Below are positions 1-64,000 of a stretch of DNA of 64,000 nt, piece after piece (within the stretch, counting starts at the first letter, position 1; every line of letters starts with the position of its first letter). The stretch comes from Acidobacteriota bacterium. Its GTDB lineage: Bacteria; Acidobacteriota; Terriglobia; Terriglobales; Acidobacteriaceae. The notes beneath the pieces are model-generated. The model saw only the letters and a list, made by a program, of their open reading frames with translations, was not told the origin of the DNA and searched no databases. A program made the translations under genes and the position numbers. The stretch is taken from assembly GCA_021793405.1 (NCBI GenBank), contig JAJYSV010000001.1:124001-188000 (forward strand). Direction: 5' to 3'.

Positions 1-362
1 GTTTCCAGCATGTTGAGCACAGTTTGCCCCTGATGAACTAACACTGCTTCCGGTTCTTCATCTAGGCTCGATTCCTTTTTGCTTTTGGAACGATAGTGCT
101 CCAGCAGGACGTTATTGCAAATCGAATTCACAAAGGCTCCCAGCCGCTCCGCCTGTCGGACGCCGCCTTCGGCTCGCAACAAGCCAATCACTCGGGCGAA
201 GGTCTCCTGGCGCACGTCTTCGATCGCCTCGCTGGAGCTCAGTCGGGACCGCAGTTTCAACCGGATGAGTTCACTGAAATAGCCCACGAAATGGGCTTCG
301 ATTCGAGCATCACCCGAACGAAGTTTTTCGACATAGGATGCGTCAAACGCGAAGAACTGCAC
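1..362 (-). CDS. ECF-type RNA polymerase sigma factor, N-terminal part (cut by window edge)
   Basis: The minus strand reads open from a GTG at 362 to the window edge, about 120 residues. The start is well placed: GGAGG lies 8 nt upstream and the first in-frame stop (TAG) is 10 codons further up, with no ATG between. The translation has a sigma-70 region 2 pattern, with helices around FVGYFSELIRLKLRSRL followed by EDVRQETFARVIGLLR, the core-binding segment of ECF factors. The next stretch (FVNSICNNVLLEHYRSK) fits the end of region 2. Region 4 would lie outside the window. ECF factors redirect RNA polymerase to small stress or envelope regulons, usually under an anti-sigma factor, which cannot be seen here. 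Confidence 0.8.
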   Translation of the reverse strand, partial: MQFFAFDASYVEKLRSGDARIEAHFVGYFSELIRLKLRSRLSSSEAIEDVRQETFARVIGLLRAEGGVRQAERLGAFVNSICNNVLLEHYRSKSKKESSLDEEPEAVLVHQGQTVLNMLE

Positions 363-1185
363 GCGCCGTTCCTCCGATTCCGCTGAAGCCTAGGCCCCAA
401 TCTTACACCGGGAGGAACAGCATACAAATATCTATGTTGTTGAAGATTCGCTTCGTTCCGCGTTATTGGAGGATTGCTGGATTGCGGCCATCTGATCGTA
501 TCGATCCAGAAAATCCATCACGCTGTCAAAAAATGTTGCGCGGTAGAAAAAGACGGGTTCGTTTGCCATCTCACTGTCGTTCGCAACGGGAAAAGAACCT
601 GTTTCTTGGCTTGCCTTGCCATGCATGCAGCTTTTAGACCCCGCTGCAACCGCGCGACCCGACAGAATGCTTTCTGCTGGAGCTATTTGACCGGTCGCAG
701 AAAGCTTTCCGTCGAATCGTGCTGCCTTGCGTGTCAAGAGAACCGAAGCAGAAGAATCTCCAAAGGAGGCAAAGTCGTAATTATTCCGATAAGAACGAGT
801 CGGGTACTTCCGATGATTAGTGGATTTCATGTAGGCAACCCTCTACGGCTGGATAGTGAACGCTGTCTGGAGAACGTTACAAACTTCCAAATGGATGTGA
901 GCACGAAATTGTTGTGCTTCTGAAATAAATAAAACCAACCTTCATCAGAAGGAGCCATGTCCCCCCGATTCGCGTTTTGACCAATGCGAATCCGATCAAA
1001 TGCTCCCACCCCCCCTGCCCTGTCGCCTGCGATTGAGAAAAAAGTTAGGTATTGTGAAACGCTTCGGTCCGCCGACACACTATCAGCTCAGTGGAGATGG
1101 ACCGGGCCAGATTCTTCAATATCTGAGTTCCTCGACAACTTAAAGAAGCCAGTTGTCCAAACCCGCCTGTTCCAGGGGAGTGACT
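363..1185. other. 823-nt stretch without a convincing gene
   Basis: No ORF here shows a recognisable domain or a good ribosome-binding site. A minus-strand frame (432-830) would give 132 residues of unremarkable sequence. On the plus strand a short frame (ATG 1000, or GTG 1054, stop at 1143) runs just before the operon that starts at 1186 and could be a leader or small peptide, but its start has only a weak AGG. GCAC...GTGC at 901-917 is a small inverted repeat. The promoter of the 1186-5750 operon should lie here, but I cannot assign clear -35/-10 boxes. Confidence 0.4.
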
Positions 1186-2010
1186 ATGGGATATACCGAC
1201 CATTGCGACCTGTACGCTGCCGTCCAGGAGGACGGTATCAACCTCGTTGCGCAACATGTCATGCGACAACGTCCGTCGTGGTTCAATTACGCGACGCAAT
1301 ACGTCAGCGATCATCCACAAATTGCCTGCGTGCCGGTGGCACATACCATCGACGTTACCCACTACAGCAATCCGCTCTTCAAGGTTGTCAGTCCGGTTCC
1401 GATTCTGGGCGCGGACTCGCCACCGGTAGGTCTCAATTTCTGTGTGCAGCTGGTCAAGGCCCAAGTGGACTTTCATCCGGGAAACGTAGTGACCCTGCCG
1501 GCGGCACTGAGCCCGCCGCTCGCCGCGCAGCATCTCGCCATGCATGTGAAGATCTGCGGAGGAATGGATTGCCCGAGTGAGTTTGTAAAAGACTTCCTGC
1601 CGACACCGACTTCCTATGGCGAAGCGACCAACATCCGGCAGCCACAGCAAGTGGTCCCGCCCACACGCAAACTTGTCTGTTTCTGCCTGGATGCGTACCT
1701 GGTGGCCCACATCGGGGTACAGTCGATCGCAGGAAAACCCTCTCTCGTGGGAATCGTCGACAGCGTGGATGTCGTCGGAATTGAGCCGAAGGGGCTCTCC
1801 GAAAACATCAACTGCTATCTGAAGACGACCTTCGAATTGATGTTGAAAGAGAAGCTGATCTTCCCCATATCCACCATGCTCTTCGACCTGCCGCTGCTGA
1901 GCCTCGCCACCATTACGGCGCAGCTCACCCCGAATCCTCCCATCCCCAACAACCCTGCAATTGACGACGATCAATTGAAGGTATTCATCACGATTACGGT
2001 GGCGCCATGA
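1186..2010 (+). CDS. Conserved-looking protein of unknown function, first gene of the prenyltransferase/cyclase operon
   Basis: The product is 274 aa, starting at ATG 1186 behind AGGGGAG with 5-nt spacing. An upstream in-frame GTG (1153) has no such site. I do not recognise the family. There is no signal peptide or membrane segment. The N-terminus (DLYAAVQEDGIN, then RQRPSWFNYAT) has the look of a conserved motif. The rest is rich in alternating hydrophobic residues, suggesting beta structure, with scattered cysteines and a proline-rich end. The stop overlaps the next start as ATGA, so the two are probably translationally coupled. The context points to a role alongside the two isoprenoid-type enzymes at the end of the operon, but nothing in the sequence gives a reaction. 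Confidence 0.75.
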   Translation: MGYTDHCDLYAAVQEDGINLVAQHVMRQRPSWFNYATQYVSDHPQIACVPVAHTIDVTHYSNPLFKVVSPVPILGADSPPVGLNFCVQLVKAQVDFHPGNVVTLPAALSPPLAAQHLAMHVKICGGMDCPSEFVKDFLPTPTSYGEATNIRQPQQVVPPTRKLVCFCLDAYLVAHIGVQSIAGKPSLVGIVDSVDVVGIEPKGLSENINCYLKTTFELMLKEKLIFPISTMLFDLPLLSLATITAQLTPNPPIPNNPAIDDDQLKVFITITVAP

Positions 2011-2918
2011 GCCATATTACGATCGCAGCATCCGCGAAAGCGTTTCAGCAATTGTTCAACGAAGTGGAGAAGAATTTCAGCTTCACAAAGTCCGATAGCG
2101 CCAATTTCGGGCCGTTCTCCGCAAGCTATTCCGTCAGCGTGCACTTATCGGGCGGCAATCTGCAGTTGAACAACGACAACACCTTCGAGATGCAGGACGT
2201 CGATATTGTCTTCGGGACTCTCGACTTTAAACTGTGTCTCGATCTGCCTGGGTTCTGCATTCCCAGCTTCTGCATCGTTCCCGATCCATGGAACGGATGT
2301 CTCGTGGGCTTCCCCGGCTTCTGCATCGGCGGTCCCATCTGTGTGGACCTGAACCTCTCCGGTCTTACTTCGCAGATCACGGACTTGAAGGCAAGCCTGG
2401 TGCCCAAGTACTACGTCGATCCAGCACGCCTTGCTGGCTGGACGGATCTGGATGCGGAGTTGAATGGACACTCCAACCAATGGCAGATCTACATTGACCC
2501 GGTCTGGGTGAATGTTGCGCTGATCGACGTGCCAGCCACCATTGACAACATCCTGGTCAATGCCATCACCAACGCGATTCACAATCTGTTTCCGTCGTGG
2601 CTCCCGGGTTGGGCGGTCGACCTGATCATGGCGTTCCTGGGACCAATCGTCGACTTGATTACGAGTCTGCTTGGCATTACAACCAGCATCGCCGAATGGC
2701 TTTCCAACCTACTGAGCAATGTGTTCGGCCTGGTTGGTCTGCTGGAAACGGCGATCGCAGATTATTTTGCGAGCAAGTATCCGCTCTATCAATTTGAAGA
2801 TCCCTTCCCGGTTCTTCCCGCGAGCGGGGGGCTCATTCCGGTCAAAATTCCCATTCGGAACCTGGCCGCAACCATTGACTCACAAGAAATGATCGTTCAA
2901 GCGAATGTGGGTGCATAG
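2007..2918 (+). CDS. Cysteine-motif protein of unknown function with long amphipathic/hydrophobic centre
   Basis: The product is 303 aa and its start overlaps the preceding stop by 4 nt. Residues 77-112 hold six cysteines (77, 84, 89, 98, 106, 112) in a proline/glycine-rich segment with a repeated core, LPGFCIP and FPGFCIG, suggestive of disulfides, metal binding or lipid contact. Residues about 185-255 form several hydrophobic or amphipathic helices rich in Leu, Ile, Trp and Pro. There is no N-terminal signal peptide. The overall pattern, a beta-rich front with a hydrophobic cavity-like middle, recalls lipid-binding tubular (TULIP-like) proteins, but that is only an impression. It sits between two other unknown proteins in the operon. 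Confidence 0.75.
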   Translation: MSHITIAASAKAFQQLFNEVEKNFSFTKSDSANFGPFSASYSVSVHLSGGNLQLNNDNTFEMQDVDIVFGTLDFKLCLDLPGFCIPSFCIVPDPWNGCLVGFPGFCIGGPICVDLNLSGLTSQITDLKASLVPKYYVDPARLAGWTDLDAELNGHSNQWQIYIDPVWVNVALIDVPATIDNILVNAITNAIHNLFPSWLPGWAVDLIMAFLGPIVDLITSLLGITTSIAEWLSNLLSNVFGLVGLLETAIADYFASKYPLYQFEDPFPVLPASGGLIPVKIPIRNLAATIDSQEMIVQANVGA

Positions 2919-2920
2919 CC

Positions 2921-3688
2921 ATGAAAATGACCTTTGATCAGAATCTCTTTACCCAAGTCGGATTGGATAGCGGCTCACTCACCATGCTGGGAGGCGTGAC
3001 GCATCGCTTTCTGGAAGCTGGCCAATACAGAGGCGTCGTCTATCGCGGCGGCGAGAGCATCGGCAAGTTCTACATCAATGTGGACAAGAACAGCCCGGTC
3101 GCGCAGGCGAATATCGATCTCGCAGCTTTCGACACCAGCCTGCCTGCGCCTGCGACCACTGCGACTGGCACAATCTGTGGTTGCCAGGGAGAAGGCACCA
3201 AGGCGGAGACCACGTTCGAGGTCAACCCAAAGGGATATGCGGTGTTTCACGTTTCGGCGGGTGCCGGCGGTTATGCCGTACGCGCCAGCAAAGCGGCCGA
3301 GGATCCCAAACAACAGAATCAGTTCGACAGCCGCGAACTGAACCGCGAGGACATCTTCTCGGCCGTCGTTCTGCGGCCCGGGACATATTCCGTTTCGAAC
3401 GGGTTGAATACGAAAGCAAAGGGCAAAATTACCATTGGTTATCCAAAGATTGGGAAGACAGCTTATCGCCCACCCAGCCCGGCAAAGATCGTCTGCTCCG
3501 AAGGCGGTTTTGAACCCGCCAACGTAGAACTCCAACCGGGCCAGGCCGTGCTGTTCCAGGCGAATGCGCCGTCTCGCATCACACTTGAGCTGGTGAAGGC
3601 GGACGATGGACCCGCCGGCCGTCCAGAACATACGCGAGGCGGCTGGAAGAAAGCAGCGCTGCCTGAACAAAAAAGAAAGAAAGCATAG
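2921..3688 (+). CDS. Unknown protein with a possible cupredoxin-like C-terminal strand pattern
   Basis: The product is 255 aa and begins 2 nt after the previous stop. The first 75 residues look beta-rich, followed by a Pro/Ala/Thr linker and a CGC motif at 86-88. Near the C-terminus a segment reading EPANVELQPGQAVLFQ resembles the GF-P-x-G-x-V-x-F strand pair of small beta-sandwich domains such as cupredoxins, but the copper ligands (His, Cys, Met) are not arranged as in those proteins. The tail is strongly basic (KKAALPEQKRKKA). There is no signal peptide. Function is unknown. It is co-transcribed with the putative prenyltransferase, whose start lies 9 nt further on. Confidence 0.7.
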   Translation: MKMTFDQNLFTQVGLDSGSLTMLGGVTHRFLEAGQYRGVVYRGGESIGKFYINVDKNSPVAQANIDLAAFDTSLPAPATTATGTICGCQGEGTKAETTFEVNPKGYAVFHVSAGAGGYAVRASKAAEDPKQQNQFDSRELNREDIFSAVVLRPGTYSVSNGLNTKAKGKITIGYPKIGKTAYRPPSPAKIVCSEGGFEPANVELQPGQAVLFQANAPSRITLELVKADDGPAGRPEHTRGGWKKAALPEQKRKKA

Positions 3689-3697
3689 GGGATTCCG

Positions 3698-4810
3698 GTG
3701 GCCACGACAGATGACCTTCGATGTCACGATCGCGTCGGAAATTCCTGGTATGAACTGGTCGCAGGGCAACTGCAGGCACTGATTCCCAAAGTCGGGATAC
3801 AGGAGGCATCGGCACAGCTATACCAGGCTTATGAGCTGATTTGCCGAACTTCGCTGGGCTGCCCGGTCGAGCCCGGAGCACGCTCTTCGCGATTGAACAT
3901 CGATGGTACGCCGATTCAGTTCGCTCTCGCCCTGGGCCATCCAACCGTGCCGCTGCAATTTTTGAGCGAGGCCGGCAATCCCGACATGTCGCATTCCGAA
4001 GCCCGGGAGTTCATTGACGAGACGGTGCGCGCACTTTCAGGCTTGCTGTACCTGCGCGGAGATCTCGATTCCATTCTCAACCTGATTCACAAAGCGTCCG
4101 TGGTGGATGCTCGCGACCTCGATCCGGATCGTGGGGGAAACTTCTGGCTTGGCGCCGGCTTTGCCTCCGGCGGAAAATCCGGAGTCAAAATCTATATCAA
4201 CGGCAAGAGCGGTACCCCTAGTGAGAGCTGGTTAAAATTTCAGGATTTCGCAGAGTTCTTCGGAGCGGCGAAGACGCATCAGCAACTACGCCAGTTACTC
4301 GCCAGTAAGATGACACCGCTTGGCATGGCAGTCTCATTGCAGCAAAATGAAAATCCGAACGGGAGAATCTACCTCGGCGGCTACGGCAACTCCGTGTCTT
4401 ATTACGAAAACATGCTTCGCCATTTCGGCGGCAAACAATCCATCGAACCATTCAGGCAATATACCCGGGTCATGCTGGGAAAAGATCGTGCCTATCCCAC
4501 GCAGTCCGCCGTATTCTCTGTTGGGTTTGAACAGGGCACGGATGCTTCTCCAGACGTCAAGATTGAATTCTGCGGTCACTGTTTATTTCAGGGAGATGTA
4601 CAGGCCCGAGACCGTTGCCTGGAATGGCTGACGCTGCGCAACATCAACCCGCAAGCCTACACAGACCAACTGGAAGTTCTGGCCAGGCAGATAAGTTCTA
4701 CCAAGGTGAACGCCCATGTCTATCTGGGATTGGGATGGAAAAAGCAACGAGAGTACACCACGATCTATCTGAAACCTCATCCCGGTACTGCAACCACATC
4801 CAATGAATAG
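3698..4810 (+). CDS. Putative ABBA-fold (DMATS/cyanobactin-type) prenyltransferase
   Basis: The product is 370 aa, with a GTG start 9 nt after the previous gene. Repeated strand-helix units with alternating aromatic strands are visible: GVKIYINGK, GRIYLGGYGNSVSYYE, DVKIEFCGH, and near the end NAHVYLGLGW followed by TTIYLKP. That last pair is the kind of C-terminal strand pair seen in DMATS-like and cyanobactin (LynF-type) prenyltransferases, whose antiparallel barrel is built from such alpha-beta-beta-alpha repeats. These enzymes move a prenyl group from a diphosphate to an aromatic ring or peptide side chain without a DDxxD motif, and none is present. The assignment rests on pattern only. 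The 8-nt overlap with the cyclase-like gene supports a shared isoprenoid pathway. Confidence 0.5.
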   Translation: MATTDDLRCHDRVGNSWYELVAGQLQALIPKVGIQEASAQLYQAYELICRTSLGCPVEPGARSSRLNIDGTPIQFALALGHPTVPLQFLSEAGNPDMSHSEAREFIDETVRALSGLLYLRGDLDSILNLIHKASVVDARDLDPDRGGNFWLGAGFASGGKSGVKIYINGKSGTPSESWLKFQDFAEFFGAAKTHQQLRQLLASKMTPLGMAVSLQQNENPNGRIYLGGYGNSVSYYENMLRHFGGKQSIEPFRQYTRVMLGKDRAYPTQSAVFSVGFEQGTDASPDVKIEFCGHCLFQGDVQARDRCLEWLTLRNINPQAYTDQLEVLARQISSTKVNAHVYLGLGWKKQREYTTIYLKPHPGTATTSNE

Positions 4811-5750
4811 CACTCGCAAAAAGAATCTGGAACGCGCGCTTGGTTCATCTGTCGACTACATCCTTAGCCGGCAACATGCGGACGGAAGTTGGATCGATTG
4901 GGAACTGCCGCCGGGACAATCCTCGACCTGGACAACCGCGTATGTCGGAGGCAAGTTGACGAGCCTCGAAAGCCCCTACCGCGACCGCGCCTCCAGCGCG
5001 ACCGCCATTGCATCACAGTGGCTGACTGGGAGAATGTTTCCCGACTGTGGATGGGGATACAACGAACAGGTCGATTCGGACGCCGACTCGACAGCCTTGG
5101 CGATCCTATTCCTCGCATCCGAGGGCAGGACTGTCGCTGACTCCAGCTATTCGTGTCTGGAGCGATTCCAATGCGAAGACGGTGGCTTTGCCACCTTTCG
5201 GGGGCGACCCGATCTGGGAACCTGGGCCATATCTCACCCGGACGTCACTCCTTCTGCCCTGCTTGCACTGAAGACAAAGTATGCTGCGACCACTCAGGCC
5301 ATAAATCTAGGTCTGCAATTTGTGCTGAACCAAAGAACTTCCGCCGGTATCTGGAAATCATTCTGGTGGACGACTTTTCTGTACAGCACAGAAAGAAGCC
5401 TGTCGTTGTTTGAGGCTGTCCGGCTGGAACTCGATCTGCAGGTGACTCGAAAAACTCTCCTGCATACGCGTCCTCAAAATCCGTTTGAGTCGGCGCTTCT
5501 GCTCTCCAGTCTGCTATGGCTTCCCGATATTGCGAAAGATCAGGATGTATGGCCGCTGGTCGATCGGCTCGTCGCGGATCAAGCGCTCGATGGAAGCTGG
5601 AGCAGTCCTCCCATGTTGCGAGTGACGCGGCGCGATTGCCGGGAGCCATGGAAGCCGGGAGATCCGGACCCACTCTTCCGCGATCAGAACCGCCTGTTCA
5701 CCACCGCAACGGTGATGAACGCCTTCTCAAACCTTCACAAGCTGGCGTGA
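4803..5750 (+). CDS. Terpene-cyclase-like (prenyltransferase/squalene-oxidase repeat) protein
   Basis: The product is 315 aa and its start overlaps the preceding gene by 8 nt. QW-type repeats of the squalene-hopene cyclase/protein-prenyltransferase superfamily are visible: QHADGSW (residues 24-30), FQCEDGGF in the middle and ADQALDGSW near 260. Residues 91-97 read DSDADST, in the position of the DxDD acid motif that protonates the substrate in class II cyclases. Class II diterpene or squalene cyclases are normally 500-700 aa, so this is about one barrel domain. It may cyclise a prenyl chain, possibly one transferred by the upstream protein, or have lost activity. The gene ends the operon and faces the kelch gene. 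Confidence 0.65.
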   Translation: MNSTRKKNLERALGSSVDYILSRQHADGSWIDWELPPGQSSTWTTAYVGGKLTSLESPYRDRASSATAIASQWLTGRMFPDCGWGYNEQVDSDADSTALAILFLASEGRTVADSSYSCLERFQCEDGGFATFRGRPDLGTWAISHPDVTPSALLALKTKYAATTQAINLGLQFVLNQRTSAGIWKSFWWTTFLYSTERSLSLFEAVRLELDLQVTRKTLLHTRPQNPFESALLLSSLLWLPDIAKDQDVWPLVDRLVADQALDGSWSSPPMLRVTRRDCREPWKPGDPDPLFRDQNRLFTTATVMNAFSNLHKLA

Positions 5751-5837
5751 TCTAGCGATCTGCGACGTCCGCTCCGTTGACGAAAAGCACACGTGCAGGC
5801 GTTGTATTGCAGGCGCGGCAATGCATCCGCCCAAACG

Positions 5838-5878
5838 AAAAAGGCGGAGCGCGAGCCGAATCGCCCACGCTCCGCCTT
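5838..5878 (-). terminator. Intrinsic terminator of the kelch gene
   Basis: Eleven-base arms at 5841-5851 (AAGGCGGAGCG) and 5868-5878 pair perfectly around a 16-nt loop. Read on the minus strand the stem is followed by TTTTT (5842-5838), the layout of a Rho-independent terminator 28 nt past the stop of the minus-strand gene. It may also stop leftover transcription from the convergent operon, although the plus-strand side has only two Ts. Confidence 0.8.
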
Positions 5879-5905
5879 CCGACTTCTTGCGGATGCTTGT
5901 ACCGA

Positions 5906-8900
5906 TTAGCAGCAGCCCGTAGCCCCGCCAATGATGATCGTCACAGGGCAATGCGCGTCCCCTGCACCGCTTACTACCATCACCGTACTGCGCTGCTGCC
6001 AGGCTTCGCGGACCAGGCACTCTACCCGGCGCTCTTTACTGTTGAACCGCAACACTTCATCGCAGGTGACCTCCAGCAGGAAGCCTTCGAAATCACCGAA
6101 GTGATCGTAGATCAGGCCGGCAATTTTGCCGCTTGACTCGTGCGCACCCTTGCCTCCACCCAGCCCACCAACGCCGCCACCGGTGGTGCCAAGGCCCGGG
6201 ACATCGCCATAGCCCGAAGGAAGAATTGTGCCGGGATCGCCACCCATGCCCGTGACGCGTCCGCACAGTTGCTGCAGGTAACGCTGGAACACCGGATACC
6301 AGCGGCTGACGGTCGGGATGGATTGTCCAATCCACTGCATCACCGCAAACAGTCGCTCCTCGCCCAACAGGAGCGCCTTCTTGGTGCTGACGGGAATGGA
6401 AACCTGGAAGGTGCCGAATGTGCGGCGCCAGGTGAAGGACGACGTTCCGCCCGTGGTACTACTCGCTGCGAAAGAGAACGAACGAACATTGATCGTTTGT
6501 CCGCCGCGCTGGTTATTGTTTCCGCCGCGCATGTAGAATTGCTCGCTGGTCACCTGCCGCACCAGGACATCGTAGCGATCGCCCTTGTGAACCGTGTCTG
6601 GCAATTCGATCGACATGAGTCCGGCAAAGTTTGGACCCGTCCCTTGTGGCACCGGAAGATAGCCGATACCTGCCGCTGGCATTCGCAGCGTGTGTGGATC
6701 CACCTGAGTAATGTTATGGGTGGTGTACATCTTCCCTGCCCAGTCGAGAATCGCCGCCGCCGTCGTGCCCGGTAGGTAGAAGCTTGCGGTGGTGCCCGCA
6801 GGCACACTGCGCCAGTCGAACATCAGCTCGTCAGGCCGATTATCCGTTTTTAGCGTCATGGGCGAGCGACGCACCTCAAATGTCTGCGGTGCAATGCGCG
6901 ACGTGTCGACGCCGGGATTCGGCACATTGACGAAGGCCAGGTTACGCTGCGCCAGCTTGTCGGAGATGGACGGATCCGCGTTGGCTGGGATCGGATCCAG
7001 GTCGTATGCAATCTCCGCAATCAGGCATTGGTGCTGGCTGCGAACCAACTGCTGAATGGAAACCAGCGGACTGAATCCATTGAACGGGCCATCTGGAATG
7101 TCGGCTGGATTGCCGCCCACCATCCGCGGCGGGAATCGCAAATCGGTCGGCTGGTTGATGTCGAGCCAACAGCCATAGTACTTATCCACCTCTGCGCCAA
7201 ACTGGTCCGGCTGAATGTCATGCACATTGAATGTATCCGTCTGCGTCGTCAGACTCACCGTGTTGTCCACGCGCGGTGTCGCGAAAAACGGAATCGTCAC
7301 AATTTCGTCTCCATCGATACCGAGCAGCGGCACCTTCGTCGTCCCCGAGGTGTGCGAACGATATGTCGTGCTGGCGTCATAGGTGCAGTTGGTTTGCTGA
7401 GCGGGCCACATGCGGAAGAAGCAGCGCACGCCCTTGGCCACCTGGGTATCGCGGTAGCGCACACGGGCAATGGCAAAGTTGTACACCGCATTGCCGCTTC
7501 CGTCCGTGGGTGCCAGGCTCAATGCAGAGCTGTCTTCAGCCTGTGGAAGACTGTCGAACGCGGTGCCCAGCGCACCCGGATCGGCATTCAGATTCGCCAG
7601 CGCTTTTTGGATAAAGGTCGTGGCAACAACCTTGGCGGAGCCTGTGGTTGCAACCGAGGAGGCGAATCTTGTTTGCCCCGCCATTAGTTGAAACACGCGC
7701 ATATCCACGCTGAGGTACCACTCCTGCCCTGCAGCCACGTCGCCGTGCTCAATGTGCGGATCGGGCGTATCGAGCAACTGCAGCATCGCAGACGCGGTCT
7801 GCGTGGTTCCATCGGCAGCGAAGCTTGCACCGATGGCCACATTCTGGGTGACGCTGGTGAACACAGAGGTATCCGTGAAACTGACGCTGAATGGGAAAGT
7901 GAATCGCTGGATGGCGCTGGAAGGCAGGCTGGGATCCTGTGGTACCGGCGAACCGGTCGCTTGAAATTGCATCACTCCATTCGGGTTCGGAATGGTCGGG
8001 ATGGCGCTTCCGATCATGTCGCGGCTGTATCCTTCTGCGACGATGAAAATAGCATCATCGACAACGGCGGGCGATCCGCTGAGATTGATCAATGCTTGAA
8101 TCTCGCCCTTGCCAAACGTGCTGCGATCCATCAGAAAGAAGATGTCCTGCTTCCCCACCGTGATGGCGATGGGATCCGAGGCAATGCCGTTCGCGATGAC
8201 GCGCAGATTCCACTGGCCGGTGGGTGTGTCGCCGGGGATGAAGAGATGCGTGCTGACCAGGTTGTTCTGCGTCGCGACAGCCATGGTGGAGTGATTCGAT
8301 GTGCGCAGGTACTTCACGGTCCCATTGCTTTGCTCGAGCCGCGCGATGGGATAATTGGTGGCCATCTGCGCGTCATCGCCATAGCTGCAGGCCTGTGAAA
8401 GCCCGTTGAATTGAGTCCCGGAAATCACGTACGTATGTCCCGTCACCAGCGTGGCTAGAACATTGGTGAGCGTTGGCTTCCAGCTGGCATCGCCGCCTGC
8501 GTCGGGAGTGTAGACACGAATATCGCTGCCGCTGTTGGAGAACAATACCTGGCCCGTGGGCACCAGCAGGAATCGCCCCTGAAAACAGGCATTGCCACTG
8601 TTTCCGGAGTCGGACTCGATGACCGCCTTATTGGTCGAAGGATCGTACAGGAAGAATGTTGTAGGCCCCGGATACTTGCATGGAGGAGCAGGGCTGGCGG
8701 CAAGCAGCACCTTACCATTGGTCAGCAGCACTCCAGGCGCATCCATCGGAAACATGGTGTTATTGCTGCTGTCGACTAGCGTGGGACCGTTGGCCCATGT
8801 ACCGGCGTTTTGCGGGTTTGCGTCGGGTGTGTAGAGCGCGGTATTTCCAGTCGCACCCACAGCAAATACGCGGCCATCCGGCAGCAGCAGTGCCGGACCA

Positions 8901-9592
8901 ATCTCCGCAACTTGTCCACTACATGCCTGGGGCAGTACATTTCCGGTGGCGTCCGCAGCCACCCATTTATCGCTGCTGGGAATGTATTGCTCCGCATTTT
9001 GGCCATTGGAACATTCCACCGTCAGCACGTTGCCATTGGCCATCAGGGTGAAGGTCTCTTCGCTGCAGCTATCGCTCTTCGCGCCTCCACCTCCGCCCGC
9101 CACCCAAATATCAGTGTCAGGGTCGTATAATGCGGTACTCGAGGAGTTGAAATTGCCAAGCAGCAAACGTCCGTCAGGCAAGACGCAGGATATGCCATCG
9201 CCGATGCCAGTCCAGCCAGAAGGCGTGGAAATGATCTTCCAACTGTCGGTCGCCGGGTCATAGATTTCCGCGTTCAGCAAATCGGACGCGGTCGACTGGT
9301 TGCCGTTGTATTCACCGCCGGCCACAAAGACTCGTCCATCTGCAAACACCGCCGATGCGAAGAATGTCGGCGCATAGGTAGGACCCGCGGCGGAGGTGGG
9401 AATGGCGGAGTTGTCCAGCATCGGCGCCAGATCTGTCCACGAGCCATTGACGTAGCTGCCGTTTCCGTCCGGCGATAGCTTGTGCCACTTATTCGATTGA
9501 AATTCGTGCACTATCACACTGCCGTCGGTGAGCAGCAGCATGTTGTCGGCGTTAAAGCTCGGCTGATTTTTTAGCGGATCCCACTTTGACAT
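5906..9592 (-). CDS. Large galactose-oxidase-like/kelch beta-propeller protein
   Basis: The product is 1228 aa. The start is ATG 9592 behind GAGGAGA, although the frame stays open further up. Residues about 10-330 contain kelch-type repeats (DGRVFVAGGEYNG, NAEIYDPATDSW, DGRLLLGNF), followed by an E-set domain of the galactose-oxidase C-terminal type (GHTYVISGTQFNG ... GQWNLRVIANG). The central 600 residues are beta-rich and unassigned. A Gly-rich linker (GGGVGGLGGGKG) leads to a small module (GKIAGLIYDHFGDFEGF) that recurs in unrelated proteins in my recollection, and the chain ends in ...GGATGCC. I see no classical signal peptide from this start. The copper ligands of true galactose oxidase cannot be confirmed. 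It converges on the 1186-5750 operon. Confidence 0.75.
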   Translation of the reverse strand: MSKWDPLKNQPSFNADNMLLLTDGSVIVHEFQSNKWHKLSPDGNGSYVNGSWTDLAPMLDNSAIPTSAAGPTYAPTFFASAVFADGRVFVAGGEYNGNQSTASDLLNAEIYDPATDSWKIISTPSGWTGIGDGISCVLPDGRLLLGNFNSSSTALYDPDTDIWVAGGGGGAKSDSCSEETFTLMANGNVLTVECSNGQNAEQYIPSSDKWVAADATGNVLPQACSGQVAEIGPALLLPDGRVFAVGATGNTALYTPDANPQNAGTWANGPTLVDSSNNTMFPMDAPGVLLTNGKVLLAASPAPPCKYPGPTTFFLYDPSTNKAVIESDSGNSGNACFQGRFLLVPTGQVLFSNSGSDIRVYTPDAGGDASWKPTLTNVLATLVTGHTYVISGTQFNGLSQACSYGDDAQMATNYPIARLEQSNGTVKYLRTSNHSTMAVATQNNLVSTHLFIPGDTPTGQWNLRVIANGIASDPIAITVGKQDIFFLMDRSTFGKGEIQALINLSGSPAVVDDAIFIVAEGYSRDMIGSAIPTIPNPNGVMQFQATGSPVPQDPSLPSSAIQRFTFPFSVSFTDTSVFTSVTQNVAIGASFAADGTTQTASAMLQLLDTPDPHIEHGDVAAGQEWYLSVDMRVFQLMAGQTRFASSVATTGSAKVVATTFIQKALANLNADPGALGTAFDSLPQAEDSSALSLAPTDGSGNAVYNFAIARVRYRDTQVAKGVRCFFRMWPAQQTNCTYDASTTYRSHTSGTTKVPLLGIDGDEIVTIPFFATPRVDNTVSLTTQTDTFNVHDIQPDQFGAEVDKYYGCWLDINQPTDLRFPPRMVGGNPADIPDGPFNGFSPLVSIQQLVRSQHQCLIAEIAYDLDPIPANADPSISDKLAQRNLAFVNVPNPGVDTSRIAPQTFEVRRSPMTLKTDNRPDELMFDWRSVPAGTTASFYLPGTTAAAILDWAGKMYTTHNITQVDPHTLRMPAAGIGYLPVPQGTGPNFAGLMSIELPDTVHKGDRYDVLVRQVTSEQFYMRGGNNNQRGGQTINVRSFSFAASSTTGGTSSFTWRRTFGTFQVSIPVSTKKALLLGEERLFAVMQWIGQSIPTVSRWYPVFQRYLQQLCGRVTGMGGDPGTILPSGYGDVPGLGTTGGGVGGLGGGKGAHESSGKIAGLIYDHFGDFEGFLLEVTCDEVLRFNSKERRVECLVREAWQQRSTVMVVSGAGDAHCPVTIIIGGATGCC

Positions 9593-9896
9593 TTTGTTCT
9601 CCTCAGTTTCATGAGCAAATGGCCGAAGACTGCCGACGACTGAAGGGCAACTTGAACCGTACGCACTGGGATAAAGTTGGGAAGTGCTTTCGGAGGACCC
9701 TTCTGTGAGTGAATAGTGCCAGTCAGGCGCCAAACGTTACAGCGTGAGAAATCCGCCACCTCGAATTTTTGTTGAGACATTTTCAAACCGAGGGGAATCG
9801 CAACTGGGGGCAAGGGAAGGTAACGCATAGGTAGACAGCATCGAACCAGGTTCATCCCGGACGCAATGATGAACAACGGAAACCGATCGAGAAGAG
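9593..9896. other. Upstream region of the kelch gene, no gene seen
   Basis: About 300 nt between the kelch start and the decayed PDZ fragment. The frame of the kelch gene stays open up to 9733, but the residues there look non-coding. A minus-strand 101-codon frame (9571-9876) overlaps the true start and has no recognisable content. The kelch promoter is expected here; I cannot point to clear boxes. Confidence 0.35.
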
Positions 9897-10165
9897 CTAT
9901 TCCATTTCAAAAGGAACGTACATCATCACCGACTGACGCTCCACGTCAATACGATTGAGTTTCCGGGCTGAAAGCTTGCAAGCATCTGGCGAAATTCGTC
10001 GGTGCTGTAGATGGCCTTGCCATTGGCAGAGCTGATGATATCGCCCACTTCGAGATTTTCCAAGGTTGCAGATTGCTCTCCCAGGATGCCTGTGACGATC
10101 ACTCCGTGGAAGGCACGCCCGCCTCTGGCAGCAAAGCTTTCAGATGATGGTGGAGAGAGCCGGCC
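9897..10165 (-). pseudogene. Remnant of a serine protease C-terminal PDZ domain (frameshifted)
   Basis: The reverse strand reads ARGGRAFHGVIVTGILGEQS, then EVGDIISSANGKAIYSTDEF and LASFQPGNSIVLT. This is the carboxylate-binding loop, central strand and final helix of a PDZ domain, as found at the end of HtrA/DegP-type (S1C) proteases. After VLT the reading shifts: one frame stops at once, the other continues VERQSVMMYVPFEME to a stop at 9897. Upstream of 10165 other frames give more broken sequence and no protease domain. No start codon or ribosome-binding site is apparent. It is best read as the tail of a decayed gene. Confidence 0.6.
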
Positions 10166-10475
10166 GCGGGTCTTGAATTGTGAATTTCACCGAGTTCAAG
10201 GTGCCGCCGCCAGGTGTTGGGTTGACGACGTTTATGGACGTCGAGCCGGTGCCAGCAGTGGTGATTGCGGCTCGACTGATCAGAACCCTCAACAGGGTGG
10301 GCGTGACGGAGGATCGTATCAGGATCGTGCTTCCAAATACGACTGTGGGTTACAAGACAGTTCACACGGCAAGAATGGGTAAAAACGGGTTAGATTGTGG
10401 TTCGATATATATGGGATGCAGCCCCTCCCCTCGGCTAATTGCCATGGATCTGGCGCTCACGCCTTCCTGTGGCTC
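10166..10475. other. Degenerate sequence between two gene remnants
   Basis: No convincing gene. A plus-strand frame from 10180 to 10482 (about 100 codons) has no ribosome-binding site or recognised domain and runs across the 3' end of the LuxR-type fragment. Parts of the minus strand may be further decayed protease sequence. I treat the stretch as eroded. Confidence 0.4.
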
Positions 10476-10778
10476 TCACTGATTGACTGCGATTGCGCCA
10501 TTTGAGCGATGTGAAGACATCTTCTCTGCGGAACAAACCCTTTTCGCGGGCTGCTTCGGGACCGCTCCATGATTGAAAAAATAGACGATAGCTTCCATCC
10601 TGCTGGAGACACCGAGCTTATCGAAAATATGAAACAAATGATTCTTGATCGTGTGTTCGCTCAGATTAAGCGTTATTGCGATGTCTCGGTTGCTTAGCCC
10701 CTCTGCCAGTAAACGAAGGATGTCCCCTTCCCGTGCGGTAAGGATCGGCTTGCAATATGGGCTAATTTGGTCGATTGG
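10476..10778 (-). pseudogene. Headless LuxR-type HTH fragment (response-regulator remnant)
   Basis: The open frame encodes a complete LuxR/GerE helix-turn-helix: LTAREGDILRLLAEGLSNRDIA, then LNLSEHTIKNHLFHIFDKLGVSS, and a 30-residue tail ending at TGA 10476. An in-frame TGA lies at 10779-10781, and no ATG, GTG or TTG occurs between it and the domain, so it cannot be translated as it stands. Members of this group normally carry an N-terminal receiver domain, and I find none in any frame upstream. It is probably a 5'-deleted NarL-type response regulator, in line with the PDZ remnant beside it. Confidence 0.7.
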
Positions 10779-10871
10779 TCAGTGCCGCATTGACTGGCTG
10801 ACCAGTGGTTCGTGACAAATTGTGTCAAACAAAGACAATTGCGGCCCCGACTGCTCTGCGGTGGTCCGGGC

Positions 10872-12239
10872 TCAGTTCTCGCTTCCGCGGACGGAGCGAT
10901 TTTTTGTCAACACGATCAAGCCCGCGTTCAGAACCGTGAGTGCGGCCAAAAGATATAAGCCTGCCCGCTGCGAACCAAAATACTCATCGGCCCATACCTT
11001 CACGTTGGGCGCGAGGAACCCGCCGAGATTCCCCATTCCGATCAAGGCGATGCCGCCAGCCGCCGCACGGTCCGCCAAATAGCCGGTAGGGAAGGTCCAG
11101 AAAAGCGGCTGCACGGCAATGAAGCCGGAGACGGCAATGGAGAGCGCGATCATGCCCATGCGCGGTCCTGCTGTCGGAAATACGAAGCTTGCACAGCCTG
11201 AAATCAAGAGTGTCAGAGCCGCAAGTTGCCGATGCCGATGGGACCTGTCTGCCGCGTGAGGCAACAGGTACGTAGCAACCAATGTGCAGAGCCACGGAAT
11301 GGCGGACACCAATCCCACTTCCAGCCCCGCAGGTCGGCGCAGCAGAGCCGATATTTCTGACGGGAGGTAGAAAATCGCTCCATAGGTGCTCATCTGAATC
11401 AGCGTATAGATCAGCAAGAACTGTATGACTCGGAAGTCACGCAGCATAGGAAGTATCTTCGCGGGTCCTGCAGAGCGCCGATCCATCTCCTCGCTGGCCA
11501 GCGCATCCACCAGCGCCTGTTTTTCCTCGGCCGGGAGCCAGGCGGCATTGGGAGGCCGGCTATCCAGATACCGAAAGGCCCAGCATCCCAGAAGGATTGC
11601 CATCCAGCCCTCCACCAGAAACATCCACTGCCAATTTTGGAGGCCGCCCCATGGATGCATCCCGAGCAATAGACCCGAGAGTGGACCGCCAACGATCAGT
11701 GCAAGCGGCACACCCAGGTAGAACAGGCCAAGAATCCGGCCTCGAACACGATTCGGAAACCAATACGTCAGATACAGAATCGCACCCGGAAAAAATCCCG
11801 CTTCCATGACTCCCAGAAGCAGCCGCAGCAGATAGAACGAGATGCTGCCTCTGACAAACATCGTCGCCATCGATACCAATCCCCAGCCCACCATCAGGAA
11901 GGAGATCCATATCTTCGCGCCGATTTTGTGAAGGAACAGATTGCTGGGAAATCCGCAGAGCGAATAACCAATGAAGAAAATACCCGCAGCAAGAGCGTAC
12001 GTGCCTTCGGAAATACCCACAGAGGTCTGTAGCGCCTGCTTCGCAAAACTGATGTTCGCCCTGTCGAGAAAAGAGACGACGTAGAGGAGCATCAAGAAAG
12101 GGACCAGCCGCTTCCGTGCTCGTGAGACCGCGCGGTCCACGAGCGCGCTGCTCCAAGAGTCAGGAAGCGGGTCCCCGTTCTCGCCGGAAGTCAATCCGAT
12201 GGAATGAGTTCGGATCGAAGAACTCCCGCTTATTTTCAT
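10872..12239 (-). CDS. MFS transporter, anion:cation symporter (ACS) type
   Basis: The product is 455 aa with about twelve hydrophobic segments. The first membrane helix carries LLYVVSFLDRANISFAK, the signature of the ACS family that includes tartrate, phthalate and 4-hydroxyphenylacetate/glucarate permeases. The loop after helix 2 and the YWFPNRVRGRILGLFYLG segment fit the same family. These transporters import organic anions with protons across the inner membrane; the substrate cannot be read from sequence. A GAGGGG sits too close to the ATG to be a normal ribosome-binding site, so the start may lie a little further in. The downstream spacer holds inverted repeats at 10776-10804 and 10813-10827. 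Confidence 0.85.
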   Translation of the reverse strand: MKISGSSSIRTHSIGLTSGENGDPLPDSWSSALVDRAVSRARKRLVPFLMLLYVVSFLDRANISFAKQALQTSVGISEGTYALAAGIFFIGYSLCGFPSNLFLHKIGAKIWISFLMVGWGLVSMATMFVRGSISFYLLRLLLGVMEAGFFPGAILYLTYWFPNRVRGRILGLFYLGVPLALIVGGPLSGLLLGMHPWGGLQNWQWMFLVEGWMAILLGCWAFRYLDSRPPNAAWLPAEEKQALVDALASEEMDRRSAGPAKILPMLRDFRVIQFLLIYTLIQMSTYGAIFYLPSEISALLRRPAGLEVGLVSAIPWLCTLVATYLLPHAADRSHRHRQLAALTLLISGCASFVFPTAGPRMGMIALSIAVSGFIAVQPLFWTFPTGYLADRAAAGGIALIGMGNLGGFLAPNVKVWADEYFGSQRAGLYLLAALTVLNAGLIVLTKNRSVRGSEN

Positions 12240-12353
12240 CCCCTCATGGTATTACCGTGGGATGGAATGCGATACGGGTTTCCCGGTCAGAAAAAGCTGC
12301 GAATCAGTTTGCGCTGACTCGCCTGTTTTCAATGCCCCATTGGCCACATCGCG

Positions 12354-13751
12354 CTAACGATCCACCGGACTCCATGCCGCTGGAAATGCGCCCTCTGTGC
12401 GCGCGATCACGGCGCTGGCCATGCAGTTTCCGATCACGTTGACGGCTGTTCTACCCATGTCCATCAATGTATCCACGCCCAGCAGCAGGAGTATCGGCGT
12501 GGTGGGTATATGAATTGCGCCGGCCGTTGCCAGCAGAATGACCAGAACCGTGCGCGGCACTCCGGCCATGCCTTTGCTGGCGATCATCAACGTAGCCAGC
12601 ATTGCAATCAGTTGGCCCAGGCTCAAGTGAATCCCGGCAGCCTGCGCTGCGAAGATCGCCGCCATGGAGAGATACACGCTCGATCCATCCATATTGAAGC
12701 TGTACCCAAGGGGGATGACGAACGAAACAATCCAGCGGGGCACTCCAAACTCTTCCATGCGCTCTATCGCCAGCGGCAGCGCGGCTTCTGAAGTGGTGGT
12801 GGCGAACCCGATGGCTGTCGGCTCACCAACTGCCGCTACAAACCTCCCGATAGGTATCTGAAAAGCGAAAAGTATGGGAATCAGAATCAACAGACAGAAC
12901 AGCGCCAGCGCAATATAGTAGGCGATGACAAACTTGCCCAGCGAAAGCAACGAAGCTAGACCCATGCTTCCCACGGTGTAAGCCAGAGCCGCTCCCGCGG
13001 CAACCGGCGCAAGATACATGATGATCCGCGTGAGCTGGAACATGGTGTCCGTAAGCGATTGCAGGATGGCGAAGAGTGGAGCGCGCTTTTGTTCCGAGAG
13101 CAAAGCAAGCGCCGATCCGAACAGCAGCGAAAAGATTACAACCTGCAGTATCTGGTTTTGCCCGACAGCCTGCACGATGTTCTCCGGGACAAAATTCAGA
13201 ATGATCTGCTGCCAGGTCCCGGCGCTGTGGATCGCAGGAGCCTGGGTCACAACAGTCTGCATTGCGGGCAACGCTATCCCCCAACCCGCGCCAGAGATGT
13301 GGATGGCCAGCGTGCCGAGAATCAGACCGAGCGTAGTGACCACTTCGAAATAGATGAGCGCCTTGACTGCCACGCGTCCAATGCTGCGCAAATGGCTGTG
13401 AGCCGCAATCCCGGTAGTTATGCTGGCAAATAAAAGCGGCGCCACCAGCATACGAACAAGCCGCAAAAAAATCTCGCCGAGAAAATACATTTGTCTGGCG
13501 ACATCAGGGGCATCCGCGCCGAATTCGGCACCCGCCGCCATGGCCAGCAATGTCCAAACCGTGAGCGAGGATCGCCTCACCGCCCAGGGAATCGGGCAGG
13601 CAATAGCAATCCAGCGAATCGTGCCACCCGCCGCGGGATGCCCTAAACGACTGATGGCAGCTCCCACCAACCATAGCGGAACGGCAACTAGGGCAAGGTC
13701 AAAAACTCTCCGGGATTTACGTGGCGATCCTGTCGCGGCTGTGCTGGGCAT
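12354..13751 (-). CDS. Dicarboxylate/amino acid:cation symporter (DAACS family)
   Basis: About 465 aa from ATG 13751; a TTG at 13817 in the same frame is an alternative, and neither has a strong ribosome-binding site. The family motifs are clear: the serine-rich re-entrant loop (ATTTSEAALPLA), the FNMDGSSVYLSMAAIFAAQA helix that binds cation and substrate, and ASKGMAGVPRT in the second hairpin. GltP/DctA-type carriers bring in glutamate, aspartate or C4-dicarboxylates with protons or sodium. The usual substrate arginine in TM8 is not obvious (the region reads MGRTAVNVIGN, which keeps the NVxGN motif). It stands apart from the MFS gene by 114 nt and is divergent from the cys leader. Confidence 0.85.
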   Translation of the reverse strand: MPSTAATGSPRKSRRVFDLALVAVPLWLVGAAISRLGHPAAGGTIRWIAIACPIPWAVRRSSLTVWTLLAMAAGAEFGADAPDVARQMYFLGEIFLRLVRMLVAPLLFASITTGIAAHSHLRSIGRVAVKALIYFEVVTTLGLILGTLAIHISGAGWGIALPAMQTVVTQAPAIHSAGTWQQIILNFVPENIVQAVGQNQILQVVIFSLLFGSALALLSEQKRAPLFAILQSLTDTMFQLTRIIMYLAPVAAGAALAYTVGSMGLASLLSLGKFVIAYYIALALFCLLILIPILFAFQIPIGRFVAAVGEPTAIGFATTTSEAALPLAIERMEEFGVPRWIVSFVIPLGYSFNMDGSSVYLSMAAIFAAQAAGIHLSLGQLIAMLATLMIASKGMAGVPRTVLVILLATAGAIHIPTTPILLLLGVDTLMDMGRTAVNVIGNCMASAVIARTEGAFPAAWSPVDR

Positions 13752-13871
13752 GTTGTCGAAACTGGCGTCTGGTCTCCTTCTGAAAATTGGCAATCTATGC
13801 TTGGGTCTTCGCACCAACTGCGAAATCTAACCTGATAAATTCATCTGCTCGCAACGCGAAACTTGTTGTAC

Positions 13872-13877
13872 TATTAT
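13872..13877 (+). promoter_or_regulatory. Candidate -10 box of the cys operon leader
   Basis: TATTAT matches the -10 consensus at five of six positions. A start about 7 nt downstream would fall at 13882-13885, two to five nt before the ATG of the Cys-rich leader ORF, so the leader would be leaderless or nearly so. This would explain why no ribosome-binding site precedes that ATG. No good -35 box is visible. Confidence 0.4.
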
Positions 13878-13886
13878 TTTCAGATC

Positions 13887-13982
13887 ATGGTCTCCAAGCT
13901 TTCCATCCTCGATTGCCGAATGCAGTGCAACTGTTGTTGCAGCAACGACGCATGTTGGCGAGGGTGCGAGCATTGTAGATAG
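13887..13982 (+). CDS. Cysteine-rich leader peptide of the cysDNH operon
   Basis: This 31-codon ORF (ATG 13887, TAG 13980-13982) has cysteines at positions 10, 14, 16-18, 23, 27 and 30: eight in 31 residues, including a CCC run in QCNCCC and CWRGCEHCR at the end. It lies 114 nt before cysD, the first gene of sulfate assimilation for cysteine synthesis, with an intrinsic terminator in between. Amino-acid leader peptides of this design measure charged-tRNA supply by ribosome stalling. Poly-Cys leader ORFs controlling sulfur genes are known in mycobacteria. An internal ATG at 13920 is a possible second start. There is no ribosome-binding site, in keeping with a leaderless transcript. Confidence 0.75.
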   Translation: MVSKLSILDCRMQCNCCCSNDACWRGCEHCR

Positions 13983-14033
13983 GCCACCAAGTCCTTCTAT
14001 ACAGTCCGCATAAGCAATTAGAACCCACGCCAG
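13955..14033 (+). promoter_or_regulatory. Candidate antiterminator pairing in the cys leader
   Basis: Leader bases 13955-13965 (TTGGCGAGGGT, inside codons for Cys-Trp-Arg-Gly-Cys) can pair with 14023-14033 (ACCCACGCCAG) at ten of eleven positions, one being a G-U pair, with a single central A-A mismatch. The second segment contains the whole 5' arm of the terminator, so the two structures exclude each other. A ribosome stalled on the CCC codons (13932-13940) would leave the first segment free and favour readthrough. A ribosome running on to the stop would cover it and allow termination. The pairing was read by eye, without folding energies. Confidence 0.6.
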
Positions 14034-14054
14034 ACATTGGAGCGTGGTTTTTTT
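14025..14054 (+). terminator. Intrinsic terminator in the cysD leader (attenuator)
   Basis: CCACGC (14025-14030) pairs with GCGTGG (14042-14047) around an 11-nt loop, followed directly by seven Ts (14048-14054). It lies 41 nt upstream of the cysD ATG, between the Cys-rich ORF and the operon it would control. No complete gene ends just before it, so it is placed to regulate cysDNH rather than to end another transcript. Confidence 0.8.
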
Positions 14055-14095
14055 ATTTCCGCCTCCGATCAAATCCATAAAGACAGGAAAGCACT

Positions 14096-15028
14096 ATGGC
14101 CAGCGCAGTCGCAGCATCGTCATTCGCCTCTACCCGCTTGAGTCACCTGCAGATGCTGGAGGCGGAGAGCGTCCACATCCTGCGCGAAGTCGCGTCGGAA
14201 TTTCAAAAGCCGGTCATGCTCTATTCGATCGGCAAAGATTCGTCCGTCATGCTGCGACTGGCGCAAAAGGCTTTTTATCCCGGGCCGATTCCCTTCCCCT
14301 TGCTGCATGTCGATACCGGATACAAATTCCGCGAGATGATCGAATTCCGCGATAACTATACGCGCGAACTGGGCGTGCATCTGCTGGTATGGCGGAACGA
14401 GCCTGCGCTGGCGCAGGGCGCCAATCCGGTGGCGCTGGGCACGCAGCGCTGCTGCGGACTGCTGAAGACACAGGCGCTGCTCGATGGGCTGCGTGAACAT
14501 GGATTTGACGCAGCCTTTGGCGGCGCGCGGCGAGACGAAGAGCGATCCCGCGCCAAGGAGCGCATTTTTTCCTTCCGCGACCGCGCCGGGCAATGGGACC
14601 CGAAGAACCAGCGACCTGAACTGTGGAACATTTTCAACGGGCGGATCCATCCGGGCGAGGGCATCCGCATTTTTCCGCTCTCCAACTGGACAGAGCTGGA
14701 CATCTGGCATTACATCCATCTGGAAAATATTCCCATCGTGCCGCTCTACTTTGCGAAGGAGCGCAAGATGCTGGTACGCGGCGACAGCTTGATTCCTGTC
14801 GAACAGTCGTTTGTGAAGGGATTGCCGGGCGAGGAGCAGTGGGTGCGGAGCCGGTTGCGGTCGCTGGGTTGCAGTCCCTGCACGGGCGCCATCCGTTCCG
14901 ATGCGGACACAGTGCCGAAGATTATTGCCGAGCTGGTTTCGTTCCGGTCGTCGGAGCGCGCCAATCGCATCATCGACCACGATCAGGACGGCAGTATGGA
15001 GATTAAGAAGCGCGAGGGCTATTTCTAA
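14096..15028 (+). CDS. cysD: Sulfate adenylyltransferase subunit 2
   Basis: The product is 310 aa, the usual CysD length; ATG 14096 follows AGGAAAG. CysD is the ATP pyrophosphatase-type catalytic subunit that forms APS from sulfate and ATP in the cytoplasm, driven by the GTPase CysN. The PP-loop motif [14 protein letters not shown] (residues 43-56) and [16 protein letters not shown] are intact, as are the conserved HVDTGYKF and GCSPCTGAI segments. The stop overlaps the cysN start by one base (TAATG). Expression is likely set by the Cys-rich leader and terminator just upstream. Confidence 0.97.
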
Positions 15029-16668
15029 TGCCGCTGGTGCAGGAAATCCGACAGGACTTTTCGATTGAGGACTTTCTTGAATCCGAGCAACAGAAAGACC
15101 TGCTGCGCTTTTCAACCGCCGGCAGTGTGGACGACGGCAAATCCACGCTGATTGGGCGTCTGCTCTACGATTCGCGCAATGTGTATGAGGATCAGGTGCG
15201 GGCTGTGACCCGCAGCACGGGCGCGAGCGCGAAGACATCAATCGATTTTGCGCAGCTTACGGATGGGTTGCGTGCCGAGCGCGAGCAAGGAATCACGATC
15301 GACGTCGCCTACCGTTTCTTCGCGACCGCGAATCGAAAATTCATCATTGCCGACACGCCGGGCCATGAACAGTACACGCGCAATATGGCTACGGGCGCAT
15401 CCACAGCCGATCTCGCCATTGTTTTGATCGATGCGCGCAAGGGCATTCTGGCGCAATCTCGCCGCCATGCATCCATCGCATCGCTGCTGGGGATTCGGCA
15501 CATCGTGGCGGCGATTAACAAGATGGACCTGGTGGATTTTTCCGAGGAAGTTTTTGAGCGCCATCGCGCTGCGCTCGCCGTGCTTGCCGCCAAGCTCGAC
15601 ATCGAGGAGATGCTGGCCATTCCGATCAGCGCACTTGATGGCGACAACGTGGTGACGCGGAGCGAACGCACCCCCTGGTACGATGGGCCGACGCTGCTGG
15701 AGCATCTGGAAACTGTGCCGACAACGGCGGAAGAATCCGACGCGGCCTTCCGGTTTCCCGTGCAGCGCGTCATTCGTCCACACCAGAATTTTCGTGGGTT
15801 TGCCGGACAAATTGCCGGTGGCTCGGTCTACGTTGGAGACAAGGTGGTGGTGCTGCCGTCGGGCAAGACCAGCCGTGTCGAAAGCATCGTCACGTTCGAT
15901 GGGGAACTGGGCTCGGCGTCGGCGCCACAATCCGTCACGCTGATGCTGGAGGATGAGATCGATGTCAGCCGCGGTGATTTGATTGCCGCAGCTTACTCCG
16001 CACCGCAACCGACAACGCGGCTGGAAGCCTCGCTGGTCTGGCTGCATGCCGATCCACTGGACGGCGCGAAAACCTATCTTCTGAAGCACACCAGCCAGAC
16101 GGTGAAGGCGACCGTATCGCTTCGCCATCGAACGGATATTGAAACGCTCGAAGACCATGCGGCCGATTCGCTGGGAATGAACGAAATCGGCGTGGCCGTT
16201 GTGGAAACCAGCAGGCCTGTGCTGGTGGATCCGTATCGCGACAACCACGCTACCGGCAGCTTTATCCTGATCGATCCCGCAACGAACGCAACTGTCGGCG
16301 CGGGCATGGTACGCGCGCGGTTGGAAGCGGAAATTGAGCAGCGCTCGACATCCGCAGTAATTGTCCTCGGCAGCCGGCAAACGCTGTTGCAGGAACTGGA
16401 GCAGCGCCTGCTCGAGCAAGGCTATGCCGTAGTGAACACGCGCGTCACGAATCGCGCTGTGTGGGAGTCGCTGCTGCACGCTGGCGTCATCACGCTCGTG
16501 GCCTGCGAAGATTGCGAGTCGCCTTCGATTGCACATCTCCGCCGCCACGAAGGGCTGGTTTTCGATTCGCTGGATGTTCATCCACAAGGCGAGCATGGCA
16601 GTGCAGAAGAGATCGAACACGAACTGCATCGGAGAAACATTTTTCCCACAACTACGGAGGGCGCATGA
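15028..16668 (+). CDS. cysN: Sulfate adenylyltransferase subunit 1 (GTPase), with a degenerate C-terminal extension
   Basis: The product is 546 aa. The GTPase core has all G motifs: GSVDDGKSTLIGRLL (P-loop, about residue 32), DTPGHEQY and NKMD. Domains II and III run to about residue 430. CysN couples GTP hydrolysis to APS formation by CysD. The last ~110 residues exceed a plain CysN and sit where APS kinase (CysC) is fused in NodQ/CysNC proteins, but they lack the kinase P-loop (G-x-S-G-x-G-K-S/T); the spot reads VIVLGSRQTLLQELEQ. This looks like an eroded, probably non-catalytic CysC domain. The stop overlaps the cysH start. Confidence 0.95.
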   Translation: MPLVQEIRQDFSIEDFLESEQQKDLLRFSTAGSVDDGKSTLIGRLLYDSRNVYEDQVRAVTRSTGASAKTSIDFAQLTDGLRAEREQGITIDVAYRFFATANRKFIIADTPGHEQYTRNMATGASTADLAIVLIDARKGILAQSRRHASIASLLGIRHIVAAINKMDLVDFSEEVFERHRAALAVLAAKLDIEEMLAIPISALDGDNVVTRSERTPWYDGPTLLEHLETVPTTAEESDAAFRFPVQRVIRPHQNFRGFAGQIAGGSVYVGDKVVVLPSGKTSRVESIVTFDGELGSASAPQSVTLMLEDEIDVSRGDLIAAAYSAPQPTTRLEASLVWLHADPLDGAKTYLLKHTSQTVKATVSLRHRTDIETLEDHAADSLGMNEIGVAVVETSRPVLVDPYRDNHATGSFILIDPATNATVGAGMVRARLEAEIEQRSTSAVIVLGSRQTLLQELEQRLLEQGYAVVNTRVTNRAVWESLLHAGVITLVACEDCESPSIAHLRRHEGLVFDSLDVHPQGEHGSAEEIEHELHRRNIFPTTTEGA

Positions 16669-17360
16669 TGAGCAAGATTTTCATAGACAACCCGGTGCTG
16701 GAAGACAAGATCGCAGACGCCCGCAGTCTGGTGGCCGTCGAGCTGGACACTTCCTCGAAGGCATGCGTCACATGCAGTTTCCAGGCCGAAGACATGGTGG
16801 TGCTGCATCTGGTGCGTGAGCTTGCGCCAGGAGTGCCGGTATTGTTTCTTGAGACCGGATACCACTTCCAGGAGACGTACGAATATCGAGACCGCATGGC
16901 CGCCGACTGGCAGTTGAACCTGATCAATGTCGAGCCGGAGCAGTCCGTCGCAGACCAGGAGGCGCAATTCGGCATTCTGAATCGGACTGCGCCCGACCGC
17001 TGTTGCGCGCTGCGCAAAGTCGGGCCGCTGTTTGGGTCGCTTGAACCGTACAGCACATGGTTTACGGGACTACGGCGCGAGCAGGCTAGGACGCGCGCCA
17101 ACCTGCAACCGTCAGACGTCTTTGCGCTGCCCACAGGCAAGCAGTTGCAGAAGGTGAGCCCCTTGGCCGACTGGACAACGCGCGATGTGTGGCAATACGC
17201 TGCGGCGCACCAGATCCCGCTGTTGTCGCTCTACGACAAGGGCTACTCCAGCATCGGGTGCGAGCCATGCACCAGTCTTCCATCCGATCCAGGCGACCCG
17301 CGTTCGGGCCGCTGGGGCGGGCATAAGGTCGAGTGCGGCATTCACCTGCAAGGCCAGTAG
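16665..17360 (+). CDS. cysH: Assimilatory adenylyl-sulfate (APS) reductase
   Basis: The product is 231 aa. GGAGG lies 4 nt before ATG 16665 and 7 nt before a second ATG at 16668, so either may be used; the first overlaps the cysN stop as ATGA. The enzyme reduces APS (or PAPS) to sulfite with thioredoxin. It has the PP-loop-like SFQAEDMVVLHL, LFLETGYHF, and the cysteine pairs CC (in DRCCALRK) and C-x-x-C (IGCEPCTS) that bind a [4Fe-4S] cluster in APS-type reductases, plus the catalytic ECGIH near the end. APS as substrate fits the absence of an intact APS kinase here. No sulfite reductase gene follows. Confidence 0.93.
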   Translation: MMSKIFIDNPVLEDKIADARSLVAVELDTSSKACVTCSFQAEDMVVLHLVRELAPGVPVLFLETGYHFQETYEYRDRMAADWQLNLINVEPEQSVADQEAQFGILNRTAPDRCCALRKVGPLFGSLEPYSTWFTGLRREQARTRANLQPSDVFALPTGKQLQKVSPLADWTTRDVWQYAAAHQIPLLSLYDKGYSSIGCEPCTSLPSDPGDPRSGRWGGHKVECGIHLQGQ

Positions 17361-17581
17361 GCATCGGCTCTCCTTGCGGAATTTGTCCTCGGCTTTCGGA
17401 TCGAAGCTGCCGTTGCCATCACACCGTCCATTGCACAGGGTTTGCAAAAGTATGGTGCAACCATCCACCTGCAGTCGAACCAGATTGGCCGGATGAGCTT
17501 GTGGAATTGCTCCTCCGGCCGCGGTCCATGGCGCCGCACAACACTGAACGGAAAGGCGGCGGGAAGAAATATGTTCGGCCT

Positions 17582-19174
17582 CTAGCGCGCGGAAGAAGCG
17601 CGGCCATGGTGATCGATAGTGGAACTCGGCAGTGCCCATGCAAACAAGACGGAGCCGCTCCCCACCAAGACATATTGACGTCCGTCGAGTTCGTATGTGG
17701 TCGGCGAGCTCTCGATGCGCGCGCCCGTGCCCGCGTGCCAGAGGGTCTTACCAGTCGCCGTATCGAGCGCAAGAACATTTCCGTTTCCGTCGCCGGTAAA
17801 CGTGATACCGGAGTCCGTGGTGAGTACGCCCGCACCGTCGCCGTTTTGACCGGCTTCATGGGTCCAGCGAATCTTTCCCGTCTTGTAGTCGATCGCCTCC
17901 AGGACACCCTTGCCCCACAGGCTATAGTCCGCGCCGGCCCAGCCGTAGTTGCCATCGGCAGGTTTTGCGAAGTAGAGGCTGTAACTGGGATGGGCATCGA
18001 CAATAAACAATCCCGTCTTCGGGTCGAAGCTGGGCGATCGGAAATTGGTCACACCCCCTTCGTCGGGCGCGACCAGACGGCCGTCGGGCGCAGGTTCCTT
18101 CTCAGGATTGGGAATCGGATTGCCCTGCTTGTTGACTCCAAGCGACCAATTCACCGGCCCAAACGGAACCGTGAGAAGCGCCTTGCCGTCGGTGCGATCG
18201 AGAACGGCGAAGTAACCATTGCGCGATGCCTGCATGACCATTTTTCGGGGATGCCCATTGAAGTTTCCGTCGACCAGCACAGGAATCTCCACTGCATCCC
18301 AGTCATGGGTATCGTGCGGCGATATCTGAAAACCCCACGCCAGCTTCCCCGTATCCGGATTGACCGCCACGATGCTGCATGTGTACAGATCATTGCCCGG
18401 ACGCGTGGAGCCGTTCAGGACCGGCGTCGGATTTCCCGTTCCCCAGTAGATCAGATTCAATTCCGGATCGTACGTGCCCGTCATCCACGTCATGCCGCCC
18501 GTGGTGGCATTGGGTGTTCCCGCTGGCGGCGTGCTGTTCCATTGCCATTGCGTCTTGCCTGTATCTGGATCAACCGACCGAAGATAGCCGGTAAGATTAT
18601 CGAAATCTCCTGAGACGCCAACAATCACGTGGTCACCGACAACCAATGGCGCCATGGTGGTCCAGTAGCCCTTGCTCACGTCGGCGACTTCCACCCTCCA
18701 GCGCACAGTGCCGTCCTTGGCATTGAGCGATAGCAAGTGGCCATCGGGCGTCATGAAGTAGAGCCACTCCTTGTACATGCCGACCCCGCGATTGCCGATA
18801 TGGTCGCCTTTGGTAGGTGGGTTGATGTAATGCCATATCATGTGGCCCGAGCGCGCATCCACGGCCCATATATTTTCCGGCACGGTGAAATACAAAATAC
18901 CGTCCACCAGCAGGGGTGACGCTTTCAGCGAAGCCGTCTGTCGAGTCTGAAAGGCCCACGCCAAGCCGAGATCCGCGACATTCTGGCGGTTGATTTGCGT
19001 CAGACTGCTATGCCGCCTTCCGGAATAGTCGCCATGAAACGTGGGCCAGCTGTTCGCGGGCGGATGCAGCAACATCGACCGGTCGACACCCTGCGCTTGC
19101 AGCGCGGAGGAAAATGCGAGCGATGCAATCAACAGACCGACAGAAACAAAGAATGCGTTCTTCAGAAACCTCAT
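17582..19174 (-). CDS. Secreted PQQ-dependent dehydrogenase (quinoprotein beta-propeller)
   Basis: The product is 530 aa from ATG 19174, with a signal peptide ending near SSALQAQG; an ATG ten codons upstream (19204) is also possible. Propeller blades of the quinoprotein type recur (GHMIWHYINP, DGTVRWRVEVADV, TGKIRWTHEAG, TGKTLWHAGTG). SPHDTHDWDAVEIPVL corresponds to the segment that carries an active-site Asp in methanol/ethanol dehydrogenases. The protein has only one visible cysteine (YTCSIV), so the vicinal Cys-Cys disulfide ring of classical PQQ alcohol dehydrogenases is missing. It would oxidise an alcohol or sugar in the periplasm and pass electrons to a cytochrome, and one is encoded just upstream on the same strand. 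Confidence 0.88.
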   Translation of the reverse strand: MRFLKNAFFVSVGLLIASLAFSSALQAQGVDRSMLLHPPANSWPTFHGDYSGRRHSSLTQINRQNVADLGLAWAFQTRQTASLKASPLLVDGILYFTVPENIWAVDARSGHMIWHYINPPTKGDHIGNRGVGMYKEWLYFMTPDGHLLSLNAKDGTVRWRVEVADVSKGYWTTMAPLVVGDHVIVGVSGDFDNLTGYLRSVDPDTGKTQWQWNSTPPAGTPNATTGGMTWMTGTYDPELNLIYWGTGNPTPVLNGSTRPGNDLYTCSIVAVNPDTGKLAWGFQISPHDTHDWDAVEIPVLVDGNFNGHPRKMVMQASRNGYFAVLDRTDGKALLTVPFGPVNWSLGVNKQGNPIPNPEKEPAPDGRLVAPDEGGVTNFRSPSFDPKTGLFIVDAHPSYSLYFAKPADGNYGWAGADYSLWGKGVLEAIDYKTGKIRWTHEAGQNGDGAGVLTTDSGITFTGDGNGNVLALDTATGKTLWHAGTGARIESSPTTYELDGRQYVLVGSGSVLFAWALPSSTIDHHGRASSAR

Positions 19175-19223
19175 ATTGATCCGGGACCTTTTCGTAAGTG
19201 GCATCAATGGGAATCCAGGTGCT

Positions 19224-20132
19224 CTACTTCAGGGTTTGCAGATACGCCATCAGGTTATGGATATCCGCATCGGTGTATTTGCTAAACAGAGCCACATGCG
19301 CATCTACGGGCGACGAGATGGAATACCGAATGCTGCCGGTTGGCCAGGAATGATACATTCCATCCGCATCGATTAGCCCGATGGTGAATTCATCTCGATA
19401 GGCGAGAGTTCCGGTTATTTTTTTACCGGACGCTTCTGTAACAGTGACTGTACTCTTTGCGCCTTTCGGGTAGAGCATGCGCTCTTCCAGCTGCAATCCC
19501 TGATAGCGCGACGCTATGCCTGCGAGATCTCCGGTCGGGGAGTGGCACGAAGCACAGCCGCCAGCGCCCTGAAAGTACTGCTGGCCGGCGGCGACGTTGC
19601 CAGTCTGGAGATCGGAAACTTCCACACCGCGACGTTTTCCGTTCTGCGATTGTGCCTGAGCTGTCTCCCAATGAATGAACGCGGCCACGCTGACGACTTC
19701 TGAGGGAGAGAAGTTGAACGATGGCATGCCCTTATCGGGGCGTCCATCGCGCAGGACCTCGGAGATTTTGCTGCCGGCAACATCTTGGGAGACCAACTTG
19801 GACCGCGTAAGATCGGGACCCGTCTCTCCTCCACCGGCGTCGCGGCCATGACAAAACGCGCAGTTCTGTTGGAAGATCGAAGCGCCAGCTTCCGCTTGGG
19901 GCGAAGCATGAGCCTCGACTACATTCGGCTTGGAAGCGGAAGAGCCTGGAGGAGGCGTAGCTTCTTCGCCAGGCAAGCGGTCGCGCGTCGGGCCCGTCGT
20001 CGGGGTTGGCGTACCCGACTGCTGATTCTGGGCAGAGCTTTGGACAGAGGCCGCGTAGAGAGGCAGGCGCCTGGTCTGATAGAAAACGGTTCCAAGGATT
20101 GCTGCGAATGCGATAGCCTGCAATTTTTTCAT
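19224..20132 (-). CDS. Exported diheme cytochrome c
   Basis: The product is 302 aa with an N-terminal signal/anchor helix, a Pro/Thr/Ser-rich linker to about residue 75, and two class I cytochrome domains. CAFCH near residue 94 and CASCH near residue 190 are the heme c sites, with candidate Met ligands in KGMPSF and in a later segment. After the second heme a beta-rich stretch (KKITGTLAYRDEFTIGLIDADG) matches what is often found in such acidobacterial cytochromes. It lies 50 nt upstream of the PQQ dehydrogenase on the same strand and is the likely electron acceptor. Confidence 0.9.
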   Translation of the reverse strand: MKKLQAIAFAAILGTVFYQTRRLPLYAASVQSSAQNQQSGTPTPTTGPTRDRLPGEEATPPPGSSASKPNVVEAHASPQAEAGASIFQQNCAFCHGRDAGGGETGPDLTRSKLVSQDVAGSKISEVLRDGRPDKGMPSFNFSPSEVVSVAAFIHWETAQAQSQNGKRRGVEVSDLQTGNVAAGQQYFQGAGGCASCHSPTGDLAGIASRYQGLQLEERMLYPKGAKSTVTVTEASGKKITGTLAYRDEFTIGLIDADGMYHSWPTGSIRYSISSPVDAHVALFSKYTDADIHNLMAYLQTLK

Positions 20133-20249
20133 CGTTCTGAATTACCGCTCCTGATCAGCCAGAACAGCCTAGTGGCTGTATCGATGTAGATGGAGATGAA
20201 AGAACTGGAGCAACTGCTTCCTGAGTACCATCGAAATTTCTTCGGTAGG

Positions 20250-21146
20250 TCAGTGGTCTGTACCGGCTAGAACTGGTTTGGGATGCGATGCGACGCTGCC
20301 CTCCGTCATGCCCAATACCCACTTGATTGCTTCAAAATACATCGTGCGAATATCCGGATCCTGCCACGCTTCCTCGGTATGGCCCAGCGTGGAATAGAAG
20401 ACGCGGCCCTTGCCGTACATCTTCGCCCAGGCCACGGGAAAATCATGATCGGTTCGGTGAATGCGTGGATTATTTGCATAGTCGAGCTTACTCGCATCCA
20501 GACTGAGTAGAACGTTCACCTTGCTTCGCGACCAATCTTTTGGCTGATAGATTTCGTCATATTTTACGAAGGCCTTGGGGAAGTGGCGCACGGCGGGGAA
20601 ATCCGGAGCCTCGTTGATGATCGGTGCTTCGAACGTTCCCCACGGATGCTGGTCGAACCAGCCGCCGATCATCTCTCCGTACTCCGGCCAGGTGTAGTTG
20701 GTGTCGAGCGCGGCGTGAACGCCCACAAATCCTTTTCCATCCTGTTGGATGGCAGACATCATGTCCTGTTTCTGGCTTGCGTCCATGTCGAGTTCGCCAG
20801 TCGTACTGGCGAAGACGATCGCATCATAGTAATCGAGATTTTTTGCATTTCTTCCGAGTTTTTTCTTCGTCAACAGTTCCGTGTCCGTGCGCAAGGTCGC
20901 ATCCCACAGTCCGCTCTGGCGGCCCATATTGTAGATGGCCACCATGGCAGCCGTGACGGAGTCATGCTCAAAGCCCTTGGTTTCGCCAATCACAAGAATA
21001 TGTTTGACATGGACCTTCTTGACCTCTGGCGGCGGGGGCATTTCAAAATTCGCTGTCGCCTGTTGCTGGGCCCGAAGGCTGCGGCCGAAGGTAGCGAAAC
21101 AGAAAACAGCGAGAGAGAGACAGAGGAAGTTACGGATGAATCGCAC
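20250..21146 (-). CDS. Exported ThuA-like domain protein
   Basis: The product is 298 aa from GTG 21146, which has AGGAG about 7 nt upstream and gives a clean signal peptide (MRFIRNFLCLSLAVFCFATF ... RAQ); ATG starts further up lack this. The body is a ThuA/glutamine-amidotransferase-like fold: HVKHILVIGETKGFEHDSV, DYYDAIVFASTTGEL, GKGFVGVHAALDT and GRVFYSTLGHTEEAW. ThuA is linked to trehalose/sugar use, but the enzymatic role of secreted versions is not established. Its neighbours (PQQ dehydrogenase, GH92) suggest periplasmic carbohydrate work. Confidence 0.88.
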   Translation of the reverse strand: MRFIRNFLCLSLAVFCFATFGRSLRAQQQATANFEMPPPPEVKKVHVKHILVIGETKGFEHDSVTAAMVAIYNMGRQSGLWDATLRTDTELLTKKKLGRNAKNLDYYDAIVFASTTGELDMDASQKQDMMSAIQQDGKGFVGVHAALDTNYTWPEYGEMIGGWFDQHPWGTFEAPIINEAPDFPAVRHFPKAFVKYDEIYQPKDWSRSKVNVLLSLDASKLDYANNPRIHRTDHDFPVAWAKMYGKGRVFYSTLGHTEEAWQDPDIRTMYFEAIKWVLGMTEGSVASHPKPVLAGTDH

Positions 21147-21392
21147 AAGACATCTCCTGGTCGGCACATTCTTCCATACAGTACGTCCACACCTGGTCAA
21201 CCTGATGGATTACACAAAGATTCATCCCGGCGTGTTGGATGTTTTCCTACAGTTTCGTGAGTGGTAACAGGACGGCAGAGACCGCGGTCGACGCACCGTA
21301 CACCGCAGTGGATCGCTCGCACAAAGTCTATCGAGCATCGCTCTCTTTTGGCAACTTACCGTGGCGCGCGTCTGGCGTTACTGTACTTTTGC

Positions 21393-21408
21393 CCGGTATA
21401 GTAACCGG
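21393..21408 (+). promoter_or_regulatory. Palindromic operator-like site overlapping a -10-like box before GH92
   Basis: CCGGTATAGTAACCGG has matching 5-base ends (CCGGT/ACCGG) around a 6-bp centre that includes TATAGT (21397-21402), a fair -10 box 38 nt before the GH92 start. The symmetry and position fit a repressor site, for example for a LacI-type sugar regulator, but no regulator gene is adjacent. Confidence 0.35.
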
Positions 21409-21439
21409 TGGCACAAAACTTCGGTAGAAAAATTCGCCC

Positions 21440-23722
21440 ATGAAAAATTACACACTCGCTCTCGTCGCGCTCGTCGGCTGTGGCACTCTCTTCGCTGCTC
21501 CATTGCAGCACCCCAAAAGCCCGGTGGATTATGTCTCGCCCAATATTGGCGGCATCGGCCAACTCCTGACGGCCACGGTTCCATATGTGCAGTATCCGCA
21601 CGGCATGGCACGACTGGCGCCGATCACCACTCCAGGGATTACGGATCGCTATCTGGCCGACAAGATTTATGGCTTCCCCGCCGGGACTGCGGTCTTGATG
21701 GCGTCGACCGGCACCGTGGGAACGCGAGCCGAAGCTTACGCGTCGGACTTCGATCATGATTTTGAGATTGCGACGCCCTACTATTACGAGGCGGATTTGC
21801 AGACCTGGGGGATCAAGGCGCAACTAACGCCGACTCGCGAGGCAGCGTATTACCGATTCACGTTTCCGGCCAGTGCCCACGGACATTTGGCGTTGAGCCT
21901 GGGAGACGGAGCGGAGATAAGCGTAACGGGTAACCGGGTGGTGCAGGGGGATGAGCCGGTCGACCGCGAGGGAAGGAAACGCACCAGCCTCGAAAAAGAG
22001 ACGCGGGAATATTTTTACGCGGAATTTTCCAAACCATTTGATGCGTATCAAACCTGGCAGAACGGCAATCTGACGCAGGATGCGAAACAGACCGGCGATC
22101 ACATTGGATTTGTTGCGAACTACACGACAACGGCGAACGAGCCGATTGAGGTCCGCATCGGCATTTCGTACATCAGCGTGGAACAAGCGCACCGAAACCT
22201 GCAGCGGGAAATTCCAGACTGGAATTTTGAGCAGGTAAAGGCGCAGGCGCGAAGCGCCTGGAACCAGGCGCTGGGCGCCGTGGCCACTGTGGGAGGGACG
22301 GAACAGCAGCGCACCATCTTCTACACGGCTCTCTACCGTTCGCTGGGCCGGATGACCGATATCACGGAAGACGGAAAATACTGGAGCGGCTACGACGATG
22401 CCGTGCATAATTCGGACGGACATGATTTCTATGTCGACGACGGAATGTGGGATACCTTCCGTTCTCTTCATCCGCTGCAGTTGCTGCTGAATGCCAACCA
22501 GCAAGAGGACATGATTCGCTCCTACATTCGCATGTATCAGCAGAGTGGCTGGCTGCCTTCCTTTCCGTCGGTGGCCGGCGATCGCGCGGTGATGATCGGC
22601 CACCACGCGGACGAGTTGATTCTGGATACCTATGCAAAAGGCTATCGCGACTTTGACGTCAGCGAAGCCTACGCAGGCATGCGCAAGAACGCAACCCAGG
22701 CCACGATGATTCCGTGGAGCCACGGTCCGCTCACGAGCCTCGATCGCGTGTATTTCGACAAAGGCTTCTTTCCGGCACTGGCCGATGGCGAAAAAGAAAC
22801 CGTGCCGGAGGTAACGCCAGAGCGGCGTCAGGCGGTATCGGTCACGCTGGAGAGCAGCTATGACGATTGGTGCGTTGCCCAGTTTGCAAAAGCGCTTGGC
22901 AAGCAAGACGACGCGGCGCACTTCACGAAACTTGCGCACAACTATCAGAATGTCTTCAACCCGGCAATCGACTTTATGGCTCCCAGGAGCGCAGATGGAA
23001 AGTGGGTGGCGAACTTCGATCCGAAATTAGGCGGCGGTCAAGGCGGCCGAGACTACACCACCGAAGTGGATTCATGGCTTTATACCTTCAGCGTGCAGCA
23101 CGATGTTGCCGGACTGATTCACCTGATGGGCGGACGCGATGCATTCAACGCGAAGCTGGACCGCTTGTTCGTGGAGCAGTATAGCGAACCGAAATACCGC
23201 TTCCTCAATCAATTTCCCGATGCGACCGGACTTGTCGGACTCTACGCCCAGGGCAATGAGCCGAGCTATCACGTCCCCTATCTCTATGACTTTTCCGGTG
23301 AGCCATGGAAGGCGCAGCAGCGGGTGCGACAGTTGATGGATATCTGGTACGGCGATGGGCCGCTGGGCATTCCCGGAGATGACGACGGCGGCGAGACCTC
23401 CTCCTGGTATGTGCTGAGCGCGATGGGATTCTATCCCGTTACGCCAGGAAGCCCGGTCTATGAAATTGGCAGTCCGATCTTTGCGAAAACCACCATCCGC
23501 GTGGGGAATGGAAGGGAATTCACGATCCTCGCGAATCATACGTCCGCGCAGAATAAATACATCCAATCCGCCATACTCAACGGCAAGCCACTCAACAAGC
23601 CGTGGTTTCGCCACGCGGACATCGCAGATGGCGGAACGCTGGTGTTGAACATGGGAGACAAGCCCAATACCCAGTGGGGCAGCGCGCCCGAAGACGCTCC
23701 GCCCTCGATGAGCCAGGAATAG
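21440..23722 (+). CDS. Glycoside hydrolase family 92 alpha-mannosidase
   Basis: The product is 760 aa, the usual GH92 length, with an N-terminal signal peptide (GCG at 13-15 could be a lipobox). GH92 enzymes are calcium-dependent exo-alpha-mannosidases acting on mannans and N-glycans. Family landmarks are present: DYVSPNIGGIG and YPHGMARLAP at the front, FYVDDGMWDTFRSLHPL in the (alpha/alpha)6 barrel, GDDDGGETSSWYVLSAMGFYPV with the catalytic acid/base region, and the closing beta domain. It is divergent from the ThuA-like gene with a 293-nt spacer holding a palindrome. It is probably periplasmic. Confidence 0.93.
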   Translation: MKNYTLALVALVGCGTLFAAPLQHPKSPVDYVSPNIGGIGQLLTATVPYVQYPHGMARLAPITTPGITDRYLADKIYGFPAGTAVLMASTGTVGTRAEAYASDFDHDFEIATPYYYEADLQTWGIKAQLTPTREAAYYRFTFPASAHGHLALSLGDGAEISVTGNRVVQGDEPVDREGRKRTSLEKETREYFYAEFSKPFDAYQTWQNGNLTQDAKQTGDHIGFVANYTTTANEPIEVRIGISYISVEQAHRNLQREIPDWNFEQVKAQARSAWNQALGAVATVGGTEQQRTIFYTALYRSLGRMTDITEDGKYWSGYDDAVHNSDGHDFYVDDGMWDTFRSLHPLQLLLNANQQEDMIRSYIRMYQQSGWLPSFPSVAGDRAVMIGHHADELILDTYAKGYRDFDVSEAYAGMRKNATQATMIPWSHGPLTSLDRVYFDKGFFPALADGEKETVPEVTPERRQAVSVTLESSYDDWCVAQFAKALGKQDDAAHFTKLAHNYQNVFNPAIDFMAPRSADGKWVANFDPKLGGGQGGRDYTTEVDSWLYTFSVQHDVAGLIHLMGGRDAFNAKLDRLFVEQYSEPKYRFLNQFPDATGLVGLYAQGNEPSYHVPYLYDFSGEPWKAQQRVRQLMDIWYGDGPLGIPGDDDGGETSSWYVLSAMGFYPVTPGSPVYEIGSPIFAKTTIRVGNGREFTILANHTSAQNKYIQSAILNGKPLNKPWFRHADIADGGTLVLNMGDKPNTQWGSAPEDAPPSMSQE

Positions 23723-23749
23723 GCAAGAGTAAGGGAAAGTCGGATGGAG

Positions 23750-25225
23750 CTACTGTTCGAGCCGGTCCCGGGCAGATGTATCGGGCGGGATGGACTCACG
23801 GCGCAGGGCAACGGTGGCGGCGTTGTATCCGCACATGCCGTGGACTCCGCCTCCTGGTGGGGTTGACGACGAGCATAGATACACATCTTTGGCGGAGGTC
23901 GCATAGTTCCGCCACGTCGGTCGAAAGAGAAATTGACGGAGATCGACTGCGCCGCCGCTGATATCTCCACCCACCAGGTTTGCATCCATGGTTTCCAGCT
24001 CCGGCGGAGAAAAAACGCGCCGCGCCAGAATGCAGTCGCGAAATCCCGGCGCGAAGCGTTCGATCTGCCCCTCCAGCCTCTCCAGCATGTTAAACGTCGA
24101 GCCGTTCGGGATATGGCAATAGGCCCATGCAATGTGTTTGCCTGCGGGCGCGCGCGATGGATCGAACACTGTCGGTTGCGCCAGCAGAACGAATGGCCGC
24201 TCCGCCAGACGTCCACCAGCCACGGCTGCTTCCGAGGCCGCGATCTCCCCCATGCTGCCGCCCAAATGCACCGTTGCTGCACGCAGGCACTCTGCCGCCT
24301 TCCATGGAATCGGAGCGGACAGCGCATAATCCACCTTGAAAATGCCTGGACCGTAGCGAAAACTTTCCAGGCACTGCCGATAGCTCCGCGATAATTTTCC
24401 GTCCGACAACCGCAGCAGTTGCCGCGGCGTGATATCGCACAAGGTCAGGTCCCGTGGTGGCAGCTGGTCGAAACTCGCTATGCGAGTGGAGGTGGTGATC
24501 GTGCCGCCCAACTGAGCCAAATGCGCGGACAAGGCGGTTGTAATAGACTGCGCGCCGCCGCGTGGAATGGGCCAGCCGACGGCATGTGCGGCTGCGGCCA
24601 ACACCATGCCGAACGATGCGCTGAGCGGCTCGTGGAGACTCAAGAAAGAATGCGCCGCGAGCCCGGCAAATAATGCGCGGGTACGCTCGTTGCGAAATCT
24701 TCGCCGGGCGACGAAAGTGGCTGGAGGAATGGCATCCAGAGCGAATCTTGCCAGCAAAAAAGGATGACGCGGAACGCGCAGCATGGGACGCAGAATATCC
24801 TGAGTGAATCCATCCCAATCGCGCACCAATGGCTCCATCAGATTGCGCCAGGCGCGCCCGTCTTCGCCCAGTGCAGCTTCCGCGTCGCCAAGATTCTGCT
24901 CCAGCGTGATGGCCGTACCATCCTCGAAAGGATGCACCAGGGGCGCGGGCGAATGAATCCATTCCAGGCCGTAGTCCGTGAGCGGCAGAGAAGAAAAAAA
25001 CGGCGATCCAGCAGCCATGGGATGCACCGCGGAGCCGAAGTCGTGATGAAATCCAGGCAGCGTGAGGTCCATGGTTCGGGCGCCGCCACCCGGCTGCGAT
25101 TCGGACTCAAACACCTCCACCTGCATGCCGGCCTGAGCCAGCACAATGGCAGCGGCAAGCCCGTTCGGGCCGGAGCCGATCACGCATGCTTTTCTGCTCC
25201 GGATATCGCGAGAGGGTTTGACCAT
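23750..25225 (-). CDS. FAD-dependent oxidoreductase of the phytoene-desaturase type
   Basis: The product is 491 aa. The N-terminal dinucleotide fold is textbook: ACVIGSGPNGLAAAIVLAQAG, then VEVFESESQPGGGART, the GG-doublet typical of amine oxidases and phytoene desaturases. The C-terminus has the matching FAD motif (VYLCSSSTPPGGGVHGMCGYNAA). Relatives include carotenoid desaturases and PYROXD2-like proteins; no crt gene cluster is present, so a carotenoid role is not supported. It starts 10 nt after the lipase-maturation-like gene on the same strand and closes the minus-strand cluster. Confidence 0.87.
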   Translation of the reverse strand: MVKPSRDIRSRKACVIGSGPNGLAAAIVLAQAGMQVEVFESESQPGGGARTMDLTLPGFHHDFGSAVHPMAAGSPFFSSLPLTDYGLEWIHSPAPLVHPFEDGTAITLEQNLGDAEAALGEDGRAWRNLMEPLVRDWDGFTQDILRPMLRVPRHPFLLARFALDAIPPATFVARRRFRNERTRALFAGLAAHSFLSLHEPLSASFGMVLAAAAHAVGWPIPRGGAQSITTALSAHLAQLGGTITTSTRIASFDQLPPRDLTLCDITPRQLLRLSDGKLSRSYRQCLESFRYGPGIFKVDYALSAPIPWKAAECLRAATVHLGGSMGEIAASEAAVAGGRLAERPFVLLAQPTVFDPSRAPAGKHIAWAYCHIPNGSTFNMLERLEGQIERFAPGFRDCILARRVFSPPELETMDANLVGGDISGGAVDLRQFLFRPTWRNYATSAKDVYLCSSSTPPGGGVHGMCGYNAATVALRRESIPPDTSARDRLEQ

Positions 25226-25235
25226 ACCTTGAACT

Positions 25236-26894
25236 CTATTGCGGCGGAGCCATCATCTCAGGCACTGCCTCTTGCGCAGGCCCTTCCTCTCGTACCATGC
25301 CAATTTTGCCATCCGGCCCCATTGTGAGCGTGGGTGCATAGGCGCCCAGCAATCGGCGACGCCACCAGTCTCCGGTCGCGCGCTTTTCCGTCATGCTGGT
25401 AAACCAATACTGCCACAGCACGGCGCGCACCTCGCGTGCGGGATATTTGGGAAACGGATTACCGGCAAACAAAGCCAGCACATCCGGATCATTGGTCAGC
25501 AATAACTCTTCTGTTCGCGGCACAATCGGATACTGCGTCCACGAGCCCAGCGATGCGAACCACAGGTTCCAATCGAAACGTGGTTGATAGGGCGCATAAA
25601 TGCCGGGAGCCTGGTTCAGAGCCTGCGGTTTATAGCGGAAGGGATATGCGACCCAGGTGTGGCCATCGTCCGATCCTTGAAATTCAATTTCGTATCGATT
25701 CGGCGTCATCACCGCGAACAAACCATATTCATTCGCAATGCGAAACGGCTGCAATGCCGTGATTGGTTCAATCGGCAACGGAATGGTACGCCAGAACATT
25801 TGCAGCATCGGCACGATCGTCGCGTAGAAGATCCAGCCCAGCATCACTGCATTCGCAGCGATACCCAGAGAATGCGAGTGCCGGCGAAGACGCGAGCGCG
25901 GACTGACCGCAGGTGTTTCCTCCACCGAGTTTTCCAGGTTGCTCTCGCCTTCCGTGGGGGTGTCGCTGTCGGCGGCGACGGGGAACCGCCAGCGCGCTGG
26001 CACGAAGCGAATTAGAAAACGATCATCCAGTAGCAGGAACCCCAGCGCGAACACAATGTAATTCAAAAACGCATAATTGGCGGTCAGGATGACGACGATC
26101 TGCCACGGCGTCACGATAAAGAAGCATAGGATGCGCCAACGACGCGGTAGAAACAGCATCCATACAATCACCAGTTCCAACGCCAGCGTGGCCACGACGG
26201 TGGAGGCCTGAAACCAATGCGGAAGATGCTGCACATACCAGCCAATCCACGTGGGCAGCGGACCATTCTGGTAGTACTGGTCCATCGCAGTAAGATGACG
26301 CCACTCGGGATCGCCGCTGGCCAGCTTCACGACGCCGGACTCAAAGTAGATGCGGAACCACTCCCATAGCAGGAGAAACAGGCTGGCGCGTATTGGCAGT
26401 CGCCGCCTTCCCCACCCGGGAAAGAATCCGCCGGGAGCAAAGAAAAGCGACAGAAAGCCTGCCTCCAGCAGCATGCCATCCGATTGGTAGCCGGAAAAAT
26501 CTCCTGCTGCGCTTACGAAGGAAAGGAAGCAGACGAAGCAAACCGCCAGCATGGCGCGCGGCCAGACATTGGCGACAACCAGCAGCGAAGCCGCGATGCC
26601 CACCCAGCAGAGTGCCATCAGCATGTGGGAACCGCCGGAAATCCAGAGAAGAGTTGGCGCGTACCAGAAGCGCAGCGAACCGAGGCCGCGCTCCACTGCG
26701 GCAAGATATCCATCGGCGGGAAGGATTCCCTGGGGTCCGATCAAGCCGCGAATCTGAAAGATGAGCGAGTAGAACGCGGAAAAATAGATCAGGCCCAGGG
26801 CCCGCAGAAAAATCCAGCGGGAAATATGATGATCGGGTGTGCCCTGGTCGGGGTCGAACCAACCGCTGACCGTGTGTGCGGGAGCCCAGTTCAT
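25236..26894 (-). CDS. Lipase-maturation-factor-like membrane protein
   Basis: The product is 552 aa with about eight hydrophobic segments in the first two thirds, then a soluble C-terminal part. The pattern follows LMF1/LMF2: WIFLRALGLIYFSAFYSL, LWEWFRIYFESGVVKLASGDPEW, and in the tail PRFDWNLWFASLG and EVRAVLWQYWFTSMTEKRATGDWW. In animals LMF1 helps fold lipases in the ER; bacterial members are uncharacterised but may assist exported or membrane enzymes. The ATG lies 10 nt after a perfect TATAAT, so a short leaderless transcript is possible besides operon readthrough. The next gene upstream on this strand encodes a VKOR-like, disulfide-linked protein. Confidence 0.85.
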   Translation of the reverse strand: MNWAPAHTVSGWFDPDQGTPDHHISRWIFLRALGLIYFSAFYSLIFQIRGLIGPQGILPADGYLAAVERGLGSLRFWYAPTLLWISGGSHMLMALCWVGIAASLLVVANVWPRAMLAVCFVCFLSFVSAAGDFSGYQSDGMLLEAGFLSLFFAPGGFFPGWGRRRLPIRASLFLLLWEWFRIYFESGVVKLASGDPEWRHLTAMDQYYQNGPLPTWIGWYVQHLPHWFQASTVVATLALELVIVWMLFLPRRWRILCFFIVTPWQIVVILTANYAFLNYIVFALGFLLLDDRFLIRFVPARWRFPVAADSDTPTEGESNLENSVEETPAVSPRSRLRRHSHSLGIAANAVMLGWIFYATIVPMLQMFWRTIPLPIEPITALQPFRIANEYGLFAVMTPNRYEIEFQGSDDGHTWVAYPFRYKPQALNQAPGIYAPYQPRFDWNLWFASLGSWTQYPIVPRTEELLLTNDPDVLALFAGNPFPKYPAREVRAVLWQYWFTSMTEKRATGDWWRRRLLGAYAPTLTMGPDGKIGMVREEGPAQEAVPEMMAPPQ

Positions 26895-26904
26895 CGACTA
26901 GCGA

Positions 26905-26910
26905 ATTATA
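26905..26910 (-). promoter_or_regulatory. Candidate -10 box (TATAAT) directly before the lipase-maturation-like gene
   Basis: A consensus TATAAT on the minus strand ends 11 nt before the A of the ATG at 26894, which would place the transcript start about 4 nt from the start codon. No ribosome-binding site is present, matching a leaderless mRNA. The -35 region is poor. Confidence 0.4.
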
Positions 26911-26978
26911 GAGCCAATGCGGCACTCCCGACACGCGGATCCGTGCGCGGAAAACGAAATTCCAGGAGCGCGCCGTCT

Positions 26979-27470
26979 TCACACCAGGTGGGGCCGCTCC
27001 GCCTCACGCGCTTTGCGCGCGAAGTAGACCACGCCAGCCGTCGCGGCTGCCGTGCCCACGCACCAGGAGCATATCCGCCCATGTTGCGTAATTTGCTTGC
27101 GAAGACCCCGGATCGCCATGGCTGCATCCAGGGCCACTTTGGCGCGCAACATTTTTCGCACCACCGGCCGCGATGGTTTCGCAGCCATCAGCAAGGCCAG
27201 GGTGACACCATAGCTGGCAACGCCCAGAACTCCGTCGGGAATGCCAAAGCGATACGCCCCCTTCGAGGTGACGATCCGCTTAGAGTTAAAGATTCGTCCT
27301 GGCGGGTCCGGCAGGTTCCGCACAATTTTCAGTTGCACCAGCGCCACCGGAGTCAATGACGCCATCGCGGCGCAACAGCAGGCGATCGCCATGCCCTTGT
27401 GGACCGGGCACACTTTACGCAGTGCAACCGAGCTTATCGGTTGGTTGTCTGTTTCCAGCTGCAACGACAT
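26979..27470 (-). CDS. VKOR-like (vitamin K epoxide reductase family) membrane protein
   Basis: The product is 163 aa; ATG 27470 follows AAAGGAG. Three or four hydrophobic helices are visible. SKGAYRFGIPDGVLGVASYG matches the VKOR motif S-x-y-x-x-f-G-I-P-x-x-x-x-G, and RICSWCVGTAAATAG matches the C-terminal CxxC that faces the quinone in VKOR/DsbB-like enzymes. Family members reoxidise periplasmic thiol oxidases using quinone; the second (loop) cysteine pair is not clear here. The gene starts inside the SDR gene, overlapping it by 56 nt in another frame. Confidence 0.7.
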   Translation of the reverse strand: MSLQLETDNQPISSVALRKVCPVHKGMAIACCCAAMASLTPVALVQLKIVRNLPDPPGRIFNSKRIVTSKGAYRFGIPDGVLGVASYGVTLALLMAAKPSRPVVRKMLRAKVALDAAMAIRGLRKQITQHGRICSWCVGTAAATAGVVYFARKAREAERPHLV

Positions 27471-28488
27471 TGCCAGTCTCCTTTCGGGATTGCTGAGTCT
27501 TTTTCCAGCCCACGACAGCCGCCGTCACCAGCGCGGCTCCAGCGGCCACAAACCAATTATGATGCAGATCCATGAAGACCTGTGGGCTGAAAGAGCGCGA
27601 TCGCTTGTCGAACGGCCCGTGCGCGCCGTGCCGGCCGGGAACATAGTCCCATAGATTGTTGGGCCGGTTCGGATCATCCGGAATATCGGTCTGCTGCGCC
27701 TCGTATCCGGTATCTCCCAGGTAGCGATCGAGCAGTCCGGGGACAAAAATCTGACCGATCATCGACTCCACCGTCGGCGAGCCTACCCAATACTCGCGTC
27801 GAGGCCGATCCACTCCCGCGGCATGGACAACAACTTTGGCGGCGACTTCCGGCTGAAAAATGGGAGGCACGGGCTGTGGTTTATCTGGAAGCCGACTTTT
27901 CACCCACGTGAACTGGACAGTGTTCATTGCCGGCATTTGCACTACTGTCAGCTGGACATTGCTTTTGTCGTGATACAGTTCGCACCGCAGAGAATCCGTA
28001 AATCCAATGATGGCGTGTTTCGCGCCACAGTAGGCGGACTGCAAGGGAATGCTGCGTACCGTCAGCGCCGAACCCACCTGAATGATGGTCCCGCAGTCGC
28101 GCGGCAGCATCCGGCGCAAAGCTGACTGCGTTCCGTAGACATAGCCCAGATAGGTAACCTCTGTGACCCGTTTGTACTCTTCCGCTGTCATCTCCTTCAC
28201 CGGAGAAAATACCGAAACCATGGCATTATTCACCCACACATCGATCGGTCCAAAGGTTTCCTCCAGTCGGCTGGCAGCCTGTTCGATAGACGGGGCATCG
28301 CTCACGTCGAGCGGCAGGACCAGCGCTTGTCCGCCCAATAGCCGCACCTCTTCACTGCACGCTTCCAGGGCCTGCCGATTGCGTGCAATCAGCCCGATCC
28401 GCGCCCGCTGTTTCGCAAATGCATGCGCGATAGCGCGGCCCAGACCTGCGGAAGCCCCGGTGACCATGACAACTTGGTTCAATTTCAT
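27415..28488 (-). CDS. Short-chain dehydrogenase with C-terminal membrane anchor
   Basis: The product is 357 aa; ATG 28488 follows AAAGGAAG. The Rossmann core has VTGASAGLGRAIA (NAD(P) site), VNNAMV (for the usual NNAG), and Ser with SAYCGAKHA (Y-x-x-x-K catalytic pair). At about 100 residues past a standard SDR, the C-terminus carries a hydrophobic helix (WFVAAGAALVTAAVVGW) and a charged tail, so the enzyme is probably membrane-tethered with a cytoplasmic active site. Similar anchored SDRs act on lipids or polyprenols, but the substrate is unknown. The 3' end overlaps the VKOR-like gene by 56 nt. Confidence 0.87.
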   Translation of the reverse strand: MKLNQVVMVTGASAGLGRAIAHAFAKQRARIGLIARNRQALEACSEEVRLLGGQALVLPLDVSDAPSIEQAASRLEETFGPIDVWVNNAMVSVFSPVKEMTAEEYKRVTEVTYLGYVYGTQSALRRMLPRDCGTIIQVGSALTVRSIPLQSAYCGAKHAIIGFTDSLRCELYHDKSNVQLTVVQMPAMNTVQFTWVKSRLPDKPQPVPPIFQPEVAAKVVVHAAGVDRPRREYWVGSPTVESMIGQIFVPGLLDRYLGDTGYEAQQTDIPDDPNRPNNLWDYVPGRHGAHGPFDKRSRSFSPQVFMDLHHNWFVAAGAALVTAAVVGWKKTQQSRKETGNVVAAGNRQPTDKLGCTA

Positions 28489-28586
28489 TCAACTTCCTTT
28501 CTTGGGGGCTGCTTGAAATGATCCTCTCAGACTTTGTTTTTGAACGCCATCGAGACCGGCAAGCCCCTAATCGGTGAGATGCCATT

Positions 28587-29816
28587 TCACGCCGCTAGCT
28601 CCAGCGCGGATGCCGTGTTTTGAAAGTCCGTCAGGACCTCCGCGCCGTGGTCCGTTACGGCAACAACATCGCAATGGCGCATGCCCCCGTAACCATCGAT
28701 ATAGATCGCCGGTTCGATGTTGAAGGTCATGCCAATTTCCAAAATATCCGTGGATTTTGGGTGGATTCTTGGGATAGCGTCGTGGTTGGCCGCCGAAAAA
28801 CCCACTCCATGTCCAGTCGCATGTTTAAAATTTTCCCCGAATCCGCGTCCCGCCAGCACGTCGCGAGCCGCCTTGTCGATTTCCGCCGCGACCACGCCGG
28901 CGGAGATGCGAGCCAGTGCGGCCTGCCGTGCCTCCAGGATTGCGGCGCGCATGGCCGTTTGTTTCGCATCCGCCTGGCCGCAGGTGTAGGTGCGGGTGAT
29001 GTCGGTCCAGTAGCCATCGGCTTGAGAATTGCAATGGATCATCGCCAGATCTCCGGGCTCAATCGTGCGTGTTCTTGTCCGCGCATAGGCCGCATGGGCG
29101 GTCGCGGAGTTCGCCCCGGACATGCAGAAATAGAACGCATCCGTGCACACGGCCTGTTTCCGGGCCGGGCACGCTGCGTAGGCAGACCGAAAAAACTCCG
29201 CTGCCCGCGGTTCCACCGAACCTGATTTGAGTTCCGTGCTGCCCGCTTCATACGCAGCCTGGGCAAGCTTGCAAGAAAGACGCAGGCGATCCAGCTCGCG
29301 CGGCGTCTTTGCCATACTCAACCGTACCAGCAGGTCGTCGGCGGAAATCAGCACGATCTGTGGAAAAGCATCCTGTACGATGTCGCGCAACGTCGAGCCC
29401 AAATGCGATTGCGCCAGATACGAGACGGGAGCGAGAGTGCCATGCAACTCCACTCCGATCCGCGCCGAGTCGAGGCCCAGCGAAGCTACAAGATGAGCGA
29501 GCGGTTGAGCAATGGCCTTTTTTGAATTTGTGATTTGGCTCAGCGATCCCGGTTGAAAAGTGGCGCGTTGAGCAATCGACATTTGTGCCGCAATTTCCTC
29601 TTCGTCCTCGGGCAGCAGCAGATGCACCGACCCGTCCGCCGTGAACAGCGCTACCGTATTTGCCATCACGGGCCAATAGCCTGTGAGCAGCAGCACGTGG
29701 GAGGGTAGGCAGCAGAACACCGCGTCCAATTTCTGTTCGCGTAGCGTCGCAACGACGCGGTCGATGCGGTCGATATCGGGTGGAACGTTCGCGGTGGTGT
29801 TGGCTGCATCGATCAT
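28587..29816 (-). CDS. M24-family (creatinase/Xaa-Pro peptidase-like) hydrolase
   Basis: The product is 409 aa, with an ATGA overlap with the GMC gene stop. A creatinase N-terminal domain precedes a pita-bread domain. Metal-site residues of Xaa-Pro peptidases are partly present: DGYWTDITRTY (two Asp), HATGHGVGF (His) and NIEPAIYID (Glu). The final Glu of G-x-R-x-E is replaced: GGMRHCDVVAV. Loss of this ligand is typical of creatinase-like members that do not use two metals, so peptidase activity is uncertain. It sits in the middle of the redox cluster, so a small-molecule amide substrate is possible. Confidence 0.85.
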   Translation of the reverse strand: MIDAANTTANVPPDIDRIDRVVATLREQKLDAVFCCLPSHVLLLTGYWPVMANTVALFTADGSVHLLLPEDEEEIAAQMSIAQRATFQPGSLSQITNSKKAIAQPLAHLVASLGLDSARIGVELHGTLAPVSYLAQSHLGSTLRDIVQDAFPQIVLISADDLLVRLSMAKTPRELDRLRLSCKLAQAAYEAGSTELKSGSVEPRAAEFFRSAYAACPARKQAVCTDAFYFCMSGANSATAHAAYARTRTRTIEPGDLAMIHCNSQADGYWTDITRTYTCGQADAKQTAMRAAILEARQAALARISAGVVAAEIDKAARDVLAGRGFGENFKHATGHGVGFSAANHDAIPRIHPKSTDILEIGMTFNIEPAIYIDGYGGMRHCDVVAVTDHGAEVLTDFQNTASALELAA

Positions 29817-31558
29817 GACGTTAGATTGGCCAAGCGCGGAACCCCGCGCCCGTACGTCCCCGGAGGTGCAAGATCGCGTCGGATGGCTGGCTGCATCATA
29901 TCCCGATGGTTGGTGTTAAAAATAGATTCCCCTTGGGCTATTAAGTAATCACCCGTCCGTGCGGCCAGGGCCTGAATCGTCAGCCCGGGATTAGCCGATC
30001 CTTGCGTGGGCAGAATGCTGCCGTCGCATACGAAAAGGTTGGCGACATCGTGGGTGCGTCCGTATTTATCCACAACCGAGGTGCGAGGATCGGTGCCCAT
30101 GCGCGCCGCGCCTACGAGATGCGCGAAACGCGTCTCCTGCACAACTTCTTCCGCGCCCGCCGCGCCCATCACTTCTATCACTTTGTTTTTTCCGAACTCG
30201 ATCAGCTTCTCGTCATTGTCATGGAGACCAAAAGTAACCTTTGCAACCGGAATGCCGAAACGATCCTTGGCCTCGGCAAGCTGCACGCGATTTTCCGGCC
30301 AGGGCAGGATTTCTCCCAGCAAAGCGATCGCCGCCCAATGGTTGTAATCCATCATGATGCGGCGCAGCCCCCATCCCCACGCGCCTTTGGCCGTCATCAT
30401 CTGCTTGGCGAACGCGATAGGAAGCGGGCCCACGGTCTGGATGGCAAAGCCGCGCGCAAAATCCCGCTTGGAATCGGTTTCGTAGAATTCTTCCGTCAGT
30501 GCGTGGGCGGGCGGAGCTTTGTAAATGCGAACCAGATCATGAAAGCGCCCCAGCACTACGTTGCCGGCCTGCGCCATCAAATAGCGACCCACCGTGTCGC
30601 TGGAATTAGCCAGCCCATTCTCGTGGCCCGGGCAGGCCGAGTTCAATAGCAGGCGCGGCGTTTCAATTGCATATCCGGAAACAATGACGGCCTTCGCCCT
30701 TTGAAAATGCTCTTGCCCGTGCACATCGAAATAGCTGACCCCAGTTACCCGATTTTCCTTGTTCACATGAATGCGGCTCACCATCGAATCATCGCGAATC
30801 TCGGCGCCACTTCTCAGCGCGTCCGGAACATGCGTGATCAGCGTGCTGGCCTTGGCGCCCACCTTGCATGCCTGAATACAGAAACCGCGATAGATGCAAT
30901 GCTGCCGATCGCCGTGGGAACCGGAGAGGATCGCAACCGGGCCGCCAATGCTGACGCCGATGCCGAGTTTGGTGCAGCCCTGGATGAGAACATCGCCGGC
31001 GCCGCCCATGGGATGAGGGCCATACGCGTAGCCATGCGGGTCGCCCCAGGGATAGTAGGCTGGCCCCGCCACCGGCATTTCCAGTTCGAGCTGCTCGTAA
31101 TACGGCTTCAACTCTTCATACGTCATCGGCCAGTCGATGCCGACTCCGTCTTCGGAATGAATGCGAAAATCCGATGGATGCAGCCTCGGCGTAAAGGCTG
31201 CCCAGTGCACCGATCCTCCACCAACGCCGCGGCCGGAGTTGTTCGCGCCCAGCGCCAGTGGATGCGTTCCTCCCGTGATGCGCAGTTGCTCCCAATAGAG
31301 ATTGTGGGAACCCGCTTCATCGCTGACCCAGTCGCGTTCCGTGTTCCAGAAGGGACCTGCTTCGAGGCCCAGCACGCGAAAGCCGGCGCGCGCAAGACGC
31401 TGCAACAGCACTCCTCCAGCAGAGCCGACGCCGATAACAACGTAGTCGACTTCCTCTTCTCCAAACCGCCGCATCGGTACGTCGATTTCCTGTATGGGTC
31501 CGAGTGCGTGTCCGTTTCCGTTGCGCTCATTGAAGAGGTATTTTTTCAGCGGATTCAA
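29813..31558 (-). CDS. GMC-family oxidoreductase (gluconate 2-dehydrogenase flavoprotein type)
   Basis: The product is 581 aa from TTG 31558, which has GGGAGG six nt upstream and overlaps the stop of the preceding gene as TTGA; ATG starts further up lie inside that gene. The FAD motif VIGVGSAGGVLLQRLARAG begins about residue 41, followed by GLEAG. The GMC signatures GRGVGGGSVHWAAFTPR and the end motif (HLVGAARMGTDP, SANPGLTIQALA) are present, as is a cysteine cluster (CIYRGFCIQACKVGAK). With the adjacent subunit-3-like gene this resembles membrane-bound sugar/alcohol dehydrogenases; the usual cytochrome c subunit is missing here. Confidence 0.9.
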   Translation of the reverse strand: MNPLKKYLFNERNGNGHALGPIQEIDVPMRRFGEEEVDYVVIGVGSAGGVLLQRLARAGFRVLGLEAGPFWNTERDWVSDEAGSHNLYWEQLRITGGTHPLALGANNSGRGVGGGSVHWAAFTPRLHPSDFRIHSEDGVGIDWPMTYEELKPYYEQLELEMPVAGPAYYPWGDPHGYAYGPHPMGGAGDVLIQGCTKLGIGVSIGGPVAILSGSHGDRQHCIYRGFCIQACKVGAKASTLITHVPDALRSGAEIRDDSMVSRIHVNKENRVTGVSYFDVHGQEHFQRAKAVIVSGYAIETPRLLLNSACPGHENGLANSSDTVGRYLMAQAGNVVLGRFHDLVRIYKAPPAHALTEEFYETDSKRDFARGFAIQTVGPLPIAFAKQMMTAKGAWGWGLRRIMMDYNHWAAIALLGEILPWPENRVQLAEAKDRFGIPVAKVTFGLHDNDEKLIEFGKNKVIEVMGAAGAEEVVQETRFAHLVGAARMGTDPRTSVVDKYGRTHDVANLFVCDGSILPTQGSANPGLTIQALAARTGDYLIAQGESIFNTNHRDMMQPAIRRDLAPPGTYGRGVPRLANLTS

Positions 31559-32274
31559 TGGGTGCCTCCCTGCCCCGGCGTGGCCTGATGCAGGTCGTGC
31601 CCGCTGATCAATTCGTAAATGTCGGAGACAGAATCCTCGGGCGCTTCCCACTCATAACGCTGCTCCTCGACTTCCCATGGTTCCGCTTCGCCACGCTCCA
31701 GACGCATGTAGGCGCGCGGATAGGCGGGGCCGCCGAAACCGATCTCATCCCAGGCGTACGGATGCGCGTAGTACGCCTCGGCAGCGTCCTGCACCATCAG
31801 CATCCAGAAGCGATGCACCGGCATCCGCTCCCAAATATGGTGCGCCCCTTCCGGCTTGCCATCGTGCAGGGTTCGAAGCAGCTTGTCCTGTTCCAGCGGC
31901 GTCAGTTCCAGAAATCCGCGTCCATCCTTGCCTCGTGCAATCTCTTCGATCGCTTGCATCCCCAGGCGATAGGCCTCCTGATCGGGGGGCATGTTTTCAT
32001 ATCGGTAGCCGTCGAGCCGGTTTGTATGCAGACGCTCATCCACCACGGGAACGATGGGAATTCTGTACTTCTCGTCACGATCAATCTGGGGAAGGATGTG
32101 CTCGAAGATCGCCTCGATCAGCGGAGCTTCCTCGGGAGTGAAGAAATGAAGTTCGAGCGATCGCGCCACCCGTTTCAATACGGTCGCACGCGTTGCTTCG
32201 TCCCAGTTGGCCTGCTGGCCGAGCGTGGAAAATCCCGGATAATACCCCGGCTGCACAGAGGTGCGTCCCTTCAT
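31555..32274 (-). CDS. Gluconate 2-dehydrogenase subunit 3 family protein
   Basis: The product is 239 aa, with a 4-nt overlap with the upstream gene (32271) and TTGA coupling to the GMC gene. Subunit 3 proteins form the small partner of GMC-type flavoprotein dehydrogenases and are thought to assist cofactor loading or export. Typical sequence is seen in FFTPEEAPLIEAIFEHILPQ near the front, and RFWMLMVQDAAEAYYAHPYAWDEIGFGGPAYP, where the aromatic YAHP...GGPAYP motif is characteristic. I see no Tat or Sec signal, unlike many family members. Confidence 0.88.
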   Translation of the reverse strand: MKGRTSVQPGYYPGFSTLGQQANWDEATRATVLKRVARSLELHFFTPEEAPLIEAIFEHILPQIDRDEKYRIPIVPVVDERLHTNRLDGYRYENMPPDQEAYRLGMQAIEEIARGKDGRGFLELTPLEQDKLLRTLHDGKPEGAHHIWERMPVHRFWMLMVQDAAEAYYAHPYAWDEIGFGGPAYPRAYMRLERGEAEPWEVEEQRYEWEAPEDSVSDIYELISGHDLHQATPGQGGTH

Positions 32275-33302
32275 GATTCCCTCCGCATCAGGCTCGCTAA
32301 CAAGCCCAGCATGCCGCAGGCGCTGAACAACAGAGGAGCCAGAATCGGCGGTCCGTACAAGACGTTGTAGAGCAAGTGTTTTCTACCGCCCGGACGTCTG
32401 AAAATTCCCCGCGCGTGGTAGAAGAATCCCACGCCGCCGTCCACTACTGCAGCCGCGGAAAGCGCAGGCAGCCAGGTATGGGCGGGTTTGCGATTGCGCA
32501 TGGCCGCGATGCAGGCGGCGATCAACATCGGGGACAGAACCACGGGAGTCCATTGCGCCTTGTAGCGGAAATTATTTTTATAGTGAGAATAGAAAGCCTC
32601 AAAGCCGCTGAAAAATGCGGCGAATGCGGCGGCGAGCGCCATGTGCTTCTGGAATTTTCCCTCGCGCAGATCCTGGCTCAACGTGATCGTTTCGGGCTTG
32701 GAAATCCGCTTGCCTGGCAGCGCCTTCGTCCAATGATGTTCATGAGCGGCTCGCGGAATCCAGGCAATGTCGTCGGCAGGATGATCGGCATCATCTTCCC
32801 GGCGAAGATAGGAGGCGATCAGGCCGAGATACGCGCTGATGCCGAACAAGAGAGGAGCGAAAACAGGCGGCCCCATGACCATGTTCGTCATGGGAAACCG
32901 CCACCCTCCCGGCTTGCGAGCAATGCCGCGCAGGTGAAAGTAAAATCCGAGAACACCATCTGCCAACGTCAGCGCGGCAATGGGCCGAAGCACGCGTCGG
33001 GCGCCGCGCCTGCTCATAAACCCGGCCGCTGCTCCGGCGACCAACAACAGGCTGAGAGCCACCGGCGTGTACATCACTCTGCGGCTGTAACTGCCTCGAT
33101 AGTGTTCGTAGCCGACTTCGAGTCCAGTCAGCAGGCTGGAAGCGCCCGACAACAGGGCCAGGCCCCTCTGAAATCGTCCCTCGCGAAGATGTTCATCCAC
33201 CGCTTCGATTGCATCCAAGCCTTCCGACTCCAACGACTGTCCCGGCCTTTCCATTTCGACCACTCGTTGCAATTCCAATCGTTGCATCTTGGCTTTATCC
33301 AT
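32271..33302 (-). CDS. Internally duplicated membrane protein of unknown function
   Basis: The product is 343 aa from ATG 33302 (GGAGA 4 nt upstream). The chain is two copies of a ~130-residue unit: each begins LREGRFQ/LREGKFQ, continues through a GLEVGYEHYRG/GFEAFYSHYKN motif, a YTPVALS/WTPVVLS helix, a DGVLGFYFHLRGI/DGGVGFFYHARGI segment and a MGPPVFAPLLF/YGPPILAPLLF helix, and ends SYLRRE/SLMRRE. About eight membrane helices result. The conserved Tyr-x-His and His-x-Arg-Gly pairs in both copies could bind heme or metal. It overlaps the subunit-3 gene by 4 nt, so it probably serves the GMC dehydrogenase, perhaps as membrane anchor or electron acceptor. Confidence 0.8.
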   Translation of the reverse strand: MDKAKMQRLELQRVVEMERPGQSLESEGLDAIEAVDEHLREGRFQRGLALLSGASSLLTGLEVGYEHYRGSYSRRVMYTPVALSLLLVAGAAAGFMSRRGARRVLRPIAALTLADGVLGFYFHLRGIARKPGGWRFPMTNMVMGPPVFAPLLFGISAYLGLIASYLRREDDADHPADDIAWIPRAAHEHHWTKALPGKRISKPETITLSQDLREGKFQKHMALAAAFAAFFSGFEAFYSHYKNNFRYKAQWTPVVLSPMLIAACIAAMRNRKPAHTWLPALSAAAVVDGGVGFFYHARGIFRRPGGRKHLLYNVLYGPPILAPLLFSACGMLGLLASLMRRES

Positions 33303-33393
33303 CAAGTCTCCGTATCTCGTTGCCGTGGGAAATTTCGGAAGAGCGCTCCAACCCGCAATTCCTTGGCCGCGCTCCATGCACGGTTGAATCTGG

Positions 33394-35148
33394 CTACACT
33401 ACCTCGCGCACTTTATCTTCCAGAATGGTCTTAATAATTTTGGCGCGATCTTTCTCGCCTTTCAGCAGCGCTTCTCCAAAGTTCTTCGCCTGCTTGGTTG
33501 TGATGTTGCCCGGCAGCGGCGGCTCGTTTGCATCGACGACGCACTGCACCAGGGCAGGTCCGTCGGTATCCAGCGCGCGCCGCAAGATAGACTCGGCCTG
33601 ATCCGGACGTTCCATGGTGAATCCCGCAATCCCGCAAGCTTCCGCGACCTTGGCGAAATCAATGGGCTCCAGGTCGACGCCGAATTCCGGATTGGAGTCC
33701 TCCACCATCTGCTCCCACTTGATTTGTCCCAGCACATTGTTCTTGATGACGATGACCTTGACGTTGAGCTTGTACTTGGCCAGCGTGGCCAACTCGCCCA
33801 TCAGCATGGTCAGCCCACCATCCCCCACCACACACACTACCTGCCGTCCGGGATAGGCAACCGCCGCGCCGATACTGTATGGCAAGCCGTTCGCCATAGT
33901 GGCGAGCGAGCCCGAGAGAGAAAACTTCATGTCGCCGCGCATTTCGATGTAGCGAGCCGTCCATGTCGCAATGGTGCCGCTATCGGAAGAAACGATGGCA
34001 TCGTCGTGGAGCAGGCGGTTCAACGTGTGCGTCACCACTTGCGGCTTCATCGGCATGTCGGGGCGCGTTCCACGCTTCTCCATCAGTTCATTCCACGTCT
34101 TCATGCGGTCCTGATAATCTTCCAGAAATCCACGCCGCTTTTTCTGTTTGAGTAGAGGAATTAAAGCAGCCAGCGTGGCTTTGGCGTCTCCCACCAGCTC
34201 TACTTCGACCGGTTGGCGCAGGCCCATGCGCGCCGCGTCGATATCGATTTGCACGCACTTGGCATCGCCGGGCTTGGGTAGAAACTCCATATACGGAAAG
34301 CTCGACCCGACCATCAGCAACGTGTCGCACTCCTTCATCGCTTCTTGAGAGGGCGCGGTGCCGAGCAGACCAATGCCTCCAATCGCCAACGGGTGCCGAT
34401 CGGGGATGACGGCCTTGCCGAGCAGTGCTTTCACCACCGGGGCTCCAATCAACTCGGCGACTCGGATCACTTCCTCGCGAGCGCCCAGGGCGCCTGCGCC
34501 GACCAACATCACCACCCGCCGGCCTTCGTTCAAGATGACTGCCGCTTGTTCCAGCGAGGCGTGGGCAGGCACCGGATACGTGCGCTGAAGCTTATCTTCG
34601 CTGTGATGGGGGACATTGCCTTCAGAACGATTGTTGTCCTTCGCCGGCCACTCCTGGATGTCTTTCGGAATCGTAAGATGCGCCACGCCACGACGCGACA
34701 CGGCGGTGCGGATGGCTTCGTCCACCAACGGCACTACATGGGCCGGTCCCATGATGCGCTCGTTGTACACCGAGACATCCATGAACAATTTGTCCAGGTC
34801 GACATCCTGCTGATAGTGGGTGCCGATCAGATCGTGAAATGTATGGCCGGTAATGGCGAGCACAGGATGGCCATCGCACTTGGCATCATATAGTCCGTTC
34901 AGCAAGTGAATCCCGCCGGGCCCCGAAGTAGCCACGCAGACTCCCAAGCGGCCCGTATATTTTGAATAGCCAAGAGCTGCAAACGCAGCCGCTTCCTCAT
35001 GACGCACCTGGATGAATTTCAATTTGTCCTGATGTGTCCTTAAGCTCTCAAACAGGCCGTCAACGCCATCCCCGGGGAAACCGAAAATCGTATCCACGCC
35101 CCATGCGATCAGGCGCTCAAATAAAACATCTGCTACTAGCTTGCTCAT
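33394..35148 (-). CDS. Thiamine-diphosphate enzyme of the pyruvate oxidase/PoxB type
   Basis: The product is 584 aa. All three domains of the acetolactate synthase/pyruvate oxidase family are present. The N-terminal Pyr domain has the catalytic Glu in VRHEEAAAFAALGY. The C-terminal domain binds ThDP and Mg with CVVGDGGLTMLMGELATLAKY and NNVLGQIKWEQM, as in PoxB. PoxB decarboxylates pyruvate to acetate and CO2 and reduces membrane quinone via FAD. The short C-terminal membrane-binding helix of E. coli PoxB is not certain here. It is the first gene of the minus-strand cluster, 91 nt before the next. Confidence 0.87.
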   Translation of the reverse strand: MSKLVADVLFERLIAWGVDTIFGFPGDGVDGLFESLRTHQDKLKFIQVRHEEAAAFAALGYSKYTGRLGVCVATSGPGGIHLLNGLYDAKCDGHPVLAITGHTFHDLIGTHYQQDVDLDKLFMDVSVYNERIMGPAHVVPLVDEAIRTAVSRRGVAHLTIPKDIQEWPAKDNNRSEGNVPHHSEDKLQRTYPVPAHASLEQAAVILNEGRRVVMLVGAGALGAREEVIRVAELIGAPVVKALLGKAVIPDRHPLAIGGIGLLGTAPSQEAMKECDTLLMVGSSFPYMEFLPKPGDAKCVQIDIDAARMGLRQPVEVELVGDAKATLAALIPLLKQKKRRGFLEDYQDRMKTWNELMEKRGTRPDMPMKPQVVTHTLNRLLHDDAIVSSDSGTIATWTARYIEMRGDMKFSLSGSLATMANGLPYSIGAAVAYPGRQVVCVVGDGGLTMLMGELATLAKYKLNVKVIVIKNNVLGQIKWEQMVEDSNPEFGVDLEPIDFAKVAEACGIAGFTMERPDQAESILRRALDTDGPALVQCVVDANEPPLPGNITTKQAKNFGEALLKGEKDRAKIIKTILEDKVREVV

Positions 35149-35430
35149 TGGTTCCCTTTCCGATCGATTTGCGGCTGAAAGCGATGGTTGAATCTCTCAT
35201 AGGCGGCGTATGAATGTGGATAGATTGAGTGGCTGAAATGGTAGCGCACCGCGATTTGACGGAGCACGGTCGAAAAACATTTTCACACTCAGTTAGAAGG
35301 CAACTTCAGAATGCGGGATGTACCTGGGCAACAAATGCCCGCAGTTGAGTAGGGACAAATCACGAACAGGCATCTTCCTCCGTTGCCTCCTTGATCCCGC
35401 TGAGACAACCCAGGCGATACAGGTGGAATC

Positions 35431-36523
35431 ATGTTGAATGTGGAGAAAATATCGAGCACCTCAGTTCGTGTCTACAAAGTCCCCACCGATGCGCCGGAAG
35501 CGGACGGAACAATTTCCTGGAATTCAACCATCATGGTTCTGGTTGAACTGACCGTTGGCGACACTCGAGGCATCGGTTACACCTACGCGGACGAGGGCAC
35601 GGCCAAAGTCGCCGAACACTTGCTGAAGACGGTGAGCCGGCGCAGACCCCTTCCAGCATCCTGCGCTATGGATGCAGCTACAGCGCGCCGTGCGGAACCT
35701 TGGCAATCGCGGCATTGCGGCTATGGCCATCTCCGCCATCGACATTGCGTTGTGGGATCTGCGAGCGAAGCTGCTTCATATGCCGCTCGTTCAACTGCTG
35801 GGCGCAGCTCGAGAATCCACTCCCGCATATGGCAGCGGCGGCTTCACATCATACGATGACCGCCAGCTTGAATCGCAGCTGGGAGGATGGGCGGAAAAAG
35901 GGTTCCTCTTCGTCAAGATGAAAGTTGGAACCAATCCGGACGATGACCCGCGCCGGGTGCGGCATGCGCGCAAGGCTATCGGCGATCGCGTGGAGTTGTT
36001 TGTCGATGCGAATGGGGCGTATACCGCCAAACAAGCCATCCGCCTGGCGCAGATATTTCACTCGTCGAACGTCACCTGGTTCGAGGAGCCGGTCAGTTCC
36101 GACGATCTTGCCGGCCTTCATTTCGTCCGCAACCATGTTCCTGCGCCAATGGAAGTAGCCGCCGGAGAATATGGCTATACGATTCCTTACTTTGAGAACA
36201 TGCTGGCGGCAGGAAGCGTTGACGTGCAGCAGGCGGATGCTACCCGCGCCCAGGGAATTACTGGATTTCTCGGCGCTGCTGCCGTCTGCGATGCGCATCA
36301 GATCGCGCTTTCGGCGCACTGCGCTCCCAGCATTCACATACACGCCTGCTGCGCCGTGCCGCGAGCGCGACACCTGGAGTTTTTTCACGACCATGCCCGC
36401 ATTGAGCGGATGTTTTTTGACGGGTTCTGCGAGCCGCGGCAGGGCCGCATGTTTCCCGATTGGTCTCGACCGGGACTAGGATTGGAGTTGAAGAAAACAG
36501 ACGCGGACAGATTTCTCGTCTAA
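35431..36523 (+). pseudogene. Enolase-superfamily (mandelate racemase/muconate cycloisomerase) gene with a frameshift
   Basis: From ATG 35431 the frame encodes a normal N-terminal capping domain to HLLKTV, then turns to nonsense. The frame +1 to it takes over with AGADPFQHPALWMQLQRAV and runs to 36523. Removing one base near 35635 would restore about 363 residues. The barrel is otherwise intact: KMKVG (K-x-K catalytic pair), FVDANG, WFEEPV, AGEYGY metal ligands and SAHCAPSIH. Such enzymes abstract an alpha proton from a sugar acid or cycloisomerise a lactone. The damage could be real or a sequencing error, since the rest shows no decay. The neighbouring SDR suggests a sugar-acid pathway. Confidence 0.8.
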
Positions 36524-36626
36524 CAACTTTCTTCTGCTTTGGCGGATTTTGTCTTGTGGGTACCGGCGTTCATCGACCAATCTACATCCCACGCATCTAT
36601 AGAATCAATTCGAGGAGGAACGCTGC

Positions 36627-37394
36627 ATGAAGCTGCAGGACAAGGTTGCAATTGTGACTGGCTCGGCCAGCGGGATCGGCAGAGCCATCGCCATGGGAAT
36701 GGCCAGGGAAGGCGCGGCTGTTGTCGTGGACTACGTGGGCAAGGATGACTTGGCCAACCAGGTCGTCGGCGAGATTCGAAGCGCAGCGGGAAAAGCGCAG
36801 GCGATCGAGGCGGATATTTCCGATCCCGCGCAAGTGAACAATCTGGTGCGGCAGACTTTGACAACCATGGGACGGATTGATATTTTCGTCAACAATGCCG
36901 GCCTCGAATACAAGCATCCGTTCACGGAATATCCCTTCGACCTATGGCAGAAAGTCATCGCGGTCGACCTTACAGGACCGTTTTTGTGCGCGCAGGCAGC
37001 CGCAAAAGCCATGATCCAGCAGGGCGATGGGGGTCGCATTATTAATATTTCTTCGGTCCATGAGGATTTGCCGATGCCGACCAACGCTCCCTACTGCGCT
37101 GCCAAGGGCGGCCTTCGCATGTTGATGCGCACAGTTGCGGTGGAGTTGGCCCCACACAAGATCACCGTAAACAATATTGCTCCCGGCGCCATTTTCACTC
37201 CGATCGACGCGGATGTGGAAGCGAACGCCGCCATCGAAAAAGAACTGATGGGGGAAATCCCCCTGGGGCGCTGGGGAAAACCGGAAGAAGTGGCAGCTCT
37301 GGCGATCTTTCTTGCTTCCGACGCAGCTGCGTATTGCACCGGCAGCACGTTCTTCATCGATGGCGGCATGATGCGTCAGTCCGGCAGTCTATGA
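36627..37394 (+). CDS. SDR-family oxidoreductase, glucose 1-dehydrogenase-like
   Basis: The product is 255 aa; ATG 36627 follows a strong AGGAGGAA. It has VTGSASGIGRAIAMGMA (nucleotide site), NNAGLEYKHPF, the catalytic Ser in INISSVHEDLPMP and Tyr/Lys in YCAAKGG, and the C-terminal GGMM end of classical SDRs. The sequence around NNAG and HEDLP resembles glucose 1-dehydrogenases, which oxidise glucose to gluconolactone with NAD(P). It lies 103 nt after the enolase-superfamily gene on the same strand. Confidence 0.87.
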   Translation: MKLQDKVAIVTGSASGIGRAIAMGMAREGAAVVVDYVGKDDLANQVVGEIRSAAGKAQAIEADISDPAQVNNLVRQTLTTMGRIDIFVNNAGLEYKHPFTEYPFDLWQKVIAVDLTGPFLCAQAAAKAMIQQGDGGRIINISSVHEDLPMPTNAPYCAAKGGLRMLMRTVAVELAPHKITVNNIAPGAIFTPIDADVEANAAIEKELMGEIPLGRWGKPEEVAALAIFLASDAAAYCTGSTFFIDGGMMRQSGSL

Positions 37395-37472
37395 CCCTCG
37401 TTCGCGTTGGATTGGTTGGATTGCAGGTATTCTAAGAGAAATCCTTTGTCCAATCGCATGGATAGAATAAAA

Positions 37473-39446
37473 ATGAACAAACCAAGCCGTTCGAATGCGG
37501 TCATCGCACTGGCGGCACTCCTGATATTGCCGCCGACCCTATTCGCCACGGCGCAAAATGCCGATGCAACCCGCCAGAAACGTGAAATAGCCCGATACTC
37601 TTTGGGTCGCCACCATGGGCCAAAAATCTCGCGGGAACAGCTACTGAAACTGGAGCATGACAAGATCCAGTATGTCTTTGTGATCTATCAGGAGAATCGT
37701 TCCTTCGATTCTTACTTTGGCACTTTTCCGGGCGCCGATGGCCTGTATAGTCAAAAGCCGGCAGATACGCCGGGCTTCACACAGGCCATTCTCAATACCG
37801 ACGGCTCCGCCACTACGATCCAGCCCTTTCGCATCGGGCCGGAACAGTACGCCGCGGATCTGGACGATATCAATCACTCGCATCCAGCCATCGTGGCGAA
37901 GATGGACATCCGAAATAAGGTTCCCCGGATGGATCTGTTCGCTTTGGTTGAGGAGCGGAAGCATAGTCCGACTGGCAGTCCCTCGCTCCAGGCCAAACAA
38001 TTCGGCGAACTGGCGATGGCCCATGAGGATTGCGATACGATCCCGCTGCTGTGGAACTATGCCGACCGGTTTGTCCTTTTCGATCGTGTTTTTCAGGAAA
38101 TGATCGGGCCTTCCACGTTGGGCAATCTCGCCATCATCGGCGCGCAGACAGGTCAGACCCAGTGGGCGCTGCATCCGGATGAGGCGTTCAAAGGCGATGG
38201 CGGTTCGACGCCGGGCGTTCCCGTGCTCAATGACGACGATCCCTTCTGGGGATCGCAACTGGATTCATCGGCCCACAAGATGCCGGTAAATCCAGGAGAC
38301 TTCCGCCATGGCGTCGAGCCTGGCACGCAAATCAACCTGACCTATGCCACGCTGCCATTGACGCTCCAGGGATCCCATCTGGGCGGGACCGTCCGATCCG
38401 ATCGAGACCCGGATGGCGATCTTGGAGATGTTTCGGACGATGTGAAATTTATTTCCAGCGCCGGTAAGGGACAGATACCCTTCGGCTGGTACGAGGAAGG
38501 GTACGACAAGGAAGCGACCGACCCAGACGAAGACCCTTTGGATGCCAATGGCCTGCACGCGTCGTATGTCACCCATCACAACGGGCCGCAGTATTTCGGA
38601 TATATTTCCAACAATCCTGCCATGCGCTCCCAGTTGCACGGACTAGGAGATTTCTTCCATGCCCTCGATAGCCGTACGCTGCCGCCCAGGGGCGTTTTCT
38701 TTGTGAAGGGCGGATATCGCAACCTCACTAGAATCAAACCTGCCGACCCGTACCCCGCCGCGCAAAAGAATTTTCAGGGCGACGACGATCATCCAGGCTA
38801 TTCCGATTCCCAAATCAGTGAAGCCATGGTGGCCCGGGTCATCAATAAAATTGCAGCCAGTCCTTATTGGAACCACAGCGTCATCATCGTTACATGGGAT
38901 GACTCGGAAGGCGACTATGACCATGTTCGCCCGCCTATCCGTGCCTATGGCCCGGATGGATCTCCCATCACCGATGGCCCCCGCGTCCCGCTGCTATTGA
39001 TTTCTCCCTATGCTAAGGCGCATTTTATCGCCTCCGCGGAAGGCAATCATGCTTCCGTGGTGAAGTTCATCGACCGAACATTCCGCCTGACGCCGCTGGC
39101 CCTGTTACCGGATGAAAGAAAAGGCCGCGACCTGGGCAAACAGGAGTTCCATCAACAAAATCTTGGCCCGCAGGACGCCTTGACGGCGGACGTTACAGAT
39201 CTACTCCAGGGGTTGAGCGCCGCTCGTCTTACCGGCCATGCGCCGCTGCTGCCGCCGTCGTATGCCCACGTGCCGGAGTCTCTGATCGACAATCTTCCGC
39301 AGAAGACTGGCTATGGCTGCGCCAACCTGGACATTGTTCCAACAGATCGTGCGCTTGGCATTCAGAACAAGATTCCCGCGGACTTCAACCCCAGGCCCAA
39401 AACACAGCCCACGCCTGTTTCTCCCGCGCAACTCCATCCTGACTGA
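37473..39446 (+). CDS. Secreted phosphoesterase (phospholipase C/acid phosphatase AcpA type)
   Basis: The product is 657 aa, starting most plausibly at ATG 37473, which gives a signal peptide ending near LPPTLFATAQ; ATG 37458 is an alternative. The alkaline-phosphatase-superfamily phosphoesterase domain is clear: FVIYQENRSFDSYFGTFPGADG with the metal-binding Glu/Asn, later IIVTWDDSEGDYDHVRPP and RVPLLLISPYAK, and the metal-binding EGNHASVVKFIDRTF. These enzymes hydrolyse phospholipids or phosphomonoesters outside the cytoplasm. It stands alone, with a convergent mscS downstream. Confidence 0.9.
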   Translation: MNKPSRSNAVIALAALLILPPTLFATAQNADATRQKREIARYSLGRHHGPKISREQLLKLEHDKIQYVFVIYQENRSFDSYFGTFPGADGLYSQKPADTPGFTQAILNTDGSATTIQPFRIGPEQYAADLDDINHSHPAIVAKMDIRNKVPRMDLFALVEERKHSPTGSPSLQAKQFGELAMAHEDCDTIPLLWNYADRFVLFDRVFQEMIGPSTLGNLAIIGAQTGQTQWALHPDEAFKGDGGSTPGVPVLNDDDPFWGSQLDSSAHKMPVNPGDFRHGVEPGTQINLTYATLPLTLQGSHLGGTVRSDRDPDGDLGDVSDDVKFISSAGKGQIPFGWYEEGYDKEATDPDEDPLDANGLHASYVTHHNGPQYFGYISNNPAMRSQLHGLGDFFHALDSRTLPPRGVFFVKGGYRNLTRIKPADPYPAAQKNFQGDDDHPGYSDSQISEAMVARVINKIAASPYWNHSVIIVTWDDSEGDYDHVRPPIRAYGPDGSPITDGPRVPLLLISPYAKAHFIASAEGNHASVVKFIDRTFRLTPLALLPDERKGRDLGKQEFHQQNLGPQDALTADVTDLLQGLSAARLTGHAPLLPPSYAHVPESLIDNLPQKTGYGCANLDIVPTDRALGIQNKIPADFNPRPKTQPTPVSPAQLHPD

Positions 39447-39540
39447 AGGGCTGGAATCGCCTCTCGGCAGCGAAGAGGAGATCGATTGATCGTCCTAGGA
39501 AGACACGATGACTCGATCAGCTTCAACAAATGATGCGCGT

Positions 39541-41595
39541 TTATACTTTGACCGCGGATCGCAATTCCGGCGCTGCGCCGTCGGCCAGCCGGATCGACGG
39601 ATTCTTGCGCAGAATGTCCATCACTTCCATCACCATGCGGTCGTCAAACTCAGCAGCCTGACGCAGCGGGACAGGGTAATGCACCACCACCTCCAGCCCG
39701 GAGCCGACGAAGCGCGCCCGTGTATTTGGCTTGGGCACATCCATATGCACGCCAACCGTCTGTTCCATGCCGCGATATTGCTGCTCCAGCAGCGGACGAT
39801 ATTCCTCATAGAGCGAATTGACGCGGGCCAGCAATTCTTTTTCCGCCACTTGCGCATCGCTTTCCGCGTGCAGAGGAAGCCCGATCTCGCGCCACGTATA
39901 TTCGGTGCCGGGAATCTGTTTGAACAGCGGGCTGGTCTGAAACAGAATGGAGTTGGGAAAAACGACAATGCGTCCAGTCGGGGTCATTTCGATTCCGCTG
40001 CCAGCCAGTTCCATCAGATAGAAGCGGACCAGACCGATGTCGACCACATCGCCCGTCACGCTGTTGGCCCCGTTGTACACCATGGTCACGCGATCGCCCA
40101 CGCGAACGCCATACCGCCCTACCAGGAAAAAATATGCGGCGACGGACAAAATGACTGCCTGCAATGCTACCGCGATACCGGCTGTGATCAAGCCGGCATA
40201 CGTTGCCAGTGAGCTGAAGTCGCTGACAAAGCCCAGCAGAATGACAATCGCCATGCAAAAGCCGGTGACCACGCGGCGCAGAACAAGAAACTGACGCCTG
40301 CGTCGTGCGCCACGAATGTAACGGAAGCTGGCGCGGCGCCATAGCTCGGAGAAGATCCAGATCAAGCCGAGAGCGATGAGAAGAGTGGCAACCCGTAACA
40401 GCAGAGAACGCAGGATCTGCGTGTATTCATGTTCGATGGAATCTTGCAACTGCTTCAGATTGCCCTGGCTTTGATCCAGCAGGATTAGCTGCTGGCTCAA
40501 TGGCAACGTGGCACTGGAAATCTGCTTGAAATGCAGCACCAGCTCCGTCATTTCGCTCTGTTTCTGCTGTGGAGTTTCCTGGCTCTGCGCTGCGGGAGCA
40601 GTGGCGGAGGCAGTCGTCGCGGGCGGCGCGGAGTCGGGAGCACTCGGATTCGCGGCACCGGCGCTTGCAGCCGTTCCGTTACTCTGTCCCACGTTGGCGA
40701 GCTCGATTTGCCCCTGCTGCAGGGTCGCGCGCAGCGCCGCCAGCAAGGGGGCGCGAAGTCGCTGTGTCGCCGCCTGCAATCGCGTGGTCTCATCCTCGAT
40801 CTGGTCCAGCGTGCGCAGGCTTCCCATCAGATGGACCATTTGCGACATCTGCCCGATCAGCCCTTCGTTCTGCTGATTGCCAATGATTTGAAAACGTGCC
40901 GGCGGCGGGGGAGCCGACATTTTTCCGCCTGCCTTGGCTGCGGCCGGAGATAAAGCAATCTCCGCTCCCGGAATCGTGCGCTGCAAGGCCTGAATTTTGG
41001 CGATGAGTTCCATCCCGGCCCCGTTCGCGTTCGCCGCCGAATTCATGAAAGCAGTAAGCTGGTTCAGGTTATCTTCCAGCGCCTGCGCCAATTGCAATTG
41101 GCCTTGCAGCGTGTCCCGCTGAGTCGCAAGGGCGGGGCGTTCGCTCGCCCGGACCGTGGGAATCTTACGGTTCAATGCATCCAGTTCAGTTTGTAAAACT
41201 TGAATTTGCTGACGGATGCTTTGTTCCCTCTTGAAGATGTTCTCAGCATTGATCGCATTTCCGGGGTTCCCTGCCGCGGGTCCAGTTTTGGGAGACGACT
41301 CCCCAATCAGTTCGGCCTGCGCCAGTGCCGACTCGAACTCCAGTTTCACCACCTTTTGCGCGATGGCCTGTCCGTTCTCGACATACAATTCATCGCCCGA
41401 GCGGGCAAGGTAAATTTCCGCGCCCTCCCATTGCCGGGACCAGCGCTGCACCAGGGTCAAGTGATTCAATACCTGATCTTCGGTATTCGGCGGAGTCATC
41501 TGACCGACAGCCGTGAAACAAACTACGAGCGCCGCCAGACCGGCTAGACCGGCACATGCATTCAGCCTGCGCATGAAATTGCGTAGAACCCACAT
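39541..41595 (-). CDS. Mechanosensitive channel of the MscS family, with large N-terminal extension
   Basis: The product is 684 aa; ATG 41595 follows TGGAG. After a signal peptide (AGLAALVVCFTAVGQ) come about 370 residues of coiled-coil-rich periplasmic sequence with Gln/Ala-rich stretches and a Ser/Pro/Ala linker. Several membrane helices follow, and then the MscS pore and beta domain: AGLITAGIAVALQAVILSVAAYFF, the VGDRVTMVYNGANSVTGDVVDIGL beta domain and VVFPNSILFQTSPLFKQ. This resembles the large MscK/YnaI-like channels that release osmolytes on hypo-osmotic shock. It ends the metG operon, 94 nt after the polyprenyl synthetase. Confidence 0.88.
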   Translation of the reverse strand: MWVLRNFMRRLNACAGLAGLAALVVCFTAVGQMTPPNTEDQVLNHLTLVQRWSRQWEGAEIYLARSGDELYVENGQAIAQKVVKLEFESALAQAELIGESSPKTGPAAGNPGNAINAENIFKREQSIRQQIQVLQTELDALNRKIPTVRASERPALATQRDTLQGQLQLAQALEDNLNQLTAFMNSAANANGAGMELIAKIQALQRTIPGAEIALSPAAAKAGGKMSAPPPPARFQIIGNQQNEGLIGQMSQMVHLMGSLRTLDQIEDETTRLQAATQRLRAPLLAALRATLQQGQIELANVGQSNGTAASAGAANPSAPDSAPPATTASATAPAAQSQETPQQKQSEMTELVLHFKQISSATLPLSQQLILLDQSQGNLKQLQDSIEHEYTQILRSLLLRVATLLIALGLIWIFSELWRRASFRYIRGARRRRQFLVLRRVVTGFCMAIVILLGFVSDFSSLATYAGLITAGIAVALQAVILSVAAYFFLVGRYGVRVGDRVTMVYNGANSVTGDVVDIGLVRFYLMELAGSGIEMTPTGRIVVFPNSILFQTSPLFKQIPGTEYTWREIGLPLHAESDAQVAEKELLARVNSLYEEYRPLLEQQYRGMEQTVGVHMDVPKPNTRARFVGSGLEVVVHYPVPLRQAAEFDDRMVMEVMDILRKNPSIRLADGAAPELRSAVKV

Positions 41596-41689
41596 AGAAT
41601 CTCCAGGAAATGAAAGGGCATTCTTCAGGATGCCTTGGATCGGAGTTGGCAGAAGTTGGTTGCGCGGAAGAATTACTTGTCGTCAACCA

Positions 41690-42679
41690 TCATTTTTCAC
41701 GGGACACAACAAAGTCCGGCACCCACAGCAGCGCTCTCTTGAATTCCGAATCCGGCAGAATGGAAAGATTTTTTCGCGCCGCTTCCGCATGTGCGTCGGC
41801 GACTTGAATGGCATAGTCCAGAGAAGCATTCCGCTGCAGGATGGCAAGAATGCGTTCGTGCCCGACGCGCTCCAATCCATGATCTTCGATCACGGCCAGG
41901 ATGTCGGCGCGTTCTTGCGCGCTGCCATGTTCCAGCGCGTGGACAACGGCCAGCGTGGCCTTACCTTCCCGCAGATCGCTGGCGGTCGGTTTGCCTAGAA
42001 CTGCCTCGTTGGCGGTCAAATCCAGGACATCATCCACGATCTGAAAGGCCAGCCCGAGATTGCGGCCGTACTCGCCTAGCGCCTCTTCGATTGGCGCGGA
42101 AGCTCCAGCCAGCACGCATCCTAGTTGCATCGAAACACGGAACAAGCAGGCAGTCTTGCGATAAATCAGCTCGTGATATTCCTGTTCGTTCAGCGCGTTT
42201 CCGAGGCGCTCCATCTGCAGCAACTCCCCTTCCACCATCTGCTGCGTCAAGCTGATCAGCAAATCGAGGATACGAAAATCGCGTTCCTCTAGCGCGACGC
42301 GGAACGCCTGCATGTAGAGCCAGTCGCCGGCCAGCACGCATTTGGAATTGCCCCATTGCGTATTCGCGGAAGGACGCCCGCGGCGAATGTCGGCCACATC
42401 GATAATGTCGTCATGCACCAGCGTTGCCGTGTGCACCATCTCAATCACAGCGCCGAGACGCACACTGCTGTTTCCCGTGTAACCAAGGGCCTTGGCCGCC
42501 AGCAGCAACAGAGCCGGACGAATCCGCTTGCCACCGCCTTCGCGCAGGTATCCGGCGATCTCCGTAATGGAATCGACCTCGGAAGCGGAAAGGCGCTCGA
42601 ATTCCCGCTCCACGGCAACCAGGTCGTCGTGGAGCAGATCAAACACCTCTTTCGCCGTCGTGATGGCCGCTGTGCTCAA
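41690..42679 (-). CDS. Trans-polyprenyl diphosphate synthase
   Basis: The product is 329 aa, normal for octa-/heptaprenyl synthases. Both aspartate motifs are there: LVHDDIIDVADIRRG (first DDxxD, about residue 85) and FQIVDDVLDLTANE (second). GGGKRIRPALLLLAAKALG near the front binds the homoallylic diphosphate. The enzyme adds isopentenyl units to make the side chain of menaquinone or ubiquinone. The residues just before the first motif are small (THTATLVHDD), which allows a long product. It is co-oriented with yajQ, 38 nt downstream of it. Confidence 0.93.
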   Translation of the reverse strand: MSTAAITTAKEVFDLLHDDLVAVEREFERLSASEVDSITEIAGYLREGGGKRIRPALLLLAAKALGYTGNSSVRLGAVIEMVHTATLVHDDIIDVADIRRGRPSANTQWGNSKCVLAGDWLYMQAFRVALEERDFRILDLLISLTQQMVEGELLQMERLGNALNEQEYHELIYRKTACLFRVSMQLGCVLAGASAPIEEALGEYGRNLGLAFQIVDDVLDLTANEAVLGKPTASDLREGKATLAVVHALEHGSAQERADILAVIEDHGLERVGHERILAILQRNASLDYAIQVADAHAEAARKNLSILPDSEFKRALLWVPDFVVSREK

Positions 42680-42717
42680 ATTCGTTCCGCCTCTATTCCC
42701 CTTGATGCTGATGAACG

Positions 42718-43218
42718 CTAGTTGGACCGATAATTCGTGAACTGCAAGTCGATACCAAAGTCATGCTTCTTCAACATTGCAATCATATCCTGTAATGTAT
42801 CGCGATCCTTGCTGCTGACGCGGACCATATCTGCCTGGATGGTGGCCTGCGCCTTGGCTTTGGAGTCCTTAATCAGCTTGACGATCTCTTTTGCTTTTTC
42901 GATCGCAATTCCCTGCTGCAGCGTAACCTTCTGGCGAACGCTGGAGCCCGACGCGGGCTCGATCTTCCCATAGGTCAGGGCCTTCAGCGAAACTCCACGT
43001 TTCGCCAGCTTCTGCTGCAAGATTTCCGTCACTGCTTTCAGCTTGTATTCATCGCTGGAAGCAAGCTGGATGGCCTCCTCGCCCTCCAATTTGATTTCGG
43101 AGTGCGAATCCTTTAAATCGAACCGCGTGCGGATCTCCTTCGAGGCCTGATCCACCGCATTCAAAACCTCTTGCGCATCCACTTTGCTGACAATATCGAA
43201 TGAATTCTCGGTCGCCAT
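42718..43218 (-). CDS. yajQ: YajQ-family nucleotide-binding protein
   Basis: The product is 166 aa, the family's standard length. The sequence matches YajQ throughout: NSFDIVSKVDAQEVLNAVDQ, EIRTRFDLKDS, SGSSVRQKVTLQQGI, KDSKAKAQATIQADMVRVSSK and DLQFTNYR at the end. YajQ proteins have two RNP-like folds and bind nucleotides; a Xanthomonas member is a cyclic-di-GMP effector. A GGDEF cyclase is encoded 13 kb away. It lies 6 nt after tatD in the metG operon. Confidence 0.95.
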   Translation of the reverse strand: MATENSFDIVSKVDAQEVLNAVDQASKEIRTRFDLKDSHSEIKLEGEEAIQLASSDEYKLKAVTEILQQKLAKRGVSLKALTYGKIEPASGSSVRQKVTLQQGIAIEKAKEIVKLIKDSKAKAQATIQADMVRVSSKDRDTLQDMIAMLKKHDFGIDLQFTNYRSN

Positions 43219-43224
43219 ACTTCC

Positions 43225-44112
43225 CTACCCTTGCTGGATTCTATTTTCCGCGCTCTCAGCGCCTGCTGTCGTTCGCCCGATTGCCGGCCCGGTTTCAGAC
43301 CGCGCTCCACGAAAAAAACGATAGAAGTTTTCCGTTGTCGTCAAAGCCATGGTCTCACAGTTCACACCGCGGACCGCTGCCAGTTGCTCCGCCACGCGCC
43401 GCACCATGGCCGGTTCGTTGCGCTTGCCGCGATGGGGCACCGGGGCCAGAAAAGGTGCGTCGGTCTCGATCAAGATCCTATCCCCCGGGATTTTAGCTGC
43501 TACGTCCCGGATGGGCTGCGCTTTGGGAAAGGTAATGTTCCCGGCGAAGGAAACGAGAAAACCCATGTCCATGGCCCGCTGTGCGTGCCTGTATTCGCCG
43601 GCGAAACAATGCAGAACGCCACCCAACCCGGTCGGCCGCCAATGCTCCTCCAGTATTTCCAGGGTATCGTCCCAGGCGTCTGTACTCTCTGCGGACGCCC
43701 GGCAGTGGATCAAAATCGGCAGGCTGTGCCGCGCGGCGACCTTCATCTGATCGACAAAAACACGCTGCTGCACATCACGGGGTGAATGGTCGTAAAAGTA
43801 GTCGAGGCCAATCTCGCCAATGGCGACGACTTCCGGCTCCGCGGCCAGGGTGTCCAGTTTCTTGAGTGCCTGCTCATCCGCCAGGCTCGCCTCATGCGGA
43901 TGGATTCCGGCGCTGACCAGAATGCGAGGCATATCGGGTCTCGATCGATAGGCGCGGCTCAGGTCGAGAGCACCATGCATCGTGTCCGGACCCTCCCCAA
44001 TGCCAACGGCCAAAATCGCCTCGACTCCGGCATCGAATGCACGAACCAGCATCGCCTCACGGTCTTCCGCGTAGCGGTCACTGTCCAGATGTGCATGCGA
44101 GTCCACCAGCAT
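43225..44112 (-). CDS. tatD: TatD-family metal-dependent deoxyribonuclease/hydrolase
   Basis: The product is 295 aa. Metal ligands of the amidohydrolase-type barrel are visible: LVDSHAHLDSDRY (D-x-H-x-H), EIGLDYFYD, PILIHCRAS, VLHCFAGEY and LIETDAPFLAP. TatD/YcfH proteins are Mg-dependent 3'-5' exonucleases. The C-terminus is about 35 residues longer than usual, with a basic, Gly-rich tail after FYRFF. It starts 14 nt after metG, a common pairing in bacteria. Confidence 0.93.
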   Translation of the reverse strand: MLVDSHAHLDSDRYAEDREAMLVRAFDAGVEAILAVGIGEGPDTMHGALDLSRAYRSRPDMPRILVSAGIHPHEASLADEQALKKLDTLAAEPEVVAIGEIGLDYFYDHSPRDVQQRVFVDQMKVAARHSLPILIHCRASAESTDAWDDTLEILEEHWRPTGLGGVLHCFAGEYRHAQRAMDMGFLVSFAGNITFPKAQPIRDVAAKIPGDRILIETDAPFLAPVPHRGKRNEPAMVRRVAEQLAAVRGVNCETMALTTTENFYRFFRGARSETGPAIGRTTAGAESAENRIQQG

Positions 44113-44126
44113 GAGCGACTCTTTCT

Positions 44127-46322
44127 CTATTTGAGCCGTGCTCCGATTTCGACGTCTTCCAGAAAGCCCGCCAGCACCGGCTTGCCTTTTTCTCCCACAG
44201 AGGCGGCAACAATCATCCCATTCGATTCCAGTCCGCGCAGTTTGCGCGGCGCTAGATTTGCGACGATGACGACCTTGCGGCCAATGAGGCTTTCGGGCGT
44301 GTAAGCCTCGGCGATTCCGGCAACAATTTGCCGCCGTTCGTAGCCGAGATCGACTTCCAGCCGTAGCAAACGGTCCGCCTTGGGAACGCGCTCGGCCAAG
44401 CGAACGATCGCGACGCGCAGTTCCACCTTGGCGAAATCTTCGATGGCAATTTTGGGGGCTTCCTCCGTAGGGTGCGACGGTGCCGCGTGCGTCGCGGGCG
44501 CTACGATTGGTTGCCCGGGCGGAATAGGATCAAGCACCGCACTGACGGAACGCACCTGCGGTATGGCGGCTGCCTGTTGAGCGATGGCGTCTGCCTCCTG
44601 CTCCGGAGACGTTGCGGCAGCGGATTGGGACTCATGCACGTGGGGAGGCGGGGGTTGCTCCGCTGGCCCCGATGTTTTCGCTTCGAACAGAGCCGCCTCC
44701 TCGGACGCAGCTTCTTGATCCGCTGCGAATTGTGTTTGACGATCCTCTTCAATTTTCTGCATACGTTCGATCGCTTCCTTTTCCGCGCGGGGAAACACCG
44801 GACCCAGTTCGCCGAGCTTGGTACCCGGTGGTAGATCGCCCCAGTGCAAATTCTTTAGATTCGCGTTCCGAATATCCCCCAGGCCAAGCTGCCGCCAGAC
44901 CTTCGCCGCCGCCTCGGGAATAATGGGATAGACCAGCGCCGTAATGATGCGAATCGCCTCGGCGGCGGTGTACAAAATGGCAGCGAGTTTGGTTCGGCTC
45001 TCCGCACCCTCCGTGGTGCTGAGTTTCCACGGAGTTTGCGCCGTCAGATAGCTGTCCACTGACGCAATCGCGTTCCAGGCTTGTTCCAGCGCACGAGAGA
45101 AATCGAACTGCTCTAGCCTCTGATCGAACTCCTCTGCCTGCTGACACAGACGCGTGCGAATGTTGTTGTCCGCCTTCGTTCCATCCGGCACCACGCCATC
45201 AAAATATTTTTGAATCATCGCCAGCGTGCGGCTCACCAGATTGCCGTATCCGTTCGCCAGGTCGGCGTTATACCGCTGCACCAGCGCGTCGAAGGAAAAA
45301 CTTCCATCCTGGCCAAAGGTGACTTCGCGCAACAGAAAATAGCGCAGCGCATCCGCGCCCAGCACGTCGAGCACAGTTTCCGCGCGCACAATGTTCCCGC
45401 GCGATTTCGACATCTTCGACTGCTCAAACAGCAGCCATCCGTGCGCCACGATGCTTTTCGGCAGCGGCAGACCCGCAGCCATCAAAAATGCCGGCCAATA
45501 GACGCAGTGGAAGCGGCTGATCTCCTTGCCGATCAGGTGCACATCGGCGGGCCAGTATTTCTCAAAATTCGCAGGATCCTCGCTGCCATACCCCAACGCC
45601 GTGATATAGTTCGCCAGCGCATCCATCCACACGTAGATCACGTGCTTTTCATCACCGGGCACAGGGATGCCCCAGTTAAAGCTGGTGCGGCTAATCGACA
45701 GATCGCGCAGGCCGCCGCGCACAAAAGCCATCACTTCATTGCGACGCGCCTCGGGCCGGATGAAATCAGGATGCGTCTCGTAATGTTCGAGCAACTTGCG
45801 CTCAAAGGCGGAAAGCTTGAAAAAATAATTCTCCTCGCTCACCGTCTCTGTGATGCGACCGCAGTCTGGACAAGGCGTTCCCGGGGGCCCATCGACATAG
45901 AGCTCGTCCCACACGCAATACTGGCCGGAATAGGTGCCTTTGTAGATGAAGCCGCGCTTCTGCAACTCGCAAAAAAGATGTTGCGTGCCGCGCTTATGCC
46001 GGACTTCCGTGGTGCGGATGAAATCGTCATACGTGAGACCCATGCGGTCCCACAACCCACGAAACTCGCTGGAAACTTCCGCGGCAAATTGCTGCGGGGT
46101 TTTGCCCGACTTTGCGGCGGACCGCTCAATTTTCTGCCCGTGTTCGTCCGTCCCGGTCAAAAAGTGGACATCGAAACCGCGCATTCGCTTCCAGCGTGCG
46201 AGCGTGTCCGCGGCCACAGTGGTGTACGTGTGGCCCAGGTGCGGGCGGGCATTCACGTAGTAGATAGGCGTGGTCAGGAAGAAAGTCGGTTTGCTATCTT
46301 GCTTGTTTTCTTGGATGGACAT
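44127..46322 (-). CDS. metG: Methionyl-tRNA synthetase with C-terminal tRNA-binding domain
   Basis: The product is 731 aa from ATG 46322 (MSIQENKQ); the frame is open further up but without synthetase sequence, and no good ribosome-binding site marks the start. The class I signature NARPHLGHTYT (HIGH) and FEQSKMSKSRGN (KMSKS) are intact, with a CPDC zinc knuckle. After the anticodon-binding helices comes an Ala/Glu/Pro-rich linker of about 90 residues, then an OB-fold of the Trbp111 type (KVELRVAIVRLAERVPKADRLL ... NGMIVAASVGEKGKPVL). The linker is longer than usual. It leads the metG-tatD-yajQ-polyprenyl synthetase-mscS series and is divergent from argS. Confidence 0.97.
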   Translation of the reverse strand: MSIQENKQDSKPTFFLTTPIYYVNARPHLGHTYTTVAADTLARWKRMRGFDVHFLTGTDEHGQKIERSAAKSGKTPQQFAAEVSSEFRGLWDRMGLTYDDFIRTTEVRHKRGTQHLFCELQKRGFIYKGTYSGQYCVWDELYVDGPPGTPCPDCGRITETVSEENYFFKLSAFERKLLEHYETHPDFIRPEARRNEVMAFVRGGLRDLSISRTSFNWGIPVPGDEKHVIYVWMDALANYITALGYGSEDPANFEKYWPADVHLIGKEISRFHCVYWPAFLMAAGLPLPKSIVAHGWLLFEQSKMSKSRGNIVRAETVLDVLGADALRYFLLREVTFGQDGSFSFDALVQRYNADLANGYGNLVSRTLAMIQKYFDGVVPDGTKADNNIRTRLCQQAEEFDQRLEQFDFSRALEQAWNAIASVDSYLTAQTPWKLSTTEGAESRTKLAAILYTAAEAIRIITALVYPIIPEAAAKVWRQLGLGDIRNANLKNLHWGDLPPGTKLGELGPVFPRAEKEAIERMQKIEEDRQTQFAADQEAASEEAALFEAKTSGPAEQPPPPHVHESQSAAATSPEQEADAIAQQAAAIPQVRSVSAVLDPIPPGQPIVAPATHAAPSHPTEEAPKIAIEDFAKVELRVAIVRLAERVPKADRLLRLEVDLGYERRQIVAGIAEAYTPESLIGRKVVIVANLAPRKLRGLESNGMIVAASVGEKGKPVLAGFLEDVEIGARLK

Positions 46323-46499
46323 GCCGTTGGCGTTCAAGCTCCTGGCGCGTCCGGCCGCAGAGCGAGTCACCTTGTATTTTATCCTGAATGTCTCTTTTCT
46401 CGTATGGACGGCAAGGAAGATGTCGCGGTGCGCACGTATAACTACGGGTGGCAAGCGTTGATTGAAGTGCCGTGTCCATCGCGAAGCCGCGGCGCACTC

Positions 46500-46508
46500 T
46501 GCTAAAAT
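46500..46508 (+). promoter_or_regulatory. Extended -10 element before argS
   Basis: TGCTAAAAT is a TG-N-TAAAAT extended -10 motif located 47 nt before the GTG start of argS, in the 232-nt divergent spacer with metG. Extended -10 promoters do not need a good -35 box, and none is seen. Candidate only. Confidence 0.4.
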
Positions 46509-46554
46509 TCGCTCTAACTCATCGGATCGCTACCAGCGCCCACGGACGTACCTT

Positions 46555-48537
46555 GTGTATCGCACCTATCGACAATCTCTGTTTGAGCGCCTTCGCGCTG
46601 TCCTGCTTGAAAAGTTCCAGGTAGAAATCCCTCGCCTCACGGTCGAGGAACCTCCCAAGGTGGAGATGGGCGACTATGCCCTGCCCATTGCCTTCGAGCT
46701 GGCGCGTACGCTGCGCAAAGCCCCGCGCAAGATCGCCGAAGAACTGGTTGGCGCATTGGGTAGCGTGGCAGGATTTACTGGATTTGAAGTGGCAGGGGCC
46801 GGCTACATCAACTGCCGTCTCGATCGAAATATGGCCGCGCATGCGCTGGCGACGCGGATGGAAGCTCTGCCCCACGAGCAGGAATTCATTCTGGTCGAGC
46901 ACACCAGCATCAATCCCAACAAGGCCGCGCACGTGGGTCACCTGCGCAACTCCATCCTGGGCGACACGCTGGTGCGCATGTTGCGCGCCGCCAACCACCA
47001 GGTGGGTGTACAGAACTACATTGACAACACCGGCGTGCAAGTGGCCGATGTGGTAGTTTCCCTGGTGCATCTGCGGCATATGGATCTTGCGGGAGTCGAG
47101 CGCTGGATCGAGGAACTTGCCGCGCATGGTGAGCGCATCGACTTCGCCTGTTGGGATTTGTACGCCTATGTCTCGCAGTGGTACGACGCGGAGGAAAGCC
47201 AGAAGCAGGCGCGCAAACAGGTTCGCCTGGACACGCTGCACGCACTCGAAGTCGGTGGCAACGAAACCGCCGCCATTGCCGACTTGGTGTCGACCGCGAT
47301 TGTCCGGCAGCACTTGCAAACCATGCAACGCCTCGGCATTGAATATGATTTTCTCCCGCGCGAAAGTGAAATTCTTCACCTGCATTTTTGGAATGCGGCC
47401 TTTGCGTTGATGAAGGAAAAAGGCGTCCTTTACAAAGAAACGGAAGGCAAGAATTCTGGCTGCTGGGTGATGCGGCGCGCCGGAACCGCAGGCGCGGACG
47501 GCGAAAACCCGGACGAAGAGGCCAAGGTCATTGTGCGCTCCAACGGCACGGTCGGATACGTCGGCAAAGACATCGCGTATCACCTATGGAAGTTCAATAA
47601 GCTGGGGCTTGATTTTGGATACCGAGAATTCTATTCCTACCCGGATCGCGAAACGCCCTGCTGGATTTCGACGGTTGAACAAAACCAGGCGGGTCCACGC
47701 TTTGGCAAAGCCACGGTTATCTACAATGTCATCGACGCGCGCCAGGCCGACCCGCAGAACAACGTCATCGAAGCGCTGCGCGGCATGGGCTTCACCAAAG
47801 AAGCCGAAAACTACCACCACTTCTCGTACGAGATGGTCGCGCTGACCCCGCGCTGCGCCATGGAACTCGGCTATGTGATTTCCGAGGAAGACCAGGGCCG
47901 CGCCTACATTGAAGTTTCCGGACGCAAGGGATTTGGCGTAAAGGCCGACGACCTGATCGACAAGCTGATCGCCTCCGCGCTGGCCGAAGTGAACGCTCGC
48001 CATCCCGAGATGGGCCAGGACGAGCGGCACAGCATTGCCCGCAAGATCGCTGTCGGCGCGCTGCGCTATTACATGCTGCGCTACACGCGCAACACCGTCA
48101 TCGCATTCGATTTTCAGGATGCGCTCAGCTTTGAAGGCGAAACCGGACCCTACGCCCAATATGCCGTCGTACGTGCCGCGAACATTTTTCGCAAGGCCGG
48201 AATCGCGCCCGACGAAGCGTTGCGGCAATTCGAGACCATCGACGCTTCCGCATATTTTTCCGGCGACGATGGCGACAGCCTGTGGGAACTCTGGCTGCTG
48301 GCGGCGAAATCCGTGCTGGTGCTGGAGCGTTCCATTCAGACCACCGAGCCAGCCTATCTAGCCAAGTACGCTTTTCAACTGGCGCAGCAATTCAGCAACT
48401 TCTACCACCGGCACCACATTCTGACAGAAGCAGATCCCACCAGAAAAACACTGCTGCTGGCAACCGCCGCTGTCGCCCAACGCGAATTGCTGCGCGCGCT
48501 CAGCTGGATGGGCATCGAAGCGCCGGACGTGATGTGA
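46555..48537 (+). CDS. argS: Arginyl-tRNA synthetase
   Basis: The product is 660 aa from GTG 46555, which makes the protein begin (V/M)YRTYRQSLFERL like other ArgS; the frame continues upstream into unrelated sequence. The Arg-specific N-terminal domain is followed by the HIGH motif in SINPNKAAHVGHLRNSILGD. The KMSK-equivalent loop reads SGRKGFGVKADDLIDK, a variant of the usual S-x-R-x-G. The DALR anticodon domain (YAQYAVVRAANIFRKA ... FYHRHHIL) closes the protein. It is divergent from metG and convergent with pepA across a long inverted repeat. Confidence 0.96.
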   Translation: MYRTYRQSLFERLRAVLLEKFQVEIPRLTVEEPPKVEMGDYALPIAFELARTLRKAPRKIAEELVGALGSVAGFTGFEVAGAGYINCRLDRNMAAHALATRMEALPHEQEFILVEHTSINPNKAAHVGHLRNSILGDTLVRMLRAANHQVGVQNYIDNTGVQVADVVVSLVHLRHMDLAGVERWIEELAAHGERIDFACWDLYAYVSQWYDAEESQKQARKQVRLDTLHALEVGGNETAAIADLVSTAIVRQHLQTMQRLGIEYDFLPRESEILHLHFWNAAFALMKEKGVLYKETEGKNSGCWVMRRAGTAGADGENPDEEAKVIVRSNGTVGYVGKDIAYHLWKFNKLGLDFGYREFYSYPDRETPCWISTVEQNQAGPRFGKATVIYNVIDARQADPQNNVIEALRGMGFTKEAENYHHFSYEMVALTPRCAMELGYVISEEDQGRAYIEVSGRKGFGVKADDLIDKLIASALAEVNARHPEMGQDERHSIARKIAVGALRYYMLRYTRNTVIAFDFQDALSFEGETGPYAQYAVVRAANIFRKAGIAPDEALRQFETIDASAYFSGDDGDSLWELWLLAAKSVLVLERSIQTTEPAYLAKYAFQLAQQFSNFYHRHHILTEADPTRKTLLLATAAVAQRELLRALSWMGIEAPDVM

Positions 48538-48553
48538 AACCGGCTCACAAACA

Positions 48554-48652
48554 CAGTAGAGTCATTCTGCGCGCAGCGAAGAATCCAGAGAACGATGGCA
48601 TCTCGACGGAGTACCGTCTGGATTCTTCACTTCGTTCAGAATGACTCTACTG
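48554..48652. repeat. Long imperfect inverted repeat (REP-like element) between argS and pepA
   Basis: The outer arms match exactly: CAGTAGAGTCATTCTG at 48554-48569 and its complement at 48637-48652. Inside, GAAGAATCCAG (left) and its complement (right) also match, separated from the outer arms by eight divergent bases on each side. The loop is about 29 nt. The core GTCATTCTG...GAAGAATC is of a type I associate with many copies in acidobacterial intergenic regions. Lying between two convergent stops, it can form a large hairpin on either RNA and may act as a two-way terminator or mRNA end protector. Confidence 0.85.
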
Positions 48653-48662
48653 CTTGGTTCAG

Positions 48663-50180
48663 TTATTTCTCGTAGCTGCGGACCCACTCCACAATGCTGC
48701 GCACGGCCACACCGGACGGACCCTTCGCAATCCATGGCTTCTGTTCATCCATCCAGGCAACGCCCGCGATGTCGAGATGCAGCCAAGGAGTCTCATCCAC
48801 AAATTCTTTCAGGAACATGGCCGCAGTAATCGCGCCGCCGTAGCGGCTGCCGCCCGTGTTGGTAATGTCTCCAATGTGGGAAACGATCATCTCGCGATAT
48901 TCGTCTTCGACAGGCAAACGCCAGAATTTTTCGCCGGAAATCTCCAGCGCCTTCTGGAAATGTTCGTAGCTCGCTTCATCGTTCGCGAACACGCCCGCAT
49001 TCACCATACCCAGCGCCACCACGCAGGCTCCAGTCAGCGTCGCCGCGTCAATCAAGTGGGTCGCTCCAAGCTGCTTCGCGTAGTGCAGACCGTCGGCCAG
49101 CACCATACGGCCTTCAGCGTCCGTATTCAGCACTTCAATCGCCTTGCCGGACATTGCAATCGCAACGTCCCCCGGCCTGTAGGCTTTGCCAGAGGGCATA
49201 TTTTCCGCGGAGCAGACAATGCCGATCACACGCACCTTCGGCTTTAGCTGCGCAATCGCGCGCATGGCTCCAATCATGGCCGCGCCGCCCGCCATGTCGT
49301 ACTTCATCTTCTCCATGCCTTCAGAAGGCTTGATCGAGATGCCGCCGGTGTCGAAAGTAATTCCCTTGCCCACCAGCGCCAGTACCGGCCCGTCTTTGGG
49401 TGCGTCTTTCGGCTCATAGCGCATCACAATTAGCGCCGGCGGCTCATCGGATCCTTGCGCGACCGCCCAGAACGCGCCCATCTTCAGTTCTTTAATTTTC
49501 TCGGTGCTGTGGACTTCGCACGGCAATCCCTGTTCTTTGCACATCGCTGCGGCACGCTGGCCCAGCACGGTCGGCGTCAGCCGATTGCCGGGCTCGTTAA
49601 CCAGCGCGCGAGTAAAGTTCTGCGATTCGCCTAGGATCACGCCCTCACGAAACGCAGCTTCGACCGTTTTCTTATCCGCGCTCACAGGAGCCACCACGGT
49701 AAATTGCTCGATCGAGCGATCTTTGCGGTCGGACTTATACGTGTCCGGATCGAAGTCGCCAACGAAAGCGCCTTCGACTGCGGCGCGAGCCGCCGCAGGC
49801 AGCGACAATCCGTCGTGTTCCGGCACCACGAATGTGACGTGACGGATGCTGCGCGGCTTGGCAAACCGGACCGCTGCTCCGGCAGCCTTGCGAATTTCAG
49901 TAAGCGAAACTTTTCCGCTTTTTCCCACGCCGACGATCAGAAGTCTTTTGGCCTTGAGTTCGGGCGGACCGTAGAACAACAGCGTTTCGCACGCGCTGGC
50001 CGTAAATTCGCCGCTTTTCAAGACCGGTTTATCGGCGCTGGCGACAGCGGCGTCCCTGGTCAGCAGGACCGGCTCGGCTACAGCATTCTTGTCTTTGGAG
50101 GTGGATGCGTCCGTGGCCAGCACCACCAGGAGTTCGGCTGGAAGAGACTGGAGAGCTTCAAATTTCAATTCGGTTTTCAT
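48663..50180 (-). CDS. pepA: Leucyl aminopeptidase (M17)
   Basis: The product is 505 aa, the family length. The catalytic domain contains GKGITFDTGGISIKP (active Lys and metal Asp), KYDMAGGAAMIGAM and the signature NTDAEGRMVLADGL. The N-terminal macro-like domain is more variable. PepA is a hexameric, two-metal (Mn/Zn) aminopeptidase that trims N-terminal residues from peptides in the cytoplasm. It lies 56 nt after smpB on the same strand. Confidence 0.95.
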   Translation of the reverse strand: MKTELKFEALQSLPAELLVVLATDASTSKDKNAVAEPVLLTRDAAVASADKPVLKSGEFTASACETLLFYGPPELKAKRLLIVGVGKSGKVSLTEIRKAAGAAVRFAKPRSIRHVTFVVPEHDGLSLPAAARAAVEGAFVGDFDPDTYKSDRKDRSIEQFTVVAPVSADKKTVEAAFREGVILGESQNFTRALVNEPGNRLTPTVLGQRAAAMCKEQGLPCEVHSTEKIKELKMGAFWAVAQGSDEPPALIVMRYEPKDAPKDGPVLALVGKGITFDTGGISIKPSEGMEKMKYDMAGGAAMIGAMRAIAQLKPKVRVIGIVCSAENMPSGKAYRPGDVAIAMSGKAIEVLNTDAEGRMVLADGLHYAKQLGATHLIDAATLTGACVVALGMVNAGVFANDEASYEHFQKALEISGEKFWRLPVEDEYREMIVSHIGDITNTGGSRYGGAITAAMFLKEFVDETPWLHLDIAGVAWMDEQKPWIAKGPSGVAVRSIVEWVRSYEK

Positions 50181-50236
50181 TCGGAATTCAAGTTCCTTTC
50201 AAATTTCGGTTGGTGACGATTCTTTGTGCTGGCGCT

Positions 50237-50770
50237 CTAAGCATTGCGCCGCTTGCTGGCGGCGATGGCGGCTCGCGCATCGCGGTCGTCTTCGCGGCGC
50301 CGTTCCGTCTCCCGCTTGTCCCAGGTCTGTTTTCCTTTGGCGACGGCAAGCTCGCACTTCACGCGCCCCCTGCGGAAGTAGAGCCGGGTAGGAATCAGCG
50401 TGAGGCCCTTCTGCTGCACCTTGCCCAGCAGCTTGCGCACTTCCTCGCCGTGCAGCAGCAATTTGCGCGTGCGCACCGCGTCATGGTTCGTATAGCTGCC
50501 GTGGGAGTATGGACCAATATGCAGATTCAGCAGAAATGCTTCTCCGTCTTTCACCAGGCCATAGGCATCGCGCAGGTTGGCTTTGCCCTCGCGGATCGAT
50601 TTGACCTCGGTGCCGCGCAGCACAACCCCGGCCTCAAACTTTTCCAGCAAAAAATAATTATGCCCGGCCTGCCGGTTCACGGCCGCATCGCGCTCACCGG
50701 AAGCGACCGGGTCGCGCGGCTTGGGCTTCTTCGGCGGGTTCGGGACAATACTGGTAGGTGGACGTGGCAT
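50237..50770 (-). CDS. smpB: SsrA-binding protein SmpB
   Basis: The product is 177 aa, slightly longer than the usual 155-165 because of a Pro/Arg-rich N-terminal extension of about 25 residues. The beta-barrel is typical: NRQAGHNYFLLEKFEAGVVL, GTEVKSIREGKANLRDAY and the LHIGPYSHGSYTNHD segment. The basic C-terminal tail (DKRETERRREDDRDARA) enters the ribosomal decoding path. SmpB with tmRNA rescues stalled ribosomes; I find no ssrA gene in this window. Confidence 0.95.
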   Translation of the reverse strand: MPRPPTSIVPNPPKKPKPRDPVASGERDAAVNRQAGHNYFLLEKFEAGVVLRGTEVKSIREGKANLRDAYGLVKDGEAFLLNLHIGPYSHGSYTNHDAVRTRKLLLHGEEVRKLLGKVQQKGLTLIPTRLYFRRGRVKCELAVAKGKQTWDKRETERRREDDRDARAAIAASKRRNA

Positions 50771-51069
50771 GATTGGGCGTCTTTCAGCGGTTCCACCCCA
50801 TGCGAGCGGGAGGAAAACTATCTACGCGCAGCCCTTGCAGCCGGCAAATGCTGCTTGAAAACAAAGCTCGACGGTCTCAACGCGGAGTGGACTCGCTCCA
50901 AATTCCCATGCTAGCACGCGAGTCACGGCCGCTACCTCGCGGCGGGAGCGGGTCCAAGCCAGAGTCATACCCCGCGATGGTATATTGATGGTAACGTCCT
51001 GCTGCTTTGGCCGGAACGAAACGTCCGTTGATCGTCGGGAGATCAAAACTGCCAGGATGCGTCGAATTC

Positions 51070-53571
51070 ATGCCTTTGCCCTTTCACCCCTTTATCGATC
51101 GGGATCTCTGCAACGCCGCAAGCCGATCCGGGCATTCATGCACCGGTCTGCCTGAATCTCCGTTGCGGCACTCTGTGTCTCGTTTAGCTCTCTCACGCGC
51201 ATCGTGTATTTTCGGCTGGTTTGGCCTCCTCATCGTTTGCTTCGCGGTGCAGGGAGCGTTGTCTCCGCTGCGCGCCGAGTCCGCAAAGAGCTATTTCAAA
51301 CACGGCAAGCAAGCCGAGATTCGCGAAGACTACATCACCGCGTATCAGGATTACCGGCAGGCCTGGCTGGCAAAGCCGAAGGACATGGAATACAAGGAGT
51401 CGTATCAGCGGCTCAAATTCCAGGCGGCTTTCCAATACGTCACCATGGGCCGGAAGTTGCGCGATCAAGGCCAGTTAAACGACGCGCTGACCGATTTTTT
51501 GCGCGCAATCGAAATCGACCCCAGCAATGAAGCTGCGCAGCAGGAGGCGCGGCGGATGCGAGCCCTGATCAATGGCAAGACCGCATCGCAGCCGAACTCG
51601 GACCAGATGGCCGTCACTTCCGCCCAGGACCAGCGGGAACTGCAGGATCTGGGTGGCCCGCTGCAGTTGAAGCCAATCTCCAATGAACCGATCACCATCC
51701 ACATGGTGGCCGACACAAAAGTCATCTATCAGACGATTGGCAAACTTGCCGGCATCAACATCCTGTTCGACCCCGATTACACTTCGAAACGCATCCCCAT
51801 CGATCTGAACCGCGTCACGCTGTACGACGCTCTTCGCAGCATCGCTTTCGTTTCGCAGACCTTCTGGAGACCGGTGACCGCGGACACGATTTTTGTCGCG
51901 ACAGATAACCGCCAAAAGCGCGCGGAACTGGAAGAGCAGGCGGTACAGACGTTCTATCTGGGCAACATCACACAAGCGAACGACCTGAACGAAGTCCTGA
52001 ATGCGGTGCGGAACCTGATGGACACCACCGTCAAAATGCAGGCGGTCCCCAGCCAAAACGCCATCGTCATGCGCGGCACTCCGGACCAGCTGCTATTGGC
52101 GCAAAAGATCATCGACGATCTGGATAAGGCCAAGCCGGAAGTGGTCGTCGACATGGCAGTCCTTGAAGTGAATAAGGACCTGCTGCGGAACATCGGCCTC
52201 CAGTTGCCCGGCTCCATCGGCGTGCAGTTGCAAAGCTCGACGGCAGCCACGACAGCGACCACGACGACCCCCACCACGGGCGTCACTGGCACCACGGGAA
52301 CCACCCCCAACCTGACTGTCAACGATTTAGGCAATCTCAATGGAACGAATTTCGGCATCACGATCGGCACGGCCACGCTGAACATGCTGTTGACCGATTC
52401 CGACACGCGGGTCCTGCAAAATCCGCAAATTCGCGCGGTGGACGGTGAAAAAGCCACCCTCAAGATCGGATCGAGAGTCCCCATCGCCACCGGCTCCTTC
52501 TCCCCTGGCGCCGGAATTGCCGCAGCCGGCATCAGCCCGCTGGTCAGCACCCAGTTTTCTTACATCGATGTCGGTGTACAGATCGAGATGCAGCCGACCA
52601 TCCATTACGATGGCGACGTTTCGATGAAGCTTCACATTACCGTCTCCAACATCACCAGCTACGACAATCTGGGCGGCATCGAGCAACCTGTCATCGGCAA
52701 CCAGGAAATTCAGCAGGTGATCCGCATGAAGGAAGGTTCTGCCAACCTGCTGGGGGGCATTCTTCAACACACAGAGAGTCTGACGGTGGGAGGCACTCCC
52801 GGGCTGGGAGAAATTCCTCTTCTCAAGTATCTCTTCAGTTCCCAGCAGACGGAAACTGTGAACGATGAGATCGTTTTCGTGCTGATTCCACACCTGGTGC
52901 GGGGCATCAATCTGAGCCCGCTCAACCTGCGCACCATCGATACCGGAACGAGCACCAACGTAAGTTTGCGCATGGACCCGGCCACTGTGGGAACGTCGTC
53001 GGCTGCCATCACACGCACCGGCCAACCCCCGCTTACCTTTGAGCCGAGCACGCCGCCGCCGACAGCCGCGGAGGCAGCCAATCAGGCGGCCGGCCAGATG
53101 GCGCAGAACATGCAAAATGCGGGAGAGAACCCGCCCGACACGCTGGCAGGCGGCTCTCCGCTCCAACTTTCCTTCTCTCCGCAACAGAGTGTCCACAAAG
53201 TGGGGACCACCTTCCAGATGCAGCTGGATTTGAGCGGCGGTCACGACGTTTTCTCGGTGCCTATGCAGTTGCACTACGATCCCAACGTGCTCAGCCTGAT
53301 CAATGTCGATACTGGAAGCCTGCTGGCGAAAGATGGCCAGACGACCGCTCTGGTCCATCGCGACGATGGCAACGGGAATGTCACCATCAGCACTTCGCGG
53401 CCACCAGGAGTCAAGGGCATCACCGGCAACGGAGACCTCTGCACGCTCACCTTCCAGGCCAAGGCCCCGGGCGATGCTACGATTCAGATCATCAAATCCG
53501 CTGCCCGCAATAGCGCGCAAACAGTCCTGCCCGTCCTTGCGGGCTCCCCCGCCGTCGTACATGTGCAGTAA
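51070..53571 (+). CDS. Secretin (type II/IV pilus type) with N-terminal TPR and C-terminal cohesin-like domain
   Basis: About 833 aa from ATG 51070; the start is weakly supported. A hydrophobic helix (CIFGWFGLLIVCFAVQGALS) serves as signal. Residues after it form TPR-like helices (AYQDYRQAWLAKP, LNDALTDFLRAIEIDPSNEAA). N-domains of secretins follow (GINILFDPDY, LYDALRSIAF, AVPSQNAIVMRGTPDQ), then the secretin pore (RVLQNPQIRAVDGEKATLKIGSRVP, VGVQIEMQPTIHYDGDV, GLGEIPLLKYLF). The last ~140 residues, after a Pro/Ala linker, resemble a cohesin-type beta-sandwich (VGTTFQMQLDLSGGHDVFSVPMQLHYDP). It forms an outer-membrane gate for pilus or protein export; two pseudopilin genes follow. Confidence 0.9.
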   Translation: MPLPFHPFIDRDLCNAASRSGHSCTGLPESPLRHSVSRLALSRASCIFGWFGLLIVCFAVQGALSPLRAESAKSYFKHGKQAEIREDYITAYQDYRQAWLAKPKDMEYKESYQRLKFQAAFQYVTMGRKLRDQGQLNDALTDFLRAIEIDPSNEAAQQEARRMRALINGKTASQPNSDQMAVTSAQDQRELQDLGGPLQLKPISNEPITIHMVADTKVIYQTIGKLAGINILFDPDYTSKRIPIDLNRVTLYDALRSIAFVSQTFWRPVTADTIFVATDNRQKRAELEEQAVQTFYLGNITQANDLNEVLNAVRNLMDTTVKMQAVPSQNAIVMRGTPDQLLLAQKIIDDLDKAKPEVVVDMAVLEVNKDLLRNIGLQLPGSIGVQLQSSTAATTATTTTPTTGVTGTTGTTPNLTVNDLGNLNGTNFGITIGTATLNMLLTDSDTRVLQNPQIRAVDGEKATLKIGSRVPIATGSFSPGAGIAAAGISPLVSTQFSYIDVGVQIEMQPTIHYDGDVSMKLHITVSNITSYDNLGGIEQPVIGNQEIQQVIRMKEGSANLLGGILQHTESLTVGGTPGLGEIPLLKYLFSSQQTETVNDEIVFVLIPHLVRGINLSPLNLRTIDTGTSTNVSLRMDPATVGTSSAAITRTGQPPLTFEPSTPPPTAAEAANQAAGQMAQNMQNAGENPPDTLAGGSPLQLSFSPQQSVHKVGTTFQMQLDLSGGHDVFSVPMQLHYDPNVLSLINVDTGSLLAKDGQTTALVHRDDGNGNVTISTSRPPGVKGITGNGDLCTLTFQAKAPGDATIQIIKSAARNSAQTVLPVLAGSPAVVHVQ

Positions 53572-53597
53572 GCTGGGGAAGTAGGGAGCGCTTCGGA

Positions 53598-54188
53598 ATG
53601 AAGTTGAGCAATGTCGATGCGGATCGCGCTCGCGGTGGTCATTGCCACGAGCGTGGAACCTCCGCGGAGATTCCCAGGGAGCACCCATTCGGCATGAACA
53701 CCGCTGGCCGCGTGCGCCCGTTCCTGCGACAAACCATGGGGGACCGGGGACAACAGGGACTGACGCTGGTCGAGTTGATTGTCACCATCGCCATCCTTGC
53801 CATTCTGGCGTCGGTTGCATATCCGATTGCTCGGTTCCAGATCCAGCGGCAAAAGGAGCAGGTCCTGCGCGACGATCTTTGGCAGATGCGGCATGCCATC
53901 GACAAATATAAAGACGCCGCCGATCGTCAGGCATTTCAAACCTCGATCGACAGCTATGGATATCCGCCGGACCTGGACACTCTGGTCAATGGCGTGGATG
54001 TGCAAGGGCACACGGTGAGATTTTTACGAGCAATTCCCGTCGATCCCATGACGGGCAAAAAGGATTGGGTGCTGCGCTCCATGCAGGACGATCCGGATAG
54101 CGATTCCTGGGGCGGTCAGAACGTGTTCGACGTGCATTCGGCCTCCGACGGCACGGCCTTGGATGGGACAAAGTACAACACATGGTAA
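53598..54188 (+). CDS. Type II secretion/type IV pilus pseudopilin (GspG-like), first copy
   Basis: At most 196 aa from ATG 53598 (GGGAG 9 nt upstream, 26 nt after the secretin); ATGs at 53694 and 53736 would give shorter leaders. The prepilin peptidase site is plain: GQQG followed by LTLVELIVTIAILAILASVAYPI, with Glu at position 5 of the mature helix. The globular part has the GspG-like LRAIPVDPMTGKKDW (Ca-loop/PVDPMTG motif) and ends WGGQNVFDVHSAS. With the shortest start the leader would be about 7 residues; the longest leader is unusual. Confidence 0.88.
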   Translation: MKLSNVDADRARGGHCHERGTSAEIPREHPFGMNTAGRVRPFLRQTMGDRGQQGLTLVELIVTIAILAILASVAYPIARFQIQRQKEQVLRDDLWQMRHAIDKYKDAADRQAFQTSIDSYGYPPDLDTLVNGVDVQGHTVRFLRAIPVDPMTGKKDWVLRSMQDDPDSDSWGGQNVFDVHSASDGTALDGTKYNTW

Positions 54189-54664
54189 CTGTGAGCCAAG
54201 CGATATCGCGCCAATTCCGCACCCTGCGTTTTAAAGCAGGAACCTGGAATTCTTTGCCGAATGCGCGCCGATCCGGCACGCGCCAGCGAGGCTTTACGCT
54301 GGTGGAGCTGATGGTCGTGATGCTCATCATTTCCATTCTGCTGGCCATCGCCGTACCCAGCTATATCTCCGCCATCCGCAGCGCGAGAGAGGCGGCGCTG
54401 CGCCAGGACCTGCATACCATGCGGGACGCGATCGAGCAGTACACGGAAGATAAGCAGGAAGCTCCGCAATCCCTGGACGATCTGGTGCAGGCCGGTTACC
54501 TCAAATCCCTACCCGTCGATCCCATGACCCACAGCGACACCACCTGGGTTCCGGACCAATCGGACTCCTACAGCAGCGTCGATCAGTCGCAGCCCGGAAT
54601 TGACGATGTCCACAGCGGTTCCCAGTTGACCGGCAGCAACGGAACTCCCTATTCGCAATGGTGA
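54182..54664 (+). CDS. Pseudopilin (GspG-like), second copy
   Basis: The product is 160 aa, overlapping the first pseudopilin by 7 nt. The cleavage site is RQRG followed by FTLVELMVVMLIISILLAIAVPSYI, with Glu5. The body repeats the plan of the previous gene: EAALRQDLHTMRDAIEQYTEDK, SLPVDPMTHSDTTW and a DDVHSGS end. The two genes are probably tandem duplicates or a major/minor pair. A positively charged leader of about 37 residues precedes the site, longer than in model systems. No ATPase or platform protein gene is in the window. Confidence 0.9.
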   Translation: MVTVSQAISRQFRTLRFKAGTWNSLPNARRSGTRQRGFTLVELMVVMLIISILLAIAVPSYISAIRSAREAALRQDLHTMRDAIEQYTEDKQEAPQSLDDLVQAGYLKSLPVDPMTHSDTTWVPDQSDSYSSVDQSQPGIDDVHSGSQLTGSNGTPYSQW

Positions 54665-54668
54665 TCGG

Positions 54669-55520
54669 ATGGGAAAACAAGGCACTGCAATCGATTTTGA
54701 CCCGAAACTGGGCTCTCAACCCAGTCAGTCCGCCGTCTATCGAACCTACCGATACATGCAAGCCAATGCGGCCGGGCGATTTCACAATCCCGCAGGCGAC
54801 AATCTGGCAGGACGGCTGATCGTATGCGCGGGTTTCGGAACGGAGGGCGCGGAACTGGCGCTGGCTTCGACTATCGCCGGCGGCGCGTTTCTCGGCATCG
54901 ATTCCTCCTCGGAACATCTAAAGGCGGCCGTTCGCAACGGCTGCTGCGATTTCATGGTAAACACGCTCGATGAATCGCTGCGGGTGTTGAAAAATGAACT
55001 GCGCAAGCAAACGGCGCTGTCCGTTGGCCTGCTCGGGCTGGCATCCGAGATTTTCCCGGCTATGGTGGAACGCGGCGTCCAGCCGGATTTAATTGCGGAA
55101 AGATTGCCGCAACGGAGCGAGGACGATGTAGCCATCCCTCGACAGTCACTGCTACAACTGCTGGAGCGAGGGGCTTGGAACCTGGACGCGCGGCCGATAG
55201 ATGTCGCGCAACATGCCGCGCCTATCGAAGTCGTTTGGACAACCGCCAACGCGGCTGACTTGAAGCGCTTGGACACCGTGGCGCTGGCACTGTTGCCGGA
55301 GGACGACCGTGTCCGGCGCAGATGGCTGTTGCAAGCGCCAGGATGCTTCCATCGCCAGATCCCACTGCGGCGTGTATTGGGGCTGGAACCGGAGGAGTTG
55401 AACAGGTTATTGAGCAGCTTCCAGGACGAGGCATCTACCGGGAGACTGCAGGCACCCGCTTCCGTCTGCTGGGAAAGTTCAAACGGCGCAGAGCAGACGG
55501 TCACGCTGCAACCCTGCTGA
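54669..55520 (+). CDS. Degenerate urocanase-like protein
   Basis: The product is 283 aa, 4 nt after the second pseudopilin. Residues about 45-135 follow the NAD-binding core of urocanate hydratase: NLAGRLIVCAGFGTEGAELA against the HutU pattern NLAG-x-W-x-x-x-AGLGGMGGAQ, then TLDESLRVLKNEL, ALSVGLLGLASEIFPAMVERGVQPDL. Near residue 220 LPEDDRVRRRWLLQA also fits HutU. HutU is about 555 aa; here the first ~120 residues, the active-site Cys (ARICW in HutU; LRRVL here) and the last domain are missing or changed. It is therefore unlikely to be a working urocanase, and there are no other hut genes nearby. Its place behind pseudopilins is unexplained. Confidence 0.75.
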   Translation: MGKQGTAIDFDPKLGSQPSQSAVYRTYRYMQANAAGRFHNPAGDNLAGRLIVCAGFGTEGAELALASTIAGGAFLGIDSSSEHLKAAVRNGCCDFMVNTLDESLRVLKNELRKQTALSVGLLGLASEIFPAMVERGVQPDLIAERLPQRSEDDVAIPRQSLLQLLERGAWNLDARPIDVAQHAAPIEVVWTTANAADLKRLDTVALALLPEDDRVRRRWLLQAPGCFHRQIPLRRVLGLEPEELNRLLSSFQDEASTGRLQAPASVCWESSNGAEQTVTLQPC

Positions 55521-55553
55521 CCCAAGGAAGGCGGCGAAGGCGGGGCTACCAAT

Positions 55554-56174
55554 TCAAAGAGCTGCTTGGTTGCTTCTTTTCGCCCCTGCGGCCACTCCGT
55601 GGATCGCTTTCCAAAGGGCGGCAATGCCGCGCCCGTCCCTGGCCGAGCAAATGAGAATCTCATCTGTCCCCAGCGCCTCCCGCAATCGCTTCGTCGCAAC
55701 CACCCGCTGGTTACCCGAAAGCTTGTCCGCCTTGGTGCCGACCAGGATGCGCGGCCGATGAATACTGTCAAGATACTCCGCCAGCATGGCGTCACCCGGC
55801 TGCGGCGGCACATTCATATCGACCAGGCAAACGCAGGCCGCCAAGCTCTCGCGCGTGGCGAGATAGGGATTGATGAATGCCGGCCATTCGGCGCTGATTG
55901 AGCGCGATAGTTTCGCATATCCATAGCCCGGCAGATCCGCCAGAATCAGTTCCGGCCGGACTTGCGAGGACGCGTGTAGCGCAAAGAAGTTAATCGCCCG
56001 CGTGCGGCCCGGAGTGGACGAGACGCGCGCCGCCGGTTCGCCTAACAGCGCATTGATCAGGCTGGATTTGCCGACGTTGGAGCGACCGAGAAAAGCGATC
56101 TCCGGCACCGAGGACGCTGGGAATTGCGCGGCACTCGTCGCCGACAAGAGAAATTCTGTGTGATACCGAAACAT
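55554..56174 (-). CDS. engB: Ribosome-biogenesis GTPase YsxC/EngB
   Basis: The product is 206 aa from ATG 56174 (GTG 56186 is an alternative). G motifs are intact: FLGRSNVGKSSLINALLG (G1), TPGRTRAINFF (G2), LADLPGYGYAK (G3), VGTKADKLS (G4) and CSARDGRG (G5). EngB helps assemble the 50S subunit. It converges on the urocanase-like gene, their stops 33 nt apart. Confidence 0.95.
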   Translation of the reverse strand: MFRYHTEFLLSATSAAQFPASSVPEIAFLGRSNVGKSSLINALLGEPAARVSSTPGRTRAINFFALHASSQVRPELILADLPGYGYAKLSRSISAEWPAFINPYLATRESLAACVCLVDMNVPPQPGDAMLAEYLDSIHRPRILVGTKADKLSGNQRVVATKRLREALGTDEILICSARDGRGIAALWKAIHGVAAGAKRSNQAAL

Positions 56175-56314
56175 AGTGGACCGCACCCGATCTTAATTCG
56201 ATGGCGTTTACCCACTTTGCGTCGCGAATCTCGACGGACATAGCGGCAAGCAATTCTGCACACACAGCGCGGAAAAACAGCTGGGTCGCAACATCATGAG
56301 GCAAACACCTGAAT

Positions 56315-58312
56315 TTACTGTACGGGAAACAGCGACATAGCGAACTCCCCTTCTTCCACCCCTGGCTTCACGCAATCGCGTCCAGCTTGCTTGGCCGCAT
56401 ACAGGGCGCGGTCCGCGCCGTCGAGGAGCGCGTCCGGACGCACGTTCGTGCTCGGCACTTGAGCCGCCACTCCCACGCTGACGGTCAGGTGCAAGGGACA
56501 GCCAGTGCCCACGTCGAACTCGTAATCTCGGACTTTCTGACGGAGGCTTTCCGCCATCAGGATCGCCCTGGCCAGATTCACGTCCGGCAGCAGGATGGAA
56601 AATTCTTCCCCACCATAGCGGGCAACCAGATCGCCCGGACGCCTCCCCATCTCCCGCAGGATGGCGGCGACAGCCTGGAGACAAGTGTCCCCAGCGCGAT
56701 GCCCATAGGTGTCGTTGATACTCTTGAAGTGGTCCAGGTCGACCATCAACAGGGCCACGGGATGGTCGGCGCGGTAACCCCGCCTCCATTCCATATCGAG
56801 GACCTGATCGAAACGTCTGCGATTGGCCAGCTGGGTCAGGCTGTCGCGTTGCGCCTGCTGCACCACTTGTTCATGCGCCTCTGCCAGCTTTCGTTCAGCA
56901 TCGACCCGCAGAGAAATGTCGCGGACGTTCGCCACGAATGCATTCGGTTCGCCGGTGGTGTCGTCGAACAGCGTGCGAAGGACGGTTTCCATCCACACAT
57001 ATCGTCCATCCTTATGTCGGGTGCGATAGCGAAAAGTACGCGGTCCTTCTCCCTGGAACAATTCCTTCAGTACGTGGCGGAATCCCGCTACATCGTCCGG
57101 GTACATCCAATCTATGGGATCTCCATTCGTCCATTCGTCCGGACTCCACCCCAGGACGTCCTGTACGGCGGGGGAAACATACAAACGGCGTCCTTCCAAA
57201 CTGCACAACACAACAATGTCCTGGGAATTGTCCGCCAGCAGGCGATAGCGCCGTACCCCGCGCTCCAGTGTTTTCCGTAGCAACCGCTCGCGTTCGACAA
57301 TCGCGGCAAATGGCACGATCGATGCCAGCAACACCAGGACGGAGACTTGCAGTAGAAAAATACTTCGGTGCAAGTTCGCGCCTGATTCCATCCAAAAAGG
57401 TCCGCTGCCGCGCAGGGTGAAAAACGCGCCCGCGATGGTGACTTCGAACGTCGCGATCACTGCTCCCAGCATGCCCGCCTGAAAAACGACCAGCATCAGC
57501 AGGGGCAGAAGGAGAAAGGCAAAATGGTGCCTGCTTTGTCCAAAGTTCATCAGTGACGCCGCCAGGATCAAGAGAAACATGCCGACAGTACGGTAGATTT
57601 GCCGTCCCGCAAACAGGCTTCGCAGACCGGGGTTCCAAAGCGCAAGCGTGCAGGGAGTCATCACCGCCATCCCTAAAGCGTGACTGGGAAACCATGCGGC
57701 GAAGAACGGCGCAAACGGCGTCCCCAAGGCAACCGAATCGAGCGTGGACGCCAGCAGGGCCGAGACCAGCGGAGCCAGCAGGACGGCAAAGGCCATGAAT
57801 TGGATCATCGTTGCCGCCGACGCCAGGTCCGGCGGATGCTTCGGATATAGCTGTTGCTCGCAGTCGAGCGTCCAGCGTATCAGCCGCGCCGCAGCAAAAA
57901 TTTCTACGATGTTGCACGCCACGATCGCGCCGCTCATCGCGAGTGAATTTCCCGTGATGGAAAGGGAAATCGCGCCGCCCACCCAGGCTGCCAGCAGCCA
58001 GATCCACCAGCCTCGTATGGGGCGGACTACAAGGAGAGCGGCCAGAATTCCATTCGCCGGCCAGAAGACCGCGACCAACCCAGTGCCGCGCTGCAACCCG
58101 GCTCCGCCGATATACGAGAGCCCGAACATCGCTCCTACGACCGCCAGGGCGGCGATCAATAAAATGCCTTGGAGATGCTCCTCCCGCTCGACGAAAGGCC
58201 AAATAGGTTCGACCTCAATGTCCACGTTCGAGAATAATCTCTGCACAACGGGCTCCGCCTCAGCAACGCAGTCCGACAAGGACCGTTCGTATACCATTCC
58301 GCATGATTCCAT
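56315..58312 (-). CDS. MASE1-PAS-GGDEF membrane diguanylate cyclase
   Basis: The product is 665 aa. Residues about 45-345 hold eight or more membrane helices with the MASE1 pattern (VFWPANGILAALLVV, WFPSHALGMAVMTP). A PAS domain follows (YRLLADNSQDIVVLCSLEGRRLYVS ... FRYRTRHKDGRYVWMETVL), then a GGDEF domain (RDSLTQLANRRRFDQVL, VDLDHFKSINDTYGHRAGD) whose active-site loop reads RYGGEEFSILLPD. GGEEF loops are catalytically competent for making cyclic-di-GMP. An upstream RxxD inhibitory site is not obvious. The first 40 residues are unusual for MASE1 proteins, so the start may be further in. Confidence 0.92.
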   Translation of the reverse strand: MESCGMVYERSLSDCVAEAEPVVQRLFSNVDIEVEPIWPFVEREEHLQGILLIAALAVVGAMFGLSYIGGAGLQRGTGLVAVFWPANGILAALLVVRPIRGWWIWLLAAWVGGAISLSITGNSLAMSGAIVACNIVEIFAAARLIRWTLDCEQQLYPKHPPDLASAATMIQFMAFAVLLAPLVSALLASTLDSVALGTPFAPFFAAWFPSHALGMAVMTPCTLALWNPGLRSLFAGRQIYRTVGMFLLILAASLMNFGQSRHHFAFLLLPLLMLVVFQAGMLGAVIATFEVTIAGAFFTLRGSGPFWMESGANLHRSIFLLQVSVLVLLASIVPFAAIVERERLLRKTLERGVRRYRLLADNSQDIVVLCSLEGRRLYVSPAVQDVLGWSPDEWTNGDPIDWMYPDDVAGFRHVLKELFQGEGPRTFRYRTRHKDGRYVWMETVLRTLFDDTTGEPNAFVANVRDISLRVDAERKLAEAHEQVVQQAQRDSLTQLANRRRFDQVLDMEWRRGYRADHPVALLMVDLDHFKSINDTYGHRAGDTCLQAVAAILREMGRRPGDLVARYGGEEFSILLPDVNLARAILMAESLRQKVRDYEFDVGTGCPLHLTVSVGVAAQVPSTNVRPDALLDGADRALYAAKQAGRDCVKPGVEEGEFAMSLFPVQ

Positions 58313-58561
58313 TCCCTGTATTCGGCAAAACCGCGGGCTTCCTTTAAAAAGGAAAGCTTCCGCTCTTCATGCCGAATGGGACCGCAACGGTCGCAGTGGA
58401 GAGTTTTTATTTTGGGAACTGGAAACATCGTAGTCGCAACTGCGATTGGAGGGAGAACTTTGGCGAAGCTATGTAGGTTACCGAAGTCGCATGTGCATCT
58501 GGACAAAAAACGTTACCGCGAATGCACCGGTCGCCGCCGATATCCTTTGGATCGGCAGACT

Positions 58562-59557
58562 TCATCTTCTGGAGGAGGGATCGTGGGCGCGCAATTCCGC
58601 CACAATTTCCGCCGCCGCCTTGCGGGCCAGATCGTCCTTATCGCGCGGAAACGAGATGGCCCCTACACGCGCATGTCCGCCGCCGCCGTACCGTTCGCAG
58701 ATCTGCGCCAGATTCACCATCATTTCTGCCGGAACCTTGGTCCACGGATTGGAACCAACGGCAATCTTGGTGCGAAAGCTCGACCGGCTCAATCCGATGG
58801 AATACGTTGACTGCGGATGCAGATAGTACGGGATGAATTTGTTATAACCTTCCAGCGGATGGTCCGTGATGTCGAAATAAATCGTTCCTCGCTCGCACGA
58901 CGAGCGCTCTCGGATCAACTCCATCGCCTCGCGATGCCGCTCCAGCAACTCCGGCAGCCGGTCGCGCACGAAGGGCTGGTCAAGAACTTCTCCCAGGCTC
59001 ATTTCCGTCAGCAGGGGAATCAATCGCGGCACAAACGCCGGGTCCTGGACCGACTCAATGGCCATGGTGAGCTTCATGGCAGGCTGCGCCATTTCGACCG
59101 CGCTCTCCGGGCTCTCATACCGCGCGCCATCCACGATGTCCGCCCAGCGGACCAGTTCCGCCACCGGAATCGCGTCGAATCCAAAATGGGTTGAGGCGAT
59201 GTGCGCGATGAATCCGGTGCAGGAAACATATTCAGGATCGTAAAACTTGCGCTCGCGAATCTTCGGATCATGCTGGCCGGCGAGAAAATCCTGATGGTCT
59301 TCCGGCGTCAGAAATGCGCTCAGATGATGATCGAACCACCATGTCACCGCCGGGGACGGGGAATACTTGAAATCGACAATCGCGTTCTCATCGCCAACAA
59401 ACTCCCGCTCCTCGAAGAGTGCGCCGGCGCGATGCACCAGCCCGTGAAATTCATATTCCGCACCAGGGGCGATGCGCTCGCGGTGGAAACGCGCGAACAG
59501 CGAGGCGGAACAGGCCCCATCGAAACATTTGTCATGATAGAAAACGCGCACTTTCAC
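58562..59557 (-). CDS. DHH-family phosphoesterase
   Basis: About 331 aa from GTG 59557 (VKVRVFYHDKCFDG); the frame is open to a TTG at 59620 and the start is not firm. The first motif DKCFDGACSA, the DHH-equivalent WWFDHHLSAF and the C-terminal DHHA1-type motif YGGGGHARVGAISFP are present. DHH proteins cleave phosphodiester bonds in nanoRNA, cyclic dinucleotides or polyphosphate; the first Asp-His-x-Asp motif of NrnA/GdpP is altered to YHDKCFDG, as in less studied members. It lies 249 nt from the GGDEF gene on the same strand, so a link to c-di-GMP turnover is conceivable but unproved. Confidence 0.85.
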   Translation of the reverse strand: MKVRVFYHDKCFDGACSASLFARFHRERIAPGAEYEFHGLVHRAGALFEEREFVGDENAIVDFKYSPSPAVTWWFDHHLSAFLTPEDHQDFLAGQHDPKIRERKFYDPEYVSCTGFIAHIASTHFGFDAIPVAELVRWADIVDGARYESPESAVEMAQPAMKLTMAIESVQDPAFVPRLIPLLTEMSLGEVLDQPFVRDRLPELLERHREAMELIRERSSCERGTIYFDITDHPLEGYNKFIPYYLHPQSTYSIGLSRSSFRTKIAVGSNPWTKVPAEMMVNLAQICERYGGGGHARVGAISFPRDKDDLARKAAAEIVAELRAHDPSSRR

Positions 59558-59837
59558 TTGGGGACGATCACTCCATTCGCAACCATCGGTTGGCGGCGAT
59601 ATCCTACGAGGCTGAAACAACTAGGATTGCTGGCATTCGGCGATGTGTCAAGCGAATGACCTTCGTCCAGATCGCTACGCGTTTGCTCGACACTTCGGAT
59701 TCAGCGGTGCGAAATCATCCCGGGGATAATTCTCCGAGGTCTCCGAAACGACTTTCCTTCTCCGCCGTACTATGAAACAAACGCTGTTGCAATCTATGTA
59801 CCACCGACACAGATATCGATCCCGTGAGGCCCATGGC

Positions 59838-60809
59838 ATGGAAATTCTTCCCTCCGATCCACCTGACAACCTCCACGACGCGAGAACGCCGCAGCTGGTC
59901 GCGCCGTCTCCCGGACGCAGTACGGTGCTCTTCGGGTCCCATGGACTGCGCGCCGGCTGGAGCATTCTTCTCTACATCGGCGTGCTGTTTTCGCTGTTGT
60001 ACCTCGCCGGTTTTGAACTACGCTGGTTCGCGCAACATCTGCATCAACGCGTGCCCGGGAGCAGCGGCGGCGACTTTCATCCTGCCCTGGCCATTGTGTC
60101 CGAGGCAATCACCTTGCTGGCGGTCGTGCTGGCCACTGCGGCCATGGCCCGGGTGGAGCAAAAGCGGGTCGCTGATTACGGTCTAGCTGGATTCGACCGC
60201 GCCCGTCACTTCCTCGTCGGCATCGTCTGCGGATTTGTTTTCCTGTCTCTGCTGATCGGCATTTTGTTGGCGACGCATCATCTCGCGCTCACCAAAGCGC
60301 ACATGCCAGTGGGCCAACTGCTGGGCTACGCAGCAGCCTGGGGACTGTGTTTTTTTCTGGTCGGCATGACGGAAGAATTCCTACTGCGCGGCTATCTCCT
60401 GTTCACGCTGGCGCGCGGCATTCGTTTTTGGCCCGCTGCCTTTGTGCTCGCCGCTCTGTTCGGCTTGCTGCACAAGGCCAATCCAGGAGAAAGTCCTTTT
60501 GGACTGACCGCTGCCGCCATGATCGCGCTAGTATTTTCTCTCAGCCTGTGGCGGCTTGGCCATCTCTGGTGGGCCATTGGATTTCATGCGTCCTGGGACT
60601 GGGCGGAATCGTTTTTCTACGGAACCGCCGACAGCGGCACCGTTTCCGCCGGACGGTGGATGCACGCACATCCGATGGGTTCCGTGCTGCAGAGTGGCGG
60701 CGCCACCGGACCGGAAGGCAGCGTGTGGGTAGCAGTCGTGCTGCTGCTGGCCGCGCTGTTCGTCTGGAAAACGCAGCCGAAGCGAGAGGTGGAATTCTGG
60801 CAAAAGTAA
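59838..60809 (+). CDS. CPBP-family intramembrane metalloprotease (CAAX protease-like)
   Basis: About 323 aa from ATG 59838 (GAGG 8 nt upstream); ATG 59772 would add 22 residues. About eight membrane helices are seen. The three CPBP motifs are there: MTEEFLLRGYLLFTLARG (EExxxR), ALFGLLHKANPG (FxxxH) and GFHASWDWAESFFYG (HxxxD/N-like). Relatives cleave or mature membrane substrates such as bacteriocins or prenylated proteins. A long final loop precedes the last helix. Gene neighbours give no hint of the substrate. Confidence 0.87.
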   Translation: MEILPSDPPDNLHDARTPQLVAPSPGRSTVLFGSHGLRAGWSILLYIGVLFSLLYLAGFELRWFAQHLHQRVPGSSGGDFHPALAIVSEAITLLAVVLATAAMARVEQKRVADYGLAGFDRARHFLVGIVCGFVFLSLLIGILLATHHLALTKAHMPVGQLLGYAAAWGLCFFLVGMTEEFLLRGYLLFTLARGIRFWPAAFVLAALFGLLHKANPGESPFGLTAAAMIALVFSLSLWRLGHLWWAIGFHASWDWAESFFYGTADSGTVSAGRWMHAHPMGSVLQSGGATGPEGSVWVAVVLLLAALFVWKTQPKREVEFWQK

Positions 60810-60824
60810 TTCCGCTGCGTCATT

Positions 60825-61538
60825 TCAGTCTGCGACCATTGATTCCCCAGGCAGAATAGGGCGGGTCCGCGGCAGGGCTCCGCGATAGGTCGCAAGTCCC
60901 ATCATTAGCAGCGCGCCAACAAAGACGGCCAGCTTCGCAGCGCTTGCACTCTGTGTCTGCGGCAGCGCCTTCCACAGCACCAGCAGCAGCGTCTGCGCCA
61001 CGGTCACTGCCCAAACGGAGCCGTAGAAGTAACGGCGCTCCGTACCTTCGCCTTTCGTGGAGCATCCCACGCGCGGCAATCTGCCGGCCACGCCCAGCAG
61101 CAGAATGATGCCGCACACGGGCGGATATGCATTGTGGTAAATCTGTTGCATGTACCATCTGCCAGTCGCCGCCGCGATCAACAAGCCGCTCAGATTCAGC
61201 AGCGCAAAGCTCAGCACCGCGTTCCAGGCGAAGGTGTAACACACCCGCCGGTACAGCGGATTCGGTTTGTCTTCATCGAAGCGCAGAATATATGGGCGCG
61301 GTTCCGATCCCGGCAACTTCCCACGCACCGCGGCCACACCCGTTCCGGCCAGCACCGTCGCCAGCCACGCCAGGTTGCCCAGGCCAAACCCGTGCGCAAA
61401 TAAGGTGAACGTCAGCGGCCCCGGCGCCAGAAAGAACACCCATATCCAGATAGGCCAATGCGCCAGCCGATAGAGGCGCGTATTCCGCTCGCGCATTTTC
61501 CGCGCGTCAGCGTACTCCACCTTGCCGCTGTATCGCAT
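60825..61538 (-). CDS. Small integral membrane protein of unknown function
   Basis: The product is 237 aa, convergent with the CPBP gene (stops 15 nt apart). Six hydrophobic segments are visible, for example WPIWIWVFFLAPGPLTFTLFA, PPVCGIILLLGVAG and LAVFVGALLMMGLATY. A loop at about 75-100 (GSEPRPYILRFDEDKPNPLYRR) is charged and Pro-rich. I do not recognise the family. The real start could be an ATG at the codon for M15 as well as M1. Confidence 0.7.
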   Translation of the reverse strand: MRYSGKVEYADARKMRERNTRLYRLAHWPIWIWVFFLAPGPLTFTLFAHGFGLGNLAWLATVLAGTGVAAVRGKLPGSEPRPYILRFDEDKPNPLYRRVCYTFAWNAVLSFALLNLSGLLIAAATGRWYMQQIYHNAYPPVCGIILLLGVAGRLPRVGCSTKGEGTERRYFYGSVWAVTVAQTLLLVLWKALPQTQSASAAKLAVFVGALLMMGLATYRGALPRTRPILPGESMVAD

Positions 61539-61618
61539 ACGCGTGAGTCTCGCAGAGTCGGCGCGAGCGCGTCAATCCGCATCCGCTCGCGCGGCATCTA
61601 AATCGGGAGAGGTGAGAA

Positions 61619-61924
61619 ATGGAAAAACTCGGATTGTACGTAGCTCTGCATGCGAAGCCGGGCAAGGAAGAGGAAGTGGACAAGTTCCTTCGGAGCGCAT
61701 TGCCGCTGGTCAATTCAGAGCCGGGGACCGTTTCCTGGTATGCCGTCCGGCATCCTGGCAGTGCGACGTTCGGTATCTTCGACACATTCCGGGACGAAGC
61801 CGGCCGGCAGGCTCATCTTTCCGGGAAGGTCGCGGAGGCGCTGTTCGCCAAGGCTCCGGAGTTATTCGCGAAACCTCCGGAAGTCGAAAATCTGGAGATC
61901 CTGACCGAGAAAAAATCTGCCTAG
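61619..61924 (+). CDS. Antibiotic biosynthesis monooxygenase (ABM) domain protein
   Basis: The product is 101 aa; ATG 61619 follows GGGAGAGG. This is a single dimeric ferredoxin-like ABM domain: LYVALHAKPGKEEEVDKFL at the front, EPGTVSWYAVRHPGSATFGIFDTF in the middle and KVAEALFAKAPELFA near the end. Members include cofactor-free quinol monooxygenases and heme-degrading enzymes; the catalytic residues vary too much to assign a substrate. It is a single gene, divergent from the membrane protein. Confidence 0.85.
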   Translation: MEKLGLYVALHAKPGKEEEVDKFLRSALPLVNSEPGTVSWYAVRHPGSATFGIFDTFRDEAGRQAHLSGKVAEALFAKAPELFAKPPEVENLEILTEKKSA

Positions 61925-61976
61925 AAAAGGTGCACTATGGGACAGTTTGGCGAGCGAGCAGGCACAAGTTCCCGGT

Positions 61977-62519
61977 TCACGCGGTCTTTCCACTGGCGCG
62001 GCTGAGTACACTCTTGGGGCTTCGCTTGGGCGGCTCGGAAACGGCGCCACTCGGCTTCACCGATGTCACGGATTGCCTCAAGTTCTCTGCAATCCGTTCG
62101 CGGGCGAAATCTTCCGCGGCGGATCGTGACGACAGAATGGCTTGGATCATCTCCTGAACTTTACTGAGCAGGACTGTCGGGTGCACCGGCTTGCCGATGA
62201 ATTCGAACTGGTGCTCACGGGCGCGCGCAATTTGGAGCAATTCAATGTCGGTCGATCGTTCAGAAATGAGCAGCACTTTGCAGGTGGCGCTGCATGCTCG
62301 TAATTGAATTGCCAGGTCGACCCCGGACAGATGAGGCATGTCGATATCCGAAATGATCAAATCAGGCGGTGCGGAGCGGGCTGCCGTCAACGCCTGGAGG
62401 GACCCCGTAAAGGCGGTCGCCTCATAGCCATGATGGCGCAATATGAGGGTGATGGTCCATGAGATGAGCTGCTCGTCATCGACGACGAAAATGCGGAGTT
62501 TGTTGCTACCTTCGGTCAT
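61977..62519 (-). CDS. Response regulator, receiver domain with short C-terminal tail
   Basis: The product is 180 aa from ATG 62519; upstream residues in the open frame lack sense. The receiver domain is complete: IFVVDDEQLISW (acid pocket), DLIISDIDMPHLSG (phosphorylated Asp), LLISERSTD (Ser as the switch residue) and FIGKPVHP (conserved Lys). The last 50 residues are helical and basic with no DNA-binding motif, so it probably acts through protein contacts. No kinase gene is adjacent. It is divergent from the Crp/Fnr regulator with a 244-nt shared spacer. Confidence 0.9.
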   Translation of the reverse strand: MTEGSNKLRIFVVDDEQLISWTITLILRHHGYEATAFTGSLQALTAARSAPPDLIISDIDMPHLSGVDLAIQLRACSATCKVLLISERSTDIELLQIARAREHQFEFIGKPVHPTVLLSKVQEMIQAILSSRSAAEDFARERIAENLRQSVTSVKPSGAVSEPPKRSPKSVLSRASGKTA

Positions 62520-62763
62520 ACAGACCTGCTTTCCTGGAAACGCGCTCACCACCTTGCTTTTCTGCAAGTAAAATCTAGTGGAAGCCGGTCTCGGCACCTA
62601 ATGAGGGCGAGAGGTGCTATTGTTTAGAGCCTAGCCGGTCCTGCTCCATGGTTGTCTGTTCGGCTACCGACATAGCTTCGCTTCTTTTTTTATGCCAGAC
62701 ATCCGGTGCGGAGCAGATATTAACGGCATACGGTTCCACACGAAAGCGAGGTGTGATTCCGAC

Positions 62764-63471
62764 ATGAGCAAATTTCAGAACACACTTTTGAAGACGTTAA
62801 GTCCGGACGCCATTGCGCGGCTGTCTCTCCAGCCGGTCAAATTCGAGCTGAAACATGAAATCGAATATCCAGGCAAAGCCATCGAACATCTTTATTTTGT
62901 GGAAGCGGGGATGGCCTCGATGACGACCACGTTCATGGATGGATCGCAGGTCGAGGTGGGAATGTTTGGATTTGAGTCCGTGATTGGCGTGTCCGCGCTG
63001 ATGGGAACAAAGCGGAGTCTGAATCGCATCTACACGCAGATTGCCGGGCATGGTTTTTCCACTCGCGTGGAAATCGCCAGGCGGGAATTCGCGCGTGGCG
63101 AAGACTTTCAACATCTGGCGCTGCGGTATGTTCAAACGCAATTGCTCCAGGCGATCCAGTCGGCGGGCTGCCATGCGAAGCACAACACCGAGCAGCGGCT
63201 GGCCCGTTGGCTGCTGATCTGCGCAGACCGGGCGCACAGCAATACATTCAAGATGTCGCACGAGTTTCTCGCCGACATGCTCGGCGGCACGCGTCCCACT
63301 CTTTCGATGGCCGCCGGCCTACTGAAAGGGAAGGGACTGATCGAGTACACGCGGGGAGAGATCCATATCGTCGACTTTGCTGGACTGGAGAAAACGTCCT
63401 GCGAGTGCTATTTGATCATCAAGAATCATCTGGACAATTACGCTGAATTCGACGCCAATGCAACCGTCTAG
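62764..63471 (+). CDS. Crp/Fnr-family transcription regulator
   Basis: The product is 235 aa from ATG 62764 (GAGG upstream at loose spacing). The N-terminal beta-roll (KHEIEYPGKAIEHLYFVEAGMASM, GSQVEVGMFGFESVIGVSALMG) lacks the cAMP-binding Arg-Ser of Crp and the Fnr cysteine cluster, so its signal is unknown. The C-terminal winged helix has NTEQRLARWLLICADR and FLADMLGGTRPTLSMAAGLLKGKGLIEY, the recognition helix being GTRPTLSMAAG. Two matching palindromes just past its stop (63502-63545) are candidate binding sites. Confidence 0.9.
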   Translation: MSKFQNTLLKTLSPDAIARLSLQPVKFELKHEIEYPGKAIEHLYFVEAGMASMTTTFMDGSQVEVGMFGFESVIGVSALMGTKRSLNRIYTQIAGHGFSTRVEIARREFARGEDFQHLALRYVQTQLLQAIQSAGCHAKHNTEQRLARWLLICADRAHSNTFKMSHEFLADMLGGTRPTLSMAAGLLKGKGLIEYTRGEIHIVDFAGLEKTSCECYLIIKNHLDNYAEFDANATV

Positions 63472-63501
63472 GATGGTCAAAATGGGAGTTGAAAATTTAT
63501 A

Positions 63502-63546
63502 GTTGCCTTAGCAACCAGTTTTGCATGGATGGTTGCTAAGGCAACC
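63502..63546. promoter_or_regulatory. Two palindromic operator-like sites 30 bp apart
   Basis: GTTGC-CTTA-GCAAC (63502-63515) and GTTGC-TAAG-GCAAC (63532-63545) are each perfect 5-4-5 palindromes, and the flanks make the pair a 16-base inverted repeat with a 12-nt loop. The 5-4-5 layout equals that of Fnr-type boxes (TTGAT-N4-ATCAA). Their centres lie 30 bp apart, about three helical turns. They sit 31 nt after the Crp/Fnr gene and about 200 nt before the penicillin-acylase-like gene. The same pair could also form a hairpin, but no T run follows. Confidence 0.65.
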
Positions 63547-63747
63547 AATTTTCCGACTTGACCGACGCGACGTGTTCGCGTGGAAATCCGAAAATGCGCC
63601 ACGTTATTTGCAAGAATTTTGCGGGTGCCTGCCACTTGGTCGAGGAAGCTGCGACAGGGACCGACCGGTTAGTAGCATGAGGCTAGCTCGTCTCGCTGCT
63701 GAGAAGCTGGGATTTCATATTTCCTTCCCCTGCTAGACTGAGAATTG

Positions 63748-64000
63748 ATGCCAGTATCCGGGTCGCAATCCAGCCACAATTCCAGTTCTCGAGGCCGTTG
63801 GGCGCGATGGTCGCTCACCATCGTGCTGGTTCTGCTGGTGGCGATCGTTCTTGGTTGCCTGCTGGGCACGATATGGCTGAAGCACGCCATGCGGGCCTCT
63901 CTGCCGCAGCTCGACGGACAACTGCACGTTGCAGCCTTGTCGCATCCTGTGATCATTCGCCGCGATGCGCATGGTGTTCCACACATTACCGCAGCGAATA
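63748..64000 (+). CDS. Penicillin-acylase-family protein, N-terminal fragment (cut by window edge)
   Basis: The frame is open from ATG 63748 to the window end, 84 codons. A Ser-rich, basic start precedes a membrane/signal helix (WSLTIVLVLLVAIVLGCLLG), then LPQLDGQLHVAALSHPVIIRRDAHGVPHITAAN. That last segment is the hallmark of the alpha subunit of penicillin G acylases and related N-terminal nucleophile amidohydrolases, which remove acyl groups from amides such as beta-lactams or acyl-homoserine lactones. The nucleophile Ser of the beta subunit lies outside the window. The spacing and operator-like sites upstream suggest control by the preceding Crp/Fnr protein. Confidence 0.8.
   Translation, partial: MPVSGSQSSHNSSSRGRWARWSLTIVLVLLVAIVLGCLLGTIWLKHAMRASLPQLDGQLHVAALSHPVIIRRDAHGVPHITAAN

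Follow-up and report, generated by a model that had tools for sequence, protein, structure and literature searches.

A short, catalytically dead urocanase-derived gene behind a secretin-pseudopilin operon in Acidobacteriota

The short gene and its neighbours

The window, which is the whole stretch of 64,000 nucleotides that was analysed, carries a secretin-pseudopilin operon with a short open reading frame related to urocanate hydratase (urocanase, HutU) at its end. The features of the locus, including those within the short protein, are as follows.

50237-50770, minus strand: smpB-like gene, divergent from the secretin gene; syntenic in short-form and full-length loci, it marks the ancestral locus
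51007-53571, plus strand: secretin, TPR stretch at its N-terminus and cohesin domain at its C-terminus, start codon uncertain (Secretin 3.2e-34; Cohesin, PF00963, 1.9e-11)
53598-54188, plus strand: pseudopilin 1, start codon uncertain (N_methyl 9.2e-9)
54182-54664, plus strand: pseudopilin 2, GspG/PilA-like (N_methyl 2.5e-10; TIGR01710 1.6e-13, below cut-off)
54669-55520, plus strand: short urocanase-derived gene, 283 aa, catalytically dead (PF01175 match, collinearity with HutU, relatives, dN/dS and AlphaFold model)
54726-55103, plus strand: Rossmann-like (former NAD) domain, residues 20-145 (Pfam match to 22-145; alternating strands and helices in the model)
54948-55007, plus strand: most conserved segment among 62 short forms, residues 94-113 (DFMVNTLDESLRVLKNELRK)
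55071-55088, plus strand: RGVQPD loop, residues 135-140, where short forms typically have Q in place of V
55224-55508, plus strand: C-terminal domain, residues 186-280, the urocanase core that follows the deleted catalytic loop (profile alignment, invariant W219, strands and helices in the model)
55554-56186, minus strand: convergent engB/ysxC-like GTPase gene, found downstream in most short-form loci

The two minus-strand genes are presumed to be smpB and engB/ysxC relatives from sequence resemblance. Also near the locus are genes for a MASE1-PAS-GGDEF protein and a CRP-family regulator (56315-58312 and 62692-63471).

The short gene runs from an ATG at 54669 to a stop at 55520 and is separated from the stop codon of pseudopilin 2 by 4 nt, as the original prediction had it. 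That prediction had also described a match of about 90 residues to the NAD-binding core of urocanate hydratase, a second matching patch, and the absence of both ends and of the active-site cysteine, and each of these observations held up. The Pfam urocanase model PF01175 matches residues 22-145 above its cut-off (6.4e-18); Urocanase_C, searched against the window protein alone, gave a sub-threshold value of 0.069. A profile built from 19 homologues aligns with solved urocanases in one continuous stretch corresponding to P. putida residues 146-444 (E 7e-24), and because this alignment is collinear we regard the two patches as belonging to a single reduced urocanase. It lacks the first 145 and the last approximately 113 residues of urocanase, together with the loop that bears the catalytic cysteine (Cys410 in P. 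putida). None of the 19 short forms compared has this cysteine, and its column is occupied by His, Ala, Asp or Glu or left as a gap; it is present in 21 of 23 full-length relatives. A PDB sequence search also returned pentatricopeptide matches; these were repeats of one motif of approximately 25 residues with domain E-values above 16, and were rejected.

In comparison with HutU proper (PF01175 plus PF17392; PDB 1UWK, 1X87 and 7JFZ), with which it is homologous over residues ~146-444, the short protein has about half the length and is without residues 1-145 and 445-557, the catalytic cysteine and most NAD contacts. It therefore carries the urocanase Rossmann domain but is not a full-length HutU of approximately 550 aa: the full-length model TIGR01228 gave 66 bits against an equivalog cut-off of 375. 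The best NCBIfam models for the Rossmann segment were those of the thiourocanate and S-methylthiourocanate hydratases (NF058530 and NF058531, 1e-22; PDB 7NED and 8Q9U), from which the short protein differs by the same deletions and for which its 76-80 bits fall far under the cut-offs of 880-930.

The predicted structure agrees with this assignment. AlphaFold modelled the window protein with a pLDDT of 90.2 and a pTM of 0.88, and a distant Granulicella-type member with values of 86 and 0.83. The only close structural matches to the model were urocanases (Z 21-25 over 266-274 residues), and the next fold scored Z 9.4. We conclude that this frame (54669-55520) is a genuine gene: it encodes a folded protein and derives from urocanase. 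We found no published description of it, nor anything relevant that joins urocanase to pilins or links it to Acidobacteria and secretins, in the open-licence papers searched.

Distribution, selection and origin

Homologues of similar length were sought and found in many genomes, most often behind secretin and pseudopilin genes. In a survey of 200 genomes of the Acidobacteriaceae-level family, each at least 90% complete, the short form was present in at least 67, a count that is a lower bound. The family comprises soil and mine-water Acidobacteriota, and the short gene spans many of its genera, with carriers (MAGs or isolates) labelled Edaphobacter, Granulicella, Acidobacterium and Silvibacterium. 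Within the genus and family the order of the locus is smpB, then secretin-pilin1-pilin2-short gene, then engB, which makes engB the second long-term neighbour of the short gene.

The reading frame is open in all 62 aligned short forms. The survey flagged in-frame stops at some loci; six of these loci were examined, and each stop proved to be the one that ends the gene. The exception is the copy of a close relative, G009, which is disrupted by deletions of 1 nt and 213 nt (L083:5997-6640). The contig has approximately threefold coverage, so that the 1-nt frameshift could be an assembly error, the 213-nt deletion less likely so. The gene is also cleanly missing from loci L188, L194, L206 and L209, where pilin2 and engB lie 35-117 nt apart and the pilins are retained, and from the same-genus genome G001 (locus L047). 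The short gene is dispensable in places, having been deleted in G001 and disrupted in G009.

Elsewhere it is maintained by purifying selection. In six independent pairs dN/dS was 0.18-0.40 (Z 3.7-11), with both halves of the protein constrained; in the pair with the nearest relative, G009, the value was 0.26, close to the 0.21 of the neighbouring pilin2. By simulation, a neutral frame of 283 codons stays free of stops in approximately 5% of cases at 0.1 changes per site and in fewer than 1% at 0.2. Neither a disrupted frame, G009 excepted, nor a dN/dS near 1 was found, and these ratios together with the open frames rule out a simple hutU pseudogene. Selection is nonetheless modest and local, because the short gene changes more rapidly than the genes beside it (dN/dS 0.2-0.4, compared with 0.03-0.10 for EngB), has been lost cleanly from G001 and from L188, L194, L206 and L209, and is disrupted in G009. 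The original prediction of a cut-down urocanase in a new role thus stands insofar as the protein is conserved at its reduced length under purifying selection; the NAD-sensing or pilus role that it proposed is unsupported by the comparative evidence.

In sister lineages a full-length hutU gene of approximately 560 aa sits directly behind pilin2 at the same locus, usually with hutI next to it, and the short forms occupy the same place. It had been anticipated that a full-length urocanase at this locus in other strains would mark the short gene as a simple pseudogene; such urocanases do exist in the sister lineages, yet a simple pseudogene is not what the short gene is. In the Rossmann segment the short forms are 42-48% identical to the native, pilin-linked HutU, compared with 34-40% for a second, separate HutU type. 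They form a single clade with a support of 100/100 in a 19-member tree, which is silent on whether that clade branches inside the native clade or the second-type HutU because long branches meet there. In a sample of 61 genomes, no short form shared a genome with a full-length HutU of the native type.

The full-length gene lies at the same place behind the same secretin-pilin1-pilin2 series, and for this reason we conclude, from synteny and similarity, that the short gene arose once, by reduction of the resident hutU in place. The ancestral urocanase resided in a secretin-pilin1-pilin2-hutU-hutI locus of Terriglobia, where it lost both of its ends and its catalytic loop in the ancestor of some members of the Acidobacteriaceae-level family. 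Since then it has been maintained as a small, folded and presumably cytosolic protein, tied neither to histidine degradation nor to the pilins.

Linkage of hutU to secretin-pseudopilin genes is widespread in Terriglobia; full-length hutU, with hutI, is joined to such an operon at L053, L055, L056, L057, L060, L062, L066, L072, L073 and G030:C32:29778-33719. At L075 (genome G053), a more distant member of the class, pilin2 is followed by frames that we take from sequence resemblance to be GspF-like and GspE-like, which suggests that the secretin and pilins form part of a type II secretion-like module, the remaining genes of which are located away from this locus in the Acidobacteriaceae-level family.

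INDEPENDENCE FROM HISTIDINE DEGRADATION

The persistence of the short gene without the Hut pathway is seen in the window's own genome, which is 100% complete and in which we found no other urocanase, no hutH and no bona fide hutI. G005, G017 and G021 are likewise without hutH, hutU and a true hutI, as are G009 and G029, whose genomes are less complete, yet all five carry the short gene (disrupted in G009); it is kept in G000, G005, G017, G021 and G029, all of which are without hutH, hutI and hutU. A second set of carriers (G002, G003, G006, G007, G025, G026 and G028) combines the short gene with a HutU of the second type, with hutH present and hutI mostly so, and in G026 and G028 (L045 and L046) the second-type gene lies in a separate hutH-hutU-hutI cluster. 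Such a cluster may be a transferred replacement for the native pathway. Since the Hut pathway is either present with a second-type HutU or absent in these carriers of the short gene, the pathway does not need the short protein, and the short protein persists where the pathway is gone. Annotated automatically as a urocanase, the short gene would lead to a false prediction of histidine degradation in these genomes.

Conserved residues and possible roles

Nine positions are invariant in the 62 short forms (G48, L75, F95, E102, K108, R112, G136, P139 and W219), and a further five (V97, R105, N109, E110 and R135) are conserved at 98%. This set centres on helix 100-113 and on the loop that follows helix 125-134, both in the Rossmann domain. 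Two changes are typical of the short forms: V to Q in the RGV(V/Q)PD loop, with Q in 17 of 19 short forms and V in 20 of 23 full-length relatives, and A to E after KN, in 18 of 19 short forms. The disrupted G009 copy reads RGVHPD.

With its catalytic residues lost and its fold and purifying selection kept, the short protein resembles pseudoenzymes in general. The explanation that we favour, and to which we would give an even chance of being right, is that it is a non-catalytic pseudoenzyme produced by in-place reduction of a pilin-linked urocanase, maintained apart from both the Hut pathway and the pilins, and probably binding a partner. It would act not by catalysis or NAD sensing but by using helix 100-113 and the RGVQPD loop to bind a partner, either a protein or some other macromolecule. 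Judging from the sequences, a putative protein partner is the most likely, because conservation sits on one Rossmann helix and the loop after it. This arrangement points to a binding face, although the segment may instead be structural, since native full-length enzymes conserve it as well. No urocanase-derived pseudoenzyme was found in the open-licence papers searched. The locus offers a natural and well-documented example in which a central enzyme of catabolism was reduced in place to a non-catalytic protein outliving its pathway. Because the ancestral full-length gene still stands at the same locus in sister lineages, one can ask which parts were kept and for what reason, and whether a second role exists in the parent enzyme.

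A further reading, though an unlikely one, takes up that last question: the pilin-linked HutU of Terriglobia may already have been bifunctional, with a second, non-catalytic role in its Rossmann domain (the helix LDEALRxLKNxxRK and the following loop), and the short gene may be what remained once catalysis became dispensable. If so, the short gene would isolate a hitherto unrecognized moonlighting function in a textbook enzyme of catabolism.

Next comes the proposal, which we consider improbable, that the short protein is a cytosolic accessory factor of the secretin-pseudopilin machine, co-translated with pilin2 and without any role for NAD. The 4-nt gap in the window, the full operon synteny within the genus, and the presence of pilin2 upstream of the short gene in 38 of the 49 short-form loci assessed would all fit such a factor. 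The linkage, however, predates the truncation and is inherited from hutU, and it is not the obligate linkage that would be expected of a component of a type II secretion or type IV pilus operon: 11 of the 49 loci have no pilin2 upstream, and in those of the 11 that were read the short gene follows unrelated genes, with engB mostly still downstream of it (L089, L097 and L102, read with 6 kb flanks, are further cases). Genomes from which the short gene is missing keep their pilins. For these reasons a dedicated pilus role is possible but not favoured, and the locus illustrates that operon neighbours can be inherited accidents and not functional partners.

Another possibility, quite unlikely in our estimation, is that the short gene is a hutU relic in slow decay, without any function under selection. 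Its fast evolution, the two deletions in G009, and the clean losses in several genomes, G001 among them, are what a relic might show. Against this stand the dN/dS values in six independent pairs and with G009, the open frames of all other short forms across a very large divergence over which a neutral frame fills with stops, the high-confidence fold in distant members, and the nine invariant positions.

Least probable among the explanations weighed is a sensor of NAD(H) or another nucleotide, for which the Rossmann-like fold, the GxGxxG motif of the window protein and an Asp or Glu that closes strand 2 in 81% (weighted) of the short forms might speak, and which is disfavoured by residue conservation. 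The middle glycine of GxGxxG is Asp in 56% of weighted short-form sequences. Of the NAD contacts, the list of which we take to be that of the HutU family annotation, the N-terminal YGG and the C-terminal GGG are wholly deleted; the Gln-Thr-Ser-x-His (QTSxH) loop, an Asn, Tyr322 and others are replaced or deleted. The short forms as a class do not carry the NAD+ contact residues of HutU; Gln130, Asp/Glu196 and Gly178 are partly retained.
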